From: Myxococcus dinghuensis
Lineage (GTDB): Bacteria; Myxococcota; Myxococcia; Myxococcales; Myxococcaceae
Direction: 5' to 3'
Assembly (NCBI RefSeq): GCF_024198235.1
Contig: NZ_JAKCFB010000042.1
Span: 1-64,000, forward strand
Length of the DNA: 64,000 nt
The notes under the pieces were generated by a model. The model did not search any database, was not told the DNA's origin, and worked only from the letters and a program-made list of their open reading frames with translations. Positions 1 through 64,000 of the stretch are shown here, piece after piece (position 1 is the stretch's first letter; each line of letters starts with the position of its first letter). Position numbers and translations under genes: made by a program.

Positions 1-95
1 TTTGGTTTTCAAAGACCGAGTCGCTTGTTTCAACCGCGACCTTCTGCTACTCTCGCTCCGCTTTCAACTTCCTTCTCGCCGTCAGCGGGGCGCCT

Positions 96-125
96 CTTCT
101 ATTTCATCTTCGCGTCCGCTGTCAA
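96..125 (-). promoter_or_regulatory. Leader promoter nearest the rRNA gene
   Basis: Minus strand: perfect -35 TTGACA (120-125), 18-base spacer, TAGAAG (96-101), then a GC-rich AGGCGCC discriminator. The same -10 and discriminator type as the two promoters upstream supports one promoter family. Confidence 0.55.
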
Positions 126-212
126 CCCCTCAGCTTCAGCTTTTTTCTTTTCAACTTCCCGCCAACTCCAGCGCCGCCCAGTGGCTTCCGCTTTCGTTTT
201 CGGGAGGCGCGC

Positions 213-240
213 CTTCTATCACCGCCGCGCTCCAGATCAA
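213..240 (-). promoter_or_regulatory. Leader promoter, duplicate of the one at 322-349
   Basis: Minus strand: -35 TTGATC (235-240), 16-base spacer, TAGAAG (213-218) with upstream TGA and downstream GCGCGCC. It shares most bases with the copy 109 bp upstream, so the pair looks like a tandem promoter duplication. Confidence 0.6.
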
Positions 241-321
241 CCTATTTGGTTGAGCCCTTCTTTTTCTTCCGTCCGCCATCCGCGTGCTGCCTGGATCAGC
301 GGGCCGGTCGAGGGGGCGCGG

Positions 322-349
322 CTTCTATCACCACCGCATCCCAGGTCAA
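322..349 (-). promoter_or_regulatory. Leader promoter with extended -10 (TGATAGAAG)
   Basis: Minus strand: -35 TTGACC (344-349), 16-base spacer, TAGAAG (322-327) preceded by TGA as an extended -10. A very GC-rich discriminator follows (CGCGCC), the kind associated with stringent, growth-rate-controlled rRNA promoters. It is clearly homologous to the promoter at 213-240. Confidence 0.6.
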
Positions 350-428
350 CAACCTTCGTCGACCTCCTACTTCCCCCGTCCTGCTGACTCCGGATGCCGG
401 GGCACCGAGGCGTCGAGCAGGGGTCCAT

Positions 429-457
429 TTAGTACCCTGCCGCGTTGCGTCCGTCAA
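429..457 (-). promoter_or_regulatory. Sigma-70-like promoter, most upstream of the leader set
   Basis: On the minus strand a -35 box TTGACG (452-457) is separated by 17 bases from TACTAA (429-434). Spacing is ideal and the -35 matches consensus at five of six positions. It drives transcription leftward into the presumed rRNA leader. Confidence 0.6.
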
Positions 458-596
458 ATACCCAATAACGGGTTCGTGACGGATGGGGGTCCCCCTTGTG
501 GGGTCGCCCTGAAAATGGAACGCGGGCCCCCTCCCCGGGACTTCCCCCCATTTTCCGGCCGCCCCACCGCCCGCCCCTCCTTCACCGGGCCGAGCC

Positions 597-1322
597 TCAC
601 GCCCCCTCCCCGCGCTCCATTGGAGCGGGCCGCGGCTTCGCGTCCACCGGGAGCTCGGGGCGATGGAGGGTCCCGAAGAGCCAGTCCCCCAGGGGAACGG
701 TGATGTTGAAGTGGTAGCGCTGCATCAAGGAGGGGTCGTGGTGCGCCTGGTGGTGGCGACGCAGGCGGGCCATCCCGGGGAGCCGGGCCACGGGGTTCGT
801 GGGCGGCAGGTGGTGGCAGAAGTGCAGCCACTCATAGGAGAGGTAGTAGCCCACGGCCGACGCGGCGAAGAGCCACCCGACCTCCGGCGAGACCCACCAG
901 TAGGCCAGGGCTCCCAGCGGGGTGGCGATGGCTCCCAGGAAGAAGAGGAGGAGCACCGGGGGGAAGAGCACCATCTTCACGTCCCGGTGGGACTCGTAGG
1001 CCAGGGCCTCGTGGGTGAAGAAGCGGTGGTGCTGCTCCGTGTGCCGCTGGAAGAGCAGCCCCAGTCCAAGCTTCCGGTGGTGCATGGGCCCCCGGTGCCC
1101 CAGGAATTCCACGAGGTTGCCCAACAGGAAGACGGCGGGGACCGTCAACCACTCCAGCGGGCGCACCGCCTCCAGCCGCCCGAGGGCGAAGGCGATGGCG
1201 CTCAGGGAGACCCCACTCGTGAAGGCGAAGTGCGCCACCCCCGAGTAGCGCGGCCCGACGTGGCGCCGCCGGTACTCCTCCCGGAACCTCGCCACCCCCT
1301 GCGGAACCGCGCGCTCGTTCAT
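597..1322 (-). CDS. Fatty acid hydroxylase / sterol desaturase family membrane enzyme
   Basis: A 241-residue integral membrane protein with the histidine clusters of the di-iron fatty acid hydroxylase superfamily: HRGPMHH near residue 76, HTEQHHRFF near 94, HFCHH near 168 and HHQAHH near 190. Hydrophobic segments lie between the clusters, as in family members that hydroxylate or desaturate lipids at the membrane face. The exact substrate (fatty acid, sterol or carotenoid) cannot be read from sequence. The ATG start at 1322 gives a normal length for the family. It runs the same way as the peptide deformylase gene just upstream, with about 20 bases between them, so co-transcription is possible though functionally unobvious. 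The 478-596 stretch beyond it is C-rich and holds only weak hairpins. Confidence 0.88.
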   Translation of the reverse strand: MNERAVPQGVARFREEYRRRHVGPRYSGVAHFAFTSGVSLSAIAFALGRLEAVRPLEWLTVPAVFLLGNLVEFLGHRGPMHHRKLGLGLLFQRHTEQHHRFFTHEALAYESHRDVKMVLFPPVLLLFFLGAIATPLGALAYWWVSPEVGWLFAASAVGYYLSYEWLHFCHHLPPTNPVARLPGMARLRRHHQAHHDPSLMQRYHFNITVPLGDWLFGTLHRPELPVDAKPRPAPMERGEGA

Positions 1323-1343
1323 GGCTTCCCCCCGGGCGGGCGC

Positions 1344-1859
1344 TCAGCCCTCCCGCTTCTCGTGTCGCACCTTCGCCTTCTGGTACTTCTTCATCCGGTC
1401 GAGGATGAGCGTGCGCTTCAGGCTGGAGAGGTGCTCCACGAAGACGTGCCCGTCCAGGTGGTCGATCTCATGCTGGAGGATGTGGGCGAGGCGGCCCTCC
1501 GCCTCCAGTTCGTGCCACTCGCCCGCGCGGTCCTGGAAGCGCACCTTCACCTTGTGGAAGCGCGGGCACTTCTCCCACTCGCGCGGCACGGAGAGGCAAC
1601 CCTCCTCCAGGGAGACGGGCTCCTTCTTCTCGAGCAACCGCGGGTTGACGATTTCGAAGGACGTCCCGTCCTCCCGGGAGACGAGCGCCACGCGGAGGGA
1701 CTCGCCCACCTGGTTGGCGGCGATGCCGATGCCCTCGGCTTCCTTCATGGACTCGGCCATCTCCTCCAGGAGCTTCTGGAGCGAGGGGCCGAAGTCCGTC
1801 ACGGGCTTCGTGGGAGAGTTCAGGACCTTGTGGGGCCAGATGACGATGTCGCGAGCCAT
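1344..1859 (-). CDS. def: Peptide deformylase
   Basis: Removes the N-formyl group from nascent proteins; a cytosolic metalloenzyme. All three diagnostic motifs are present: GIGIAANQVG (motif 1), EGCLSVP with the metal-binding Cys (motif 2) and HEIDHLDG with the two metal-binding His and catalytic Glu (motif 3). I chose the ATG at 1859 because the product begins MARDIVIWPHKVL, the usual deformylase N-terminus, giving 171 residues. The reading frame stays open further upstream, but that part is unlike the family. The C-terminal tail is Lys/Arg-rich. Genomes often carry more than one deformylase; whether this is the housekeeping copy is unknown, and it is not next to fmt here. Confidence 0.93.
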   Translation of the reverse strand: MARDIVIWPHKVLNSPTKPVTDFGPSLQKLLEEMAESMKEAEGIGIAANQVGESLRVALVSREDGTSFEIVNPRLLEKKEPVSLEEGCLSVPREWEKCPRFHKVKVRFQDRAGEWHELEAEGRLAHILQHEIDHLDGHVFVEHLSSLKRTLILDRMKKYQKAKVRHEKREG

Positions 1860-1974
1860 ATTGGCCCCAATCTGCCACGCGCCCCCGGGCCCTGCCCCCC
1901 GATTCCGCATTTCCACGGTTCGGCGGCACACACCCCATGTCCTGGCGCGGCCCCAGGTCTGGTAGACCTTGGAC

Positions 1975-2457
1975 ATGCACCCGCACGCCCAGCTCATCCA
2001 CGACTTCTACACGGCGTTCCAACGGCGCGACGCCCAGGCCATGGCCGCCTGCTACCACCCGGACCTCGAGTTCTCCGACGCCGTCTTCGTCGGCCTCCGC
2101 TACGCGCGCGCCTGCGCCATGTGGACGATGCTCGTCGAGCGGGGCACCGACCTGCAGCTCACCTTCCGCGACGTCCAGGCCGACGACCGCACCGGCCGCG
2201 CCCACTGGGACGCGCACTACACCTTCTCCACCACCGGTCGGAAGGTCATCAACCGCATCGACGCCGAGTTCGAGTTCCGCGACGGGAAGATCGTCCGTCA
2301 CCAGGACCGCTTCGACTTCTGGACGTGGTCGCGCCAGGCGCTCGGGCCCGCCGGACTGGTGCTGGGGTGGACGCCCTTCCTCCAGAACAAGGTCCGCACC
2401 CAGGCGCAGCGCTCCCTGGACAAGTTCATGCAGGAGCGGGGACTCACCGGCCCGTGA
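1975..2457 (+). CDS. SnoaL-like / NTF2-fold protein
   Basis: A 160-residue protein of the NTF2-like superfamily. It shows the typical opening helix (HDFYTAFQRRDAQAMAACYHPD), a central region with several aromatic and His residues, and the terminal beta strands (EFEFRDGKIVRHQDRFDFW). Members are small enzymes such as isomerases and cyclases, or ligand-binding proteins, so the specific role is unknown. ATG at 1975 is preferred over an in-frame TTG two codons upstream. It is divergent from peptide deformylase, sharing a 115-bp promoter region, and converges on the gene ending at 2486. Confidence 0.8.
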   Translation: MHPHAQLIHDFYTAFQRRDAQAMAACYHPDLEFSDAVFVGLRYARACAMWTMLVERGTDLQLTFRDVQADDRTGRAHWDAHYTFSTTGRKVINRIDAEFEFRDGKIVRHQDRFDFWTWSRQALGPAGLVLGWTPFLQNKVRTQAQRSLDKFMQERGLTGP

Positions 2458-2485
2458 GCCCCCGTGCCCGAGTGGGCGCGCCGCA

Positions 2486-2905
2486 TCAGGGCAACGGGGC
2501 CACGTCCGGCGCCACCCACCCGGTCCGTGCCTGGGGGGAGTCCAGCGTCTCCTTCCGGTAGTACCGCGCCAGGAGCCTCCCCTCCAGGAGCTCCGGGCTG
2601 CGCCCCAGGAAGTCCGCGAAGGTCTCACCCGTGGGAGCGGCGGCCACCGCGGCCCCCACCAGCAGGACCCACGCCCGGGTCTGCGTCTCGTGGTACTTGC
2701 CGGTCGCCCCCAGCGCGGCGGCGTACCGCTGGATGAGGTCCCGCACCTTCGCGTGCCCCGCCTCCACGCCGTGCGCCCGGATGCACAGCCAGGCCAGCCG
2801 GACATGCTCCCGGTGCCGGAAGCGCTCCCCCGGTAACGTGGCCCTGTCCACCGCCGCGAGGAAGGCCGCGTCGTCCAACGTCTCCGCCGTCGTGTCACCG
2901 CTCAT
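2486..2905 (-). CDS. Conserved hypothetical protein coupled to a MarR regulator
   Basis: A 139-residue soluble protein I cannot assign a function to. It has a His-rich motif FRHREHVRLAWLCIR near residue 30 and a second conserved-looking patch KYHETQTRAWV near residue 75. The spaced histidines could bind metal, but that is inference. The start at 2905 overlaps the stop of the upstream MarR gene (ATGA arrangement), so the two are translationally coupled and this protein may be the regulator's effector or target. The frame is open upstream of 2905, but that portion lies inside the MarR gene and is low-complexity. Confidence 0.7.
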   Translation of the reverse strand: MSGDTTAETLDDAAFLAAVDRATLPGERFRHREHVRLAWLCIRAHGVEAGHAKVRDLIQRYAAALGATGKYHETQTRAWVLLVGAAVAAAPTGETFADFLGRSPELLEGRLLARYYRKETLDSPQARTGWVAPDVAPLP

Positions 2906-3384
2906 GTCCGCCCCTTCTTCCTCGCGCTCGCGCGGGGGGCGTGGGACGCCGGCGGCGCCGGCTCCTCGGGGGTATCCGCCCTCGCGAACGCCTCGAGCAC
3001 CTTGCACAGCCCCTCCACGTCCCGCTCACCCACGTGCTCCTGGACGAGCGCCTCCAGCGCCTCCAGCCGCCGGTGGACCCTCGCGGCCAGCGCGCGCCCC
3101 GAGGGCGTCAGCAGCACCTGGAACGAGCGCCGGTCCTCCTCCCGCGCCACCCGCTTCACCAGCCGCTTCGCCTCCAGCCGGTCCATGTAGCTGGTCAGCG
3201 TCGAGCGCTTGTGCGCGAAGGCCGCGTGCAGCTCCGCCAGCGACGCGTCCCCCGCCTCCACCAGGTAGGCCAGCAGGTGGGCCTCCCCCTGGGACAGGTC
3301 CAACGGCGGTTCCGCCCCCTCCAGGAACAACCCCACCCGATGGGTGGCCCGGTGGAGCTCCAAGATGAATCGAAGCGGCTTCAT
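2902..3384 (-). CDS. MarR-family transcriptional regulator
   Basis: A 160-residue winged-helix regulator. The segment LSQGEAHLLAYLVEAGDASLAELHAAF is the helical entry to the domain. KRSTLTSYMDRLEAKRLVKR is the recognition helix region, and the wing AREEDRRSFQVLLTPSGR carries the characteristic DxRS/F pattern. The C-terminal tail is Pro/Ala/Lys-rich and probably disordered. MarR proteins usually repress their own operon and release DNA on binding a small ligand. Just upstream (3404-3431) lies a nested palindrome that is the likely operator. The gene heads a two-gene operon with the hypothetical protein at 2486-2905. Confidence 0.85.
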   Translation of the reverse strand: MKPLRFILELHRATHRVGLFLEGAEPPLDLSQGEAHLLAYLVEAGDASLAELHAAFAHKRSTLTSYMDRLEAKRLVKRVAREEDRRSFQVLLTPSGRALAARVHRRLEALEALVQEHVGERDVEGLCKVLEAFARADTPEEPAPPASHAPRASARKKGRT

Positions 3385-3403
3385 GCGTGGACATCAACAT
3401 TCA

Positions 3404-3431
3404 TTCCGACTTCGGATATTCCGAATTCGGA
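3404..3431. promoter_or_regulatory. Nested palindromic operator upstream of the MarR gene
   Basis: Overlapping inverted repeats built from TCCGA/TCGGA half-sites: TTCGGATATTCCGAA (3411-3425), TCCGAATTCGGA (3420-3431) and TCCGACTTCGGA (3405-3416, near-perfect). They lie 20-47 bases upstream of the MarR start, where an autorepressor would bind, and are AT-rich relative to their surroundings. Confidence 0.6.
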
Positions 3432-3486
3432 GCGAATCGTCCGATTTCCCACGCTCGGCCGGAGGGGACGCCCGCCGGGACGGGGG

Positions 3487-4113
3487 CTACTTGTCGACCT
3501 TCGCCTCCGTCTTCACCGCCGCCTCGCGCTCCTCGCGGTCCTGCTTGCGCGCCCGGGCGTCCTTCGCCTTGTCGTCCCGGTACGCGTGGAGCGTGTAGAA
3601 GGAGCCCGTCGCGTACCCGGGCAGCTTCGCGGGGTTGAAGATGCTGGTGCTGGAGACCATGCCGCCCTTGAAGCCCTCGGGGAACTCCACCAGCTTCAGC
3701 GCGCACCCGCCGAGCACCAGCCTGGGCTCCGGCACGTCGTTGCTCACCAGCGTGCACGCGCCCGTCGCCGTGAAGGTCCCGTCCGGCAGGTTGAAGCGGA
3801 AGTGCGCCGGGACCTGCTGCCCGGGCGGGAACGTGGGGTCGGTGATGCGAAGGCACGCGGTGGCCGTGCCCGCGCGCCGCTGCCCCTCGTAGACGACCTT
3901 GCCGTCCTGGGGCCGGTGCAGCGGGATGTAGACGCTCGCGCCCAGCTTCACCGTGGCCACGAACGGCGCCGCGTCACACACCGCCGCGTCCGGCGGCTTC
4001 GTCGGGTCCTCCTGCGTGCGGAACTGGTACATCACTTCCTCGGCGCGCGCCTGGGACACCCCCGCCAGCGACAGCAGGACACCCAGCGCCACATCCCCGC
4101 GACTCAGCGACAT
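3487..4113 (-). CDS. Secreted hypothetical protein
   Basis: A 208-residue protein starting MSLSRGDVALGVLLSLAGVSQARAEE, a typical Sec signal peptide with an AxA-type cleavage site before the Glu residues. The ATG at 4113 is favoured because a strong GGGAGGA ribosome site lies six bases upstream. The mature part has about four cysteines (for example AVCDAAPF, ATACLRITD, GACTLVS, GGCALKL) that could form disulfides, and ends in a highly charged Lys/Arg/Glu tail. No known domain is recognised. Probably periplasmic or exported. Confidence 0.65.
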   Translation of the reverse strand: MSLSRGDVALGVLLSLAGVSQARAEEVMYQFRTQEDPTKPPDAAVCDAAPFVATVKLGASVYIPLHRPQDGKVVYEGQRRAGTATACLRITDPTFPPGQQVPAHFRFNLPDGTFTATGACTLVSNDVPEPRLVLGGCALKLVEFPEGFKGGMVSSTSIFNPAKLPGYATGSFYTLHAYRDDKAKDARARKQDREEREAAVKTEAKVDK

Positions 4114-4221
4114 GCACCATCCTCCCGGGAAGACCTCGGTCCACAGCCCCACCGCGACGACGTGAAGCCTCTCGCGCCTGTCCGGGCGCCGGGCCCTCCC
4201 TCCCGGCGCGCCGAAGAAGGC

Positions 4222-4842
4222 CTACTGCCAGGACAGCTCGTACTCGGCGTCGAGCGGGCCCGTCTTCTGTCCTTGCACGCGCACGTTCTTGCCGCCCACC
4301 GCCTCGACGACGGCCTGCAGGACGCCCTCGTGGTAGGGCGGCGTCATGAAGTCGCGCTTCATGGTGAACACGCCGCTGGTGTCGCCCGTCCAGCGCACGC
4401 TGCGCTCGCCGTAGCTCACCGCCGCGCGATAGCCGGAGTGCAGGTTGCCCAGCATCCGCTTGGGGTTGTTGGCCGCCAGCAGCAGCAGCGTCTTGCCCGC
4501 CGCCGAGGACAGGAAGTCCGCCGTGGCCTGGACACCCATGCGGCGCACGGCGCCGTCGAAGCCGCCGAGCTGCGGGCCCATCACGTGCGCCGCGGTGAAG
4601 GCCAGCTTCAGGAAGGCGGTGACCGGGTAGTTGAAGAAGTCGACGAACTTCTTCTCACCGGCGGCGACGAGGCAGCGCTGCACCGCGGCGTCGCCACCGA
4701 GCACCCTGACCGCGCCAAGCGCGCCGTTGAAGAAGAGTCCTCGCGCGGTGTCGTCTCGCGTGGCCAGGGCCAGGCGTTCGTCCAAATCCCGTGCGTGTTG
4801 CGGTTCGAGCTCGATGGTGGAGTTGGGGTTCATGTCTCTCAT
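4222..4842 (-). CDS. DUF2378 / TIGR02265 family protein
   Basis: A 206-residue member of the myxobacterial paralogous family TIGR02265 (DUF2378). Recognisable features are the early motif TARGLFFNG near residue 33 and the late motif GDTSGVFTMKRDFMTPPYHEGV near residue 155. The family has a haem-NO-binding-like fold in some predictions, but its role is not established to my knowledge. It lies 39 bases downstream of the KASIII-like gene in the same direction, so the two probably share a transcript. Presence of this family is one of the best taxonomic markers in the window. Confidence 0.8.
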   Translation of the reverse strand: MRDMNPNSTIELEPQHARDLDERLALATRDDTARGLFFNGALGAVRVLGGDAAVQRCLVAAGEKKFVDFFNYPVTAFLKLAFTAAHVMGPQLGGFDGAVRRMGVQATADFLSSAAGKTLLLLAANNPKRMLGNLHSGYRAAVSYGERSVRWTGDTSGVFTMKRDFMTPPYHEGVLQAVVEAVGGKNVRVQGQKTGPLDAEYELSWQ

Positions 4843-4881
4843 GACGGAGTGTCTCCATGGGGGGAGGGAGCCACTCGAATG

Positions 4882-5994
4882 CTACAGGCGGATCAACTGC
4901 GCGCCGTAGTGCACGTTGGCGCCAACGGCCGCCACCAACACCAGGTCGCCACCACCCAACCTCACCCGTCCCGACTCCAGGTCCTCCGCCAGGAGGATGA
5001 GCATCCCCGCGGCGGAGGTGTTCCCGTATCGGTCCACGTTGCAGGCCACCGCGTCCGGAGGCAACCCCGCACGTGAGACGAACGCGTCCATCACGCGTTT
5101 GTTGGGTTGGTGAAAGTAGTAGCGGCGCACGTCGCCGCGCAGCTCCGGCCGGGGGCCCAGCACGGTGTCCAGGCACTTCTGCATGTACTCCGGATAGCTG
5201 CGCGCCACGCGGAACCCATCCACCACGAAGGCCATGTCCGCAGGGCGCATCCGCCCCGGCTGGTAGGGGAGCTTCAACAGACCGCCGCCCTTGCGAATCA
5301 CCAGGTCCGCGTACGCGTTGCCGGAGAACGAGGCGACGATGCCCGACTGCCCCGGCGCGCCCGGCTTCGACTGGAGCACCACCGCGCCCGCGCCGTCCCC
5401 GAAGACGTACATGGACAGATAGCCCTGCAGCGCCTTGGTGCGGCCCGGCGCCGGCGGCAGTTCGTCCATGTAGACCTCCCGGTTCACCAGCGGGGAGGTG
5501 AAGGCGGACGCGACCACCGCCACCGAACGGAAGCGGCCCCCGTCCATCATCTTCTTCACCAGGTCGAGCACGTACGGCGTGCCGCCACAGCCGTCGTCCA
5601 CCACCAGCGCGAAGGCGTCCTCGCGCAGCTCGAGCCGCCGGTGCAGCTCCATGGCGTCGTGGTTGAAGTGCGGCGCGTCCGGCGTGCACGTGACGACGAA
5701 GAGCGCGTCCAGCTCCCTCGGGTCCACGCCGGACTGCGACAGCGCCTTGCGCAGCGCCACCTCGCACATGTCCGTGTTCGTCGCCGGGTAGTAGTGCCCG
5801 TCATCCGTCGGCGGTGGCACCGCGCGGCCCGTCGCCTCGTCGATGTCCCAGAGGAAGCGCCGCTCGCGGATGCCCAGCTTCTCCTCGATGCGCTCCGCCG
5901 GCCACCCGGGGATGGCTCGCGTGATTCGCGCGTTGCTCACCTTGCGAGTGGGGACGAAGGCGCCAGCTCCGACGACACAGACATTGAGTGTCAT
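4882..5994 (-). CDS. 3-oxoacyl-ACP synthase III-like (thiolase fold) enzyme
   Basis: A 370-residue KASIII-type condensing enzyme. The Cys-His-Asn triad is visible: Cys136 in DDGCGGTPYVLD, His295 in YFHQPNKRVMD and Asn325 in DRYGNTSAAG. N-terminal VVGAGAFVPTRKVSN and C-terminal AVGANVHYGAQL match the family ends. It differs enough from housekeeping FabH (DDGCGG rather than AACAG at the nucleophile) that it more likely acts in a specialised pathway, for example loading or condensing an unusual acyl group. It appears to head an operon with the DUF2378 protein. Two near-identical palindromes lie 124-207 bases upstream of its start. Confidence 0.85.
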   Translation of the reverse strand: MTLNVCVVGAGAFVPTRKVSNARITRAIPGWPAERIEEKLGIRERRFLWDIDEATGRAVPPPTDDGHYYPATNTDMCEVALRKALSQSGVDPRELDALFVVTCTPDAPHFNHDAMELHRRLELREDAFALVVDDGCGGTPYVLDLVKKMMDGGRFRSVAVVASAFTSPLVNREVYMDELPPAPGRTKALQGYLSMYVFGDGAGAVVLQSKPGAPGQSGIVASFSGNAYADLVIRKGGGLLKLPYQPGRMRPADMAFVVDGFRVARSYPEYMQKCLDTVLGPRPELRGDVRRYYFHQPNKRVMDAFVSRAGLPPDAVACNVDRYGNTSAAGMLILLAEDLESGRVRLGGGDLVLVAAVGANVHYGAQLIRL

Positions 5995-6117
5995 TTCATG
6001 GCCTCGCTTTTTTCACAGCCACGCCGGAGGGGAGGAATTCCCTGGCCAAGACGTATCGAGCAGGATCCAGGCCAGAGGCGAAACCCTTGAAATGACGGAT
6101 GCGGGCTGGTGAAGAGA

Positions 6118-6203
6118 CTTCAACACTGAAGCCTCCTCCACCTTTCAACCCACTGTATTCATTCGCTTCTATGAGTCTTCTCAGATGCTTCAAAACTGAA
6201 GCA
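6118..6203. promoter_or_regulatory. Two matching 14-bp palindromes upstream of the KASIII-like gene
   Basis: CTTCAACACTGAAG (6118-6131) and CTTCAAAACTGAAG (6188-6201, extendable to TGCTTCA/TGAAGCA) are nearly identical inverted repeats 70 bp apart, about seven helical turns. They sit in an AT-rich pocket (6110-6240) inside the 509-bp gap between the KASIII-like gene and the MASE1 kinase. A partial third half-site (CTTGAAGCAC) follows near 6216. Probable operators for an unidentified regulator of one or both divergent genes. Nothing else is recognised in 5995-6503. Confidence 0.5.
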
Positions 6204-6503
6204 CGAATCAGCACTCTTGAAGCACGCGTATTCCGCGGAGCGATACTTCCCGTGCGACACCGGCTGCACCGCGCGCATTCGAAGCGGCCATCACCCGGGT
6301 CGACGCAGACATTGCGCGCGTGAGACACCGTTCGCCATCCTCCCTTGGAACGATGTGAGCCGTACTGCAAGTGATTGGACCCGGGGGGCATGGAGGCTCG
6401 CTCGGGGGAGTGTTCCGTACTCCAAGTCCTTCCCCGCGCCGGAGGGCCCGTGTCAGGCTGCCGCCCCACCGAAGAAAGGCGCCGGCCACGAAGCGCGCGG
6501 GGC

Positions 6504-8243
<1,740 letters not shown>

Positions 8244-8268
8244 GCCCGCGCGCGCCCCGCGTCCTCCA

Positions 8269-8300
8269 GACGCCCCACCGATTCCCACCGGCGGGGCGTC
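8269..8300. terminator. Hairpin between convergent genes
   Basis: GACGCCCC (8269-8276) pairs perfectly with GGGGCGTC (8293-8300) around a 16-base loop. It lies between the kinase end (8243) and the convergent gene end (8315), so it can serve both directions. There is no T-run, so it may be a weak or protein-assisted terminator. Confidence 0.45.
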
Positions 8301-8314
8301 CACCACACTCCCGC

Positions 8315-8839
8315 TCAGAACGGGATGTTGTCGTCGTCGCCCGGCGGCGGGATGTCGTCGTCCTGGAAGCCGCCGCCGCTCCGGCCACCACCCCCGTAGC
8401 CGCCGCCCCCGTAACCGCCGCCCCCACCGCCCTCGCCGCCACCCTCGCCGCGCTGACGGGCCATCTCCGCCTCGATGGACGCCAGGAGCTGCTTCTCCTT
8501 GTCGTGCCAGCGGGACTTGCTCGGGTCGTTCAGCGAGCGGCGCGCGCCGTTCGCGTAGAACTCGAGGTCCTGCATGCTCGCGCCCGCCACGGGGGCGCCC
8601 TTGCTGCGACCGTAGTTCGGGAAGACCATGCCGTCCCCACCACCACCGCCGCCACCACCGCTCGGGGCCGCGCGACGCGGGGCCGGGGCCGCCGCGTCCG
8701 GCGTGGACCCGATGGACATCTCGCCCAGCTTCAGGCTGAAGCCCTCGGCGTTCTTGAACGCCGTGCCCACTCGCACCTGCTCCACGCGCCCGTCCGGACG
8801 CCGCACCGCCACGGTGACTGGATAGCCTTGCTCACTCAT
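8315..8839 (-). CDS. Protein with ExoX-C-like segment, Gly-rich linker and SSB-like acidic C-terminal tip
   Basis: A 174-residue protein with four visible parts. Residues 1-45 include VGTAFKNAEGFSLKLGEMSIG, reminiscent of small DUF736-type proteins. Residues 71-129 (FPNYGRSKGAP and YANGARRSLNDPSK) resemble the FGKYKG-type segment of ExoX C-terminal and phage proteins. Residues 130-157 form a Gly/Tyr-rich linker. The tail DDDIPPPGDDDNIPF closely copies the DDDIPF tip of single-stranded DNA-binding protein, which recruits repair and replication enzymes. No OB fold is evident, so it is not an ordinary SSB. It may compete with or supplement SSB in partner recruitment; that role is inference. It stands alone, convergent with the kinase. 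Confidence 0.75.
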   Translation of the reverse strand: MSEQGYPVTVAVRRPDGRVEQVRVGTAFKNAEGFSLKLGEMSIGSTPDAAAPAPRRAAPSGGGGGGGGDGMVFPNYGRSKGAPVAGASMQDLEFYANGARRSLNDPSKSRWHDKEKQLLASIEAEMARQRGEGGGEGGGGGGYGGGGYGGGGRSGGGFQDDDIPPPGDDDNIPF

Positions 8840-8985
8840 GCGCGCCCGAATCCCATCCCCGCCCCCATGGTGTCAACGGCCGCGCGGGCCCGCCTGTCGG
8901 CCAGCCACCCGCGCGCCACTCGGGCAAGCACGCCCCCCGTGAGCGACGGCGCCCTGACAAGGGAGCGCCCACATGCAGACTCCGG

Positions 8986-9136
8986 GCATCCGCGCCGGAC
9001 TGGCAAGGTGCCATCCGAGCTTGGCGTCACGACACGCCACCCGAGGAGCGTCCACATACCGCCCCCTGCGCATCCGCGCCGGACTGGCAGATGCCATCCG
9101 AGCTTGGCGTCACGACACGCCACCCGAGGAGCGTCC
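8986..9136. repeat. Two direct repeats of about 68 bp, 84-bp period
   Basis: Copy 1 is 8986-9053 and copy 2 is 9070-9136. They are identical except for a small difference in the middle (GGCAAGGTGCC versus GGCAGATGCC). Each copy contains the inverted repeat TGGCGT/ACGCCA around a six-base loop, so each can fold. The 377-bp gap 8840-9216 has no convincing gene. The two genes flanking it are both on the minus strand. Confidence 0.8.
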
Positions 9137-9216
9137 CCTCGCCGACCCCGGGCGCGGACGCTCGACCCTGGTGGCGTCACGGGTCCGGACGACACACGCC
9201 CGGACCCGGGGCGACC

Positions 9217-9834
9217 TCAGTGCAGCGACAACTGGTTGGAGCGGCCGCCCTTCTTGCGCCCCTTGCCCTTCGCGCCGCGCGCCGGAGCCGCCGCCTGGCG
9301 AGCCTCCTGGAGCACCTTGCTGGCCGCGCGACCCCGCGGCAGCTTCACGTCCTGCACCGACTGCGACTTCGCGTCATCCACCCACGCCGTGGGGCGACGA
9401 CCCGTGCGCATCAGGAGCCGCAGCTTCTGGTAGTGCGCGGAGCAGTACCCCTTCGACCGGCTGGGGCGCTTGCACCCGATGACCGCGCACGTGCGCAGGC
9501 CCTCGGCGCCACCGCGCGCCCGCACCACCGGCGCCTTCACCGACGCGGCCCGCGCCACGCTCGCCAGCGGCAGCTCCTCCTGCCGCGCCGCGCGCCGTCC
9601 ACCCCGGCCACGCTTCGGGACGGGGAGCACCGCGGCCTGCTTCGTCGTGGGCGCCCGCACCCCCGCCATGGCCCCCAGCCTGCTGGTCAACGGCGCCAGA
9701 CGGAACGTCACCGAACGCAGCATGTCCAGGGCCTCCAGGCCCTCCTCCATGCGCCGCACGGCATCCTGAAGGGGCACGAGCTGAGTCTGCAGCTCACGCC
9801 GGAACAATTCTCCGAGCTCATTCGCGATGGACAT
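9217..9834 (-). CDS. Hypothetical protein with a Cys/His (zinc-finger-like) motif
   Basis: A 205-residue basic protein. The N-terminal 45 residues form an amphipathic helix (LFRRELQTQLVPLQDAVRRM). A Lys/Arg/Ala-rich stretch follows, then a C-x4-C-x9-C-x2-H motif (Cys116, Cys121, Cys131, His134; GCKRPSRSKGYCSAHYQKLR). This Cys/His pattern occurs in small DNA-associated and HNH-type proteins, so zinc and nucleic-acid binding is plausible. The C-terminal third is again rich in Lys, Arg, Ala and Gly. The ATG at 9834 gives the helix start; the frame is open to 9906. No partner gene is adjacent. Confidence 0.65.
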   Translation of the reverse strand: MSIANELGELFRRELQTQLVPLQDAVRRMEEGLEALDMLRSVTFRLAPLTSRLGAMAGVRAPTTKQAAVLPVPKRGRGGRRAARQEELPLASVARAASVKAPVVRARGGAEGLRTCAVIGCKRPSRSKGYCSAHYQKLRLLMRTGRRPTAWVDDAKSQSVQDVKLPRGRAASKVLQEARQAAAPARGAKGKGRKKGGRSNQLSLH

Positions 9835-10032
9835 GTGTCGGGAAGATATACGCCCTGACACGTCTCGAAACGGGAAATCCGCTGCATGGCACGCGCCAAC
9901 GGTCATCCCGAGGGCGAATCGCCGGCGCGCCCCCCGCCCAGGGTCGTCCTCCGGGCGATTGGCTCCGACCGCCGGGCCACCTCCAGCGCCAGGGATTGAA
10001 CCCTCGCGCGAGACGGCCGCGGCGCGCGGGCC

Positions 10033-10203
10033 TCAGCCCCGGACCGACGCGGCGGGGGCGGGCGTCTTCCCCGACACCGGGCTGGTGACGGTGGGCCGCG
10101 CCGAGGAGTGCTCCGGGCGCAGCGACTCCGCCATGGGGCAGGCGCGCAGCGCCGTGGAGAGCGCCCACAGCAACAACAGGGTTGGAACGAACGGGTGACC
10201 CAC
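10033..10203 (-). CDS. Small secreted or membrane-anchored hypothetical protein
   Basis: A 56-residue reading frame with a GTG start at 10203 and a strong GGAGG ribosome site seven bases upstream. The product begins MGHPFVPTLLLLWALSTALRAC, a convincing signal or anchor helix with a Cys that could be an imperfect lipobox. A short Ser/Pro/Ala-rich tail follows. There is no homologue I recognise. It lies in the 562-bp gap between 9834 and 10397, otherwise empty of genes. Confidence 0.4.
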   Translation of the reverse strand: MGHPFVPTLLLLWALSTALRACPMAESLRPEHSSARPTVTSPVSGKTPAPAASVRG

Positions 10204-10396
10204 GACGACGCCTCCAGGAGCCAGAGAATCCCCAGCAGAAACGTGACCGACCGCTTTCCTTGGAGGGAATACGCGCGAGCCTCGCGAAAGGGTCTGACCT
10301 GCACCCGGGGTGGGGGGCGGGGGCCCGCCCGGTGTCCGGGCGAACCGGGTGCCCGGCCCCCCCGCGGCGGCACGAGGGTGTTAAAGGAAGCCGGAC

Positions 10397-11245
10397 ATGA
10401 CTTCGGCTCCCCCTCCCGTCCGCTTCAAAGGCACCGCGACCTACCTGACCCACGAAGGCCTCCAGGCCGCGGTCAACTGCGCGCTGACGCTCCAGCGCCC
10501 CCTGCTGGTGAAGGGCGAGCCCGGCACCGGCAAGACGCTGCTGGCGGAGGCCATCGCGGAGGCGCTGGGGCTGAAGCTGCTCACCTGGCACGTGAAGAGC
10601 ACCACCCGCGCCCAGGACGGCCTGTACGTCTACGACACCGTGCAGCGGCTCTACGACTCGCGCTTCGGCGACGGGGACGTGCGCGACATCCGCCGCTACA
10701 TCCGCCTGGGCCCGCTGGGCGAGGCGTTCTCGTCGCCCGAGCGCGTGGTGCTGCTCATCGACGAGGTGGACAAGGCCGACCTGGAGTTCCCCAACGACCT
10801 GCTCCACGAGCTGGACCGGATGCGCTTCCGCATCACCGAGACGAACGACGAGGTGAGCGCGAAGCACCGCCCCGTGGTGGTCATCACGTCCAACAACGAG
10901 AAGGAGCTGCCCGACGCGTTCCTGCGCCGGTGCGTGTTCCACTTCATCGACTTCCCGGACACGGAGCTGATGCGCCGCATCGTCGACGTGCACCACCCGG
11001 GGCTGGACACCGCGCTGGCCGAGCAGGCCCTGAAGGTCTTCTACGAGCTGCGCGGCTTCGCCCGCCTGCGCAAGCGCCCGTCCACCAGCGAGCTCATCGA
11101 CTGGATCACCGTCCTCAAGGCGCAGGGCATCCACGACCTGAAGCTGGAGGAGCAGCTGCCGTTCCTCGGGGCGCTCCTGAAGAAGGAGCAGGACCTGGTG
11201 TCGGTGGCGGAGGCCTTCGGGCGCGGGCGCAAGAGCCGGGCGTAG
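10397..11245 (+). CDS. MoxR-type AAA+ ATPase
   Basis: A 282-residue single-domain AAA+ ATPase of the MoxR group. Walker A is GEPGTGKT (40-47), Walker B is VVLLIDEVDKAD, sensor 1 is VVVITSNNEKELPDAFLRR with the arginine finger region, and a helical lid follows (LRKRPSTSELIDWI). MoxR ATPases act as chaperones that insert cofactors or remodel partners, usually together with a VWA-domain protein. Exactly such a protein is encoded 18 bases downstream. AAGGA precedes the ATG. The substrate complex is unknown; no dehydrogenase or metalloenzyme gene lies next door. Confidence 0.9.
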   Translation: MTSAPPPVRFKGTATYLTHEGLQAAVNCALTLQRPLLVKGEPGTGKTLLAEAIAEALGLKLLTWHVKSTTRAQDGLYVYDTVQRLYDSRFGDGDVRDIRRYIRLGPLGEAFSSPERVVLLIDEVDKADLEFPNDLLHELDRMRFRITETNDEVSAKHRPVVVITSNNEKELPDAFLRRCVFHFIDFPDTELMRRIVDVHHPGLDTALAEQALKVFYELRGFARLRKRPSTSELIDWITVLKAQGIHDLKLEEQLPFLGALLKKEQDLVSVAEAFGRGRKSRA

Positions 11246-11263
11246 CCGACGGGAGCACGAGCC

Positions 11264-12472
11264 ATGTTCCTGCCCTTCTTCTACGAGCTGCGCCGACGGG
11301 GCCTGAAGGTGGGCGCGCAGGAGGCGCTCGCCCTGGCCGGGGCGCTCCACGCGGGCCTGCACGACAGCAGCCTGGACGGCTTCTACCACGTGGCGCGCGC
11401 GCTGCTGGTGCACTCGGAGACGCAGCTCGACCCGTTCGACCAGGCCTTCCTCGCCCACTTCCAGGGAGTGGAGACGGCGGGGCTGGAGCTGACGCAGGAA
11501 ATCCTGTCGTGGCTGGAGGAGGCGCGCGAGCGGCCCCAGCTCTCCCCGGAGGAGATGGCGCTGCTGGAGGCGCTGGACCCGGAGGAGATCCGCCGCCTCT
11601 ACGAGGAGCGGCTGCGCGAGCAGCAGGAGCGCCACGACGGCGGCAACCGCTGGATAGGGACCGGCGGCACGTCGCCCTTCGGCAACAACGGCTTCAACCG
11701 CGCGGGCATGCGCGTGGGCGGGAAGACGGGCGGCCGGCAGGGCATGGCGCTGATGCAGGCGGGCGCGCGCGCGTACGCGGGCTACCGCGACGACCTGGTG
11801 CTCGACACGCGGCAGCTCGCGGTGGCGCTGCGCAAGCTGCGGGCCTTCGCGCGCGAGGGCGTGGCGGAGGAGCTGGACGTGGACGAGTCCATCGCCGCCA
11901 CCGCGAGGAACGCGGGCGAGCTGGAGGTGGTGACGCGTCCGCCGCGCAGGCCCAACACGCGCGTGGTGCTGGCCATGGACGTGGGCGGGTCCATGGACCC
12001 GTACGCGGCGGTGATGAGCCGGCTGTTCTCCGTCGCCAGCCAGGCCACGCACTTCAAGGAACTGCGCATCTATTACTTCCACAACTGCGTCTACGGGAAG
12101 CTCTACGCCACGCCCCAGCTCACCGGCGGCATGACGGTGCCGGAGCTGACGGCGCAGGTGGGGCGCCACCACAAGCTGGTGATGGTGGGCGACGCGTCCA
12201 TGGCGCCGTACGAGCTGGCCATCCGCACGGACGCGGAGGGGCGCTACAAGTCGGACGGGCTGGAGGGCCTCACGTGGCTGATGCAACTGGCGCAGCACTT
12301 CGAGCGCAACGTGTGGCTCAACCCGGAGCCCATGGGGAGCTGGCGCTCGGGGAGCATCGCCACCATCGCGCGCGTGTTCCCCATGTTCGCCCTCACCGTG
12401 GAGGGCCTGGGTGAGGCCGTGAACCACCTGACACGGGGCCGCACCGCGAAGGGCAGCGCGGCCCGGCGCTAG
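11264..12472 (+). CDS. VWA-domain protein (CoxE-like), partner of the MoxR ATPase
   Basis: A 402-residue protein. The N-terminal region MFLPFFYELRRRGLKVGAQEALALAGAL is typical of the CoxE/VWA partner family. A Gly/Asn-rich loop (GGNRWIGTGGTSPFGNNGFNRAG) is central, and the VWA domain begins near residue 225 at VVLAMDVGGSMDPY. The MIDAS motif is DVGGS, so the middle Ser of DxSxS is Gly, as is common in this subfamily. It follows the MoxR gene closely and the two should act as an ATPase/adaptor pair for maturation of some protein complex. Confidence 0.88.
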   Translation: MFLPFFYELRRRGLKVGAQEALALAGALHAGLHDSSLDGFYHVARALLVHSETQLDPFDQAFLAHFQGVETAGLELTQEILSWLEEARERPQLSPEEMALLEALDPEEIRRLYEERLREQQERHDGGNRWIGTGGTSPFGNNGFNRAGMRVGGKTGGRQGMALMQAGARAYAGYRDDLVLDTRQLAVALRKLRAFAREGVAEELDVDESIAATARNAGELEVVTRPPRRPNTRVVLAMDVGGSMDPYAAVMSRLFSVASQATHFKELRIYYFHNCVYGKLYATPQLTGGMTVPELTAQVGRHHKLVMVGDASMAPYELAIRTDAEGRYKSDGLEGLTWLMQLAQHFERNVWLNPEPMGSWRSGSIATIARVFPMFALTVEGLGEAVNHLTRGRTAKGSAARR

Positions 12473-12617
12473 CTCGGACGGTCGCCGCTCGGGGCCCGGG
12501 ATTCCCGGGGACCCCGTGGACCGCAAAACGCCCCGGTCGGGGGGCATGGCGTTTGGTGCGGCGCCCCGGCGCCAGTTACGGCATGGTGCGCGCCACGCAA
12601 GGGAGTGCGAGGACACC

Positions 12618-14675
12618 ATGACGACCAATTCGCAGGACGTGCTGAGCATCAACACCATCCGCACCCTGGCCATGGATGCGGTGCAGCAGGCCCACTCCGG
12701 CCACCCCGGAGCGCCCATGTCGCTGGCGCCCGTGGCGTACCAGCTCTGGCAGCAGGAGCTGCGGTATGACCCGGCCAACCCCATCTGGCCGGACCGCGAC
12801 CGGTTCATCCTCTCCAACGGCCACGCGTCCATGCTGCTGTACGCGCTCCTCCACCTGTCCGGGGTGAAGCGCGTCACGAACGACTACCGCGTCGAGCAGA
12901 CGCCGGCGGTGTCGCTGGAGGACATCCAGAAGTTCCGCCAGTTGGATTCGTCCACGCCGGGCCACCCGGAGTACCGGTGGACCACGGGCGTGGAGACGAC
13001 GACGGGCCCGCTGGGCCAGGGCGTGGCCAACAGCGTGGGCATGGCCATCGCGGGCCGGTGGCTCGCCGGGCACTACAACCGGCCGAACTTCGACATGTTC
13101 AGCTACGACGTGTACGCCATCTGTGGCGACGGCGACCTGATGGAGGGCGTCGCGTCCGAGGCGGCGTCCATCGCCGGGCACCTGCAGCTGCCCAACCTGT
13201 GCTGGGTCTACGACAGCAACCACATCTCCATCGACGGCAGCACGGAGCTGGCGTTCACCGAGGACGTGGGCCGGCGCTTCGAGGCCTACGGCTGGCGCGT
13301 GCTGCGCGTGGCCGACGGCAACGACCTGACGGCGCTGAGCGAGGCGCTGCGCACGTTCAAGACGCTGCGGGGCAAGCCGACGCTCATCATCGTCACCACG
13401 CAGATTGCCTTCGGCGCGCCCAAGCTCCAGGGGTCGTCCAAGGCGCACGGCGAGCCGCTGGGCGAGGAGGAGATCAAGGGCACCAAGCGCAACTACGGCT
13501 GGCCCGAGGACGCGAAGTTCCTGGTGCCCGAGGGCGTGCGCGAGCGCTTCCAGGAGCGCCTGGGCGCGCGCGGGCAGGAGCTGAGCCGCGCGTGGGACCA
13601 GCGCTTCGCCGAGTACAAGAAGGCGCACCCGGAGCTGGCGGAGCAGCTCGAGAACATGCAGCGCCGCGAGGCGCCGAAGGGCTGGGACGCGGAGCTGCCC
13701 GTCTTCCCGGCGGACGCCAAGGGCCTGGCCACGCGCGAGTCGAGCGGCAAGGTGCTCAACGCGCTGGCGAAGAACTACCCGTGGCTCGTGGGCGGCTCAG
13801 CGGACCTGAATCCGTCGACGAAGACGTACATCAACGGCTCCGAGTCCATGAAGCCCGGTGAGTACGCCGGCCGCAACATCCACTTCGGCGTGCGCGAGCA
13901 CGCGATGGGCTCCATCGTCAACGGCCTGTGCCTGAGCAAGGTGCGCGGCTACGGCGCCACGTTCCTCATCTTCAGCGAGTACGAGCGCCCCGCCATCCGC
14001 CTGTCGGCGCTGATGGAGCTGCCGGCCATCCACATCTTCACGCACGACTCCATCGGCCTGGGCGAGGACGGCCCCACGCACCAGCCCGTGGAGCAGCTGG
14101 CGAGCCTGCGCGCGATTCCGGGGCTCATCGTGCTGCGCCCCGGGGACGCGAACGAGGTCACCGAGGCGTGGAAGGTCATCGCGCAGCAGCGGCACCACCC
14201 GGTGGTGCTGGTGCTCACGCGGCAGGCGGTGCCCACGCTGGACCGCAGCAAGTACGGCGCGGCGTCCGGCGTGGCGCGCGGCGGCTACGTGCTGGCGGAC
14301 GCGGAGGGCGGCAAGCCGGAGCTGGTGCTCATCGGCACGGGCAGCGAGGTGTCGCTGTGCCTGGATGCCCACGAGAAGCTCAAGGCCGAGGGCATCCGGT
14401 CGCGCGTGGTGAGCCTGCCGTCGTGGGAGCTGTTCGAGCAGCAGCCGCAGGAGTACCGCGACAGCGTGCTGCCCCCGGACGTGCACGCCCGCGTGGCGGT
14501 GGAGAAGGCGGCGGCGTTCGGCTGGGAGCGGTTCGTGGGCCTGCGCGGCAGCATCGTCGGCATGCGCAGCTTCGGCGCGTCCGCCCCCATCAAGGCGCTG
14601 CAGCAGAAGTTCGGCTTCACCGTGGACAACGTGGTGAAGGTGTCCAAGGACACGCTGGCCAAGGCAAAGGCTTAA
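12618..14675 (+). CDS. tkt: Transketolase
   Basis: A 685-residue thiamine-diphosphate enzyme that transfers two-carbon units between sugar phosphates in the pentose phosphate pathway. Signatures: SGHPGAPMS and SNGHASMLLYALL at the N-terminus, the ThDP/Mg motif GDGDLMEGVASEAASIAGHL, and the pyrimidine domain GEDGPTHQPVEQLASLRAIP with its conserved Glu nearby. I chose ATG 12618 (MTTNSQDVLSINTIR) because GAGGA lies just upstream; the frame is open to 12516. The length is standard. It is monocistronic, ending in a strong intrinsic terminator at 14714-14758. Confidence 0.96.
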   Translation: MTTNSQDVLSINTIRTLAMDAVQQAHSGHPGAPMSLAPVAYQLWQQELRYDPANPIWPDRDRFILSNGHASMLLYALLHLSGVKRVTNDYRVEQTPAVSLEDIQKFRQLDSSTPGHPEYRWTTGVETTTGPLGQGVANSVGMAIAGRWLAGHYNRPNFDMFSYDVYAICGDGDLMEGVASEAASIAGHLQLPNLCWVYDSNHISIDGSTELAFTEDVGRRFEAYGWRVLRVADGNDLTALSEALRTFKTLRGKPTLIIVTTQIAFGAPKLQGSSKAHGEPLGEEEIKGTKRNYGWPEDAKFLVPEGVRERFQERLGARGQELSRAWDQRFAEYKKAHPELAEQLENMQRREAPKGWDAELPVFPADAKGLATRESSGKVLNALAKNYPWLVGGSADLNPSTKTYINGSESMKPGEYAGRNIHFGVREHAMGSIVNGLCLSKVRGYGATFLIFSEYERPAIRLSALMELPAIHIFTHDSIGLGEDGPTHQPVEQLASLRAIPGLIVLRPGDANEVTEAWKVIAQQRHHPVVLVLTRQAVPTLDRSKYGAASGVARGGYVLADAEGGKPELVLIGTGSEVSLCLDAHEKLKAEGIRSRVVSLPSWELFEQQPQEYRDSVLPPDVHARVAVEKAAAFGWERFVGLRGSIVGMRSFGASAPIKALQQKFGFTVDNVVKVSKDTLAKAKA

Positions 14676-14713
14676 GTCGCCGGCTGACGGCGCTCCGGGC
14701 GCCGGGAAAAGAC

Positions 14714-14758
14714 AAGGGCCTCGGACCATCCCCCGAAGGTCCGAGGCCCTTCCGTTTT
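14714..14758 (+). terminator. tkt: Strong intrinsic terminator of transketolase
   Basis: A 14-bp perfect stem (AAGGGCCTCGGACC, 14714-14727, pairing with GGTCCGAGGCCCTT, 14738-14751) around a 10-base loop, followed by TTCCGTTTT. It begins 38 bases after the tkt stop codon. Confidence 0.85.
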
Positions 14759-14778
14759 CCGGTGCTCCTCCGGGCGCC

Positions 14779-15009
14779 GGGAGCCCACCCCCCGGTGGCT
14801 CCCCATGCGCCCGGCGTCCTTCCTTTCCGACGACCCCGACCGGCTCCCGGGACCACCCCCCGGTGGTCCCCGGCCCCTGGCCGTGGCCTTCGTCCTTCCA
14901 CCCTCCCACCGGGTGCCGGGAACCACCCCCCGGTGGTTCCCGACGCCCGGCGTCGGGGTTCTTCCTTTCGACCCGCCTCCCCGCGCCCGGAGCCACCCCC
15001 CGGTGGCTC
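14779..15009. repeat. Tandem array of four covarying hairpins
   Basis: Four units spaced 70, 69 and 72 bp share the core CCACCCCCCGGTGG: 14779-14803, 14849-14870, 14918-14941 and 14990-15009. Each core is flanked by arms that change together: AGCC with GGCT, ACC with GGT, AACC with GGTT, AGCC with GGCT. This keeps the stem while the bases differ. Between the cores, pieces such as GCCCGGCGTC and TTCTTCCTTTC recur. The array fills the gap between transketolase and the convergent four-module protein. No coding function is evident in the array. Confidence 0.8.
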
Positions 15010-15149
15010 AGGAGCCCGGTGTCGGGCCTGGATACGGACCTCACAGGCGACTGGATCCCCCGGACTCCAGGCGCCTGACGCCCCCTCTAAGAAGGGGCCC
15101 TTCCAAGAGAAAGGGACTCGGACCATCCCCCGAGCGCCCGAGGTACCCG

Positions 15150-15174
15150 GGGCTCCCGTGCAAGAGAGGAGCCC
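15150..15174 (-). terminator. Hairpin downstream of the four-module repeat protein
   Basis: GGGCTCC (15150-15156) pairs with GGAGCCC (15168-15174). It lies 18 bases beyond the stop of the minus-strand gene at 15192. Further along (15090-15103) is a GAAGGGGCCCTTC palindrome. Either may terminate the minus-strand transcript. Confidence 0.4.
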
Positions 15175-15191
15175 ATCCCGGCGACCGCGGC

Positions 15192-16673
15192 TCAGCCCAT
15201 GATGCGGCGGAGCACCGGCACGGCCACGGCCAGGTTCATCGTGCCCAGCATCTTCTTGAAGTCGCCGTTGGCGATGCCCGTCTCGCCCTTGGCGAGGGAG
15301 TTGGTGGCGGTGCGCTCGTAGATGCCGAGCACGCGCTTGGCGTCCGGGCTCAGGCGGCTGTAGTTGTCGCGGGCCCACTTCTGGAGGTCCGCGAACTCCA
15401 CGCCCGCGGCCTGGCCGTCGGCGTCACCGGCGCCCTTGGAGATGGCCTTGATGAGCTCGCGGCCGGAGATGGTGCCGCCGCTCTTGTTGTCGAGCTTGTC
15501 CAGGGCGGCGCGCATGGAGTCGTCGCGGAAGGTCTTGAACTGGGAGGCGTCCTTCACCATGTCCTTGAACTCGGACTTGTCCAGCCCGTCGCGGCCGGCC
15601 TTCTTCGCGTGCTTCTCGTAGGTGGAGAGCACCTGGCGGGCCTCCGGCGTGAGGCGGTCCTGGTTCTTCTCCGCCCACTTCTTGAAGTCGCGCAGCTCGG
15701 ACGTGGAGGAGTGGCCGTCCGCGTCGGAGACGCCCTCCTTGATGGCCTTGAGCATGTCCTCGCCGGAGATGGAGCCGTGGTCCTTGTCGAGCTTGGCGAG
15801 CGCCTTCTGCGCGCTCACGTCGCCGATGTTCTTGAAGGCGCGGTGCAGGTCGCGCAGCTCGCTCTTGGAGAAGTCCTTGCTGCCGGACTCGGTCACCTTC
15901 TTCGCGTGGCGCTCGAAGGTGGAGAGCACCTCCTTCGCCTCGGGCGACAGCTTGCCCTGGTTCTTCTTCGCCCAGTCCGAGAGGGCCTTGGCCTCCGCGT
16001 GCGTCTGGCCGTCCGTGTCGCGCACGCCGCGCTCGATGGCGCGGGCCAGGTCCTCACCGGAGATGGGGCCGGGCTTGCCGTCGAGGTGCGCGAGCTGGCG
16101 CTCCATGCTCTTGTCGCCCACCGAGCGCATGTCCTTGACGAGCTGGTTCCACTCGCCCACGGGGATGCCCGTCTGGCCCTGGGCCTGCGCCTTGGCGGCG
16201 GCCTTCGAGTACAGGTCCATCACCTGCTTGGCCTCCGGCGTGAGGCGGTCGCCGTTCTTCTGCGCCCACTCCTCGAAGGCGCGGTACTCGCCCCCCGCCG
16301 CCTGGTTGTCCAGGTCCGCCGTGCCGCGCTCGATGGCCTGCGTCAGCTGCTCCGCCGTGACGGGGCCCTTCGTCTGGTCCAGCCTGGCCGTCTCGCGCAG
16401 CGCGCCGGTGTCGAGCGGCTGCCAGTCACCGCCGCCCAGCTTGCGCAGGGCGCCCTGCCCCAGCTTGTGCTGGTCGAACAGGTCCGGCTTGCCGTGGCAG
16501 CCGTGCTGCACCACCGGCCGGCCGTGGTTCACCACCTGGTTCAGCGTGCCCAGCAGCTGGCGGTCGGCGCCCAGCGAGCGGGCCAGGCCCACCTGCGAGG
16601 AGACCTTCGAGGCGAGGCCGTTGCCCTGGAGGTTGACGGTGGCGGTGAGGTTGGCGTTCAGGCGGGTGGTCAT
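15192..16673 (-). CDS. Protein of four tandem ~95-residue modules
   Basis: A 493-residue protein with no signal peptide. After about 100 unique residues, four homologous modules follow. Each opens with a line like ISGEDLARAIERGV, then a DxDG loop (DLDNQ, DTDGQ, DADGH, DADGQ), then WAxKNxxxLxPEAKxVL, a helix ending in AKK, and a hydrophilic helix pair ending in ALxKLD. The DxDG loops recall EF-hands but lack the Glu at position 12, so calcium binding is uncertain. High helix and Lys/Asp/Glu content suggests a soluble, possibly elongated protein. The role is unknown. ATG at 16673 is chosen because the upstream frame is low-complexity. Confidence 0.75.
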   Translation of the reverse strand: MTTRLNANLTATVNLQGNGLASKVSSQVGLARSLGADRQLLGTLNQVVNHGRPVVQHGCHGKPDLFDQHKLGQGALRKLGGGDWQPLDTGALRETARLDQTKGPVTAEQLTQAIERGTADLDNQAAGGEYRAFEEWAQKNGDRLTPEAKQVMDLYSKAAAKAQAQGQTGIPVGEWNQLVKDMRSVGDKSMERQLAHLDGKPGPISGEDLARAIERGVRDTDGQTHAEAKALSDWAKKNQGKLSPEAKEVLSTFERHAKKVTESGSKDFSKSELRDLHRAFKNIGDVSAQKALAKLDKDHGSISGEDMLKAIKEGVSDADGHSSTSELRDFKKWAEKNQDRLTPEARQVLSTYEKHAKKAGRDGLDKSEFKDMVKDASQFKTFRDDSMRAALDKLDNKSGGTISGRELIKAISKGAGDADGQAAGVEFADLQKWARDNYSRLSPDAKRVLGIYERTATNSLAKGETGIANGDFKKMLGTMNLAVAVPVLRRIMG

Positions 16674-16808
16674 TCGAGTTCTCCGTGTTTCGTGTGGAGC
16701 GTGATGACCAGCCCTATTGCGCGCCTCGTGCCACACCTCGACGCCAGGTTCCCACCTCCACCCCATCAATGATTTCAGCATGTTGAACAGCCGCGGTCGT
16801 CACCAGGG

Positions 16809-16830
16809 GGTGGTGACAGCAGTCACCACC
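16809..16830 (-). terminator. Hairpin downstream of the GNAT gene
   Basis: GGTGGTGAC (16809-16817) and GTCACCACC (16822-16830) form a perfect 9-bp stem with a four-base loop. A related shorter copy (GGTGGTGACGGGAGTCACCGG) overlaps the end of the acetyltransferase gene at about 16865-16885, so the element is partly duplicated. It could terminate the acetyltransferase transcript. Confidence 0.45.
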
Positions 16831-16878
16831 GGTGACTCCAATCACCAGGGGTCTCCGCCTGGGGGGTGGTGACGGGAG

Positions 16879-17484
16879 TCACCGGCTCCGCGTGGAGGCC
16901 TTCCGTGGCGACAGGCGCCGACGCACGCGCTGCTTCCCCCGCGGCCGCTCCGCCACCAGGGTGAAGCCCTGCTTCACGAAGAGCGGCACCGTGCCGGTAT
17001 AGGCGGACGCATTGGAGGTACGCGTGGCGCCCGGGGGCGGTTTCACCGGATAGGCCTCCACCGTGCGCGCGCCCTCGCGACGCAGCACGTCCAACGACGC
17101 CTTCAACAGGGCGGTGGCGACCCCCTGGCCCCGGAAGTCCTTGTGGATGAAGAAGCACGGCACCGACCAGACGTCGTCGGCGTCGTCGCACCGGAGGCTC
17201 GGCGCACGGTCCAGGCGGGGGAAGCTCCTGCGGGGCCCGAGCGTGAGCCACCCCACCGGCGCGCCGTCCACGAAGGCCAGGAGGCCCTGGGCCTCGCCCG
17301 CCAGCACCAGGGCCTTCATCCGCGCCTTCGCGGTGGGGCCCTTCACGTCGCGGAAGTGCTCGCCCTCCCCCAGCCGCCAGAACATGCACCAGCACCCCGA
17401 GCAGGCGCCGTTCGCGCCGAACAGGGTCTCGAGCGCGGGCCACAGCGCCGGGGTCAGCTCACGGATGTCGAGGTCGCGGGGCAT
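16879..17484 (-). CDS. GNAT-family N-acetyltransferase
   Basis: A 201-residue GNAT enzyme that would transfer an acetyl group from acetyl-CoA. The acetyl-CoA pyrophosphate-binding loop is RGQGVATALL in motif A, preceded by the beta strand VPCFFIHKDF. A Cys cluster near the N-terminus (NGACSGCWCMFWR) is typical of a GNAT subgroup common in actinobacteria and myxobacteria. The C-terminus is strongly basic. ATG 17484 (MPRDLDIRELTP) is preferred; another ATG lies four codons earlier. The acceptor substrate is unknown. The TruB-like gene is just upstream in the same direction. Confidence 0.85.
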   Translation of the reverse strand: MPRDLDIRELTPALWPALETLFGANGACSGCWCMFWRLGEGEHFRDVKGPTAKARMKALVLAGEAQGLLAFVDGAPVGWLTLGPRRSFPRLDRAPSLRCDDADDVWSVPCFFIHKDFRGQGVATALLKASLDVLRREGARTVEAYPVKPPPGATRTSNASAYTGTVPLFVKQGFTLVAERPRGKQRVRRRLSPRKASTRSR

Positions 17485-17530
17485 GGGCTCCTCCAAGGTA
17501 GGGCCGGGGCGCTCCGCGCCCCAGGGGGCG

Positions 17531-18427
17531 TCACAGGCCGCCGCGCAGCTCCTGCTCGCCCCACAGCCCGCCGTCCCGCTCGCGCAGCAGGAAGGTGAGG
17601 CGCCCCTGGTGGAAGCCTCGGACGAGCGGCTCCGGCTCCGGGAAGCCCGACGGCGGACGCCAGTCGGGAGGCTGCCGGGGATTGAGCGGGATGGACTGCT
17701 CGCGCCGCAGCGCCCCGACCTCCTGGTCCGTCAGGAGGCGGGAGGCGAACCAGGGGAGCAGCTCGCGGCCGTGCACGCCCACGCGCGCGCCCTGGGGCCC
17801 CGGGTCCTCCCACGGGCCGATGTCCGTGCGACGCAGCGTGGACAGGTGCGCGCCGCAGCCCAGGGCCCGGCCCAGGTCCCTCGCGAGCGCGCGGACGTAG
17901 TAGCCGCCGCGACAGGTGAGGCGCAGGCGGCTGGTGCGCGGCAGGTCGTGGGACAGCCACCGCGCGGAGTGCAGGTACACGCGCGAGGGCGGCAGCTCCA
18001 CGACCTCGCCCCGGTGCGCCTTGCGGTACGCGGGCTCGCCGCCCACCTTCTTCGCGCTCGTGGCGGGGGGCACCTGCTCCGTCCAGCCCAGGAACGGCTC
18101 GAGCGCGGCGTCGAGCCGCTCGGGCGTGAGCAGCGCCGTGTCTCCCTGGAGCGTGGGGCGGCCGAGCAGGTCGCCCGTGTCCATCTCCGTGCCCCAGACG
18201 ACCTGCGCCTCGTAGGTCTTCGGCACCGCGTGCAGGAGCTCGAACAGGCGCGTGGCCTGCCCCACCAGCACCAGCAGCAGTCCGTCCGCGAACGGGTCCA
18301 GCGTGCCGCCGTGACACACGGGCACGCGCTTTCCCGGCGTGGCGCGCGTCTCCTCGAGGAAGGACTGCACCACGGAGAAGCTCGTCGGCCCCACGGGCTT
18401 GTGGACGCGGTAGATGCCGGGCGTCAT
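17531..18427 (-). CDS. truB: tRNA pseudouridine(55) synthase-like protein (TruB family)
   Basis: A 298-residue pseudouridine synthase. The catalytic loop GGTLDPFADGLL carries the nucleophile Asp44. YEAQVVWGTEMDTGD and YYVRALARDLG match TruB motifs. TruB isomerises U55 in the T-loop of tRNA. The usual truB neighbours (rbfA, infB, rpsO) are missing here, and the motif reads DPFADG rather than DPLATG, so it may be a second, diverged copy rather than the housekeeping enzyme. The C-terminal extension is Pro-rich and lacks an obvious PUA domain. It may be co-transcribed with the downstream GNAT gene (46-base gap). Confidence 0.85.
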   Translation of the reverse strand: MTPGIYRVHKPVGPTSFSVVQSFLEETRATPGKRVPVCHGGTLDPFADGLLLVLVGQATRLFELLHAVPKTYEAQVVWGTEMDTGDLLGRPTLQGDTALLTPERLDAALEPFLGWTEQVPPATSAKKVGGEPAYRKAHRGEVVELPPSRVYLHSARWLSHDLPRTSRLRLTCRGGYYVRALARDLGRALGCGAHLSTLRRTDIGPWEDPGPQGARVGVHGRELLPWFASRLLTDQEVGALRREQSIPLNPRQPPDWRPPSGFPEPEPLVRGFHQGRLTFLLRERDGGLWGEQELRGGL

Positions 18428-18466
18428 GCGGAGGTCTCCCGTATCAGAGGTCCCGGGAGTTGGGGC

Positions 18467-19621
18467 TCATTCCGTGTCCCGGGCCTCGTCATCCCCGACA
18501 CGGAGGCCCAGGGGGTGGACGCCCTCGAGGGTGGTGGCGCCCTCCGTCTTCACCAGCCGCGTGGGCTCACAGCCCGAGCCCTCCGACACCACGCGGGCCA
18601 GCGTCTCCGCGTGGGTCGTCACCCAGAGCTGGCTGTGCTTCGAGGCCTTCACGATGAGTCGACCGAGCGGGGCGAGCAGGTCGGGGTGGAGGCTCGTCTC
18701 CGGCTCGTTCAGCACGAGGAACGGCGGCGGGCGCGGGCTCAACACCGCCGCGAGCAGGCACAGGTAGCGCAACGTCCCGTCCGACAGCTCCGACGCGGTC
18801 ATGGGCCGGCCCAGCCCCGGCACGTGCATCAGGACACCGAAGCGCGTCTCCCGCGAGCGGGTGATCTCCAGCCTCGCGCCGGGGAAGGCGTCCTCGATGG
18901 CGGCGAGGAAGCCCCGCTTGTCCCCAATCAACAGGATGGTCTGCAGCGCCGCCGCCAGGTCCCGGCCGTCCGGGGCCAGCACGGGCGTGCGCACGCCAAT
19001 CTGCGGGTGGCGCATGGGCGCGTCCGGGTCCGTCCGGAAGTGATGGTAGAAGCGCCACGCGCGGAACTGGCGCTGCACCTCGGCCAGCCGGGGGAACCGC
19101 TGCGGGTCCCCGAGCTGGTCCATCACCGACTCGCCACTCCAGAGGTCCGAGGGGAACCGCACCCGCGTGCCCTCCGCGTCGCGAAGGAACGCGGTGCGGT
19201 TCTTGCGCTCCATCAGCGCGACCTTGCGGCCCCCCGAGAAGGCCCACAGGTGCTCCTCCTTCACCTCCGGGTCCAGGTCGAAGAAGGTCTCGGCAATGAA
19301 CTCCAAAGGCACGGGCGTCGTCGGAGGGACGACGCCGCAGCTCAGCTCGTAGGCCAGCTCCCCCAGCTCCACGCCCACCGTCACCCTCGCGGCCTCCTGT
19401 CGCTTGCGAGGCCCCGCCCACAGCGCGCTCGGCGTCCCGCCCTCCTCCGCGAACGTGCGCGCCAGCCGGCCCTCCGCGGCGGCCACGAGGAGCGACAGCG
19501 CGCGATACAGGTTCGACTTGCCGCTGCCGTTGGCGCCGACAATCACATTCACGGGGCCCAGCTCGAGCGACAGTTCGCGCACGGAGCGATAGCCGGAGAC
19601 ATGCAGACGGGTGAGAGGCAT
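18467..19621 (-). CDS. AAA ATPase of the RecF/SMC-like type
   Basis: A 384-residue ATPase of the ABC/SMC-like class (AAA_21 type). Walker A is GANGSGKS (29-36). A signature-like ELSDGTLRYLCLLAAVL precedes Walker B LVLNEPETSLHPD, and a switch His lies in LWVTTHAETLARVV. Members take part in DNA repair, defence or nuclease regulation. No nuclease or toxin gene lies beside it, so its role is undefined. It runs in the same direction as truB with a 39-base gap, which may simply reflect dense packing. Confidence 0.85.
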   Translation of the reverse strand: MPLTRLHVSGYRSVRELSLELGPVNVIVGANGSGKSNLYRALSLLVAAAEGRLARTFAEEGGTPSALWAGPRKRQEAARVTVGVELGELAYELSCGVVPPTTPVPLEFIAETFFDLDPEVKEEHLWAFSGGRKVALMERKNRTAFLRDAEGTRVRFPSDLWSGESVMDQLGDPQRFPRLAEVQRQFRAWRFYHHFRTDPDAPMRHPQIGVRTPVLAPDGRDLAAALQTILLIGDKRGFLAAIEDAFPGARLEITRSRETRFGVLMHVPGLGRPMTASELSDGTLRYLCLLAAVLSPRPPPFLVLNEPETSLHPDLLAPLGRLIVKASKHSQLWVTTHAETLARVVSEGSGCEPTRLVKTEGATTLEGVHPLGLRVGDDEARDTE

Positions 19622-20028
19622 TCGGGCCCGACCCTAACCTGGAACCCGGGCAGGCGACTCGACGCGGACCCGAGGGCTCGTGAAGACGCCCCCAGACCCG
19701 AACCGAGCCAGGGGAACCGAAGGACCGGCCTCCTCCCGCTCACCCCGACGGGACCGGAGGACCTCTCCATCCGTTCGCTCCGGCCCGGACCGCGGCCTCC
19801 AGCCTACCGTCGCGTGACAGCCGGCGTCTCCCCCACCCCTCGCCCCTCGCCCGCAGTGGTGTCACCGGACCCACCCGCGAAGTCGCCATGACGGGGTGTC
19901 CCAGGAAGCATCCGCGTCCGGCCGGGACGCGGGGAGCCCCTCCGCGCGCGCCCGAGACGTGCCGCGTCGAGAGGGCCGTGCGCTGGCGTGCGAAGTGCAG
20001 TTCCCCGCGGCCTCCAAGGAGCCACGCC
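19622..20028. other. Intergenic region between divergent genes
   Basis: A 407-bp gap between the minus-strand ATPase and the plus-strand zinc-ribbon gene. It must hold both promoters, but I see no strong -35/-10 pair, operator or RNA fold in it. An AAGGAG ribosome site is present at 20016-20021 just before the zinc-ribbon gene. Confidence 0.5.
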
Positions 20029-20718
20029 ATGGCCATGCGCTGCCTGCAGTGCGGTCACATCGAGGATGACGAGACACCTTCCATTCCCGATGGCCTCTCC
20101 CTGGACGAGGGGCTCGGGAGGCGGTCGTCCTCGTCGCGGTGTCCGGAGTGCCGGGGGATGATGAGCCCCATCCAGCTCTGCCGGCTGGTGCCGCCGCCCG
20201 TCGTGGTCCGCGTGGAGCCACCACGCCCGCGCCCCATCCTCGACTACCTGCTCGTCGACGGGCACCTGGGCAACTACGGTCCGCCTCCCGTGGAGGCCCT
20301 GGCGTTCGTCAAGGTGGAGGGGCTCATCGCCTCCCCGGGGGATTACCTCCCCCCGTTCAACGGGTGCCTGCTCCGCGTCCAATACAAGTTCGGCCCCTGG
20401 AACGTCTTCGTCCCCTGGCCCGCGGTGTGGCTCATCCGGGGCAGCGACTACGCGCCCGCCAAGAACCGCTACGGGTTCGCCCCCTCCGCGGAGTTCGGCG
20501 TCCCGACGTTCAGCGGAGAGACGGCGCCCAAGCTGGGGATGGGCACCGTCGCCCCCTTCGCCTACCTCACGGTCGGGGGGCACATGTACACGCCCGAGGT
20601 GCCCTTCATCTTCGGAGAGGCGATCTCCGGCTTCACCTATCGCTCCATCGCCGGAGCGGTGAGGAAGGGCATGTCCGTCGAGGAGGCCGTGAAGCAGTTC
20701 ATTCCTTCGCGGAAGTGA
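20029..20718 (+). CDS. Zinc-ribbon hypothetical protein
   Basis: A 229-residue protein. The N-terminus has paired CxxC knuckles (Cys5/Cys8 in RCLQC and Cys38/Cys41 in RCPEC), forming a probable zinc ribbon. The rest is rich in Pro, Gly and aromatic residues (NYGPPPVEALAFVK, KFGPWNVFVPWPAVWL, GHMYTPEVPFIFGEA) with no signal peptide, and is not recognised as any domain. AAGGAG eight bases upstream fixes ATG 20029. Its last 20 bases overlap the 3' end of the convergent S9 peptidase gene, so transcription of the two may interfere. Confidence 0.65.
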   Translation: MAMRCLQCGHIEDDETPSIPDGLSLDEGLGRRSSSSRCPECRGMMSPIQLCRLVPPPVVVRVEPPRPRPILDYLLVDGHLGNYGPPPVEALAFVKVEGLIASPGDYLPPFNGCLLRVQYKFGPWNVFVPWPAVWLIRGSDYAPAKNRYGFAPSAEFGVPTFSGETAPKLGMGTVAPFAYLTVGGHMYTPEVPFIFGEAISGFTYRSIAGAVRKGMSVEEAVKQFIPSRK

Positions 20719-22945
20719 GCGAGGGCTCGCCGAGCGTGCGCAGGAAGAACAGCGCCACGTCGTCGAAGACGTAGCGGTCCACCGGAGGCATGGGCGAGTG
20801 CTGCTGCCCTGGCAGGACGAGCAGCTCGAAGTGCTTGCCCGCCCGGATGAGCGCGTCCGCCATGCGCATCGTCACCGAGAACGGCGCGTTCACGTCACCC
20901 GTGCCGTGCCACAGCTTCAGGTGCCCCTGGAGCCTCCCCGCGAGCGGCAGGTTGGAGCCCACCGCGTAGCCCTCCGGGTTCGCGGCCGGCGTGCCGAGGT
21001 AGGGCTCGTTGACGAGGGACTCCTCCTCCATCGCCCCCGGCGCGCCCGCGTAGCCCGCCTTGAAGAAGTCCGGCGCCGTCAGCATGCCGCGCAGCGCGAA
21101 GTAGCCCCCCCACGACGCGCCATGGATGCCGACGCGCTCCAGGTCCATCCACGGCCGCGTCGACGCGAGCTGCTTCAGCCCCTCCACGTAGTCGGGAATC
21201 TCCGTCTGCCCCACGCGCCCGTGGTTCGCGTCCTGGAAGGCCTTGTCTCGCCCGGTGCTCCCTCGGGGGTCCAGCAGCACCACCACGAAGCCCATCCGCG
21301 CCAACGCCGCGCTGGTGAGCGACATGCTGTTGCCCACGTAGCTCCACGGGACCACGTTGATGAAGGGCCCGCCGTAGACGTACGCGAGCACGGGGTAGCG
21401 CTTCGCCGCGTCGAAGTCCGGAGGCATGTAGAGGACCCCATGCAGCGGCGTGACCCCGTCCGCCGCGCGCACGACGAAGCCCGTCGGCGGCACATAGCCC
21501 ATGGCCTCCACCTGGCTCACGTCGGAGGTGGTGAGGCGCACGCGCACGCGCCCATCCATGGAGCGCAGCTCCCGCAGCCTCGGCTGCGTGCGCGAGGACC
21601 ACGCGTCCACGAAGGCGTGCCCCGACGGCGCGAACGACACGCGATGAATCCCCTCCCCCGACGACACACGCTCCAGCGCGCCGCCCTTCAGGCTGCCCCG
21701 ATAGACGAGCTGCGCGTACGGTGAGCCCGGCTCCGCGGAGGCCACCACGAGCAGCGCGTCCGTGCCGGGCTCCACGCCCACCACCTCGTGCACGGGGAAC
21801 GCGCCCCGGGTGAGCTGCCGCGCCCGCTTGCCCCCGGTGTCGTAGTGGTAGACGTGACGCCAGCCGTCCCGCTCCGACAACCAGAGGAAGCCCCGGTTCG
21901 CCGGCAACGGGAACACCTGCCGCGCGGCGGCGCCCACCTCGAAGTCCAACCCCAGGACGAAGCTCTCCGCGCGCTCCTCGCGCAGCACGCGCCGACGCCG
22001 CCCCGACACCGCGTCCACCGCCGTGAAGTCCAGCCGCTTGCCGTCCCGCGAGAGGTGGAGGAACAGCGCCTCGCTCCGGTCCGGCCACCAACCGACGAAG
22101 GCATCGTGGTGCTCGCCCTCGGCGGGCGCGATGGCCGTCACGCGTCCCGTCGCCACCTCCACCACGTGCGCCTCCCAGCGCGGGAGCGGCGTCCCCGTCT
22201 TCGCGTAGGGCACCCACGTCACCTTCTCCAGCGCGCCGGAGTAGTCCACGACCGGCACCGGGTGGACCGCCCGCGTGTCCACGCGCCACACGACGAGGAA
22301 GCGACCCTCCGGCGACCACGCCTTCTCCGGGATGCGCCAGTCCCACCCGGACTCGCCGGCGCGCTCCACCACCGTCCGTCCCGCCGCGTCCAGCACCGCG
22401 AAGCCCTCGCCGCGACGCACCGCCACCGCGCCGCCCTCCGGCGCGACGACGTGCTCGCGGGACAGCCCCCATCCGCTCCGGTCCTCCTTCGAGAGCGCGG
22501 TGAGCTCCCCCTCCGCCAGGCCGAGCCGGAACACGCGCCCCCCCAGCGAGAAGACGAGGCCGCGCTCGTCCGGCGTCAGCGCCACCTCCGTGAAGCGGAG
22601 CGTGGACACCGGCTCGTCGAGCAGCTTCGACAGGCGCGCGCGCAGGTCCGCTCCCGACAGCAGCGGCTTCACCGTCCCCACGCGCGCGTCCGCCAGCGCC
22701 CACGTCCCGCCCCACTCCTGGCTCCAGAAGACGAGCCTCACGCCGTCCTTCAGCCAGCGCGGCGAGACGAGGCTGTCCCGGATGCGCGCGGGCATGCGCA
22801 GGAGGTCGAAGGCCGCGTCGAGCCGCGCCTGGAGGCCCGGCGAGGGCGTGGGCCCGGAGGCGTCGTCGCGCGGGGGACGTGCATGGCCGGCCGCGCCCAG
22901 GGAGAGCGCGAGCAGGGGGCCGAGACACACGAGGGAGCGTCGCAT
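20699..22945 (-). CDS. Secreted S9-family prolyl oligopeptidase / dipeptidyl peptidase IV-like
   Basis: A 748-residue exported serine peptidase. The N-terminus MRRSLVCLGPLLALSLGAAGHARP is a Sec signal peptide. Next comes a beta-propeller region with DPPIV-type sequence (VSPRWLKDGVRLVFWSQEW, GWRHVYHYD). The C-terminal hydrolase domain has Ser611 in GASWGGY, Asp684 in GTGDVNAPF and His716 in PGQQHSP. These enzymes release dipeptides or cleave short peptides, fitting the nutritional proteolysis of predatory myxobacteria. It is divergent from a LysR gene, which may control it. Confidence 0.92.
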   Translation of the reverse strand: MRRSLVCLGPLLALSLGAAGHARPPRDDASGPTPSPGLQARLDAAFDLLRMPARIRDSLVSPRWLKDGVRLVFWSQEWGGTWALADARVGTVKPLLSGADLRARLSKLLDEPVSTLRFTEVALTPDERGLVFSLGGRVFRLGLAEGELTALSKEDRSGWGLSREHVVAPEGGAVAVRRGEGFAVLDAAGRTVVERAGESGWDWRIPEKAWSPEGRFLVVWRVDTRAVHPVPVVDYSGALEKVTWVPYAKTGTPLPRWEAHVVEVATGRVTAIAPAEGEHHDAFVGWWPDRSEALFLHLSRDGKRLDFTAVDAVSGRRRRVLREERAESFVLGLDFEVGAAARQVFPLPANRGFLWLSERDGWRHVYHYDTGGKRARQLTRGAFPVHEVVGVEPGTDALLVVASAEPGSPYAQLVYRGSLKGGALERVSSGEGIHRVSFAPSGHAFVDAWSSRTQPRLRELRSMDGRVRVRLTTSDVSQVEAMGYVPPTGFVVRAADGVTPLHGVLYMPPDFDAAKRYPVLAYVYGGPFINVVPWSYVGNSMSLTSAALARMGFVVVLLDPRGSTGRDKAFQDANHGRVGQTEIPDYVEGLKQLASTRPWMDLERVGIHGASWGGYFALRGMLTAPDFFKAGYAGAPGAMEEESLVNEPYLGTPAANPEGYAVGSNLPLAGRLQGHLKLWHGTGDVNAPFSVTMRMADALIRAGKHFELLVLPGQQHSPMPPVDRYVFDDVALFFLRTLGEPSLTSAKE

Positions 22946-22998
22946 GCGCGGATGGTAGGGAGCGCGTTCGCGGAGGACCAATATCTCTTTCGACCCTC

Positions 22999-23021
22999 AT
23001 CGAGACGGATATCGTCTCGAT
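22999..23021. promoter_or_regulatory. Perfect inverted repeat abutting the LysR start codon
   Basis: ATCGAGACG (22999-23007) and CGTCTCGAT (23013-23021) form a 9-bp perfect inverted repeat with a five-base spacer. It ends directly at the ATG of the LysR gene and lies 54 bases upstream of the peptidase start. It is a probable LysR-type operator controlling both divergent genes. Confidence 0.65.
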
Positions 23022-23927
23022 ATGGAATTCCGACAACTCCACCTCTTCGTCGCCGTCGCGGAGGAGCTGCACTTCGGACGGGCCGCCACGCGCGTGGGCA
23101 TGGCCCAGCCGCCGTTCAGCCAGCAGATCCGCCGCCTGGAGTCCGAGCTGGGCGTCGCGCTGCTGACGCGCACCAGCCGCCGCGTGGCGCTCACGGCCGC
23201 GGGCGCGTGGCTGCTGGAGGAGGCGCGGAGCCTGCTCGCCCGCCGGGTGGACGTGGTCACCGCCGTGAAGCGCGCGGCGCACGGCGAGACGGGCACGCTG
23301 CGCGTCGGCTTCGCCGCGTCCTCCGCCTTCGGCGTGCTGCCCGCCATCGTGTCCCGCTACCGCAAGCGCTTCCCCCACGTGACACTGGAGCTGGACGACC
23401 GCGAGGCCCTCAACGTGGGCGCCGCGCTCGTCGGCGGCGAGCTGGACGTGGCCATCCTCCGCGCGCCCTTCCGCCATCCCGGCGTCACCACCGAGCGGCT
23501 CCTGAAAGAGCCCTTCGCGCTCGCGCTGCCCTCCGGCCACCCGCGCGCGCACCAACGCACCGTCACCCTGTCCACCCTGGCCCACGAACCCTTCGTGCTC
23601 TTCCCCCGCCGCGCCGCGCCGGGGCTGCACGACACGGTGACGAGCATGTGCCTGGCGGCGGGCTTCTCCCCTCGCGTCGTCCAGGAGGCCAGCTCCTGGA
23701 CCTCCGTCATCGGCATGGTGGAGGCGGACATGGGGCTCACCATCGCCCCCATGTCCGCCCAGGCGCTCAAGCCGCGCGGCGTCGTCTTCCGCCCGCTGCG
23801 CGGCGCGAACGGCCAGGCCGAGCTGACACTCGCCTACCCAGGCACCGACCCCTCCCCCGCGGCGGCGCACTTCCGCGCGCTCGCCCACGAGACGGTGGCC
23901 CGCACCCGCGCCGGCGCGACGGACTGA
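23022..23927 (+). CDS. LysR-family transcriptional regulator
   Basis: A 301-residue regulator. The winged HTH is at residues 1-60 (MEFRQLHLFVAVAEELHFGRAA, PPFSQQIRRLESELGVALLTRT). A linker helix and a substrate-binding-like effector domain follow (GTLRVGFAASSAFGVLPAIVSRYRKRFP). The start is secure because LysR proteins begin at this motif, yet there is no ribosome site, and a palindrome occupies the 23 bases before the ATG. It is divergent from the S9 peptidase gene, the classic LysR-target layout. The effector is unknown. Confidence 0.92.
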   Translation: MEFRQLHLFVAVAEELHFGRAATRVGMAQPPFSQQIRRLESELGVALLTRTSRRVALTAAGAWLLEEARSLLARRVDVVTAVKRAAHGETGTLRVGFAASSAFGVLPAIVSRYRKRFPHVTLELDDREALNVGAALVGGELDVAILRAPFRHPGVTTERLLKEPFALALPSGHPRAHQRTVTLSTLAHEPFVLFPRRAAPGLHDTVTSMCLAAGFSPRVVQEASSWTSVIGMVEADMGLTIAPMSAQALKPRGVVFRPLRGANGQAELTLAYPGTDPSPAAAHFRALAHETVARTRAGATD

Positions 23928-23976
23928 AGGACGGGCGCGCCAAGCCTCGGCGCCGCGCTGGAAGGCACAGGCCGCC

Positions 23977-24195
23977 TCAGCCGCGCGCCGCCGCCTTGCG
24001 TGACACGCGGCCCGTGCCCTTCGCGGGCTTGCGGCGGGGCGTGGACTTCACCGGCCCCAGGTTGAACCAGAAGGGGGACAGCAGCGGAGGCGCGCCTCCG
24101 CGTTCGGGCCGGGAGAGCACCTGCCTCCCATCCCGACTCCACGCGCGCCGCTCCGACCGCTCGGGCGGCACCACCCGCTTCTCACGGCGTGCCAT
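23977..24195 (-). CDS. Small basic hypothetical protein
   Basis: A 72-residue Arg/Lys-rich product (MARREKRVVPPERSERRAW at the start, SRKAAARG at the end) with a hydrophobic core LLSPFWFNLGPVK. No ribosome site is obvious, so coding is plausible but unproven. It lies between the LysR and AraC genes and has no recognisable family. Confidence 0.35.
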   Translation of the reverse strand: MARREKRVVPPERSERRAWSRDGRQVLSRPERGGAPPLLSPFWFNLGPVKSTPRRKPAKGTGRVSRKAAARG

Positions 24196-24332
24196 CAGGG
24201 TTTCGCCCCGGGCAGACACCTCGCCCCCTCCACGTCCACGGGGTCCAGCTTGGGCTTGGGCATGCCCAAGAGCTAACATCATGACAGGACCCTGTCAATT
24301 CAGACCCTGGAGCGAGTGGAGTGTTCAATGGC

Positions 24333-25211
24333 TCAGCGAGCCTCATTCCCTCCATGTCTGCGCCACGCGGCGGGTGTGATTCCATGTACGCGGCGGAAGA
24401 GGCGGATGAAGTGCGTCACATCCGCGTAACCGACACGCTCCGCGATGATGTCCACGCGCTCGTCGGTGCCCCGCAGACGACGGCGAGCCTCGGCCATGCG
24501 GCACTCGAGAATCCATTCGCCGACGGTGCGGCCCGTCTCCTGTCGGACGATGCTCGCGACGTGGGGTGCGGAGCGACCGAGCGCGCGGGCCACCTTCGCG
24601 AGCGACAGCGGCTCCAGGCAGTGCGCCTCGATGTAGGTGAGGGCCTTGCGCCCCAGGCTCACGCTCGCGCCGTCGGGCGGGGCGGACGTCGCGGTCATCC
24701 GCTCCAGTTCGAGCAGGACCAGCTTCAGCAATGCCAGACACGCCTCGTCGCGGCCGGGCTCGTTGCGGGACAGCTCGTCGGCGACGAGGAGGATCCACCG
24801 GCGCAGGCGCCGACGCTGGGTCACCGTGGGCCGCAGCACCGGGTGACAGCCCTGACGCACCTTCAGGAGCGGACCGAGCGGGGACTCGCCCTCCTTCGCG
24901 GGCAGCGCGTCCGGATAGAAGGCGATTCCCAGGCCCTCGCCGTCCGAGGTCTCCCGACCGTGGACGTCCCCCGGAGGGATGAGGTGGACGTCGCCCGGGC
25001 GGCGCACCACCTCACCGGCGTGGTGCACCCTCGACTCGCCGCGCGTGACGAGCAGCACGACGGCGTACGTGTGCACCGCCGTGGTCTTGCAGGGCCGTGG
25101 GCCATGGCGGCCCAGCGGCCCCGCCCACACCGGCAGGCGCCCCTCCTCGAAGTCGCGACGGGAGGGGGAGTGGGGCCGGGCTCGGCTCTCGGCGCGGGGC
25201 TCGGGAGACAT
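24333..25211 (-). CDS. AraC-family transcriptional regulator with cupin-like sensor
   Basis: A 292-residue regulator. The N-terminal half looks like a cupin sensing domain (VVLLVTRGESRVHHAGEVVRRPGDVHLIPPGDVH). The C-terminal half holds two AraC HTH motifs (LSLAKVARALGRSAPHVASIVRQ and IIAERVGYADVTHFIRLFRR, ending GITPAAWRR). ATG 25211 avoids overlap with the upstream flavoprotein gene; an ATG at 25262 would overlap it by eight bases. It is probably co-transcribed with that gene and may regulate it. Confidence 0.88.
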   Translation of the reverse strand: MSPEPRAESRARPHSPSRRDFEEGRLPVWAGPLGRHGPRPCKTTAVHTYAVVLLVTRGESRVHHAGEVVRRPGDVHLIPPGDVHGRETSDGEGLGIAFYPDALPAKEGESPLGPLLKVRQGCHPVLRPTVTQRRRLRRWILLVADELSRNEPGRDEACLALLKLVLLELERMTATSAPPDGASVSLGRKALTYIEAHCLEPLSLAKVARALGRSAPHVASIVRQETGRTVGEWILECRMAEARRRLRGTDERVDIIAERVGYADVTHFIRLFRRVHGITPAAWRRHGGNEAR

Positions 25212-25254
25212 GCCCGTCTGCGTAACGGGTACGGCGTATGGACTCAAGCCCCCG

Positions 25255-26196
25255 TCATCCATGGCTCGCGCCCAACGCCTCCATGTTCAGCTCGTGATTC
25301 ATCCGGTACGCGGACATGGCGCCCGCCGCCGCCGCCACGAGCGCGCCCTGCAGCCGCGTGGTGAGGTCCCCCGCCGCGTACAGCCCGGGGACGGAGGTCT
25401 GCTGGAAGGCGTCCACGCGCACGAAGCCCATCTCGTCCAGCGCGAGCCCCATCGTCTGGACCAGCGACTCCACCAGGGACACCTGCTTCTGTGGCGGGTG
25501 GATGAAGAGGAACTCCCGCGCCACGCGCGTCCCGTCCTCCAGCTCCACCGCCTCCAGCGCCTCCGGGTCCGAGGCGGAGACCCCGAGGCGACGGACGCGC
25601 GACTCGACCACGCGAATCTCCGCCCGGCGCAGGCGCTCGCGGTGCTCGGCGGACAGCTCCAGCGCGCCGTTCGTGAACAGCACGAGGTCCGAGGACCAGC
25701 CCTTCACGAACAGCGCGAACTCGAGCGAGTGCTCCCCCGACGCCACGATGCCCCAGGCGCGGTCCTGGATCTCCCAGCCGTGGCAGTAGGGACACTGGAA
25801 GAGGGCCTTGCCCCACAGCTCACGGAAGCCCGGGAGGTCCAGCGGCTGGTCCACCAGGCCCGTGGCGAGCAGCATGCGCCGGGCCACCACCCGCGTCCCG
25901 TCCTCGAGCGTGAGGTGGAACACGCCCTCGTGGCGCTCCACGCTGGCCACGCGCACGTCGCGCAGCTCGACGTCGTAGCGCGCGAGCTGCTCGCGGCCGA
26001 TGGCCCGGAACTCCGCCGGGGAGATGCCGTCCCGCGAGACGAAGCCGTGCATGTGCTCCGCCGCCGCGTTCCTGCGCGGCCCCGCGTCACACACCAGCAC
26101 CTTCTTGCGCCCGCGCCCCAGGTTCAGCGCCGCGCTCAACCCCGCGGGCCCCGAGCCCACGATGACCACGTCCTTGCTCAACACGCTCCGCTCCAT
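25255..26196 (-). CDS. Thioredoxin-reductase-like FAD/NAD(P)-dependent oxidoreductase
   Basis: A 313-residue flavoprotein. The N-terminal FAD Rossmann motif is VVIVGSGPAGLSAAL. CPYCHGWE carries the redox-active CxxC disulfide, in place of the CATC of classic TrxB. The C-terminal FAD motif is VPGLYAAGDLTT. Usual TrxB proteins have a clear GxGxxA NADPH motif after the Cys pair; here it reads GIVASGEHSLEFA, so it is altered. It belongs with thioredoxin-reductase-like proteins that may act in disulfide-forming or small-molecule redox steps. It is upstream of, and probably in an operon with, the AraC regulator. Confidence 0.87.
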   Translation of the reverse strand: MERSVLSKDVVIVGSGPAGLSAALNLGRGRKKVLVCDAGPRRNAAAEHMHGFVSRDGISPAEFRAIGREQLARYDVELRDVRVASVERHEGVFHLTLEDGTRVVARRMLLATGLVDQPLDLPGFRELWGKALFQCPYCHGWEIQDRAWGIVASGEHSLEFALFVKGWSSDLVLFTNGALELSAEHRERLRRAEIRVVESRVRRLGVSASDPEALEAVELEDGTRVAREFLFIHPPQKQVSLVESLVQTMGLALDEMGFVRVDAFQQTSVPGLYAAGDLTTRLQGALVAAAAGAMSAYRMNHELNMEALGASHG

Positions 26197-26563
26197 GCCG
26201 TCCCTCCGGGCCGCTCGGGGGGAAATGCCCCCCGGGAAATCACCTGGGAGAGAGGTAATCGGCGGGTGCCGCCGTCACGAGAGCGGGGGTTGCGCTGGAA
26301 TCGGCGCATCGGCGGGTCCTCCCGCGTCACCCCACCTGACGAACGGCCCGCCGGGGACACGGGTGTGGGCCCGCACTCACGGTGAGCCCCCGAGCGATGG
26401 AGCCCACCGTGAACCTCTCCGCTCGCGCTGGGGCTTCGTGTTCCCGCCCCGCGGGGAACACCTCCATCCGACAAACACCCTCCGGGCGAGCCAGTACGTC
26501 CGCCCCTGCGTGACGTTCCAGGGCCGCCCGCCACCTTGGAGCGGGCCTTCTCACGAGGTGCTC
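26197..26563. other. Intergenic region between divergent genes
   Basis: A 367-bp gap between the flavoprotein gene (minus) and the LVIVD lipoprotein gene (plus). It should contain both promoters. I see no distinctive repeat, stable hairpin or good sigma-70 match. Reading frames crossing it are chance. Confidence 0.5.
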
Positions 26564-28252
26564 ATGACCGGTTCCACCGTCCGTCGACTCCGGACGTCCC
26601 TGCCCTGTTGTGTCCTGCTGTTGCTCTCGCTCCCCGGTTGCGAGGACTCGCCCGCGCCGGGCACGCCCACGCCGACGGAACCCACCACGCCGACCGAGCC
26701 GACCGAGCCCTCCACGCCGCTCCCCTGGGATGGCACGTACACGGAGATGGCGGACCCCGGGGACATCGTGGACGAGGGGCCCTTCGACACCTGTCGTTTC
26801 CTGGCCGCGGAGAACCCCGACCCGGCGGTATGCGAGGACCCCTCCCAGTTCGACCTCTCCGGGTGTGACGCGGCCGGGCTCGCGGCGACGGAGATGACCG
26901 GCATCTACGGCAACAACCTGCGCATCGAGCAGCGCCTGCGCGAGGGACAGCCTCCCTCGAACACCCTCGCGTGGAGCGCGGCGGACTTCCAACTGTTCGC
27001 GGATGGCACCACGGGCACGATGTTCCGCACGCCCCTCGCCACGCGGGACACGTCGGGCGGGCGCTTCTTCGTGCTCAACAAGCGCGCGCTCCGCAACACT
27101 CCCTACACGACGACCACCGCCCTCATGGGCTGCCACGCGCGCACCCCGGGGCTCATCACCGGCTGCTTCGTGAGCTGCTCCACCAACCCGCGCACCGGGC
27201 GCACCGTGGGCACCTTCGCCGCGCACCGCATGTCCTGGCACGGACACGAGGGCGAATCCTCGGGAGGCCTGACGCTCGTCTCCGAGGCCCCCACGCCGGT
27301 GGGCATGCCCGTGGATGTCTACGTCACCAAGGGGCACGCCTATGTCGTCTCCCTCTCCGAGGGGGTCCGGCTCGGCGGGCTGAGCGTCTTCGACGTGAGC
27401 GACCGGAGCCACCCCAGGCTCAAGACGACCCTCTCCCCATCCGGCGACAACTCGTGGAACGGCGTCTGGGCGAAGGGCGATGCGCTCTACATCGCGGCCA
27501 ACGGCTCCGGCCTCATCGTCTTCGACATCACCCAGCCGGCGGCGCCCGTCTTCGTCCGTCACTTCCCGGCGGCGCCCTATGGCGTGCACACGGTGCTGGT
27601 GGACGGCGACCGGCTCTACGCGGTGGCGCCCGACGGCCGCACGCTCGTCTACGACGTCACGAATCCCCTGGACCCGGTGCTGCGCACCGTCATCACGCTG
27701 GCCGAGGAGTTCGCCTCCGGCGGCCCGCATGACGTCTTCGCGTACCAGGGCCGGCTCTACATCAGCAATGGATTCGGCGGCTACTCCGTCATGGACGTGT
27801 CCGACCTGGACGACGTGAAGCACGTGGGCCAGTACCCCCACCCGGACCAGGGCTTCGCGCACCACAGCGCGGTGGGGACGTTCGCCGGTCGCACCCTCGC
27901 GTTCGAGGGCGGGGAGTTCGGCGGCTCGCACCTGCGCGTGCTCGACGTCAGCGCGCCCGAGCGCATCGTGAAGCTGGGCGAGTTCCGCCTGCGTCCGACG
28001 GCGTCCATCCACAACCTGCTGCTGCGGGGCGACCGCCTCTACATCGCCTGGTACCAGGAGGGCCTGCGCGTGCTGGATGTCTCCAACCCGACGAAGCCCC
28101 GGCAGGTGGCGCACTTCAACACCTTCCGCGACAGCGACCCCTACCGGACGGACAACCTCTTCGAGGGAGCCATCGGCGTCCGCCTGGGCGAGGACGACAC
28201 CGTCTACGTCGTGGACACGTCACGCGGGCTGCTCATCCTCGACGCGCCGTGA
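26564..28252 (+). CDS. LVIVD-repeat lipoprotein (copy A)
   Basis: A 562-residue outer-membrane or periplasmic lipoprotein. The signal peptide ends in lipobox LSLPGC, then a Thr/Pro/Glu linker (TPTPTEPTTPTEPTEP). The body is a series of LVIVD-type repeats such as GLSVFDVSDRSHP, GLIVFDITQPAAP, YSVMDVSDLDDVK, LRVLDVSAPERIV and LRVLDVSNPTKP, which fold as a beta-propeller. Paired Cys (TCRFLAA, SGCDAAG, GCHARTPG, GCFVSC) suggest disulfides in the first third. ATG 26564 gives the signal peptide; the frame is open further upstream. Its paralogue follows 172 bp downstream. Function unknown. Confidence 0.85.
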   Translation: MTGSTVRRLRTSLPCCVLLLLSLPGCEDSPAPGTPTPTEPTTPTEPTEPSTPLPWDGTYTEMADPGDIVDEGPFDTCRFLAAENPDPAVCEDPSQFDLSGCDAAGLAATEMTGIYGNNLRIEQRLREGQPPSNTLAWSAADFQLFADGTTGTMFRTPLATRDTSGGRFFVLNKRALRNTPYTTTTALMGCHARTPGLITGCFVSCSTNPRTGRTVGTFAAHRMSWHGHEGESSGGLTLVSEAPTPVGMPVDVYVTKGHAYVVSLSEGVRLGGLSVFDVSDRSHPRLKTTLSPSGDNSWNGVWAKGDALYIAANGSGLIVFDITQPAAPVFVRHFPAAPYGVHTVLVDGDRLYAVAPDGRTLVYDVTNPLDPVLRTVITLAEEFASGGPHDVFAYQGRLYISNGFGGYSVMDVSDLDDVKHVGQYPHPDQGFAHHSAVGTFAGRTLAFEGGEFGGSHLRVLDVSAPERIVKLGEFRLRPTASIHNLLLRGDRLYIAWYQEGLRVLDVSNPTKPRQVAHFNTFRDSDPYRTDNLFEGAIGVRLGEDDTVYVVDTSRGLLILDAP

Positions 28253-28424
28253 GCCTCCGGGCCCGCCCGGGCCTCCGGCGCGGTGCGGGCCCGCGAGCCG
28301 ATGTGTGAGGTATGGCGAGGAACCCCACCTCCCAGGGTGGGCTTCCCGAAACACTCTCGCAATCCCTACACTTCGCTCCAGGGGGCCCCCTGCCCGAGGA
28401 GGACGCCCCCGGAAAGGGAGCGCG

Positions 28425-29999
28425 ATGAGGCCCACGCGTCTCGCGTCGATGGTCCTGCTCGCTTGCGCGGCATCCATCTCCGGATGCTCCGGCGCCGTGG
28501 AGGACGCTCCCTGGGACGGCAACTACACACCCTTGGTCGAGCGCGGGGACTGGGTGGACTCCGGGCCCAAGTCCACATGTCGGGTGTTGGGCGAAGAGGC
28601 CCCCTGTGGGTCGCTGGAGTCGTTCGATTTGTCGAAGTGCCAGCGCCGTACGCTGTCGACGCTGGAGCGCCAGGGCATCTACCGCGGCGAGCTGCGCCCG
28701 TCGTTCGGGGCGGTGGATGCGACGCTCTCCGGGCCGGTGGGCGCGGGGTTCAAGCTCGACGCCCAGGGCGTGCCCGAGCGCGTCCAGGGCCTGCCCGCGG
28801 CGCAGGGGGTGTGGGACGCGCGGACGTTCCTCATCTCCGGGCAGGACGGGCGCGAGGTCTTCACGTTCGCGGGCTGCAACGCGGTGAGTCCGCGCGCGCT
28901 GACGGGGTGCTATTCGCGGTGCGTCCAGGGGCACCGCGTGGAGTCCGGGACCTTCCGCGTCGAGCGCATGTCGCGCTTCAAGGGCGAGGCGGACCTGTCC
29001 GGTGGGTTGAGGCTGGTGTCGGAGACGTTCGTGGGGTTGGGCGCGCCGGTGGACGTGCACGTCGTGGGGCACTACGCGTACGTCGTCTCGCAGAACCAGC
29101 AGGAGCGGCCCGGTGGACTGACGGTGTTCGACGTGAGCGACCCGGCGGCGCCGGTGCAGGTGGCGCGGCTGGTGCCTCCGGGCAACACGGACTGGAAGGG
29201 CGCGGCGTCGCGGAAGGACGCGCTCTACATCGCCAGCAGCCAGTGGGGCGTGGTGGTGGTGGACATCTCCGTGCCGACGGCGCCGAAGGTCGTGGGCCAC
29301 GTGCCGGAGGAGCCCACGGACGTCAGCCTGGTGAGCGTGGCGGAGGAGCGGCTCTATGCGCTGTCGACGTCGCCGCGGTCCGGCACGCTGATGTTCGACC
29401 TGGCCACGCCCTCGGTGCCCTTGTTGATGGAGCGCATCACCAGCGGCTCGCGGATGTCGGACGAGCCCTACTCGCGGGGCGCGGTGTCGTACGAGGGGCG
29501 GCTCTACGTGAACCACCTGCATGACGGGTTGCAGATCGTCGACGCGCGCAACGCCACGCGGGTGGAGGTGCTGGGGCGGTACACGTACCCGTACACCAAC
29601 AGCCGCGCGAGCGCGGTGGGCACGTTCGCGGGTCGGGTCGTCGCGTTCGAGAGCAGCCTGGGCGTGGGGGCGCGGCTGCGCGCGCTGGACGTCACGGACC
29701 CGGCGCACATCGCGAAGATTGGTGAGTACGGGCTGCGGGGCGCCGTGTCTCCGCGCGGGCTGGAGCTGCGCGGCAACCGGCTCTACATGACGTACCACCA
29801 GGAGGGCCTGCGCGTGCTGGACGTGTCCAACCCCACGCGCCCACGTGAGGTGGCGTACTTCAACAGCTTCCGCGAGACGGACCCGGACCGGGGCGACACC
29901 ATGACCGAGGGCGCCACCGGACTCCAGGTCCCCGGGGACGGACACGTGTACGTCGTGGATACGTCACGGGGGCTGTTGGTGCTCACGGAGCCGCAGTGA
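28425..29999 (+). CDS. LVIVD-repeat lipoprotein (copy B)
   Basis: A 524-residue paralogue of the preceding gene: signal peptide with lipobox SISGC, a WDGNYTPLVERGDWVDSGP opening matching WDGTYTEMADPGDIVDEGP in copy A, the same Cys layout (STCRVL, LSKCQRR, GCNAVSP, GCYSRC) and the same propeller repeats (GLTVFDVSDPAAP, LRALDVTDPAHI, LRVLDVSNPTRP). The C-terminal VVDTSRGLLVL is shared. It lacks the long Thr/Pro linker of copy A. AAAGGGAG before ATG 28425 is a good ribosome site. Clearly a tandem duplication with substantial divergence. Confidence 0.87.
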   Translation: MRPTRLASMVLLACAASISGCSGAVEDAPWDGNYTPLVERGDWVDSGPKSTCRVLGEEAPCGSLESFDLSKCQRRTLSTLERQGIYRGELRPSFGAVDATLSGPVGAGFKLDAQGVPERVQGLPAAQGVWDARTFLISGQDGREVFTFAGCNAVSPRALTGCYSRCVQGHRVESGTFRVERMSRFKGEADLSGGLRLVSETFVGLGAPVDVHVVGHYAYVVSQNQQERPGGLTVFDVSDPAAPVQVARLVPPGNTDWKGAASRKDALYIASSQWGVVVVDISVPTAPKVVGHVPEEPTDVSLVSVAEERLYALSTSPRSGTLMFDLATPSVPLLMERITSGSRMSDEPYSRGAVSYEGRLYVNHLHDGLQIVDARNATRVEVLGRYTYPYTNSRASAVGTFAGRVVAFESSLGVGARLRALDVTDPAHIAKIGEYGLRGAVSPRGLELRGNRLYMTYHQEGLRVLDVSNPTRPREVAYFNSFRETDPDRGDTMTEGATGLQVPGDGHVYVVDTSRGLLVLTEPQ

Positions 30000-30018
30000 C
30001 AGCGAAGTGGCCGGGGTG

Positions 30019-31016
30019 TCAGAGACCGCGAAGAAACGCCCTCAGTGCGTCGAACGCAGCATGGTTCGGATCGATGCCCTGCGGGTCTTGCAACGCCTGA
30101 TGAAACCGGATGGGGTCCGGCAACATCGCGAGATAGGCGCTGAGCCAACCCTTGTCACCCAGCGCCACGGTGGAGTGCGGTGCCCCGGCACAGCTAGGGA
30201 CTCCAAAGTGCTGTGGTGGAGACCGTTCTCGACCTCGTCGATGCAGAGCACCGGGTGTTGCTCCGAGGCAAGGGCGATTGCGAGTTCGAAGCTCCGCTTC
30301 GCGCCCTCGCCCATCATGCTCAGGGGCAGGAGCCCGTCGTGCTCGAGTCGCACGAAGACGGTCGCCCGTTCGCCAGTGGGAGCCAGCAGCTCTACTCCCG
30401 AGACGCGCTCGTTGATGAGGCGCAAGAGGCTCACCACTGCGTCCCCTCGTCCCTGCTGCTTGAGCCTCGACAGGGTGCGGATATCCGTCGCGGTCACAGA
30501 TGGACTGGGATTGATCCACGTCCGGCCCTCAGGAGGCTTCAGCAGGGTTGGAAACCGAATGCTCTTCCCGTCCGAACCGAGCATCCTGACTTCCGATGTC
30601 TGTCCATGGGTCATCGTCCAATCCAACGCCCAGGAGGTCCGGGCTTCGGCGCCGACTCCTTCCTCAGGCGCTTGGACCGCGAAGGTGGCCGTGGGGGCTT
30701 TCGCAACGGCCAGTTGGCGCCACTTCCCCTGGGAGTCGGTTCCTCCGATACGGAAGCCACGCCTGGCATCCATTCTCCGGAAGATGGGCAACCAGAAGTC
30801 GTCGAAGTCCATGAACTTGGTGTCGGGATGACGTGCGGCCTGCCTCGCGAACAGCACGAAGCCGGCATCCTCGAGATCCCACAGCATCTGCAGCGCCTCC
30901 ATCAGCGCCGTCTTCCCGCTGTCGTTCCTTCCGATGATGAGGTTCACACGGCCCAGGCCCTCGACCTGGAGCCGTTCGATTCCTCGGAAGTTCTCGATGG
31001 TCGCGGACGTCAACAT
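30019..31016 (-). pseudogene. Collapsed AAA_15/OLD-like ATPase gene, possibly fused to its partner's tail
   Basis: The first part is a good ATPase: MLTSATIENFRGIERLQVEG, Walker A GRNDSGKT, then the Walker B/D-loop region CIDEVENGLHHSTLES at about 30190-30240. The normal continuation (switch His and C-terminal part) is absent. The frame shifts, and the only sensible sequence that follows is GDKGWLSAYLAMLPDP and FDALRAFLRGL, ending at 30019 in another frame. That tail resembles the C-terminus of DUF3226/TOPRIM-like partner proteins found beside such ATPases. An internal deletion joining two genes of a defence-type pair would explain it. The Walker motifs are intact, so loss is recent or the fragment is still made. 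Confidence 0.65.
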
Positions 31017-31105
31017 GACCGGCCTTCTAGCAGACTCTCTCTCCATGTGACGTGGCCTGGCCCAGGTCCTCCCGACACAGGCCAGGCCCCTTCGACGCCC
31101 ACGAC

Positions 31106-33127
31106 TCACGTCTCGATGCGATTGCGCCCGTTCGACTTGGCGCGAATCAACCGGACGTCCGCCACGCGCAGCAGCTCCTCCATCGTGACGCCGTCGCCCG
31201 GCGTCGCCGCGATGCCCGCGCTCACGGTGATGTGGAAGGCCTCGCCCGCGTCACCCTCGAAGGTCAGCTCCGCCACCTCCGTCAGCGTGCGCTGGAGGAT
31301 GGCCTTCGCGCTCTCCACCGTCTCCCCCAGCAGCGCCACCACGAACTCCTCCCCGCCCCACCGTCCGCGCACGTCCTCCCGCCGGAAGCGCGCGCCCAAC
31401 AGCCGCCCCAGCCGCGTCAACACGCGGTCCCCCGCCAGGTGCCCGTACTTGTCGTTCACCCGCTTGAAGTGGTCCACATCCAGGAAACACACCGCCAACG
31501 AGCGCTGCTGCCGCTGCGCCTCCGACAACCGCGCCCGCAGCCCATCGATGAACGGCCGCCGCATCAACAGCCCCGTCAGCGCGTCCCGCTCCGCCCGCTC
31601 CCTCGACAGCCGCGCCCGCTCCAGCCGCGCGTGCACCCGCGCCCGCAGCTCCTCGCGCAACACCGGCTTCGAGATGTAGTCGTCCGCCCCCGCCTGGAAC
31701 GCCGCCAACCGGAACTCCAACCCCAGGTGCGCCGTAATCAACAACACCGGCAGCTCCTGCCACTCCGGCGTCGAACGCAGGATGCGACACAAGTCGAACC
31801 CGCTCGGCCCCGGCATCTGCACGTCCAGCAACAACAGGTCCGGCCGGTGCTCCGCCAACGACTCCATCAACCGGTGCGCGTCGCTCAGCCCCACCACCTC
31901 CACCTGGTCGCTCGCCAACGCATGCACCAACACCGCGATGGCCTCCGGGTCGTCGTCCACCACCAACACCCGCGAGCGCTCCGGCCGCCGCGCCGCCACC
32001 ATCCGCTCCGCCGCCGACGAGAAGTCCAACCCCGTCAACGGCCGCGGCAGGAACAACGACGCCCCCGCGTGCGCCGCCGCCACCCGGTCCTCCAACCCCA
32101 ACGCCGTCCCCGTGAACGCCAAGGGCAACGCCTCCAACCCCGGCTCCGCCCGCAACACGTGCGCCGCCTGGATGCCGCCCTGCGCCCCGCCCAGGTTCAG
32201 GTGGATGAGCGCCCCGTCCACCCACTGCCGACGCGCCACCGCCCGCGCCCCCTCCGGCGTCCCCGCCGTCACCACCCGCACCACGTGCGCCCGCCCCAGC
32301 CGCTCCGCCTCCGCCAACACCTGCGAGTCCTCGTCCACCACCAGCAGCACGCCCTCCGCCGGCAACACCGGCGCGGGCGCGGCCTTCGGCGGCGGCGCCA
32401 TGGGCACCCGCGCCGACGCCCCCAGGTCCCGGAACGCCGCGTCCACCGCCGCCCAGTCCAGCGCCAGCCCCTCCCGCCCCGGCCGCAGCGCGTCCTCCAG
32501 CTTCCCCGCCGACGCGCTCACCGCCGCGAAGCCATAGCTGCCCGCCGTGCCATGCATCTTGTGCGCGAGCACGTACGCGTCCTCCATCGCCCCCCGCGTC
32601 CCCGCCCGCGCCTCGCCCAGCAGCGTCTCCAACGCCGCCACCTTGTCCTTCAACCGGGCGCCATACTCCGCGTTCAGCGCCGCCAGGCTCGCCGCCAGCT
32701 CGTCCCCCGGGTCCACGTCCGCCAGCGCCCGCGGACTCGCCGGAGGCGGCAACGCCCGCGTGAAGAGCTGGCTCACCCAGACGAGCAGCTCCTCCGGCCG
32801 GTACGGCTTGTGGATGATGCGCGTCACCCGCAACTGCCGCGTCAGCAGCTCGTGGCTCTTCAGGTCCTTCCAGAACGCGGACGCGAACAGCACGGGCAGC
32901 TCCGGCTGCGTCTCGCGCAGCTCCCGGATGAAGTCCGTCCCCGTCACCCCCGGCAACAGGCCATCCACGATGGCCGCGTCCACCTTCGTCTTCGACAAGA
33001 GGGTGCGCGCCTCCACCGCCGTGCGCGCGGCCTCCACGCGAAAACCCTTCTCGCGGAGGAAGGCCGCCACCAGGTTCTGCAGGTCCTTGTCGTCCTCGAG
33101 GAACAGGAGCGTCCGCGCTTCGCTCAT
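31106..33127 (-). CDS. Multi-receiver response regulator with HPt and diguanylate cyclase domain
   Basis: A 673-residue protein. Receiver 1 (residues 1-125, Asp55 in IVDGLLPG). HPt domain with His189 in AHKMHGTAGSYGF. A degenerate receiver (about 255-375) whose phospho-Asp position reads ALIHLNLGG. Receiver 3 (about 385-505, LLLLDVQMPG). C-terminal GGDEF domain with an active-looking GGEEF at 591-595 and an RxxD inhibitory site (582-585) five residues before it. It should make cyclic di-GMP under phosphorelay control. Its start overlaps the stop of the hybrid kinase (ATGA), so the pair is translationally coupled. Confidence 0.92.
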   Translation of the reverse strand: MSEARTLLFLEDDKDLQNLVAAFLREKGFRVEAARTAVEARTLLSKTKVDAAIVDGLLPGVTGTDFIRELRETQPELPVLFASAFWKDLKSHELLTRQLRVTRIIHKPYRPEELLVWVSQLFTRALPPPASPRALADVDPGDELAASLAALNAEYGARLKDKVAALETLLGEARAGTRGAMEDAYVLAHKMHGTAGSYGFAAVSASAGKLEDALRPGREGLALDWAAVDAAFRDLGASARVPMAPPPKAAPAPVLPAEGVLLVVDEDSQVLAEAERLGRAHVVRVVTAGTPEGARAVARRQWVDGALIHLNLGGAQGGIQAAHVLRAEPGLEALPLAFTGTALGLEDRVAAAHAGASLFLPRPLTGLDFSSAAERMVAARRPERSRVLVVDDDPEAIAVLVHALASDQVEVVGLSDAHRLMESLAEHRPDLLLLDVQMPGPSGFDLCRILRSTPEWQELPVLLITAHLGLEFRLAAFQAGADDYISKPVLREELRARVHARLERARLSRERAERDALTGLLMRRPFIDGLRARLSEAQRQQRSLAVCFLDVDHFKRVNDKYGHLAGDRVLTRLGRLLGARFRREDVRGRWGGEEFVVALLGETVESAKAILQRTLTEVAELTFEGDAGEAFHITVSAGIAATPGDGVTMEELLRVADVRLIRAKSNGRNRIET

Positions 33128-35679
33128 GACATCGCCTTTCTCGTCGGCTCGATGGCCTCTTTGCGCGACAACAATCCACTGAGCAGCTCCCGCACGGAGG
33201 ACACCAGCTCCTCCTCCGTCGAGCGCGCCTTCATCAGGTGCCGGGTGATGCCCAACGTCAGTTGCCGCTGGTCCGCCCGCGACAGCTCCCGCGCCGTGAA
33301 GACGATGAGCGGCGTGGCCCGCCCCCGCCCCTGTCGCAGGATGTCCACCACCTCGAAACCATCCAACCGGGGCAGCGCCACGTCCAACACGATGAGGTCC
33401 GGCGGCGTCTCCCGCGCAAGCTCCACCGCGCTCTCCCCGTCCGCCGCCTCGAAGACCTGCACACTGCCCAACTTCTCCAACTGCGCGGAGATGATGCGCC
33501 GGGTGGTGGCGTCGTCATCCACCACCAGCACCCGCGCCTGCCCCGGCCGCCGCATCGCGCACCGCAGCGCGGAGAGCAACCGCGACGCCTCCAGCGGCTT
33601 GGGCACCCAGTCCACCCACAAGGGCCGTCCCACGCCCTCCTCCTCCGACGAGCGCCCCGACAACGCCAGCACCGGCAGGTCCCGCGTGCGCGCCTGCTCG
33701 CGCAGCCCCCGCACCCAGTCCAGCGCGTGCCCGTCCGGCATCTGCGTGTCCAGCACCACCGCGTCCGGCAGCACCTCCTCCAACGCCCGGGCCGCCTCCA
33801 CCAGCGACGCGGCGCCCACCACCCGGTAGCCCTCGTCCGTCAGCAACCCGCGCAAGAGCGCCGACAGCGCCCCGTCCGCCGTCGACACCAGCACCGTGTG
33901 CCGCGACGCGCCCCGGGGCGACTGCACCGCCGCGTGCGAGCCCGACACCGCGCGCGGCGCCTCCAACGTGAACGTGAACGTCGAGCCGCGCCCCAGCTCG
34001 CTCACCACCTCGATGCGCCCGCCGTGCTGGTTCACGATGGCCTGCGAGATGGCCAGGCCCAGCCCCGTGCCCCCCTTGGAGCGCGTGTCCGAGCCGTCCA
34101 GTTGCTGGAAGCGGCCGAAGAGCTTCTGCCGCTGCTCCTCCGCGATGCCCGGCCCCCGGTCCACCACGCCGAAGCGCACCTGCCCCGAGCCCTCCGACCG
34201 CACGCGCACCGTCACCTCCGCCCCCGCGGGCGAGAACTTCACCGCGTTGGAGACGAGGTTGGTGAGCACCTGGATGAGCCGGTCGCGGTCGCCCCGGACC
34301 TTCGGCGCGTCCTCCACGTCCGCGCGCAGCGACACCCCCGCCGCGTCCGCCATGCCGCGCACGCCGGAGAAGGTCGCCTCCACCAGCTCGTGGCACTCCA
34401 GCGAGGCCAGCTTCAACTCCAGCTTGCCCGCCTCCATCTTCTCCAGGTCGAGGATGTCGTTGATGAGCCGGATGAGGCGTTCGGTGTTCGTCCGCGCGAT
34501 GCGCACCATGTCCAGCGCCTGCGCCGGCATCTCCCCCACGATGCCGCCCTCCAGCAGCCCCAGCGAGCCGCGGATGGAGGTGAGCGGCGTGCGCAGCTCG
34601 TGGCTCACCGTGGAGACGAACTCGTTCTTCATCCGCTCCACCTCCTTGCGCTCGGTGATGTCGCGCACGAAGGCGGTGAAGCGCGCGGGGCCGTCGCCGG
34701 GCACGCGCGTCATCGTCAGCTCCGCCGGGAACAGGCTCCCGTCCGAGCGCAGACACGGGGACTCCACGCGCGTGGCCCCCCGCGCCGTCTCGCGCAGCGC
34801 GGCGGCCACCTCCTCGCGCTTGTCCGCCGGCAGCGACGCGGGCAGCGCCAGCGCCAGGAAGTCGCGCCCCCGCGCCTCCGCCTCCGACACGAGGAACACG
34901 CGCTCCGCCGTGGGGTTGAGCTCCAGCAGCCGCCCCGCCTCGTCCAGGAGCAGGATGCCGTCCGGGGCCGCCTCCAGGATGGCCGCCTTGCGCGCCTCGC
35001 TGGCGCGCTGCTCGGCGCTCACCTGCGACAACGCCCGGCTGCGCTCCTCCACCCGCCGCTCCAGGTCCTGGTTGAGCAGGGCCAGCTCCTGGCTCATGCG
35101 CGACAGCCGCAGCAGCACCACCGACACGTAGGCCATCAACCCCAGCGACACCCCGAAGAAGACGATGCGCGTGCGCTCGTTGTCCGCCTGCGTCCCCTCG
35201 TACAACTGGAGGAAGGTGCTCATCAGCCGCTCGGCCTGCGCGCTGGCGGAGTGCTCGAGCAGCGCCTGGAGCGACGCGTCCGCGGCGAGCCGGTCGCCCC
35301 GCGACCCCGCCTCCCGCGAGCGCGCCAGCAGCGCCTGGTTCTCCTCCAGCGTGCGCACGTACGCGTCCAGCACCGCGCCCAGCACGCCCCGCTCCTCGCG
35401 CGACAGGAACGACGGGAAGTCACGCAGCGCGTCCGCGCGGGCCCGGAGCGCGGCGAAGGCCGGGGCCTGGGAGCCGTGCTGCTCCGGCAGCCCCAGCCGC
35501 GCGCGCAGCATGTCCTGCTCCAGCTCCACGCTGGCCACGCGCAGCTGCTGCAGGAGCGTGCGGTAGCGGTCGTTCTCCGCCGTGGCCCACGGGCGCCCCA
35601 CCACGAACAGGGCACAGAGCACGAGCAGCGCCCCCACCGCCAGCGCCGCCGAGCGCTTGGAGAGACGCGAGCGCGTCAT
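33124..35679 (-). CDS. Hybrid sensor histidine kinase with two receivers
   Basis: An 851-residue membrane kinase. TM1 (about 11-28), an extracytoplasmic helical sensor (about 35-168), TM2 (about 171-190), coiled coil, PAS domain (about 230-345), HisKA with phospho-His360 in VSTVSHELRTPL, and HATPase (NAVKFSP, DRGPGI, GTGLGLAIS). Two C-terminal receivers follow (AVVLDTQMPDG and LIVLDVALPRLDG). ATG 35679 is chosen because the N-terminus then forms TM1. The gene overlaps its neighbours at both ends by ATGA junctions, making the central member of a three-gene phosphorelay operon. Confidence 0.93.
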   Translation of the reverse strand: MTRSRLSKRSAALAVGALLVLCALFVVGRPWATAENDRYRTLLQQLRVASVELEQDMLRARLGLPEQHGSQAPAFAALRARADALRDFPSFLSREERGVLGAVLDAYVRTLEENQALLARSREAGSRGDRLAADASLQALLEHSASAQAERLMSTFLQLYEGTQADNERTRIVFFGVSLGLMAYVSVVLLRLSRMSQELALLNQDLERRVEERSRALSQVSAEQRASEARKAAILEAAPDGILLLDEAGRLLELNPTAERVFLVSEAEARGRDFLALALPASLPADKREEVAAALRETARGATRVESPCLRSDGSLFPAELTMTRVPGDGPARFTAFVRDITERKEVERMKNEFVSTVSHELRTPLTSIRGSLGLLEGGIVGEMPAQALDMVRIARTNTERLIRLINDILDLEKMEAGKLELKLASLECHELVEATFSGVRGMADAAGVSLRADVEDAPKVRGDRDRLIQVLTNLVSNAVKFSPAGAEVTVRVRSEGSGQVRFGVVDRGPGIAEEQRQKLFGRFQQLDGSDTRSKGGTGLGLAISQAIVNQHGGRIEVVSELGRGSTFTFTLEAPRAVSGSHAAVQSPRGASRHTVLVSTADGALSALLRGLLTDEGYRVVGAASLVEAARALEEVLPDAVVLDTQMPDGHALDWVRGLREQARTRDLPVLALSGRSSEEEGVGRPLWVDWVPKPLEASRLLSALRCAMRRPGQARVLVVDDDATTRRIISAQLEKLGSVQVFEAADGESAVELARETPPDLIVLDVALPRLDGFEVVDILRQGRGRATPLIVFTARELSRADQRQLTLGITRHLMKARSTEEELVSSVRELLSGLLSRKEAIEPTRKAMS

Positions 35680-36053
35680 CCCGCCACCAGCTTGCGAATC
35701 TCCTGGGGCAGCGTCATGGGGTCGAAGGGCTTGCCAATCACACCCGCGGCGCCCAGCTCCAGGTAGCGCGCCACCTCCTGCTTCTGCACCTTCGCCGTCA
35801 TGAAGATGATGGGCGTGCGCGCCGTGGCGTCCTGCTCGCGCAGCTTGCCGAACGTCGTGGGGCCGTCCATCCCCGGCATCATCACGTCGAGCAGGATGAG
35901 GTCCGGCTGCTCCGCCACCGCCACCGCCAGCGCCTCCGCCCCCGAGGACGCCAGCACCGTCTCCCACCCGCCCACGCGGCTCAGGCTGAGCCGACCGATG
36001 GCGCGGATGTCCTCCTCGTCGTCCACCAGCATCACCTTGCGAAGCATCGTCAT
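35676..36053 (-). CDS. Single-domain response regulator
   Basis: A 125-residue CheY-like receiver: acidic pair in MLVDDEEDIRAIG, phospho-Asp in LILLDVMMPGMDG, Thr in IIFMTAKV, Lys in VIGKPFDPMTL. There is no output domain. It is the first gene of the operon and overlaps the hybrid kinase start by ATGA, so a phosphorelay between the three is likely. ATG 36053 or an ATG two codons later are both possible; the longer open frame upstream is Pro/Arg-rich and not receiver-like. Confidence 0.9.
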   Translation of the reverse strand: MTMLRKVMLVDDEEDIRAIGRLSLSRVGGWETVLASSGAEALAVAVAEQPDLILLDVMMPGMDGPTTFGKLREQDATARTPIIFMTAKVQKQEVARYLELGAAGVIGKPFDPMTLPQEIRKLVAG

Positions 36054-36282
36054 GAGAACAGTCCTCGGAGACCAGCGGGGGCGGGGGTACGGACGGGGAG
36101 GAGTGCTGGAGTCATTCCACGACCTGGGGTGACGGGAACGGACACACGGTAGCGCGCGAGCACGGGGACGGGGGCACTCCCGTGCTACCGCATCCTCCCG
36201 AATCCAGGCAGTGGACGTCCGTCCAAGGCCGCTTCCCCTGGGGGGCGGGCGAGGTGGGAGCCCACGAGGACTGTCGTCCAAC

Positions 36283-36720
36283 CTACCCGGACGCCCGGCG
36301 GCGCCTGACGGGCCGGGGCCGGGGCGCCGCGGCGGGGGCCCGGGGAACCACCGTCACCACGGCGTTGACCACGCGGGACACCGCGCGCAGCTGGGCCGCG
36401 TCCAGCTCCCGCAGCTTGCGCGTCATCCGGCGCAGCTCGAGCGAGTCGTCCTCGTCCGGGGCGCGCACGGGGCGGCCCACCGGCGCCTGCCCCCGGCCCA
36501 CGCCCAGCAGCGTGTCCGAGGAGACCTGGAGCACCTCGCACAGCCGGCGCAGCGTCTGGGTGCGCGGCAACATCCGCCCGCGCTCCAGCCGGCTGTAGAC
36601 CTCCATGGACATGCCCACGCGCTCGGCCACGTCGGTCTGGGTCAGCCCCAGCCGCATCCGAGCCACGCGGGCCGCGCCGCCCAGGACGGCGGCCAGCTCG
36701 AAGTCGACAGGCTCACGCAT
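36283..36720 (-). CDS. XRE-family HTH regulator
   Basis: A 145-residue DNA-binding protein. The HTH is at residues about 16-70 (MRLGLTQTDVAERVGMSMEVYSRLERGRMLP, LRRLCEVLQVSSDTLLG). The C-terminal part has a short leucine-rich helix (LELRRMTRKLRELDAAQLRAVS) for possible dimerisation, and a Pro/Arg tail. It is closely related to the gene 104 bp upstream. ATG 36720 gives the usual short N-terminus. Target genes are unknown. Confidence 0.85.
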   Translation of the reverse strand: MREPVDFELAAVLGGAARVARMRLGLTQTDVAERVGMSMEVYSRLERGRMLPRTQTLRRLCEVLQVSSDTLLGVGRGQAPVGRPVRAPDEDDSLELRRMTRKLRELDAAQLRAVSRVVNAVVTVVPRAPAAAPRPRPVRRRRASG

Positions 36721-36824
36721 GGCCCGCGAGCCTCTCACGCGCGCGGGAGGCGGCAAGTTTCCGGGCGCCGCTTCCGTGCCGTCGACCCGGGGCTCCGGCC
36801 CACCCTGCCCCGGGGGCGGGCCGC

Positions 36825-37172
36825 TCATCGCCGGGGGGCTCCCAGCAGCCCCAGCGCGAGCGACAGCCCGCGCAGCTCCTCCGGCCCCAGCCGCCGCAGC
36901 CGCCTCACCAGCCGCCGCAGCGCGGGCGGGTCGAGGGGGACGTGGGGCCCCCGGCCGTCCGACAGCCCCAGGAGCACGTTGGCGTCCAACCCCAACACCT
37001 GACACAGCCTGCGCAGCGTGACGACGGAGGGCAGCACCCGGCCCCGCTCCAGCCGGCCATAGACCTCCCTGGCGATGCCCACGCGCTCGGCCACGGCCGC
37101 CTGGGTCAATCCCAGCCGGGCCCGGGCCCTCCTCGCCACCGCGCCGGTGGTGATGGCCTGTTCCTCGTTCAT
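36825..37172 (-). CDS. XRE-family HTH regulator, paralogue of its neighbour
   Basis: A 115-residue protein with HTH LGLTQAAVAERVGIAREVYGRLERGRVLP and LRRLCQVLGLDANVLLGL. These are the same motifs as the downstream XRE gene, with a similar Leu-rich C-terminal helix (LRRLVRRLRRLGPEELRGLSLALGLL). The two probably arose by duplication and could hetero-dimerise, which is inference. It is divergent from the Ser/Thr kinase gene at 37389. Confidence 0.85.
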   Translation of the reverse strand: MNEEQAITTGAVARRARARLGLTQAAVAERVGIAREVYGRLERGRVLPSVVTLRRLCQVLGLDANVLLGLSDGRGPHVPLDPPALRRLVRRLRRLGPEELRGLSLALGLLGAPRR

Positions 37173-37388
37173 CGTCCTCGCGCCCCTCGCGGGTATTCCC
37201 TGTCACATCCCCAGCCCCAATCCCTACCCGTCACGGCTGGACACTACCCGAAACGGCGTCCACCATGCTATGGACCTCACAGGTTGAATCAGGATGCCAG
37301 GAATGAACATCGACCCGCGACGTGACAGAGCTGGATTGGACCCTGGAAGTCATATGTCGGTGGAAGGCGTGGAGGGGAGGGACGGACG

Positions 37389-38600
37389 ATGAGCGACGTC
37401 GAGGCGATGCATCCGCTGCTGCTCCAGGGTTCCGAACAGATTGGCGCGCTGCGCATCATCCGGAGGCTGGCGACCGGGGGCTACGGCGCCATCTTCCTGG
37501 CGGAGAGCGAGACGCGCGGCACGGTGGCGTTGAAGTTCGCGCTCGAGGGCCCCTCGCGGGACGACGAGGCGCGGGTGGACGCGCGCACGCGCAAGGAGGC
37601 GAAGCTGCTGATGCACCTGGCCCACCCGAACGTGGTGGAGCTGCTCGGCTACCGGCGCTGGCCGGACGCGCGGCGCGGCTACCTGTGCCTCATCATGGAC
37701 TACGTGGAGGGCCCCACCCTGTCCGAGTGGGCGCTGGGGCCCCACGCCACGCCCCGGCGCGCGGTGGAGGTCTTCGCGTCGCTGGCGAGGACGCTGGACG
37801 CGGTGCACGGCGCGGGGGTGATGCACCGCGACCTCAAGGGCAGCAACATCATCGTCCGCGCGTCGGACGGGCAGCCGGTGCTGGTGGACTTCGGCTCCGG
37901 GGACCACGCGTGCACGCCGCCGCTGACGGAGGACCGGCTGCCGCCGGGCACGCCCAGCTACCGCAGCCCGGAGGCGCTGCGCTTCTGGCTGGGGCCCCGC
38001 GCGCCCCGGTCGCGCTACCGCTTCGAGCGCACCGACGACCTGTACTCCCTGGGCCTGGTGTTCCACGAGGTGCTCACCGGCGCCTTCCCCTATCCGGCCT
38101 ACCTGCCGCCGTCCGCGCTGCTGGCGAGCATCGAGTCGGCGGTGCTCGCGCCGCCGTCGTCGCTCAACCCGCGCGTGCCGCCCGCGCTGGACGGCATCGT
38201 GCTGAAGCTGCTCAGTCGCCACGCGGCGGAGCGGCAGCCCTCCGGCGCGGCGCTGTACGAGGACCTGCGCGCGGCGCTGGAGCGCGCGGACGCGACGTGG
38301 GACGCGCCGCTGTTCCCGCCCCGCCCTCCCCACGAGGCCGTCACCGAGGAGGCGGAGGAGCTGTTCGACGGAGACGAGGACGCCCGCGCGCTGCGGCGGT
38401 GGATGCGCCGGCCGGAGTGGCCCGGCGTGGACTCCGACTCCGCCCCGCCCCGGACGCCCCCCACCGAGCCCGGCCCGGCCGCGCTCGACGAAGGCCCGAC
38501 GCCCCCGTGGCGGATCTGGATGCGCAAGCGACTGCACGCGCTGCGCGCCGCGCTGCGGCCCTGGCGGCGCAAGGGCCCGGGGACGCCCCGTGGCGACTGA
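37389..38600 (+). CDS. Ser/Thr protein kinase
   Basis: A 403-residue Hanks-type kinase that looks catalytically complete: glycine loop LATGGYGAIFLAES, Lys49 in VALKF, catalytic loop MHRDLKGSNIIV, metal-binding VDFGSGDH in place of a plain DFG segment, and PSYRSPEALRF. After the kinase domain (to about residue 300) the tail is Pro/Glu/Arg-rich with no PASTA, FHA or transmembrane part. ATG 37389 follows a GGACG-rich leader. The next kinase gene starts inside its last codons, so they are coupled. Confidence 0.9.
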   Translation: MSDVEAMHPLLLQGSEQIGALRIIRRLATGGYGAIFLAESETRGTVALKFALEGPSRDDEARVDARTRKEAKLLMHLAHPNVVELLGYRRWPDARRGYLCLIMDYVEGPTLSEWALGPHATPRRAVEVFASLARTLDAVHGAGVMHRDLKGSNIIVRASDGQPVLVDFGSGDHACTPPLTEDRLPPGTPSYRSPEALRFWLGPRAPRSRYRFERTDDLYSLGLVFHEVLTGAFPYPAYLPPSALLASIESAVLAPPSSLNPRVPPALDGIVLKLLSRHAAERQPSGAALYEDLRAALERADATWDAPLFPPRPPHEAVTEEAEELFDGDEDARALRRWMRRPEWPGVDSDSAPPRTPPTEPGPAALDEGPTPPWRIWMRKRLHALRAALRPWRRKGPGTPRGD

Positions 38601-39822
38601 ACGCCCCTTCCACCCCGCAGGTCCATCGACGCCCATGACGACGCCCGACACGCCCGACACGTTGGATGATGCTCCCGGAAGCCCCCGCTCGCCGCGCGTG
38701 CTGTTCAGCGTGGGCGGCACGGTGTTCGAGTTCGTGCGCAAGCTGGAGGTGCGCTCCACCGGCGAGCTGCTGATGCTGGCCCGCCGGCGCTACCGCAACG
38801 GCCTGGGAGGGCTGGTGGTGGTGAAGCGGCTGCGCAACCCGACGACGTTCGTCGAGCGGCGCCGGCTGGTCGAGGAGGTGGAGCTGACGTTCCGGCTCCA
38901 CCACCCCAACATCGCCCAGGTGCACCACCTGAAGCTGTACCGGGGCGCGCCGCACGTGGTGATGGAGTACGTGGAGGGCCGCTCGCTGGACACGGTGCTC
39001 AACCTGGCGGCCATGCGGCGGCGGCCCATGTCCCCGGCGTTCGGCGCGCACGTCGTGGCGGAGGTGGCGGACGCGCTGCACCACGCCCACGGCCAGCGGG
39101 ACGACGCGAACCGGCCGCTGCACATCGTCCACCGAGACGTGAGCCCCCGGAACATCCGCGTGGGCACGCACGGCGAGGTGAAGCTGACGCACTTCACCGT
39201 GGCCACGTCGCGGCTCGCCGGGCGCGAGGACACCAGCCGCCCGCTGGTGAAGGGCGACATCGCCTACGCGTCGCCGGAGGCGCTGCTGCGCGTGCCGGTG
39301 GATGCGCGGTCGGATGTCTTCTCGCTGGGGCTGGTGCTGCTGGAGCTGCTGACGGGGAAGCACCCGCTCGCCGTGGAGGAGACGCCGCCACCTCCGCCCG
39401 TGCCGCAGACGTTGGCGCTGGAGGCGCAGGGGCCCACGTGGATGCCGGTGAGCGAGGTGGCCTCGCGCATCCTCCGGTTGGAGCCGGAGCTGGTGGCCCG
39501 GCTCTCCGAGGGCGTGCCCGCTCCGCTCGCGGAGGTGGTGCGCCGCGCGCTGCGTGTCGACCCGGTGGACCGCTTCCCCAACGCCGCGGAGCTGGGCCTG
39601 GCGCTGCGCGAGTGGCTGCACACGCACGCGCCCAACCACGGCCGCCACGACGTCGCCCAGGAGGTGGTCCGCGCGGCGGCGGAGGCCACGGAGCGACGCA
39701 ACCAATCCGAGCTGCTCGAGAACGGCGTGCTCCCGGAGGGCCTCACGACGGAGGAGGCCGCCCTGGCGACGGAGCCCCCCGCCTCCGCCGGGGAGGACCC
39801 GCTCGACGACATGGAGCGCTGA
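38590..39822 (+). CDS. Ser/Thr kinase-like protein, probable pseudokinase
   Basis: A 410-residue kinase-fold protein. VVVKR (Lys79), HRDVSPRNI (Asp183, Asn188) and AYASPEALL are present. However, the glycine loop is degenerate (LEVRSTGELLML), and the DFG segment reads HFT (201-203 in VKLTHFTVATS), so the Mg-binding Asp is missing. Other kinases with the same layout read TDFGVA here. It is therefore probably inactive and may regulate or scaffold the kinase encoded just upstream. A GTG start at 38590 overlaps that gene by 11 bases; ATG 38635 is an alternative. Tail acidic. Confidence 0.85.
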   Translation: MATERPFHPAGPSTPMTTPDTPDTLDDAPGSPRSPRVLFSVGGTVFEFVRKLEVRSTGELLMLARRRYRNGLGGLVVVKRLRNPTTFVERRRLVEEVELTFRLHHPNIAQVHHLKLYRGAPHVVMEYVEGRSLDTVLNLAAMRRRPMSPAFGAHVVAEVADALHHAHGQRDDANRPLHIVHRDVSPRNIRVGTHGEVKLTHFTVATSRLAGREDTSRPLVKGDIAYASPEALLRVPVDARSDVFSLGLVLLELLTGKHPLAVEETPPPPPVPQTLALEAQGPTWMPVSEVASRILRLEPELVARLSEGVPAPLAEVVRRALRVDPVDRFPNAAELGLALREWLHTHAPNHGRHDVAQEVVRAAAEATERRNQSELLENGVLPEGLTTEEAALATEPPASAGEDPLDDMER

Positions 39823-39934
39823 GCGGCGCGAGGCCCCGGTCGCCCGCCTGCCCCGCGGGCTCCGGGTCCAGCGCCATGGCCGGCTTGCGGCGCGCATTCC
39901 CCGTCACGAACGTACCCCGACGGAGGAGTCCACC

Positions 39935-40318
39935 ATGGCGCACGACGACGAGCGGCAGCTCCCCAACCAACCGGCAGAGGACTACTACGGGCGGACCACG
40001 GGCCTCCGACACGAGGAGGGCCTGCGGGGCGACGCCGAGGACGCGCCCCCCGAGGAGGACCGCGCGGACACACCGGCGCGCCCCGCCGTGGCGAGCAGCG
40101 AGGAGGACGAGGACACGCGCGAGGTGGAGCGGCTCGCGGCGGACGAGGACGCGCTGGAGCGGGACCGGCCGCGCCCCATGGACCCCACCGAGCGCACCCC
40201 GGGCGCCATCCTCGACGACATCCCGGACGGCGACGGGCCGCGCAGCGACGCGGGCACCAACCCGCTGCCGGACCACTACTGGACGGCGTACCCCGGCGCG
40301 CTCGAGGAGGAGCGCTGA
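39935..40318 (+). CDS. Small acidic hypothetical protein
   Basis: A 127-residue, strongly acidic, probably disordered protein (EEDEDTREVERLAADEDALE) with no signal peptide or known domain. It ends in a short aromatic stretch (DHYWTAYPGALEEER). GGAGGAG seven bases upstream of ATG 39935 supports translation. It follows the two kinase genes in the same direction by about 110 bases and could be a substrate or partner; that is speculation. The composition resembles general-stress or DNA-mimic proteins only loosely. Confidence 0.6.
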   Translation: MAHDDERQLPNQPAEDYYGRTTGLRHEEGLRGDAEDAPPEEDRADTPARPAVASSEEDEDTREVERLAADEDALERDRPRPMDPTERTPGAILDDIPDGDGPRSDAGTNPLPDHYWTAYPGALEEER

Positions 40319-40668
40319 AGCCTGACACCCCGCGCGCCACCGCGACGTGACGCCGTGGCGCGCCCCGCCGCCTGACGCCGTACGGCTGGCGGTTGTCTGT
40401 GTTTCGCGGCGGGCCCGCAGCCGCGACGCGTGTTCGAGGCGCGAGGGGACCTTCCGGGTCCCCCGCCTCCGCGCTCCCCGTCAGGCCTCCCCGCGCTCGG
40501 ACGCGCCCGACCCGTGGGCACGGTCCCGCCCCGGGGCGTCACGTCTCCACGCACGCACCGGACGTGCGCGGTGAGGGGCCTGTTTTCCAATGACTCACGC
40601 GCTTCCCGGGATGTCAGCCCCCCTCTGTACTGTGAACACATTCGCCAGCACCCAGGGGGAGCGACTCC
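40319..40668. other. Intergenic region
   Basis: A 350-bp gap between genes on the same strand. The last 90 bases (from about 40575) are more AT-rich (TTTTCCAATGACTC, CTGTACTGTGAACAC) and probably hold the promoter of the next gene. Nothing else is recognised. Confidence 0.5.
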
Positions 40669-41352
40669 ATGGCGGAAATCCGTGAATTGCCGCGCGTGTC
40701 CGTGAACAAGTTGGGTGAGTACCTGACCGCCACCCCCGCGCGTCGCAAGCGCATCATCTACGACCAGAAGCACCCTCCCGAGCAGCAGTACCTGCGCTAT
40801 CCCGAGGCCTCGCACGCCATCACCGACTTCCTGTGCCGGGGGATGGACCCGAGCATCCTGCGCGAGCACCAGCGCCGCTTCGCGTGCAGCGTCCCGCAGA
40901 CGGAGTTCGAGGCGCAGCGCCTGCATCTGTGCTCGGAGGCGCTGGAGCGCTTCGCGGACGTGGTGCCCTGGCTCGGGCTGGACGAGGCGGTGCTGAGCGC
41001 GGTGGGCGCCGAGCCGCCAGTGCTGGAGATGGCGGGGGTCACCATCAGCGTGCGGCCAGAGGTCGTCATCCAGCGCGTGGACCGGAACGGCTCGCCGCGC
41101 GTGGGGCTGATGAAGCTCTACTTCTCCAAGCACCACCCGCTGGACGAGCGCTCGGGGCAGTACATCGGGACGATGCTCCAGCGCTTCGCGGAGCAGCACC
41201 TGTGCCAGCTCGGTCCGTCCGACCACCGGCTCGTCCAGGTGGTGGACGTCTTCGCGGGGACCATCTTCACCGCGCCGCGCGCGCACATCCGCCGGCTGAG
41301 CGACGTGGTGCTCGCGTGCGAGGAGATCGCCGAGCGGTGGGCGGTGCACTGA
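40669..41352 (+). CDS. Conserved hypothetical protein
   Basis: A 227-residue soluble protein starting MAEIRELPRVSVNKLGEYLTATPARRKRIIYDQK. Conserved-looking motifs are NKLGEYL, RRKRIIYDQKHPP and GLMKLYFSKHHPLD followed by QYIGTMLQRFAEQHL. The strand with a Lys in the third motif followed by a helix is the sort of pattern seen in PD-(D/E)xK-fold proteins, but the key acidic residues are not clear, so I do not assign nuclease activity. GGGGGAGCG precedes the ATG. A GC-rich hairpin lies just after the stop. Confidence 0.7.
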   Translation: MAEIRELPRVSVNKLGEYLTATPARRKRIIYDQKHPPEQQYLRYPEASHAITDFLCRGMDPSILREHQRRFACSVPQTEFEAQRLHLCSEALERFADVVPWLGLDEAVLSAVGAEPPVLEMAGVTISVRPEVVIQRVDRNGSPRVGLMKLYFSKHHPLDERSGQYIGTMLQRFAEQHLCQLGPSDHRLVQVVDVFAGTIFTAPRAHIRRLSDVVLACEEIAERWAVH

Positions 41353-41354
41353 GG

Positions 41355-41387
41355 CCCCTCGCGGCCGGCGGGCGGGCCGCCGAGGGG
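41355..41387 (+). terminator. GC-rich hairpin after the hypothetical gene at 40669-41352
   Basis: CCCCTCG (41355-41361) pairs with CGAGGGG (41381-41387), with an inner GGCC/GGCC stem, beginning three bases after the stop codon. No T-run follows. Confidence 0.45.
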
Positions 41388-41489
41388 TGGCTCGCCGCCA
41401 CCGCCCTGCAGACGTGGAGCGGACCGCCGTAGCGGGCAGGCGGGCGAGCCCGGGTTGGAGGGGGGTGGAGGCGTCGTCAATTTGCCTCC

Positions 41490-42710
41490 ATGGCCCAGAG
41501 ACTCGACAACGGCCGGGACGACTCCCGGGAAGCGCGGCGGCAGGGGGTGGAGCAGGAGAACTCGCGGCCCGTCGACGCGGCCCCGCCGGGCTCTCGCGAG
41601 CGCGGTGAGTCGGACCTGACGGGCTGGAATCCGGCGCGGGACGAGGAGCCCTCCTTGCGAGAGGGGCGCTTCCACCGCGCCGCGCAGTTGCGCATGGCGC
41701 AGGTCCGCACGGACATCGACGACCGGGACGCGTCCCAGCGGCGCTCGGGCCGAGGGCCGGAGTGGGCCACGGGTGGGGTCCTCGGTGGACCGTACGGGCT
41801 CGATGACCGCGACGACCGCTACGCGGACGGACGGGGGCCCCGCGCCATCATGGGCGACCACGACGAGGAGCTGTCGCCCCAGCGCGCGGAGTTCCGCCCC
41901 TGGAACCGCAGGGGCTACGGCCCCGAGGACGCGCCTCGTGAGGACGCGCGATATCAGGGCCGCGACCCGGGCGGAGAGGTACGCCGGCACGGCGGCGGAC
42001 CTTCCCACCGCAAGTGGATGCACGAGGGCAGGCCCGGGGGTGGTGAGCACGCGCGCGGGTCACCGATGCGCGGCGACGCCGAGGCGCACGAGTACGTGCG
42101 GCCCCTGGATGCGCGCGGGTCGGGATGGAGCGTGCGGGAGCGGCATCACGACCGGGACCCGCGCGAGCGCGACGAGCGGACCTTCGTGGCCGACCACCTC
42201 CGCGAGGACCGGAGCCAGGACTTCCGCATGACGGCGTCGGGGCGGCGTGGTTGGAGGCGGGAGCCCCTGACGGCGGGCGAGGTGATGACCCGCAACGTCC
42301 GCACCGTGCGGCGCAACACGCCCCTGCGCGACGTCGCGCGCATCATGAAGGACGAGGACTGTGGCGTGGTCCCCATCGTCGACTCGCTCGGGCGACTGGA
42401 GGGCATCGTCACCGACCGCGACCTCGCCGTGCGCGCGTTCATGCAAGGACGGCCCGTGGAGCAGCTCCAGGTCTCGGACGTCATGACCGATGACGTGGAG
42501 GCCGTCACCTCCACGGAGGACCTGCACGGCGTGCTGGTCGTCATGGGACAGAAGCAGGTCCGCCGCCTGCCCGTCGTCGAGCGCGATGACCGGGTCATCG
42601 GCATCATCTCGCTGGGCGACATCGCGCAGCGCGCCGACGACGACGAGGCGCTTCAAGAGACGCTGGAGCGCATCTCCGCGCGGCGCTCGTTCTGGACGCG
42701 GCTGCGGTGA
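41490..42710 (+). CDS. CBS-domain protein with a long disordered N-terminus
   Basis: A 406-residue protein. Residues 1-255 are very rich in Arg, Asp, Gly and Glu with no predicted fold. The C-terminal 140 residues are a pair of CBS domains: VMTRNVRTVRRNTPLRDVAR, GVVPIVDSLGRLEGIVTDRD, then DVMTDDVEAVTSTEDLH and RRLPVVERDDRVIGIISLGD. CBS pairs bind adenine nucleotides and act as energy sensors. The charged, low-complexity first half is unusual for this family and may bind nucleic acid or phase-separate (inference). It ends 28 bases from a convergent gene. Confidence 0.85.
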   Translation: MAQRLDNGRDDSREARRQGVEQENSRPVDAAPPGSRERGESDLTGWNPARDEEPSLREGRFHRAAQLRMAQVRTDIDDRDASQRRSGRGPEWATGGVLGGPYGLDDRDDRYADGRGPRAIMGDHDEELSPQRAEFRPWNRRGYGPEDAPREDARYQGRDPGGEVRRHGGGPSHRKWMHEGRPGGGEHARGSPMRGDAEAHEYVRPLDARGSGWSVRERHHDRDPRERDERTFVADHLREDRSQDFRMTASGRRGWRREPLTAGEVMTRNVRTVRRNTPLRDVARIMKDEDCGVVPIVDSLGRLEGIVTDRDLAVRAFMQGRPVEQLQVSDVMTDDVEAVTSTEDLHGVLVVMGQKQVRRLPVVERDDRVIGIISLGDIAQRADDDEALQETLERISARRSFWTRLR

Positions 42711-42737
42711 GACAGAGGACTCCGCGTCGACCTCGGG

Positions 42738-43259
42738 TCACGACGACATGAGGCGACGCAGCTCCTCGTCGTTCACCCACCAGATGCACTCGAAGGGAAT
42801 CACCCAGAATCCGTCGCTCGCGAGCGAGAGCAGCGCTGGGGGCACCCATCCGTAGATGACGTTCCCGTGGCGTGGGTGGTCCTCTTCCGCGAACCAGGTG
42901 TCCCATCCTGGAGTGTCGTCATCGTCCAGGAATCCATTCGAGGGCGCGGTCGCCGCACCGCAGAGGTCTGTATTGAAGTCCGTGGCGAAGACGCGCCCCC
43001 CCAACAGCTCTCCCAGGGGAGGCAACGGATGAGGCGTCCGCAGCAGCGCCTCGCGCCGCTTCTCGACGATGAGGTCCACCGCTTCTCGTCCCGTCTCGGG
43101 TGAGCCGAGGATGCGGCGGATCCTCTCGTACCCTTCGAACCCACAAAAGGACGGCTTCCACTCCAGCGTCCGCGTCGTCTCTCCCGCCCGCTCGGGGATG
43201 GCGCGGGGCAGGCACCACGCGATGGTCTCCGCCAACCGCAACGTGAACTCGTTCGCCAT
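42738..43259 (-). CDS. Hypothetical protein
   Basis: A 173-residue soluble protein with no recognised domain: several Trp (AWCLPRAIP, LEWKPSFCGF, WDTWFAEED, IWWVNDEEL), an acidic patch DDDDTPGWD, and no signal peptide. Base composition is slightly less GC-rich at third positions than its neighbours, hinting at later acquisition. It is convergent with the CBS gene and directly follows a deletion scar at 43270-43552, so this spot seems prone to rearrangement. No function is proposed. Confidence 0.6.
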   Translation of the reverse strand: MANEFTLRLAETIAWCLPRAIPERAGETTRTLEWKPSFCGFEGYERIRRILGSPETGREAVDLIVEKRREALLRTPHPLPPLGELLGGRVFATDFNTDLCGAATAPSNGFLDDDDTPGWDTWFAEEDHPRHGNVIYGWVPPALLSLASDGFWVIPFECIWWVNDEELRRLMSS

Positions 43260-43269
43260 CCCCGAATCC

Positions 43270-43368
43270 TCACACCGGGGTCTCGAGGAAGTCCACGAAG
43301 GCCCGCAGCGCGGCGGGGAGCTGGCGGCGGCTCGGGTAGTCCAGGAAGAAGCCCGGCAACCCCGCCAA
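43270..43368 (-). pseudogene. C-terminal remnant of a LysR-family regulator
   Basis: On the minus strand the last codons read PGFFLDYPSRRQLPAALR, then AFVDFLETPV and a stop. This is the standard end of LysR proteins of the GFFLYYPSRRQLPAAL type. Upstream of the Pro-Gly the similarity ends abruptly near 43360. No HTH or effector domain exists nearby, so only about 30 residues remain. Confidence 0.7.
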
Positions 43369-43552
43369 GCTCGCCCGCGCCGTCCTCGCGTTGGTCAACG
43401 CCCCCCAGCCGCCCCTGCGCCTGGCTTTGGACAGCGACACCCTCGAGCGCGTCGCGGAGAAGAACCGCGAGGTCAACCGGGAGCTGGCGGCCTGGCGCGC
43501 CCTGTCGCTCTCCACCGACGGGTTCGAGGACACGCAAGGCGCGCAGGCGTGA
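43352..43552 (+). pseudogene. C-terminal remnant of a short-chain dehydrogenase
   Basis: On the plus strand, GNPAKLARAVLALVNAPQ, then PPLRLALDSDTLERV and ELAAWRALSLSTDGF to a stop at 43550-43552, is the usual C-terminal end of an SDR enzyme (GDPAKAA, PPLRLxLGSD, WxxLSxSTDF). No Rossmann domain or catalytic Tyr-x3-Lys precedes it. The remnant starts exactly where the LysR tail on the other strand ends, so a single deletion probably removed both 5' halves. Confidence 0.7.
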
Positions 43553-43677
43553 GGCGCCCGTGCCCGGCGTGGAGGCAGCGTCACGGCACACACGACTGCG
43601 CCTTCGCGACGGGGGCCCCGCCGCCCAAGCCCAAGCCCATGCTGAGCACGGTGGTTCCACGAGCCGGCAGGTGACCA

Positions 43678-43692
43678 GGACCTCCCAGGTCC
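43678..43692 (-). terminator. Hairpin downstream of the Rieske operon
   Basis: GGACCT (43678-43683) pairs with AGGTCC (43687-43692) around three bases, about 32 bases past the Rieske stop codon. It is short, with no T-run. The rest of 43553-43723 shows no gene. Confidence 0.35.
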
Positions 43693-43723
43693 CCCGCATG
43701 GGAGACCCGGGCCGGCCCGTGGC

Positions 43724-44527
43724 TCACTGCACGCCGGTGACGACGACCGCGTCGGTCGTCTCGCTGACCGTGAACTTCTTGAGGGGCAGCGTGGCGACAC
43801 CGCTGACCACGTCTCCGGACGACGAGAAGATGGAGGCGTGGCAGGGGCAGAAGAGGTCCTGCTCCGCCGGGCGGGCCTCCACCTCGCAGCCCTGGTGGGT
43901 GCAGATGGAGTCCACGGCCGTCAGCGTCCCGTCGTCCCGGCGGAAGATGAAGATGCGCTTGCCGTAGCCGCTGGGGACGCCGTTCACGATGCCGCCGTTG
44001 TCCCGCAGCGCGGGGAACTGCGCGAACGTCAGGCGCACCTCGCCGTTCACCGCGGCGGGGAAGCCCTCCTCGCCGGCGCGCAGGTCGATGCTCAGCACCT
44101 GCGTGGCGGGGTTGTACTTGGAGGTGTACTTGCGCAGCCCCACCGTGGCCGGACGCTGCGTCACCGCGCCGTCCACGGGGTTGAACTTCGACAGGTGGCA
44201 GGGACACACCACCTCGCGACCGTCGAACCCGAGCGGGCAGGCCGCGTGGGTGCAGATGGAGGACAGGACCGAGAAGTCGTCCTTCGCGTTGTGCGTCACC
44301 AGCACGGGTTCGGACGCCCCCGACACGCGCACCGTGAGGGAGCCACCCACCGGCTCCAGGTCCGGATAGCGGGTGACTTGCAGGCTCACCACGCCCTCGG
44401 AGCTGGCGGTCACGTCCGTCACCGGCGCGGGGTTGATGTCCGGCGCGCAGGCCGGCAGCGTCGCCGCCGCCCCCGCCGCGCTCGTGCCCAGGATGCCTTT
44501 CAGGAAACCTCGCCGCGTCGTGCTCAC
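43724..44527 (-). CDS. Tat-exported protein with two Rieske [2Fe-2S] domains
   Basis: A 267-residue protein. The N-terminus STTRRGFLKGILG is a twin-arginine signal followed by TLPAC, a probable lipobox at Cys27. Two Rieske centres are present: CTHAAC (Cys92, His94) with CPCHLSKF (Cys108, His111), and CTHQGC (Cys209, His211) with CPCHASIF (Cys227, His230). Typical Rieske subunits have one. Two clusters in one chain could form an internal electron wire. It overlaps the YceI stop/start by ATGA and lies in an operon with YceI and a four-helix membrane protein. Confidence 0.92.
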   Translation of the reverse strand: MSTTRRGFLKGILGTSAAGAAATLPACAPDINPAPVTDVTASSEGVVSLQVTRYPDLEPVGGSLTVRVSGASEPVLVTHNAKDDFSVLSSICTHAACPLGFDGREVVCPCHLSKFNPVDGAVTQRPATVGLRKYTSKYNPATQVLSIDLRAGEEGFPAAVNGEVRLTFAQFPALRDNGGIVNGVPSGYGKRIFIFRRDDGTLTAVDSICTHQGCEVEARPAEQDLFCPCHASIFSSSGDVVSGVATLPLKKFTVSETTDAVVVTGVQ

Positions 44528-45102
44528 TTCCCCTCCACCTCGAACGTCAACTTCGGCTCCAGCACCAGCTTGTCGTCCACCTTCACCATCAGCAGCGACG
44601 GGCGCTCGATCTTGAACGCATCCAGGCTGACGTCGAAGGCGCCCTCGGTCGTGACCACCGTGGGCGACTTGAAGACCACCGTCACCGGAATCTCCACGTT
44701 CTGCGTCACGCCGTGGAAGGTGAGCTTGCCCTTGAGCGTCACCGGCACCTTGCCGGGGAGCGACGCGGGGGGCTTCACGCCGGTGGCAGCGCCCTTGAAG
44801 TCGACGATGGGGTACTTGGCCACCTCCGTCACTTCCATCATGTGCGCGTCGCGGTTGGCGTTCTTGGAGTCGAAGTCCTTCACGTTGGCGCGCACCGCCA
44901 CCTGCAACGTGCCGTCCGGCAGCAGGCGGGCCTTGCCGTCGCTGGGCTTCGCCGTGCCCACCACCTCGTGCGCAGGGTGGTTCATCTTGTAGGTGAGCGA
45001 GCTTTCGTCCTTCTTCAGCACGTACGTCTTCGCCGCGTCCTGCGCGGACGCGGAGACGGAGAGGAGCAGCGGAGCCAGCAGAGCGAGTCGTCGAACCATC
45101 AT
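44524..45102 (-). CDS. YceI-family periplasmic lipid-binding protein
   Basis: A 192-residue secreted protein with signal peptide (LALLAPLLLSVSASAQ). The YceI lipocalin-like barrel shows YVLKKDESSLTYKMNHPAHEVVG, KDFDSKNANRDAHMMEV and LKGKLTFHGVTQNVEIPVTV. YceI proteins bind isoprenoid chains such as quinones in a hydrophobic tunnel. Being coupled to a double-Rieske protein and next to a four-helix membrane protein, it may deliver or hold a quinone-like cofactor for that redox module (inference). Start ATG 45102. Confidence 0.9.
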   Translation of the reverse strand: MMVRRLALLAPLLLSVSASAQDAAKTYVLKKDESSLTYKMNHPAHEVVGTAKPSDGKARLLPDGTLQVAVRANVKDFDSKNANRDAHMMEVTEVAKYPIVDFKGAATGVKPPASLPGKVPVTLKGKLTFHGVTQNVEIPVTVVFKSPTVVTTEGAFDVSLDAFKIERPSLLMVKVDDKLVLEPKLTFEVEGK

Positions 45103-45171
45103 GTGCGTCTCCAGGAAAGGACCGGATGGGCCCGCGTCACCCCATGGCCAACGGCGCGCGGGCGCGAAGAT

Positions 45172-45834
45172 TCAGAAGAAGAGCGAGACGACACCCGCCG
45201 TCACGGCGCCCAGGGTCGCGTAGCCGACCACCTGGTGCGCGGTGGCCATGTCCGTCTCCGACAGCCGGCCGAAGCGGTCCGTGGCCATCACGCCGAGGAT
45301 GATCTGCGCCACCATGCCCGCGGTGGCCAGCGCCATGAAGAGCTTGTGGTAGCTGATGGTGTCCCACTCGGTCTTCTCCTTGTCGAACGGCTTCGGCGCC
45401 AGGAGGCCCAGCAGGCCCACGGACGCGAACACCGCGGAGGTGCCAATGGCGAAGCCCCGGTGCAGCCCCAGCAGGTTGCGGTCGTCACCGCCGCCCCGGA
45501 AGGAGTCGTTGAACTGGAGCTGGCCGATCACCGTCGTGGTGGCGATGCCCGCCGCCAGCGCGAAGCCCAGGCCCTGGTGCAGCTTGAGCATGGTGCGACG
45601 GCGGTCGATGCGGGCCTGGAGCTCCGGGTCCACCTGCGCGGCGGCGGCGGATTCGGCGGGCTCGAGCAGGTCGAAGTCGAGCGCGGGGTCCTCCACGGAG
45701 GGCTTCGCCTCCTGGGGCTCCTTCTTCGGAGCATCCGCCTTGGGCGCTTCCTTGGACGAGGACGACTGCTGCGCCCGGGCCGTGCTGGTGGAGAGGAGGG
45801 AGAGGATGACGAGGACTGCGGCGAGGCGGTTCAT
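45172..45834 (-). CDS. Four-helix membrane protein, possible b-type cytochrome
   Basis: A 220-residue protein with signal peptide (LAAVLVILSLLSTSTARAQ), a Lys/Pro/Glu linker, then four transmembrane helices from about residue 95. Histidines sit at the helix edges: LKLHQGLGFALAAG, LGLHRGFAIGTS, SYHKLFMALATAG and TAHQVVGYATLG. Conserved-position His pairs in four helices are the pattern of cytochrome b561-like haem proteins, although I cannot prove haem binding. First gene of the operon with YceI (69-base gap) and the Rieske protein. ATG 45834 gives the signal peptide. Confidence 0.8.
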   Translation of the reverse strand: MNRLAAVLVILSLLSTSTARAQQSSSSKEAPKADAPKKEPQEAKPSVEDPALDFDLLEPAESAAAAQVDPELQARIDRRRTMLKLHQGLGFALAAGIATTTVIGQLQFNDSFRGGGDDRNLLGLHRGFAIGTSAVFASVGLLGLLAPKPFDKEKTEWDTISYHKLFMALATAGMVAQIILGVMATDRFGRLSETDMATAHQVVGYATLGAVTAGVVSLFF

Positions 45835-46173
45835 CGAGCGAGTTCCGTGGGGGACGCCAGGCGGGGCCGACGGGTAACCAACGCGAGAGTGACTTCCAGG
45901 GTGGGCCGGGCCCGTCGCCCGGACCCCAGGGGGACCCTCGGGAGACGGTAGCGCCACACGACGCATTGCGAAAGGAGCATGGCGGTTTGTCGGGTTTGTC
46001 CGACAGGAACCTTCCTTCCCGCTTCGGGTCGGACCGCTCCGGGCGGTGTGTTCACTGGGCACGCGAGCGAGTGACGGGCTTGCGACAATCATGGGCCGGG
46101 GGCCGGAAATCCGGCCTCGGATGCGTTTCAGTGGAGCCGCTCACGGTGTCACCTGCGCCGGGGGGCACCGCGC
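45835..46173. other. Intergenic region with a short inverted repeat
   Basis: This 339-bp gap separates the redox operon (minus) from a GAF kinase (plus). TGTCGG (45988-45993) and CCGACA (46000-46005) form a six-base inverted repeat in a locally AT-rich patch (GTTTGTCGGGTTTGTCCGAC), a possible operator. No clear promoter boxes. Confidence 0.4.
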
Positions 46174-48033
46174 ATGGAGAAGCATTCGTCCGCCAGCCTC
46201 CGGTTGCCGCTCCCCGAGGAAGGGCAGGGCACGGGGCTGGACCTGCTGGCCGAGGCCCGCCGGGCGCGCCAGGGGGCGGAGCTGGCCAGCGCTCGGATGC
46301 GCAGCCTCCAGTCGCTCACGCTGGCGCTGTCCGGAGCCCTGACACCGGAGGACGTGGCCCGGGCCGTGGTGGTGGAGGCGGCGCGCACGATGGAGGCCCA
46401 CATCGGCGTCCTGTACCTGCTCGACGCGGCGGGCACCTGGCTGGAGCTGATGCACGCGGTGCGCTGTCCTCCGGAGGTGGAGGCCCTGGTGCGCCGCCTC
46501 CCGCTGGAGGCGAACCTGCCGGTGGCGGAGGCGGTGCGGACGCGCGCGCCGCTGTGGCTGGAGAGCTATGAGCGGATGACGGAGCGCTTCCCGCCCGCCT
46601 CCATCCTGACGCGCCCGGCGCACGGGAACATGTCGCTGGCGTGCCTGCCGCTGCACGCGCGGGGGCGGACGGTGGGGGCGCTGGGCTTCACGTGGGAGCG
46701 CTCGCGCGACTTCGACACGGAGGAGCGGGCCTTCATGGACATGATGGCGCAGCAGGCCAGCATGGCCCTGGAGCGCGCGCGGCTCCTGTCCGCCGAGCGG
46801 CGGCAGGTGGAGCGCACGGAGCTGCTCCAGCGGGCCACCGCGATGCTCGCCACGTCGCTGGACCTGGGCCCCACCCTGCGCGGCGTGGCGCTGGGGCTCG
46901 TGCCCACGCTGGGCGACTTCTGCATCATCGACGTGATGGGGCCGGACCGGGAGGTGCGCCGCACCTTCCACGCCTCCACGCCCGAGTGCGCCGCGCTGCT
47001 CGCCGCCAGCCGGTGGCAACCCTCCGAGCGCCCCGGCACGCAGGTGTGCGCGCTCGCCAGCGGGCGGCCCCAGTTCCATCCCCAGGTGAACGCCGCGTGG
47101 GTGGAGGGCACCGCGTGTGGCCCGGAGCAGCTCACGCTGCTGCGCGCGCTGGCGCCCTGCTCCTGGCTGTCCGTGCCCCTGGAGACGCCGGAGGGGCTGC
47201 TCGGCGCGCTGACGCTGGGACACTCCCTCTCCGGGCAGCACCACACGCCCGAGGACCTCGCGCTCGCCACGGAGCTGGCGCGCCGCGCCAGCGCGGCCGT
47301 GCAGAACGCGCACCTGTTCCACCAGACCCAGCAGGCGCTCCAACTGCGCGACGAGTTCCTCGCCATCGCCAGCCACGAGCTGAACACGCCGCTGACCGCC
47401 CTGAAGCTGCAACTGTCCCGGCTGCGGCGCATGTCCTCGGACGTGGACATGCAGGAGCGCACCCTGTCCGCCGTGCAGCAGGTGGACCGGCTGGGCCGGC
47501 TGGTGCGCGAGCTGTTGGAGGTGGCCAACCTGTCCGAGGGCCGCCTGCACCTCGCGCCGGAGCCCATGGACCTGGTGGGGGTCTGCCGCGACGTGCTGGA
47601 GCGCTTCGCCGACGAGCAGTCCCGCGCGGGCACCACCGTCTACCTGCACGCCTCCGACGCGGTGATGGGCCGGTGGGACCACTCCCGGGTGGACGGCATG
47701 GTGACGCACCTGGTGTCCAACGCCCTCAAGTACGGCCAGGGGCGGCCGGTGGACGTGGAGGTGCGCGGCATCCCCGGAGACCTGGCGCGGCTGGTGGTGC
47801 GGGACCGGGGCATCGGCATCCCTCCGGAGCAGTTGGCCCACCTCTTCCAGCGCTTCGGCCGGGCGGTCCCCCTGCGCCACTACGGCGGCTTCGGGCTGGG
47901 GCTGTGGTTCTCCCGCCAGGTGGTGGAGGCCCACGGCGGCCACATCCACCTGGAGAGCGCGCCGGGCCAGGGCACCACCGTCACCGTGGAGCTGCCGCGC
48001 ACGCCCGAGTCCCCCGACGACGCCTACCCCTGA
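46174..48033 (+). CDS. Cytosolic histidine kinase with two GAF domains
   Basis: A 619-residue kinase without transmembrane segments. GAF 1 is at about 45-200 (LTLALSGALTPEDVARAVVVEA, MDMMAQQASMALERARL) and GAF 2 at about 215-385 (MLATSLDLGPTLRGVALGLVP). The HisKA His401 is in LAIASHELNTPL, and HATPase has SNALKYGQG, DRGIGIPP and GFGLGLWFS. GAF domains sense small molecules or redox state. It has no receiver and no adjacent regulator. A similar GAF kinase lies at 50256-51884, so they might be paired, though domain order differs. Confidence 0.9.
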   Translation: MEKHSSASLRLPLPEEGQGTGLDLLAEARRARQGAELASARMRSLQSLTLALSGALTPEDVARAVVVEAARTMEAHIGVLYLLDAAGTWLELMHAVRCPPEVEALVRRLPLEANLPVAEAVRTRAPLWLESYERMTERFPPASILTRPAHGNMSLACLPLHARGRTVGALGFTWERSRDFDTEERAFMDMMAQQASMALERARLLSAERRQVERTELLQRATAMLATSLDLGPTLRGVALGLVPTLGDFCIIDVMGPDREVRRTFHASTPECAALLAASRWQPSERPGTQVCALASGRPQFHPQVNAAWVEGTACGPEQLTLLRALAPCSWLSVPLETPEGLLGALTLGHSLSGQHHTPEDLALATELARRASAAVQNAHLFHQTQQALQLRDEFLAIASHELNTPLTALKLQLSRLRRMSSDVDMQERTLSAVQQVDRLGRLVRELLEVANLSEGRLHLAPEPMDLVGVCRDVLERFADEQSRAGTTVYLHASDAVMGRWDHSRVDGMVTHLVSNALKYGQGRPVDVEVRGIPGDLARLVVRDRGIGIPPEQLAHLFQRFGRAVPLRHYGGFGLGLWFSRQVVEAHGGHIHLESAPGQGTTVTVELPRTPESPDDAYP

Positions 48034-48042
48034 GCCCCGCGC

Positions 48043-48474
48043 TCACGCCGGCGTGGTGGCGGGCACCTCCGAGCGCCGCGCGGTGCCCTGGGTCAGCTCC
48101 AGGCCCAGCAGGTGGGGGTCGAAATACGCGTAGAACCGGCGGATGTGCTCCCCATCCCACTCCAGGATGGAGACCCCTTCGTAGGCCACGGCCGCGCCGT
48201 TCTGCGCGGTGCCGTGGGACTCCCACTCCAGCGCGACGCGCTCCCCGGCTTCGATCTGGTTGCGGAAGACGGACTTCACCTGGCGCAGCGTGCTCTTGTA
48301 CTCGGACCAGAACCTCCGGGCGCCGTCCTTGCCGGAGAAGTTCCGCGAGGAGGCCACGTTGCTCACCTGCGCGTCGTCGCTGAAGAGGGCCACCATGCCC
48401 TCCACGTCCCCGTCCTCCTCCAGCCTCGACAGTGCATCCACGAACCGCTGTGCTCGCTCCATCGCCATGCGCAT
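48043..48474 (-). CDS. SnoaL-like / NTF2-fold protein
   Basis: A 143-residue NTF2-like protein: opening helix MERAQRFVDALSRLEEDGDVEGMVALFSDDAQV, central strands SVFRNQIEAGERVALEWESHG, and end ILEWDGEHIRRFYAYFDPHLL. No catalytic residues are distinctive. It converges on the GAF kinase gene with ten bases between the stops. An ATG three codons inside is an alternative start. Confidence 0.82.
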   Translation of the reverse strand: MRMAMERAQRFVDALSRLEEDGDVEGMVALFSDDAQVSNVASSRNFSGKDGARRFWSEYKSTLRQVKSVFRNQIEAGERVALEWESHGTAQNGAAVAYEGVSILEWDGEHIRRFYAYFDPHLLGLELTQGTARRSEVPATTPA

Positions 48475-48652
48475 CCTCGCTCGACCCGGGTGAAAGGAGT
48501 CTCCTTCCGGGGAGGGTGCGCACGGCCTGGAGGCATGGCGCCGCCCCCGGCCTCCTCCCCCGCCCGACAGGCGACCGGCACCGGAGGCCCGCCCGCTCCG
48601 TCGGCCCGGCCCGGAGGGAGGGGAGGACGAGCGGCCCCGAGGGAGGGCGCCG

Positions 48653-50110
48653 TCATCCGCGCGGGAGGGCCCGGGCCCAGTCCTCCCGCGTCCAGCCGTT
48701 CAGCGTGTAGCGCTCTTGCTGCCCCCGCGTCAGCGCCTCCCAGGACACGCCGCGAGACAGCTCGGGGGGTTCGTCGAAGATGCCCACGTGGGCCCGGTCG
48801 ACGGCCGCCTCCGCGCGCTCCCGCGACAGGCCCTTCATGGTCGCGCCGAGCTTCACCTCCGCCTTGTCGCGCTCCGTCTTCACCTGCGCGTAGACGCCCC
48901 CGCCGAACTTCGCCGCCTCCGTGTCGAGCGTCACGTAGCCGCCGAAGGTCTCCCCCACGCCGACCGACACCTTCAGCTCTCCATCCGAGGCGCGCCCGAG
49001 GCTGACCACCCCCAGGTCCACCTTCACCTCCGAGCGGGTCTGCCCCTTCGTATCGCGCGAGACCTCCAGCCCCAGCGGGCCCCCCTTCACCGACACGGCC
49101 GACTTCGACTTCACGTCCACGCGGCCCCGTGAATCGAGCGAGGCCTCCCCGCCCAGCTTGAAGCTGTCCCGCGACAGCTCGGCCTCGCCCTCCAGCGCGA
49201 AGGTGCCTCCCGCGCGCTGACCGGAGAGCGCCCACTGTCGCGCGCTGACGGCCTGCCAGGCGCGCACGGTGGACTCGGGTGTCCCGATGGCCCTGCGCCA
49301 CTCGCGGGCCCGCGCCTCCCGCTGGGGGTCGCGCGCCTCCAGGCCGAGCACCCGGTCCCGGAGGTCCGCCTCGCGAGGGGGGCCGAGCCCACGCAGCTCC
49401 GGCAGGCTCTTCGCGTCCTCGACGGCGCGCGTGTACCGGTCGAGGTACTCCCCATGGGCCGCGAGGTACGCGCGCCCCGCGCCCACCGCGTGCTCGGCCA
49501 CGGCGCCCCGGAGTGAGGCGGGGAGCCGGGGCCCCTCGCGGTAGAAGTCCGGTCGCCCCGGGTAGCCCAAGGGCCCCGACGCGGGCGCCCCCTGGAGTCG
49601 CAGCAGCAGTCCCTTGGATTCGGCCTGTGACAGGAAGGCCTTGCGCGCCTCCGGCCCCTGCTCGCCCACGTACGTCTTCAGCAACCCGTCGCGCTCCAGC
49701 CGCTCCAGGGCCGCGCGATACACCTCGGGCTCCAGCTTCCCGAGCGCCCCATGCACCGCCGCCACGTCGCCATCCGTGACGGCCCAGTCCGCCACGCCTC
49801 GCGTCAGCCTCGACTGGAGGTCCGCATACGTGTCCGCGGGCACCTCGGGCGAGGCCGCGCGCAGCCTTCCGCCCGTCGCCGCCAGCGCTCCCGCGGAGAC
49901 CGCCGGCCCCGAGTCCCGCGGCACCACCGGGCCCTTCGCCGTCCCCGACGAGGCGCGTGGTGCCGGGCCGTCGTAGGGCCTCACCGCGTCGTGCTCGCGG
50001 GGCGTCGCGAGCGAGGGCGCGCGCGGCAAGGACGGGCTGGCGGGCGGGAGGGGTTCGGCGGTGGGGTCGGGAGACAGCGGCGAGGCGCCGGACGGCTCGA
50101 TTCGGGACAT
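48653..50110 (-). CDS. Large hypothetical protein with a beta-rich C-terminal half
   Basis: A 485-residue protein with no signal peptide. Residues 1-90 are Pro/Ser/Ala-rich and disordered. About 95-300 is helical (ADLQSRLTRGVADWAVTDGDV, LERLERDGLLKTYVGEQG). About 300-430 is a run of alternating hydrophobic/charged strands (GTFALEGEAELSRDSFKLGG, SEVKVDLGVVSLGRASDGELKVSVGVG), suggesting a repeated beta sheet or barrel-like structure. The end is helical (LTRGQQERYTLNGWTREDWARALP). Not recognised; possibly an effector or structural protein. Confidence 0.65.
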   Translation of the reverse strand: MSRIEPSGASPLSPDPTAEPLPPASPSLPRAPSLATPREHDAVRPYDGPAPRASSGTAKGPVVPRDSGPAVSAGALAATGGRLRAASPEVPADTYADLQSRLTRGVADWAVTDGDVAAVHGALGKLEPEVYRAALERLERDGLLKTYVGEQGPEARKAFLSQAESKGLLLRLQGAPASGPLGYPGRPDFYREGPRLPASLRGAVAEHAVGAGRAYLAAHGEYLDRYTRAVEDAKSLPELRGLGPPREADLRDRVLGLEARDPQREARAREWRRAIGTPESTVRAWQAVSARQWALSGQRAGGTFALEGEAELSRDSFKLGGEASLDSRGRVDVKSKSAVSVKGGPLGLEVSRDTKGQTRSEVKVDLGVVSLGRASDGELKVSVGVGETFGGYVTLDTEAAKFGGGVYAQVKTERDKAEVKLGATMKGLSRERAEAAVDRAHVGIFDEPPELSRGVSWEALTRGQQERYTLNGWTREDWARALPRG

Positions 50111-50255
50111 GGGGTCGACTCCGGAAAGGACCTCCGGGCCCGTTGCATCCAGCGCACCAGGACGTCCCTCCAGCGAGCCGCCCCGCGCGACGCCTCCCCG
50201 GAATCGCGACTCCGGGACGTGGCATCTCCGCGAACGGACGTCCCGCCCCGCCCCG

Positions 50256-51884
50256 CTACGACTGGAAGGGCCGCGCGTCGAGCGGGAGCTCCAGCGCGAA
50301 CGTCGTCCCGTGTCGCGCGTCGCTCTCGACGGTGACCCGTCCCCCGTGGGCCTGGGCGCACCCCCAGACCAGCGTCAGCCCCAGGCCCCAGCCCCTGGCC
50401 GGCCCCGCCTCCGCGGAGCGCGTCCGGTTGAAGGGTTTGAAGATGGCCTCCTGGTCGGCGACGGCGATCATCTTCCCTTCGTTGTGGACCGCGGCCCTCG
50501 CGCCGGACTCCGTCCGCGCCACCGTGACGGTGATGGGGGTGTTGGCGGCCCCGTACTTCACCGCGTTGCTCGCGAGGTTCCAGAGCGCGCGGCGCAGCTC
50601 CTCGGCGCTCCAGATGCCCCGGACCTCCGGCTGCGCGTGGAGGATGAAGCGCTCGCCGTGCAGGGCGCGCATCTCCTCGACGACCTCCAGGGCGACCCCA
50701 CCCAGGTCACACAGGTCGAGCCGCAACGGGAGCCGCTCGCCCGCCCGGATGCGGTTCGCGTCGAGCAGGTTGCGGATCATCTGGTCGGCCCGCTCGATGC
50801 TGTGGTCGATCTTCAGCGCCAGGTCCCGCCGTTCGTCGAGCTTCGCGGGATTCCGGCTGAGCATGTACGCGCTCACCTTCGCCGCGGACAAGGGACCGCG
50901 GAGGTCATGGGCCAGCACGGACACGAACCGCTCACGCAGGTCCCGCTCCGCGTGCAGCGCGCCGACCTGCTGTTGCAGGTCCGCATGCAGCTTCGCGTTG
51001 TCCAGATGGACCGTCAGGCGCTCGCCCAGCGACACGAGCCGCCGCCGCTCGCCGGGAGAGAACTCCCGAGGCGCGGCGCTGCCGACGTACATGACCCCCG
51101 CCAGCGCGTGGCGCGTGTTCAGACGCACGCCGAGCAGGGAGCGGATGCCGTCCCGTTGGAGCGCCTGGGCCTCCTCGCTTCCAGGGTGTGCGTCGAGGTG
51201 GATGGTCACCGCGTCCACCTGTGGAGGCGCGCGCCCCACCGTCGGAGCGAGGGGCTGGATGGCCGACATGAAGCGGGGCCAGGGACCTTCCACCACGCCC
51301 ACGGAGGCCATCATGACGCGCTCGGGAGTCGCGGGCTCGTACAGGAGCAGGGCCGCGCACCGGGCCCCCATGGACTCCTGCACCAGCGCGAGGACCTCCT
51401 TCAGCCGGTCCTTGAGCGCGACGGAGTCCACCTCGAGGGCCTCGCTCGCCACCTCCTGGATGAGCCGGAGATAGCGCTTCTCCGTCCGCTCATCCTCCAG
51501 GAGCCGCCCGAGGAAGACCTCCATCGCCGCCGCCGACATCGCGTGCAGCTCGGAGAAGAGGCGCTCGACCTCCAGCGCCTCGGGCGCTTGCCGACGCGGC
51601 TCCGCGGTCCACCTGCGGACGATGCAGCGCCCCAGGATGCCGAGCTCCTCGACACTCTGGGCCAGGTGGAACCCGGGACGGAGCTGTGTCGTCAGGGCGA
51701 TGACGAAGCGTGACCGTCGGGCAGCGGGGGTCCCCGGCGAGGAGAGGGCCTCCAGGCAGGCCGGGATGACGTCGAGGAGTTCGGGCGCGGCCAGCCCTCG
51801 CGCCGTGGCCGCGAGCGTCGCCTCGTCACTCCAGCACTGGAGGAGTTCATTCCGATGACCGTGGATGACCTCCGTGACGCTCAC
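50256..51884 (-). CDS. Histidine kinase with RsbRD-like and GAF sensor domains
   Basis: A 542-residue cytosolic kinase. The N-terminal about 140 residues resemble the RsbRD N-terminal helical domain (LLQCWSDEATLAA, IVRRWTAEP). A GAF domain follows at about 155-300. The HisKA His326 is in VSVLAHDLRGPL, and HATPase has ASNAVKYGAAN, then NEGKMI and a GWGLGLTLV box. The N-box and G-box are present, but the D-box DxGxG is replaced by NEGKM, so ATP binding may be altered. Ends at 50256, start ATG 51884. Confidence 0.87.
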   Translation of the reverse strand: MSVTEVIHGHRNELLQCWSDEATLAATARGLAAPELLDVIPACLEALSSPGTPAARRSRFVIALTTQLRPGFHLAQSVEELGILGRCIVRRWTAEPRRQAPEALEVERLFSELHAMSAAAMEVFLGRLLEDERTEKRYLRLIQEVASEALEVDSVALKDRLKEVLALVQESMGARCAALLLYEPATPERVMMASVGVVEGPWPRFMSAIQPLAPTVGRAPPQVDAVTIHLDAHPGSEEAQALQRDGIRSLLGVRLNTRHALAGVMYVGSAAPREFSPGERRRLVSLGERLTVHLDNAKLHADLQQQVGALHAERDLRERFVSVLAHDLRGPLSAAKVSAYMLSRNPAKLDERRDLALKIDHSIERADQMIRNLLDANRIRAGERLPLRLDLCDLGGVALEVVEEMRALHGERFILHAQPEVRGIWSAEELRRALWNLASNAVKYGAANTPITVTVARTESGARAAVHNEGKMIAVADQEAIFKPFNRTRSAEAGPARGWGLGLTLVWGCAQAHGGRVTVESDARHGTTFALELPLDARPFQS

Positions 51885-52063
51885 GCCGACCCCGCTGCTC
51901 TCACGCGTTCACCCTCCGGAGAAGTCACCCGAGCTGCCTGGGTGCGTCCCCTCCTCGGCCAAGGCGAGGAGCATCCAACGAAACGGCGTGTCGCCTGTTG
52001 GCCTGCTGACGCTTTCGGTCGATCCCTGACACCCACGTGACACCGCGCGCGGTTTGCCCCTCC

Positions 52064-52846
52064 ATGGTTCCATTCTTCTTCGTCACGCACTGGGCCCTGA
52101 GCGTCTTCTTCCAGAGTCTCTTCCAGCATCGCTACGCCGCGCACCGCATGTACACGATGAAGCCGCGCACCGAGCGGGCGCTCCACCTGTGCACCGCGCT
52201 CGTGCAGGGCTCGAGCTACCTCGACCCGCGCGCGTACGCGCTCCTGCACCGCGAACACCACGCGTTCGCGGACACCGCGAAGGACCCGCACGCGCCCACC
52301 CATCACCGGAACCCGCTGCGGATGATGCGCGAGACGGCGCGGCGCTTCGAGGGCCTGCTCACCCGACGCCTGCGCTCCGAGCCACGCTTCGAGGGAGGCT
52401 ATCCGGAGTGGCCGCTCGCGGAGCGGGTCTTCAACCACTGGGCCTCTCGCGTCACCTTCGGCGCGCTCTACACCCTGTTCTACGTGCGCTTCGCCACCCA
52501 GCCGTGGCACTGGCTGCTCCTGCCCGCGCAGTTCGTGCTCGGCCCCATCCACGGCGCCATCGTCAACTGGTGTGGCCACCGCTACGGCTACCGCAACTTC
52601 GCGACGCGGGACGAGTCCCGCAACTCGCTGCCGGTCGACCTGCTGTGCATGGGCGAGCTGTTCCAGAACAACCACCATGCCCGCCCCGCGAGCCCCAACT
52701 TCGCCTCGCGCCGCTTCGAGGTGGACCCGGTGTGGCATGCGCTGCGGCTGCTCTCCCGGCTGAAGCTCATCCGACTCCAGTCGAGCCCCGCCTCCCAGCT
52801 CGTGCCCCTCCCGGAGACGACGGACTCCGTGGCCACGGCCGCGTGA
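52064..52846 (+). CDS. Fatty acyl desaturase family membrane enzyme
   Basis: A 260-residue di-iron membrane desaturase: histidine boxes HRYAAHRM near residue 20, HREHHAF near 62, and QNNHHAR near 204, plus GHRYGYRN. Hydrophobic stretches flank them (VPFFFVTHWALSVFFQSLF). It would introduce a double bond into an acyl chain, probably adjusting membrane lipid fluidity. ATG 52064 begins directly at the first membrane helix; a GTG at 52037 would add nine residues. No redox partner gene is adjacent. A second lipid-modifying enzyme lies at 597-1322. Confidence 0.88.
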   Translation: MVPFFFVTHWALSVFFQSLFQHRYAAHRMYTMKPRTERALHLCTALVQGSSYLDPRAYALLHREHHAFADTAKDPHAPTHHRNPLRMMRETARRFEGLLTRRLRSEPRFEGGYPEWPLAERVFNHWASRVTFGALYTLFYVRFATQPWHWLLLPAQFVLGPIHGAIVNWCGHRYGYRNFATRDESRNSLPVDLLCMGELFQNNHHARPASPNFASRRFEVDPVWHALRLLSRLKLIRLQSSPASQLVPLPETTDSVATAA

Positions 52847-52852
52847 CGCAGG

Positions 52853-53872
52853 TCAGGGAGGGCTCCCCATGGTGGAGCTCCGGAGCCGGGCCTTGAGCAC
52901 GTCCGCCTCGTCCGTGTCGCGCAGCCTCACGAGCGATTGCACGTAGTACGCGAGCGCCCAGAGGTTCTCCTCGGGGATGGCGCCCTTCCAGGTGGGCATG
53001 GCCGCGCCCCCCACGCCGGAGGCAATCACCCGGTAGAGGTCCTCGCGCTGGCGCTCCGCCGTGTACGGTGTGCCGTCGACCCGCTCGCCCTCCGGCCACA
53101 CCGTGCGCAGCTCGTGGAAGAGGAAGTCCGGCGGGAGCACCTTCTGCGTACGCGTGGGCTCGCCCTTCGCGTCCAGCTCCACGGGGTGGTCGGACTCGCG
53201 GGCCTGCGCGGTGTACGGGTCCAGCTTGGAGAGGTCCACCTTGCGGCCCAGGGACGTCCCCAGCAGCGCGGCCAGCTCGGCGCGCGGCAGGTACGCGACA
53301 TGGCAGCCCGAGCAGCCCGCGTTCCCCTTCCCCGCGACGTGATACGCGACCCTGCCGCGCTCCAGGGCCTCCGCCTCGCGGCCCTTCCACGGGTCCGGCG
53401 ACACGGGCAGCGGCGGTCCGGGTGGCTCCTGCGTCCAGCGGGGGCTGAAGGTCTTCAGGTACTGCAGCACCGCGTCCTGGTCCGCGTCCGGGACGTCCCA
53501 GGCGAACATCGGCGTGCCGTGCAGGCCACGGCGCAGCGTGCGCTTCAACGCCTCGTCCGTGGGTAGCTCGCCCACCGCGACGTCTCCGAACTTGAAGAGG
53601 GCCAGCCGGAAGTTGCGCGGCACCGGCCGCATGCCGCGACCCGCGGGCCCCTGCCCGTCCCCGTTCTCGCCGTGGCACGAGGCGCAGTAGTACGTGTACA
53701 CCGAGTGCCCGCGCGACAGCGTCTCCGCCGGGACGACCCGCCCGTCCGCGAGCTTCAGCGGCTCGAACGTGGGACTGGAGCGCGAGCGACAACCCGCCAG
53801 CGCGAGCACCGCGACGAGCCCCAGCGCCCATCGGCCCGACGACCCGGACATCCGCGCGCCGCGAGAGTTCAT
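52853..53872 (-). CDS. Dihaem cytochrome c lipoprotein of the oxidase operon
   Basis: A 339-residue protein with signal peptide and lipobox LALAGC (Cys28), and two haem-c motifs: CASCH (Cys63, Cys66, His67) and CSGCH (Cys187, Cys190, His191). Met residues such as in GMRPVPRNF and PMFAWDV, and in AMPTWKG, are possible sixth ligands. It is the last gene of the cytochrome oxidase operon and overlaps the subunit III stop by ATGA, so it is the likely electron donor to subunit II. Another ATG is seven codons inside. Confidence 0.92.
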   Translation of the reverse strand: MNSRGARMSGSSGRWALGLVAVLALAGCRSRSSPTFEPLKLADGRVVPAETLSRGHSVYTYYCASCHGENGDGQGPAGRGMRPVPRNFRLALFKFGDVAVGELPTDEALKRTLRRGLHGTPMFAWDVPDADQDAVLQYLKTFSPRWTQEPPGPPLPVSPDPWKGREAEALERGRVAYHVAGKGNAGCSGCHVAYLPRAELAALLGTSLGRKVDLSKLDPYTAQARESDHPVELDAKGEPTRTQKVLPPDFLFHELRTVWPEGERVDGTPYTAERQREDLYRVIASGVGGAAMPTWKGAIPEENLWALAYYVQSLVRLRDTDEADVLKARLRSSTMGSPP

Positions 53873-54480
53873 GGGAGGTACACCGCCGCGAAGAGGAACA
53901 GCCACATCCCGGACACGAAGCGCCAACCGAGGACGTGGCGCCGCAGCGAGGCTCTCACATCCGCGCCCCGCAGGTGTCGGACGGCGACGAGGAAGAAGCC
54001 GAACATCACCCCGACGACATGCAGCGCGTGCAGGGCGGTGAGGCCGTAGAAGGCGGACGCGGGCACGCCGCCCTCGGGGATGCGCAGGTGCTCGTTCCAC
54101 CAGGCCAGGTGCGTCCACGTCGCCTGGAGCGCGAGGAAGACGAGCCCCAGCCCCAGCGCGACCCACGGCGTGAAGGGCGTGGCGGACGGCTCGCGGAGGT
54201 CGCGGCGCACCGCGAGCGGCAGCAGGCCATTGCCCACGAGCAGCGCCAGCCCCGTGCCTCCCATCGCCCAGCGGGAGATGGGCAGCTCCGGCCACGGCGC
54301 GCGCATCCGGAACCAACCCACCGCGAAGACGAGCGACACGAAGAACATCGCCCAGGCCGACCATCCGAGCACCGTGCCGAGCCAGGCCGTGCCCTCGTCC
54401 TGACGGGACGCGCGGGAGGACGGAGGAGGTGTCGAGGAGGATGGCTCCGGCGGCATCGCGTGCATGGAATCCGTGCTCAT
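53869..54480 (-). CDS. coxC: Cytochrome c oxidase subunit III
   Basis: A 203-residue protein with five predicted membrane helices after a Ser/Pro-rich N-terminus. Family features are the middle helix pair and the late helices ALHALHVVGVMFGFFLVAV and WRFVSGMWLFLFAAVYLP, which match the HxxHVxxG and W...WLxxF patterns of subunit III. It is short for the family (usually about 260), lacking the first two helices, as in the five-helix type. It sits between subunit I (28-base gap) and the cytochrome c gene. Confidence 0.88.
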   Translation of the reverse strand: MSTDSMHAMPPEPSSSTPPPSSRASRQDEGTAWLGTVLGWSAWAMFFVSLVFAVGWFRMRAPWPELPISRWAMGGTGLALLVGNGLLPLAVRRDLREPSATPFTPWVALGLGLVFLALQATWTHLAWWNEHLRIPEGGVPASAFYGLTALHALHVVGVMFGFFLVAVRHLRGADVRASLRRHVLGWRFVSGMWLFLFAAVYLP

Positions 54481-54508
54481 TCGACCGCCTCGGAGATGTC
54501 GGGGCGCA

Positions 54509-56242
54509 TCACGTCACGACCCCCAGCGCGGGGGGCTCGGATGCCGAGGCCGACGCGGGCTCACCCGGCAGCGCCTCCGCCTGTCCCAACCAATCGCGCC
54601 CCAGCCTCTCGAGCGACTCGGGCTGCGACAGCGCATGCGGCCCGCGCAGCACCACGGGGACGTGCGGGAAGTTGTCCTCGGGCGGAGGGCTCGGCGCGCA
54701 GGTCCACTCCAGGGTGCCCACGCTCCAGGGGTTCGGCCCGGCCGCGCGCCCACGCCGCAGCGTCCACACCAGGTTCACCACGAACAGCACCTGCACCGCG
54801 CCCAGCAGGAACGCACACGCCGTCGTCCACTGGTTCAGCGGAAGCAGGTGCCGCAGGAACGTGTACTGGTACGGGTCGTAGAGGCGGCGCAGTTGTCCCG
54901 CGTAGCCCGCCGCGAGCTGTCCGCCGAACACGCCGAGGAACAACACCGCGCTGACCAGGACGTGTGCCTTCGCGAGGCCCTCGTGCAACGCGCGGCCGAA
55001 CATCTTCGGGAACCAGAAGTAGAGGCCCGCGAAGACACCGAGGAAGCTCGCGGCGCCCATCGTCAGGTGGAAGTGGCCCACCACCCACAGCGTCCCGTGC
55101 AACGGCACGTCGGTGGCCACCGCGCCCAACGCGAGCCCGGTGATGCCGCCCAGGCCGAACACGACCATCGTCGTCAACGCCGCGAGCATCGGCGACGTGA
55201 GCCGCACGCTCCCCCGCCACAACGTCATCAACCAGTTGAGGAACATCACCTCCGCCGGCAGCGAGATGAGCAGCGTCAACACCATGAACGTGCGCCCGAG
55301 CACCGGCGACATGCCGCTGGTGAAGAGGTGATGCGCGTAGACGAGCCCGCTCAGCGCGGACACCGCGCCCATGGCGCCCGCCGTCAGCCGATAGCCATGC
55401 GCGGGCTTCCGACTGAAGAAGGCCACGAAGTCCCCCACCATGCCCCAGGCCGGGAGGATGAGGATGTAGACCTCCGGGTGGCCGAACAGCCAGAACAGGT
55501 GCTGGTACACCAGCGGGTCCCCGCCTCCCCCCACCGCCGCCGCGCCCGCCACGAAGAACTGCGTGCCGAGCAACCGGTCCATCAACACCATCACCGTGGC
55601 CGCCGCGAGCACCGGCACGAACAACACGTTGAGCACCGAGGCGTAGAACAGGCCCCACACCGTCAGCGGCAGCCGTCCCCACGTCATCCCCGGCGCCCGG
55701 CACCGCACCACCGTGACGACGAAGTTGAGGCCGTACAGGAACGCCGACACGCCCGCGCACAGCACCGCCACCGTCACCAGCGTCTGCCCCAGGCCCGGCG
55801 TGAAGACCGACGTCGACAAGGGCGGGTACGCCGTCCATCCCGCGCTCGCCGGCCCGAGCCGCAGTCCGAACGAGGCCAGCACCAGCACCCCGCCCAGCGC
55901 GTAGACCCAGTAGCCCACGGATGACAGCCGGGGAAAGGCCAGCCCCCTCGCGCCGATGGCCAGGGGCAACACGAAGTGCCCCAGCGCGCCGAACAACAGC
56001 GGCGTCACCGCGAAGAAGATCATCACCAGCCCGTGCATGGTGAACACCGCCGTGTACGTGGGCGGGGTCAACGCGCCTCGTGACTCGGGGAGGGCCCACG
56101 CGAGCCCCGGCACCGGCTGCCCGGGGAAGGCCCACTGCCAACGGATGAGCAGCGCCAGCAACCCTCCGAACAACAGGAAGCCGAGCCCGCTCCACAGGTA
56201 GCGCCGCGCCACCGCCTTGTGGTCGGTCGCGAAGAGACTCAT
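54509..56242 (-). CDS. coxA: Haem-copper oxidase subunit I with altered proton channels
   Basis: A 577-residue, 12-helix oxidase core. The metal ligands are all present: His70 and His392 for the low-spin haem, His255 (in HPEVY with Tyr259), His304 and His305 for CuB, His390 for the active-site haem. The canonical proton paths are not. The D-channel Asp of GAPDMAFPR reads GARGLAFPR (Gly100), the nearby Asn of FGNY is His89, and the K-channel TGIK reads PAEVM (Met333). The Glu of HPEVY (Glu257) is kept. The rest of the fold is intact. Start ATG 56242 overlaps the subunit II stop (ATGA). Confidence 0.95.
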   Translation of the reverse strand: MSLFATDHKAVARRYLWSGLGFLLFGGLLALLIRWQWAFPGQPVPGLAWALPESRGALTPPTYTAVFTMHGLVMIFFAVTPLLFGALGHFVLPLAIGARGLAFPRLSSVGYWVYALGGVLVLASFGLRLGPASAGWTAYPPLSTSVFTPGLGQTLVTVAVLCAGVSAFLYGLNFVVTVVRCRAPGMTWGRLPLTVWGLFYASVLNVLFVPVLAAATVMVLMDRLLGTQFFVAGAAAVGGGGDPLVYQHLFWLFGHPEVYILILPAWGMVGDFVAFFSRKPAHGYRLTAGAMGAVSALSGLVYAHHLFTSGMSPVLGRTFMVLTLLISLPAEVMFLNWLMTLWRGSVRLTSPMLAALTTMVVFGLGGITGLALGAVATDVPLHGTLWVVGHFHLTMGAASFLGVFAGLYFWFPKMFGRALHEGLAKAHVLVSAVLFLGVFGGQLAAGYAGQLRRLYDPYQYTFLRHLLPLNQWTTACAFLLGAVQVLFVVNLVWTLRRGRAAGPNPWSVGTLEWTCAPSPPPEDNFPHVPVVLRGPHALSQPESLERLGRDWLGQAEALPGEPASASASEPPALGVVT

Positions 56243-57051
56243 GGCGCCTTCCACTCCCAACCCCAGTTCGCGGCGGTGTCGTCGGCGTCGTAGACGCGCT
56301 CCGCCTGCCGCCCCGCTTCCTGGAGCCACGTCGCATAGGACTCCGGCGACACGGCGCGCAGCACGCCGCGCATCCGGTAGTGGCTGGTGCCGCAGTGCTG
56401 ATAGCAGGCCACCTCCCAGTCGCCCTCACGCGCGGCCTGGAACCATGTCTGGTTCACGCGCCCCGGAATCGCGTCCAGCTTCACGCGGAAGTGCGGCAGC
56501 GAGAAGCCGTGCACCACGTCCGTGGAGACCACCTGCACCCAGACGGGCACTCCCGCGGGCACACGCAGGTCGTTCCACGTCACCACGTCGTCCGCCGTGC
56601 CGAAGCGCCCATCCGCGCCCGCGTACCGCGCCTCCCAGGACCACTGGTGCGCGTTGATTTCGATGCGCACCGTGCGCGGGTCCTTCGCGGGGACCTCGAG
56701 GTTCCACAGCACGTCGCGCAGGTAGCCCTCCGAGCCCACCAGCAGCGTCCCGTCCACGACGAGGAACACGCTCAACGCCAACCCCAGCACCCACGCACGG
56801 GAGCGTCGCGTGCCGCCGTCCGACGCCGCGCGCCGCGCCCCTCGGAAGCGCCACACCGCCACGGCCAGCCAGCCGAGCGCCACCAGCGCCAGCCCCGCCT
56901 CGAACCGGTGGCTCCAGCCCAGCAGCGCGTCGATGCGATGCCCGTGGGTGCTCGCATCCTCGGGGAGCGACAGCGTCCACGCTCGCGACGCGTCGCCGCG
57001 CGGACTCCCGGCGGGAGCCTCGACGACGGGCCGGGGCGAGGAGTCGCTCAT
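56239..57051 (-). CDS. coxB: Cytochrome c oxidase subunit II
   Basis: A 270-residue protein with two N-terminal transmembrane helices (GLALVALGWLAVAVW and WVLGLALSVFLVVDGTLLV) and a periplasmic cupredoxin domain. The CuA site is clear: His in DVVHGFSLP, then Cys216, Cys220, His224 and Met227 in CYQHCGTSHYRM. Position two after the first Cys is Gln rather than the usual Glu. It has no fused cytochrome c domain; that function is a separate gene at the end of the operon. Both ends overlap neighbours by ATGA. Confidence 0.94.
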   Translation of the reverse strand: MSDSSPRPVVEAPAGSPRGDASRAWTLSLPEDASTHGHRIDALLGWSHRFEAGLALVALGWLAVAVWRFRGARRAASDGGTRRSRAWVLGLALSVFLVVDGTLLVGSEGYLRDVLWNLEVPAKDPRTVRIEINAHQWSWEARYAGADGRFGTADDVVTWNDLRVPAGVPVWVQVVSTDVVHGFSLPHFRVKLDAIPGRVNQTWFQAAREGDWEVACYQHCGTSHYRMRGVLRAVSPESYATWLQEAGRQAERVYDADDTAANWGWEWKAP

Positions 57052-57248
57052 CGCTGCTCCTCGCGCGCGAGCCGCCGGACCGCCCACACGCCCATGCCCA
57101 CCACGAGCAAGGGCGAGAGCATCAGCCCCGCCACCAACAACACCGAGCGCACCGCGGACTCCGGCTCACGCAGCGCACAGGTCGCGCATGCCAGCGCGTC
57201 CACGGGGATGATGGACAGGAGCACCGCCCACCGCGACACGGTGAGCAT
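57048..57248 (-). CDS. Small membrane protein heading the oxidase operon
   Basis: A 66-residue protein with two hydrophobic stretches (SRWAVLLSIIPVDALACATCA and VRSVLLVAGLMLSPLLVVGMGVWAVRR) and a CxxC-like pair in ACATC. Its stop overlaps the start of subunit II. It could help assemble copper or be a small accessory subunit; both are guesses. The frame is open to 57656, but that part is formed by the repeats described separately, so I place the start at ATG 57248. Confidence 0.6.
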   Translation of the reverse strand: MLTVSRWAVLLSIIPVDALACATCALREPESAVRSVLLVAGLMLSPLLVVGMGVWAVRRLAREEQR

Positions 57249-57330
57249 TCCGCGCGGTGCACGGCCCTCCGAAGGGCGCACGCCACGCACTCCAGGCCCA
57301 CGTGTGTCAGGAGGAAGCCGGGCCTCGCCT

Positions 57331-57641
57331 TCGCGACGGACCTGGACGTGCTCGCTCGTCATCGCCGCATCCGGGCTGCGGACCGCGCGCAGGCCACGAC
57401 CACTCCCCGTCGGCCCCGACCTGCTGACCGTTCCCGGGGAAGGGCGCGCCTGGCCATCGCGAACGACCTCGACGGGCTCGCCCGTCATCGCCGCCCCTGG
57501 GCAGAGGACCACGCTCGGCTCACGGCCCGAAGGAGTCACGTCCCTCGGCGCCGACCCGCGCACGTCGCCGCGCGCCGTTCCTGGAGAGCGGTTGGCCGCG
57601 CCTTCGCGAACCACATGGGAGTGCTCGCCCGTCATCGCCGG
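57331..57641. repeat. Three direct repeats upstream of the oxidase operon
   Basis: Copies of about 38 bp at 57331-57368, 57457-57494 and 57604-57641 share GCTCGCCCGTCATCGCCG, give or take one base, and TCGCGA at the left end. Weaker similarity extends about 30 bp further left of each. The copies are 126 and 147 bp apart in the 559-bp gap (57249-57807) between the oxidase operon and the divergent SCO gene. They look like repeated regulator sites or a small repeat family. No other gene is seen here. Confidence 0.7.
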
Positions 57642-57807
57642 CCCCCGGGCTAGCACGCGGCATGGTGCCCCTCAAGGCGTGGGCCTCCGCTGGGCCTGCC
57701 TGCCCTCGGGGCGACCCGCTGTCGCCTACAGCGCCTGAGTAGGCAGGTTGACCGTGCGCGCCCCGCCGCGCTTGTGCCCGTGCGGACCTTTCGTTAGTTC
57801 CGCCCCC

Positions 57808-58467
57808 ATGTCCGTCGAATCCCCGCTCGCGATTCCCCAGGCCCGCCTCACCCAGCGCCCCGGCTTCTGGGCCGGCATCGCCGTCGCCGCGCTGTGCATC
57901 ACCGCCGCCGCCGGGTTCAGCATGCTGCGTGGACGGAGCGAGCCGCTCCCCCAGCTCGGAGCGCTCCCGGACTTCACCTTCACCCGGCAGGACGGGAAGC
58001 CGTTCGGCAACGCCCAGCTCCGCGGTCACCCCTTCATCGCCAACTTCATCTTCACGCGCTGCCCCACCGTGTGCCCCGCCTTCACGCGGAAGATGGCCCA
58101 CGTGCAGCAGAGCACCGCGTCGCTCGGCGCCGACCTCCAGCTCGTGTCCTTCTCCGTCGACCCGAAGTACGACACGCCCGAGCGCCTCGCCGAGTACGGC
58201 CAGCTCCACGGCGCCGACTTCGCCCGCTGGAGCTTCCTCACCGGCGACTACGAGGTGCTCAAGGACACCATCGTCCAGGGCTTCAAGGTCAGCATGGGCC
58301 GAGAGGCCGGCGCCCCCGAGGACGACCTGCTCTCCATCTTCCACGGCACCCACTTCGTCCTCGTGGATGCTCACGGCCAGGTGCGCGGCTACTACGACAG
58401 CGCCGACAGCAGCTCCACCGACCGGCTCCTGAGCGACGTCCATCGCCTGGTCCGCGACGAGGGCTGA
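57808..58467 (+). CDS. SCO1/SenC-family copper chaperone for oxidase CuA
   Basis: A 219-residue membrane-anchored thioredoxin-fold protein. TM helix at about 20-37 (FWAGIAVAALCITAAAGF), copper-binding CPTVC (Cys85, Cys89) in FTRCPTVCP, and the third ligand His182 in GTHFVLVDAHG. SCO proteins deliver copper to the CuA site of subunit II. It is transcribed away from the oxidase operon across a shared regulatory gap, a common arrangement. ATG 57808 is chosen because the upstream frame is low-complexity. Confidence 0.92.
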   Translation: MSVESPLAIPQARLTQRPGFWAGIAVAALCITAAAGFSMLRGRSEPLPQLGALPDFTFTRQDGKPFGNAQLRGHPFIANFIFTRCPTVCPAFTRKMAHVQQSTASLGADLQLVSFSVDPKYDTPERLAEYGQLHGADFARWSFLTGDYEVLKDTIVQGFKVSMGREAGAPEDDLLSIFHGTHFVLVDAHGQVRGYYDSADSSSTDRLLSDVHRLVRDEG

Positions 58468-59080
58468 GTCGTCCTCGAGGTGTCTGGCCCGCACGGGCGT
58501 GGCGGTGGGGTTGATCCACCCTCCCCGAACCAACCCGCCCCACCACCGCGACGGTTGCCTCCCACCTCGCGGATCCACCCGCTCGAAGCCCGAGCGGGTC
58601 GGTGGACCGCCTATTCACTCCGAGTCTCGATTGTTGCGAGTGCCTCGGGGCTCACCGAGGGGCACCGGAGACCCAGGCCGTGGATCGCAGCCGGCGTCCC
58701 GTCTTGGCGCCCCAGGCCTCACCTCCGAACAACCGCCCCAGTCGAAGAACGCCCCGAGGCTCGCTGGCCTCACGGCCCCAACCGGAGCGACCCCTCTTCG
58801 CGCGTGGGACACCCTCGCAAGGGAGCCCGGGTCCAGCAGGCACCGGGCCGCGCCCACGCATCGGCACCAGGAGAAGCCGGGCTCCGCGCGGATGTCGCCC
58901 ATGGGGCAGGCGCCCCCCCCAACACCTGGGCCCAGCGCCCCTGGCATCCGTGGAGCCGGGAACGAGCGCGCGCCCCGAGTCGCTCCGGCGTCTGGCCCGC
59001 AAAGCCGAAGGGCCGGCCCCGCGTTGGCGGGAACCGGCCCTCGGTTGGCTACGTCATCGCGCCTGGGGCGCGAGCGTGGC
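58468..59080. other. Long intergenic region between a plus-strand and a minus-strand gene
   Basis: A 613-bp stretch between the convergent SCO gene and the 142-residue hypothetical gene. Open frames cross it in several frames, none with a recognisable product or a ribosome site. The only structure I support is the hairpin at 59006-59044. It may hold a small RNA or decayed DNA, but I see no direct evidence. Confidence 0.45.
59006..59044 (-). terminator. Hairpin downstream of the 142-residue hypothetical gene
   Basis: AGGGCCGG and CCGGCCCT pair over at least eight bases, flanked by CCGA and CGG, with a loop of about 17 bases. It begins about 36 bases past the minus-strand stop codon at 59081. 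It looks like an intrinsic terminator without a strong T-run. Confidence 0.5.
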
Positions 59081-59509
59081 TCAGAAGATGGAGGCGGCCT
59101 GCTTGTGGGCGAAGATGTTCGCCAGGTTGGCCTGGCCCTGGGGGTTGCCCAGCGCGCCGAGCTGGCCGGCGATGCCACCGACCGTCTGGGCGACCTTGGA
59201 CAGCTGGCCCGCGCCGTCGGCGATCTTCGAGAGGAAGCCGATGCCGGACAGGGGGCCGGCACCGAGCAGCGCCGTCGCGCCCTGCTTCAGCAGGTTCTCG
59301 GCGATGGGGCCGAGGAACTTGCCGGCGAAGGGAATCTTGCCCAGCGTCTCGCCGATCTTCTTGGCGAAGGGCTCGATCAGGGCCGAGGCCGGCTTCGACA
59401 GGGTGTCAACGACCTTGCCCGCGATGTTGGTCACGCCCTTCGCGAAGTCCGCAACCTTGTTCGCGATGTTCTTGAAGCCGTTGAAGAGACCGCCGATGTT
59501 CAAGCCCAT
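59081..59509 (-). CDS. Gly/Ala-rich amphipathic hypothetical protein
   Basis: A 142-residue protein made of repeated amphipathic helical segments (GGLFNGFKNIANKVADFAKG, VTNIAGKVVDTLSKPASALI) then a Gly/Ala-rich hydrophobic half (GATALLGAGPLSGIGFLSKI, TVGGIAGQLGALG). There is no classic signal peptide and no Cys. The composition recalls membrane-active or pore-forming small proteins, but no family is recognised. The promoter side (59510-59659) is unusually AT-rich for the genome. The gene at 59660-60139 is upstream in the same direction. Confidence 0.65.
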   Translation of the reverse strand: MGLNIGGLFNGFKNIANKVADFAKGVTNIAGKVVDTLSKPASALIEPFAKKIGETLGKIPFAGKFLGPIAENLLKQGATALLGAGPLSGIGFLSKIADGAGQLSKVAQTVGGIAGQLGALGNPQGQANLANIFAHKQAASIF

Positions 59510-59659
59510 GATATCACCCCGTGATTGCTAGGAAGTTTGGTGAGGCGCGTTCGCCGAAGAGAAGACTCAGAGTGATTCTCGGTGGGGGCGTGGAATTGTT
59601 TCCGCCAGAATTTCCGGTTCATTTTCCCCGGCATTCCGCCCGCCCCGCCCGGCCGGATT

Positions 59660-60139
59660 TCAGACCCGACCGCCGCCGCCACCACCACGCTTGAGCTGAT
59701 CCATGAGCGCCTTGCGCTCGGCCTCGTCCTGGGGGCTCGTCGAGGGCGCCGCATCACCCGCCGGAGCGGTCTCGCCCGACAGGGACGGCTTGCCGGCCGC
59801 GCCCTTCGACTCGGAGAACTTGGAGGCCTCGAAGTCCGGCGGAGAACCGGGCAGCTCGCCCTTCACCCCTTTGACGACGATGTCCACCGCGTCGTCGACG
59901 GTCACCGGGGTGACGCCGTTCTTGCGCAGGTCCTCGTCGGAGACGATGGTGAGCTGGGGCTCCAGGTCCTTGTCCTGCGCGTACTTCAGGACGAGCTCGA
60001 CGTACTCCTCGAGCTTCAACTGGACCGCGTCGGCGATCTTCTTCGTGTCCGGGTCCTTGAGCAGCTCGGCGCGAACCACCTCGATGGGACGCTTGAGGCC
60101 GTTCTTGGGCTTGTCAGCACCGCTCCCCTGCTGAGACAT
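59660..60139 (-). CDS. Hypothetical protein with Gly tail
   Basis: A 159-residue soluble, charged protein (RPIEVVRAELLKDPDTKKIADAV, LEEYVELVLKYAQDKDLEPQ), ending in an acidic/Ser/Pro linker and ALMDQLKRGGGGGGRV. No domain recognised. It starts at ATG 60139 and is followed after 150 bases by the amphipathic protein gene in the same direction, so the two may work together. Confidence 0.65.
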   Translation of the reverse strand: MSQQGSGADKPKNGLKRPIEVVRAELLKDPDTKKIADAVQLKLEEYVELVLKYAQDKDLEPQLTIVSDEDLRKNGVTPVTVDDAVDIVVKGVKGELPGSPPDFEASKFSESKGAAGKPSLSGETAPAGDAAPSTSPQDEAERKALMDQLKRGGGGGGRV

Positions 60140-60201
60140 GGCTTGGCTCCACGTAGGAAGAAATAAGGCAGTGGCGCGGACTGTAGCCCAGTTTTCCCCG
60201 T

Positions 60202-60741
60202 TCACACATTCCTCGCCCCACCATCCGAATCCAGCGCCGCCAGTGTGCGCTCATACGTCTCCAGGTCCGGCTGGGAGAAGAGGACCACTGTCACCTTCTC
60301 AAGAAGTGGCAGTCGCCCCAGGCCCGCACGGATTTCCCGCAGGGCGATGGCCGCGGCCCGGTCGATGGGGAAGCGGTAGATGCCGGTGGAGATGGAGGGG
60401 AAGGCGACGGAGCGGAAGCCCCTGGCCTCCACGAGCGCGAAGGCGCTCTGGTAGCAGCGCGCCAGCGTCGCGGCCTCGCCCCGACCACCGCCCTGCCAGA
60501 CGGGGCCCACGGTGTGGATGACGTGGCGCGCGGGCAGACGGTAGCCGCGGGTCAGCTTCGCCTGGCCCGGGTTGCAGCCTCCCAGCAGGCGGCACTCGGC
60601 CACCAGCTCCGGCCCCGCGGCGCGGTGGATGGCGCCATCCACGCCGCCGCCTCCGAGCAGCGAGGTGTTGGCGGCGTTGACGATGGCATCCGCGTCGACC
60701 CGGGTGATGTCTCCTCGGATGAGCGCCAGCTTCGTGTCCAT
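60202..60741 (-). CDS. Macrodomain protein (O-acetyl-ADP-ribose deacetylase-like)
   Basis: A 179-residue single macrodomain of the MacroD/YmdB type: [30 protein letters not shown] and [10 protein letters not shown] carry the ADP-ribose-binding signature, including the Asn-Ala-Asn-Thr segment and the GGGGVD loop. It would hydrolyse O-acetyl-ADP-ribose or remove ADP-ribose from proteins. ATG 60741. No ADP-ribosyltransferase is visible nearby. Confidence 0.92.
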
Positions 60742-60922
60742 GGACGGGCTCCTGACTGTGTCGCGGCGAGGTGGGCCGCGAGGGACGCCCTCGTTCGCCG
60801 GACGCTGACGGAGTCGAGGGACGCGACAGGGCACACCCCGCCCCACGGCGTCGATGCGCCCCGGGGCGTGTGGCGGTGGCGTCACGAGGCCCGGCGGTCG
60901 ACCCGGCCGGGCCCGGGCGACG

Positions 60923-61510
60923 TCAGCGCGGCTGGGCGTTGCGCTGGGCCGCCTTGCGCGAGGCGACGGAGGACTTGCGCTGGCGGGGAGCGGTGCGCGT
61001 CACCGACCCCGGGCGACGGGCCTCGGCGGCGGCGCGCGCGAGCTCCTCGGCGGCCTTCACGGCGGCGGCCTTGATGGCCAGTTGCTCCGCCTGGAGCGCC
61101 CAGCGCCGGCGCAGCAGGTCCCGCAGGCCCTCGCGCTGGAGATCCACCTGGGCCTGGTGCAGGCGGTAGTGCAGGTCCTCGCGCAGCGTGCCGCGCGCCA
61201 GCGCGGACTCCGCGCCGCCGGACAGGCCCACCACCACCTTGGGGCGCTCCTCCTGCATCTGCAGGCAGCGGAGGATGTGGCTCTGCCCGTCCCGCCCGAG
61301 CTTGGCGGCATCGGCGATGAACACCACGCCGTTGCGCTGGCGCAGCGCCGTGGGGAGGTCCGCGGCCTGGCGCACCTCCACCAGCTCCGCATCGAAGTGG
61401 CGCGCCGCCTCCTGGGCCCAGCACCGCCGGTCTTCTTCAGTCCCTCCGTGGATGAGGACAGACGCACGGTTGCAGACGAGCTCTTCTTCTCGGTAACCGC
61501 TCAGTGTCAT
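60923..61510 (-). CDS. Degenerate sigma-54-activator-like protein
   Basis: A 195-residue protein whose core (about residues 10-150) resembles the sigma-54 interaction AAA+ domain: [46 protein letters not shown] and [18 protein letters not shown]. The Walker A motif (GxxGxGK) and the GAFTGA loop that contacts sigma-54 are missing, so it cannot be a normal activator. A strongly basic C-terminal tail follows (Arg/Lys-rich) in place of an HTH. It may act by binding other activators or DNA (inference). ATG 61510. Confidence 0.78.
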
Positions 61511-61672
61511 CCGGCAAACCCCCTGCCGACTGAGATAGCGTGGCGGCGCGATTCTAACGTCCCACGGGGTCCACCGTTCAACGGCCCGGCTGTCCTCGCA
61601 GGTGGGGCACGCGATGACCCACCCTGAAAGGCCTTTCATGTACGAGGGGGCCAGCGCGTCCCGCGGGCCCTC

Positions 61673-63025
61673 TCACGCGGTGGGCACCACCATGACGGGC
61701 CGCCGGCAGCGCGCCACCAGCTCGCGGGCGATGGCGCCGTGCAGGTGGTCCGGCTCCCGGGGCCCCTCGCCGGAGGTGCCCACGCACACCAGGTCCACGC
61801 CCTCGCGCTCCGTGGCCTGGCAGATGGCCTGCGTCACGTCGTCGCCGGAGACACCCTCCACGCTCCACTGGAGCGCCTGGGCGCCCTCGTCGCGCGGCAC
61901 CAGCGACCACAGCCGTCGCAACATGGCGTCCCGTCCGTGGAGCGGCTCCGGCAGCACGCCGTAGTGGTCCGGGTAGCCCGGCTCGCCCATGCGCTTGCGG
62001 TGCACGTGCAGCAGGTGCACTCGGCCTCCGGGGCCCACCAGGGTGCGCGCCTGGGAGATGGCGCGCAGGCTGGCCTCGGAGAAGTCCACCGGGACCAGGA
62101 CGCTGCGCGGCGGCAGGGCGTGGCGCGGCGCGCGCATCGCCTCCGGCACGCACACCACCGCCTGCTCCGCGTGGCGCAGCACGCCCGCGGACACCGAGCC
62201 ATGCCACAGCCGCTTCACCATGCCGCGCGCGTGCATGCCCACCACCACCAGGTCCGCGCCGCGCTCCAGCGCCACGTGCAGCAGGTGGTCCGCGGGCCGG
62301 CCGAAGCCCGGCTCCAGCACCACCTCCACGCGCCCCTCGCCCAGGAGGTCCCCCACCCGCTCGCGCACCTCGCGCTGGAGCACCGTCGTCACCGCCGGGT
62401 CCAGCTTCTCCATGTCCCGCGCCGCCGGCTCCAGCACGTCTACGTGCACCGGCGTGTGGATGCCCAACCGCTCCCGCTCCTCCAGCGGCGAGCACACGTA
62501 GGTGGCCAGCACGTCGCACGCGCCCACCCGGCGCAGCTCGCGCAGGAACGTGACCGCGGCCTCGGTGGTGGCCGACAGCGGATCCACGCCCACCACCACC
62601 AGCAGGCGCCGGCGCCCGCGGACCCAGTCCACCAACGCCTCCGCGCGCCGCACCGACAGCACCGGGCCACACCCCGCCCGCGCCATCCGCTCCGGCAGCG
62701 TCGCGCGGCGCCAGGCCGACGTGCGCCACCCCTCCGCCTCCACCACCACCCAGCGGGAGTGGCGGCACTCCGCGTCCTCCAGCACGTCCTCCGCGAAGGA
62801 CTGCACCCGGCAGTGGATCCGCCCCTCGGGGAGCCCCAGGCGCTCGGCCACCTCCTCGAGGCGCTCCTGGTGCTCGTCGAGCGACACCGCGTCCGCCGGG
62901 CCGGCGTCGCCCTCCAGCACCCCGACGAGCAGCAAGGGCTCCCCCAGCTTCGTCGCCAGCGCCGCCGCGACCTCCGGGGCGCCCGGGCCTCTCTCGGACA
63001 GGTGGGTTGCACAGACGATGGCCAT
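61673..63025 (-). CDS. Protein with three tandem universal stress (Usp) domains
   Basis: A 450-residue protein of three Usp-fold units. Unit 1 starts MAIVCATHLSERGPGAPEVAA. Unit 2 starts LLVVVGVDPLSATTEAAV and ends with the nucleotide-binding pattern GMHARGMVKRLWHGSVSAGV. Unit 3 starts VLVPVDFSEASLRAISQA and ends RRPVMVVPTA. Only unit 2 has the clear G-2x-G-9x-G(S/T) ATP-binding signature, so the others are probably structural. Usp proteins act in stress and energy sensing. Single- and double-Usp proteins are common; three in one chain is less so. Confidence 0.88.
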   Translation of the reverse strand: MAIVCATHLSERGPGAPEVAAALATKLGEPLLLVGVLEGDAGPADAVSLDEHQERLEEVAERLGLPEGRIHCRVQSFAEDVLEDAECRHSRWVVVEAEGWRTSAWRRATLPERMARAGCGPVLSVRRAEALVDWVRGRRRLLVVVGVDPLSATTEAAVTFLRELRRVGACDVLATYVCSPLEERERLGIHTPVHVDVLEPAARDMEKLDPAVTTVLQREVRERVGDLLGEGRVEVVLEPGFGRPADHLLHVALERGADLVVVGMHARGMVKRLWHGSVSAGVLRHAEQAVVCVPEAMRAPRHALPPRSVLVPVDFSEASLRAISQARTLVGPGGRVHLLHVHRKRMGEPGYPDHYGVLPEPLHGRDAMLRRLWSLVPRDEGAQALQWSVEGVSGDDVTQAICQATEREGVDLVCVGTSGEGPREPDHLHGAIARELVARCRRPVMVVPTA

Positions 63026-63202
63026 GGCCGCCCTCCTCGGTGGGTGCAGGCGTTCCACACCCATAGGAAGAACAGATGGCCACGATGAGTGGCGGCCGGC
63101 GGCCCCGCTGGCATGCCCGCCTGCCCTGGAGGCCAGCGGGTCGCGGGGAGGACTCGCGCCCGGGGCGTGCGCGCGCGCCCGGACGGAGCGTGGGGACGCT
63201 CG

Positions 63203-63616
63203 CTACTTCACGTCCGGCCGGGGGTGGCCGTCGTGGTTGGTGTGGTCCTGCTCCTCGCCGCTGCCGCCCCGGTCGTCGCTCTTGCCGAACGTGGCGATGA
63301 ACACCTGCTCCCCGTTGGAGGTGTAGCGGTAGGGCCGCCCCCACGGGTCCACGGGCAGCGACGGGAGGTAGCGGGGGACGAGCAGCGAGTCCAGGTCCGC
63401 CTCCTCCGGCAGCACGTTCCCGTCCGCCCGGTAGCGCCCCAGCGCGTCCTCCAGCACGCCGATGTCCTGGTGGATGCGCTCCGAGTACACCGCCTTCGAG
63501 CGCGTCATCGCCCCCACCAGCACCGCGCAGAGGAGCAACAGCGCGAACGACAGGCCCACCCAGAGGATGGGCGAGCGGCGAGAGGGCGGAGGGTGGGAGT
63601 CGGAGGTGGAACTCAT
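63203..63616 (-). CDS. GspG-like (type II secretion pseudopilin-like) protein
   Basis: A 137-residue protein with one membrane helix (PILWVGLSFALLLLCAVLVGAM) and a periplasmic domain with the GspG C-terminal pattern: LEDALGRYRADGNVLPEE, LPVDPWGRPYRYTSNGEQVFIATFGKSDDRGG. The usual prepilin cleavage site (G-F-T-L-x-E) is missing, so it is not a processed major pseudopilin, only GspG-like. It may be an orphan related to secretion. ATG 63616 is used; another ATG is three codons upstream. Confidence 0.78.
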   Translation of the reverse strand: MSSTSDSHPPPSRRSPILWVGLSFALLLLCAVLVGAMTRSKAVYSERIHQDIGVLEDALGRYRADGNVLPEEADLDSLLVPRYLPSLPVDPWGRPYRYTSNGEQVFIATFGKSDDRGGSGEEQDHTNHDGHPRPDVK

Positions 63617-63671
63617 GCGCCGCACCCTACCGCCGCGAGGGCCTCCGGGTGCGGAAGAGTTGCCGCGGCCC

Positions 63672-64000
63672 TCAGAGGGCGCGGAACAAGGGGACCGGCT
63701 GCTGCTTGCCCTTCAGGCGGACGGGGGGCAGGTCCTCGAAGGCGGTCTCGTTGGCGTCCACCAGCTCCCGGGTGCGCTCGCCCACCAGGATTTCCCCGGG
63801 CCCCGCGAGCGCGCACAGCCGCGCGGCCACGTTCACCGCGTCGCCGATGCAGGTGTACTCCGCGCGCAGGGTGCCGCCGATGTTGCCCGCGACGACGACG
63901 CCGGAGTTGATGCCCACGCCCAGCTCCAGCACCAACGGCTGGCCCTCGCGCCCGTTGGCCGCCCACTCCGCCTCCGCCTCCACGCGCAGGTCGGTCATGG
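63672..64000 (-). CDS. Class III adenylate/guanylate cyclase (C-terminal part, runs off the window)
   Basis: The visible 109 residues are the end of a class III nucleotide cyclase catalytic domain: [35 protein letters not shown] and [10 protein letters not shown], which include the substrate- and transition-state-binding segment (GDAVNVAAR). The N-terminal part, with the metal-binding Asp residues and any sensor domain, lies beyond 64000. It would make cAMP or cGMP. The frame stays open to the window end. Confidence 0.9.

What the first reader, a model, noticed from the sequence alone, without database searches (positions are those of the whole stretch)
54509..56242. Oxidase subunit I lacking the canonical D- and K-channel residues
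All haem and CuB ligands, the cross-linked Tyr and the Glu of HPEVY are kept. However, the D-channel Asp (now Gly100), its Asn neighbour (now His89) and the K-channel Lys/Thr (now Met333/Ala330) are all changed. Either protons enter by a new path, or the enzyme reduces oxygen with little or no pumping, or its true substrate differs. The complete II-I-III-cytochrome c operon and SCO argue that it is functional.
Basis: partly seen in the sequence, partly recalled or inferred. Interest (0 to 1): 0.75.

Follow-up and report, generated by a model that had tools for sequence, protein, structure and literature searches.

The report
Oxidase with a relocated proton path
This soil-bacterium respiratory enzyme lacks both textbook routes that carry protons to its oxygen site, and comparison with about two hundred relatives suggests that one route was rebuilt around a buried acid in a neighbouring subunit.

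Summary
This Myxococcus-type CoxI (54509-56242, minus strand) keeps all haem and CuB ligands, Glu257 and cross-link Tyr259, but lacks D-channel residues (N113H, D124G, N131S, S134G) and K-channel residues (S291G, T351A, K354M; Paracoccus numbering). K354 is missing across a clade of several phyla; D124 was lost later, within the window's own family.

The main result lies outside the given coordinates. In A-type oxidases the K354 state changed at least seven times. K-less enzymes have a buried Asp/Glu inside helix TM2 of subunit II (142 of 143; Lys-keepers 3 of 75) and Ser/Thr at CoxI position 348 (142 of 143; keepers 2 of 75). In the window these are CoxII Asp100 and CoxI Ser327.

Best reading: a subunit-II carboxylate and a helix VIII hydroxyl replaced the K-channel; this lineage then dropped the D-channel, leaving one proton input and probably weaker pumping. 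Covariation supports the first step; geometry, proton transfer and pumping are inferred. K-channel loss in family A was already in print; my searches listed no paper on the relocated acid.

The parts
54509..56242 (-). CoxI, catalytic subunit I, 577 aa, 12 predicted TM helices; D- and K-channel residues replaced
   Evidence: ORF; PF00115, 411 bits; residues; AF2 model, mean pLDDT 86.6, 12 long helices
55976..55978 (-). CoxI His89 codon (D-channel Asn113 site)
   Evidence: place counted from the start codon
55943..55945 (-). CoxI Gly100 codon (D-channel Asp124 site)
   Evidence: place counted from the start codon
55922..55924 (-). CoxI Ser107 codon (D-channel Asn131 site)
   Evidence: place counted from the start codon
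55466..55474 (-). CoxI Glu257-Val-Tyr259 (E278 and cross-link Y280 kept)
   Evidence: place counted from the start codon
55262..55264 (-). CoxI Ser327 codon (Pd348): Ser/Thr in K-less, Ala/Gly in most Lys-keepers
   Evidence: place counted from the start codon
55253..55255 (-). CoxI Ala330 codon (K-channel Thr351 site)
   Evidence: place counted from the start codon
55244..55246 (-). CoxI Met333 codon (K-channel Lys354 site)
   Evidence: place counted from the start codon
56239..57051 (-). CoxII, CuA subunit, 270 aa, stop overlaps the CoxI start (ATGA); lacks the K-channel entrance Glu
   Evidence: PF00116; sequence; AF2 model, mean pLDDT 88.4
56752..56754 (-). CoxII Asp100 codon: carboxylate in the middle of TM2 (model helix 82-115)
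   Evidence: (invariant in 39 of 39 aligned); codon read
53869..54480 (-). CoxIII, short form, 203 aa
   Evidence: (PF00510 at 23.0 bits, just under the 23.8 cut-off)
52853..53881 (-). cytochrome c with two CxxCH motifs and a lipobox-like LAGC; probable electron donor
   Evidence: (PF13442, PF00034); motifs and lipobox read from the sequence
57748..58467 (+). SCO1/SenC copper chaperone, divergent from the operon
   Evidence: (PF02630, 100 bits)

Best explanation
This is a working A-lineage cytochrome c oxidase that reduces O2 at an intact haem a3/CuB/Tyr site but is fed with protons through a rebuilt K-type path. Protons enter from the cytoplasmic side along helix TM2 of subunit II, are held by buried CoxII Asp100, and pass by Ser327 (position 348, helix VIII) to cross-linked Tyr259. 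Shown by sequence: loss of both sets of channel residues; gain of the subunit-II carboxylate and of Ser/Thr348 along with separate Lys losses; nesting of the Asp124 loss inside the K-less clade; purifying selection. Inferred: that Asp100 faces the old K-channel, that it carries protons, that the enzyme is active and has a single input route, and that its pumping is below one H+ per electron, as in the one-channel B and C families.
For: Residues. K354 state changes at least 7 times; holding all K-less rows as one clade is rejected (AU p 7e-56, 16 K-less against 24 Lys rows). Subunit-II TM2 acid in 142 of 143 K-less and 3 of 75 Lys-keepers; a later plain listing of the keepers' helices shows no acid inside the hydrophobic core in the 74 where TM2 was picked. 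Of six independent pairs that differ in K354, the acid goes the same way in 5.9 on average over 200 pairings and never the other way (median sign-test p 0.031, the least attainable with six). Position 348 is Ser/Thr in 142 of 143 K-less and 2 of 75 keepers, and has the highest mutual information with the K354 state of all CoxI columns after 354 itself (0.816 against 0.997; next 0.731). A Glu stands directly before the TM2 core in 73 of 75 keepers; a loose motif for it is found in 69 of 75 keepers and 33 of 143 K-less rows. CoxII D100 is invariant in 39 of 39 and mid-helix in the model. D124 changes once in a 103-row tree, with no new buried acid in CoxI. The same genome holds two A-type CoxI with D124, K354 and T351 (L001, L002) and no TM2 acid. 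K-pathway mutants block haem a3 reduction, and B and C families run without an active D-pathway at about 0.5 H+/e (PMC12901375, passages).
Against: No coordinates of the models were available and subunits were modelled apart, so the contact between Asp100, Ser327 and Tyr259 is untested. The TM2 acid rule was reached in three attempts on the same data; the first two gave weaker tables. One K-less row (L271) has its Glu next to a Lys and fails the rule; L252 has Gly at 348. Covariation could reflect packing or assembly. L263, L265-L268 and L270 keep an entrance-like Glu as well as the buried Glu. Thirteen K-less CoxI with Ile354 had no CoxII in the stretch held and are untested. Nothing measured shows activity or stoichiometry.
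Confidence: 0.55

Rival explanations
1. The subunit-II acid and Ser348 are structural adjustments to a missing Lys; the enzyme gets its protons by water filling of the old channels or from the periplasmic side, and is a slow, non-pumping oxidase.
For: No geometry was tested. cNOR and qNOR are listed with 0 predicted proton channels (PMC8756737 Table A4, passages). D-channel site 124 varies freely in this clade: Gly, Gln and Arg.
Against: The acid sits mid-helix, is invariant in 39 of 39 and appears at about the same helix place in separate lineages, which a mere packing fix need not do.
Confidence: 0.25
2. The enzyme keeps a D-type path by other residues (His89, Ser107, water) leading to Glu257, and so still pumps.
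For: Glu257 and Asn173 are kept. His stands at site 113 in 27 of 110 rows.
Against: Site 124 is Gly, Gln or Arg, sites 113 and 134 vary within the clade, and no buried acid is gained in CoxI.
Confidence: 0.12
3. The true substrate is NO or another acceptor.
For: Many putative eNOR genes were found labelled as cytochrome c oxidase (PMC8756737, passages).
Against: Cross-link Tyr259 and HPEVY are intact; CuA subunit, cytochrome c and SCO are encoded beside it.
Confidence: 0.05
4. The gene is a decaying or non-catalytic paralogue.
For: It is accessory: 14 of 27 genomes of the genus, the window's own included, carry the orthologue at 89% identity or more. CoxIII and cytochrome c were not found beside CoxI in L138, L139, L142 and L143.
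Against: dN is well below dS in all 7 comparisons; all metal ligands are kept; gene order is conserved in most relatives.
Confidence: 0.03

Closest known systems
Type A1 haem-copper oxygen reductase (Paracoccus/Rhodobacter/bovine aa3)
   Same: Haem and CuB ligands, HPEVY with cross-link Tyr, CuA subunit II. Best solved sequence matches of CoxI are actinobacterial and Paracoccus aa3; the CoxII model matches mitochondrial and Paracoccus subunit II. The CoxI model was not searched for fold.
   Different: D-channel and K-channel residues and the subunit-II entrance Glu are absent; Asp in subunit II TM2 and Ser at 348 are present.
Types B (ba3) and C (cbb3)
   Same: Works like them in having, on this reading, a single non-D proton input; the 0.5 H+/e value is theirs (PMC12901375, passages).
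   Different: Their alternative K-channels use Thr/Ser/Tyr (B) or Ser/Tyr (C) at the same sites (PMC3084760 Table 2, passages); here the sites are Met333, Ala330 and Gly270.
Family A COX1 with variant or lost K-channel (Degli Esposti et al. 2021)
   Same: K-channel variants and losses within family A are discussed there on a tree of archaeal COX1 (PMC8239418, sections 11 and 12).
CoxMNOP alternative oxidase (rhizobia, Cupriavidus)
   Same: Additional A-type (ccaa3) oxidase operon (PMC5492768, passages).
   Different: Four plasmid-borne copies that I take as members from organism, gene order or similarity (L115, L116, L119, L121; two had no annotation) keep D124, N113, N131, T351 and K354. My recollection that CoxN lacks the channels was wrong.
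eNOR, sNOR and CuANOR nitric oxide reductases
   Same: Same superfamily; eNOR, sNOR and gNOR are two-subunit forms with a cupredoxin subunit (PMC8756737, passages).
   Different: Gln or Asn replaces the active-site Tyr in them; Tyr259 is kept here.

Membership tests
Haem-copper oxygen reductase superfamily | six His ligands of low-spin haem, high-spin haem and CuB | tested here: met
   H70, H255, H304, H305, H390, H392
Type A (A1) oxygen reductase | HPEVY with Glu and cross-link Tyr | tested here: met
   E257, Y259
Type A (A1) oxygen reductase | D-channel residues Asp124, Asn113, Asn131, Ser134 (list in PMC3084760 Table 2) | tested here: not met
   G100, H89, S107, G110 (Ser193 is Ala167); Tyr35, Asn199 and Glu278 are kept
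Type A (A1) oxygen reductase | K-channel Lys354, Thr351, Ser291 | tested here: not met
   M333, A330, G270
Type A (A1) oxygen reductase | sequence and tree place within the A lineage | tested here: met
   (trees hold A-type rows only); TIGR02891 at 516 bits, below its 670.75 cut-off
Type B | Thr/Ser/Tyr alternative K-channel at 354/351/291 | tested here: not met
   M, A, G; criterion from PMC3084760
Type C | Tyr in another helix, Ser/Tyr at 351/291 | tested here: not met
   Y259 is in the A position, A330 and G270; criterion from PMC3084760
NO reductases of this superfamily | active-site Tyr replaced by Gln, Asn, Asp or Glu | tested here: not met
   Y259; criterion
K-less, subunit-II-acid oxidases (group proposed here) | K354 lost, CoxII TM2 Asp/Glu, CoxI 348 Ser/Thr | tested here: met
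   M333, D100, S327
K-less, subunit-II-acid oxidases (group proposed here) | the acid conducts protons to the active site | not testable with these tools
   needs structure and kinetics

The most novel reading that the evidence does not exclude
A further proton-input design exists in A-type oxidases and was invented several times (at least seven changes on the tree): a carboxylate buried in TM2 of subunit II, together with a Ser/Thr one turn from the old Thr of helix VIII, replaces the K-channel Lys. In the window's family, and separately in one lineage of the phylum of L113 (L243), such an enzyme then discarded the D-channel, giving an A-type oxidase that runs on the subunit-II path alone.
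Probability: 0.5. Interest if true: 0.9.

Novelty: new variant of a known kind. Interest (0 to 1): 0.77.

Why it matters
K-channel and D-channel residues are treated as near-essential in A-type oxidases, because point mutants block steps of the reaction (PMC12901375, passages). Natural enzymes that do without both, with a repeated substitute in another subunit, give a test of which channel parts are needed for chemistry and which for pumping. The set also offers ready-made comparisons: sister enzymes with and without the Lys. It further warns that channel residues of subunit I alone do not define oxidase types.

Tried and rejected
Recalled idea that rhizobial CoxN lacks both channels: tested on four plasmid copies and wrong. 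NO reductase: rejected on Tyr259. Sequence error or pseudogene: rejected. CoxI Glu331, next to the lost Lys, as the substitute: Glu in 40 and Ala in 40 of 110 rows, and Gln in some Corallococcus and other copies, so not conserved. Faster CoxIII decay after D loss: CoxIII identity D-less against D-intact 0.438 and 0.385 (CoxI 0.70-0.77), 0.455 and 0.500 (0.77-0.85), 0.601 and 0.566 (0.85-0.93), no clear difference. Literature on the subunit-II acid: the listings of searches showed nothing on it and one search found no paper; most subscription papers and all supplements were out of reach, so absence from print is not shown.

Detection of the TM2 acid took three rules. (strict hydrophobic flanks; sometimes picked TM1; 223 rows): K-less 77 with and 70 without, Lys 6 with and 70 without. 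(run-length rule, first motif as anchor; 226 rows): 124/23 and 16/63. (last motif as anchor, 218 rows): 142/1 and 3/72. A cruder rule (any D/E 30-36 residues before the motif) gives 129 of 143 against 5 of 75; 13 of the 14 misses have the Asp at 37-39, and four of the five keepers (L114, L219, L184, L190) look mis-anchored. I therefore listed the last long hydrophobic stretch of all 75 keepers without any anchor: by eye no acid lies inside it in 74; for L176 a wrong stretch was picked, and its TM2 has none. Rows dropped before the 218, out of 288: 18 without CoxII (13 Ile, 3 Lys, 1 Phe, 1 Met at 354; four of the Ile rows are second copies at contig ends that I set aside by hand), 14 without anchor, 38 identical CoxI. 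The tree uses 130 of the 218 (near-identical and short rows left out; the window is represented by L015); one search uses 40 of the 130, picked by hand.

Full report
Observation. The ORF at 54509-56242 (minus strand, 577 aa) is a subunit I of the haem-copper oxidase superfamily (PF00115, 411 bits). Its best solved relatives by sequence are aa3 oxidases. The genome is about 10.4 Mb, and the closest named relatives are Myxococcus and Pyxidicoccus species. It holds three further oxidase genes. L001 and L002 keep D124, K354 and T351. L004 looks like a cbb3 subunit from its motif, which I recognise from memory.

History of the two losses. In 110 rows (the window and 109 loci, some of them near-identical; L001, L002, L004 and Paracoccus apart), K354 is Met 35, Leu 31, Phe 31, Ile 6, Lys 5, Val 2, while D124 is Asp 80, Gly 22, Gln 5, Arg 2, gap 1. 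So Lys loss is wide and Asp loss narrow; phyla are taken from record titles. In a tree of 103 rows D124 changes once, in a group made of L152 and the window's closer relatives, all of the window's family, and K354 at least three times. Intermediates exist: L042 (Hyalangium), L141 and L046 have N113 and S134 but Gly124 (L140 and L132 look like repeats of L042 and L046); L136 has His113 and Ser134. Fourteen of 27 genomes of the genus, the window's included, carry this form at 89% identity or more; the gene is accessory but dN is well below dS.

What replaced the K-channel. Reading the subunit II genes beside these CoxI genes showed that the K-channel entrance Glu (Rhodobacter E101) is missing in the window and its clade, and that a lone Asp sits inside TM2. 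I then sampled A-type oxidases of the phyla of L113 (titled Acidobacteria; 119 genomes, 82 with matches) and L107 (titled Planctomycetota; 119 genomes, 82 with matches), next to the window's own phylum (61 and 195 genomes), and fetched 75 regions by place (15, 60, one of them a 10-base slip). Of 218 different CoxI/CoxII pairs, 143 lack K354 and 75 keep it. A D/E inside TM2 is called in 142 of 143 and in 3 of 75; in the three keepers (L225, L273, L278) it lies at or beyond the far end of the hydrophobic core. The substitutes differ: Asp in the window's clade, Glu in the group of L027, L192 and L240 (Asp in its member L243), Asp in L030, L186, L194 and L262, Glu in the group of L187 and L265, Asp in L111, Glu in L252 and L241.

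Independence. The tree of 130 rows needs at least seven changes of the K354 state. In six independent pairs the acid changes with it in 5.9 on average over 200 pairings and never the other way (median p 0.031, range 0.031-0.125). A careful tree of 40 rows repeats this (5.9 of 6, seven changes), and holding all 16 K-less rows as one clade is rejected (lnL lower by 315.9, AU p 7e-56). L111 lies among Lys-keepers L110, L113 and L172; L252 beside L112 and L219. The exact place of L241 and L271 among keepers is less sure.

A second covarying site. Position 348 on helix VIII, three residues before T351, is Ala 61, Gly 12, Ser 2 in keepers and Ser 129, Thr 13, Gly 1 in K-less enzymes. Over all CoxI columns, with rows weighted by similarity, it has the highest mutual information with the K354 state after 354 itself (0.816; next 0.731). 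In nine hand-picked keeper/K-less comparisons, not all independent, 348 gains Ser/Thr in eight (L252 gains Gly). A Glu stands directly before the TM2 core in 73 of 75 keepers; with a looser motif the figures are 69 of 75 keepers and 33 of 143 K-less rows.

Structure. AlphaFold2 on family alignments gives CoxII TM2 as residues 82-115 with Asp100 near its middle (mean pLDDT 88.4; D100 invariant in 39 of 39) and CoxI with twelve long helices, helix VIII at 313-341 holding Ser327, Ala330 and Met333 (mean pLDDT 86.6). The CoxII model matches known subunit II structures (7ate_B Z 19.0, rmsd 2.2 over 213 residues; 1ar1_B Z 18.8; best row 8ugh_4B Z 19.1). I did not search with the CoxI model. By sequence offset the acid lies about 11-15 residues along TM2 from the entrance-Glu site; this is counted by hand.

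What replaced the D-channel. Nothing obvious. Comparing 38 D-less with 68 D-intact K-less rows, the newly conserved residues include Ser107, His282 and Arg317 but no buried acid in CoxI by inspection. An independent double loss is L243 (G314, phylum of L113): Thr113, Gln124, Ser131 and Leu354, with the TM2 Asp. L242 and L250 keep Lys and lost Asp124 but keep Asn113 and Asn131, so D loss is not confined to K-less enzymes. I read the window's enzyme as a one-channel enzyme. [quoted passage not shown]

Known and new. That family A oxidases can lose the K-channel is in print (PMC8239418, sections 11 and 12), and oxygen reductases are listed with 0-2 predicted channels (PMC8756737 Table A4, passages). 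I found no description of a subunit-II carboxylate replacing the Lys in the listings of my searches of the held library, which lacks most subscription papers and here all supplements. By the channel-based definition (PMC3084760 Table 2, passages) the window's enzyme fits none of types A, B and C, although its sequence places it in the A lineage.

Limits. The acid rule was tuned on the same data; the cruder rule (129 of 143 against 5 of 75) and the anchor-free listing of keepers still separate the groups. Sampling covers mainly three phyla. No biochemical data on these enzymes appeared in anything I read.

Noticed in passing
L243 (G314, phylum of L113), CoxI: Independent loss of both channels: Thr113, Gln124, Ser131 and Leu354, with a subunit-II TM2 Asp.
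   Followed up: partly
L242 and L250 CoxI: Lys-keeping A-type oxidases with Arg or Ser at D124 but Asn113 and Asn131 intact.
   Followed up: no
L138, L139, L142, L143 downstream of CoxI: No CoxIII or cytochrome c gene was found beside CoxI in this D-less subgroup; an unrelated ORF follows. Some D-intact K-less loci (L051, L054, L061) also show none nearby, so it is not tied to D loss.
   Followed up: partly
window 56239-57051, CoxII C216-C220: CuA motif is C-Y-Q-H-C: the usual Glu between the cysteines is Gln, as in many K-less relatives.
   Followed up: no
L071, L072, L097, L099: Neomarinimicrobiota loci with two different K-less A-type oxidases side by side.
   Followed up: no
L199 and L200 CoxI: Tyr in place of the K-channel Lys.
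   Followed up: no
L252 CoxI: HPVVY: Val replaces the Glu at 278 in a K-less enzyme that keeps D124.
   Followed up: no
window 57048-57248, minus strand: Small ORF whose stop overlaps the CoxII start codon, membrane-like, with a CATC motif; no Pfam match for 57051-57239.
   Followed up: partly
window 60205-60885 and 61676-63064, minus strand: Macro-domain protein and a universal stress protein with two matched stretches, beyond the SCO gene.
   Followed up: no
window 46174-48030 (+) and 50259-51884 (-): Two GAF-domain histidine kinases near the oxidase operon.
   Followed up: no
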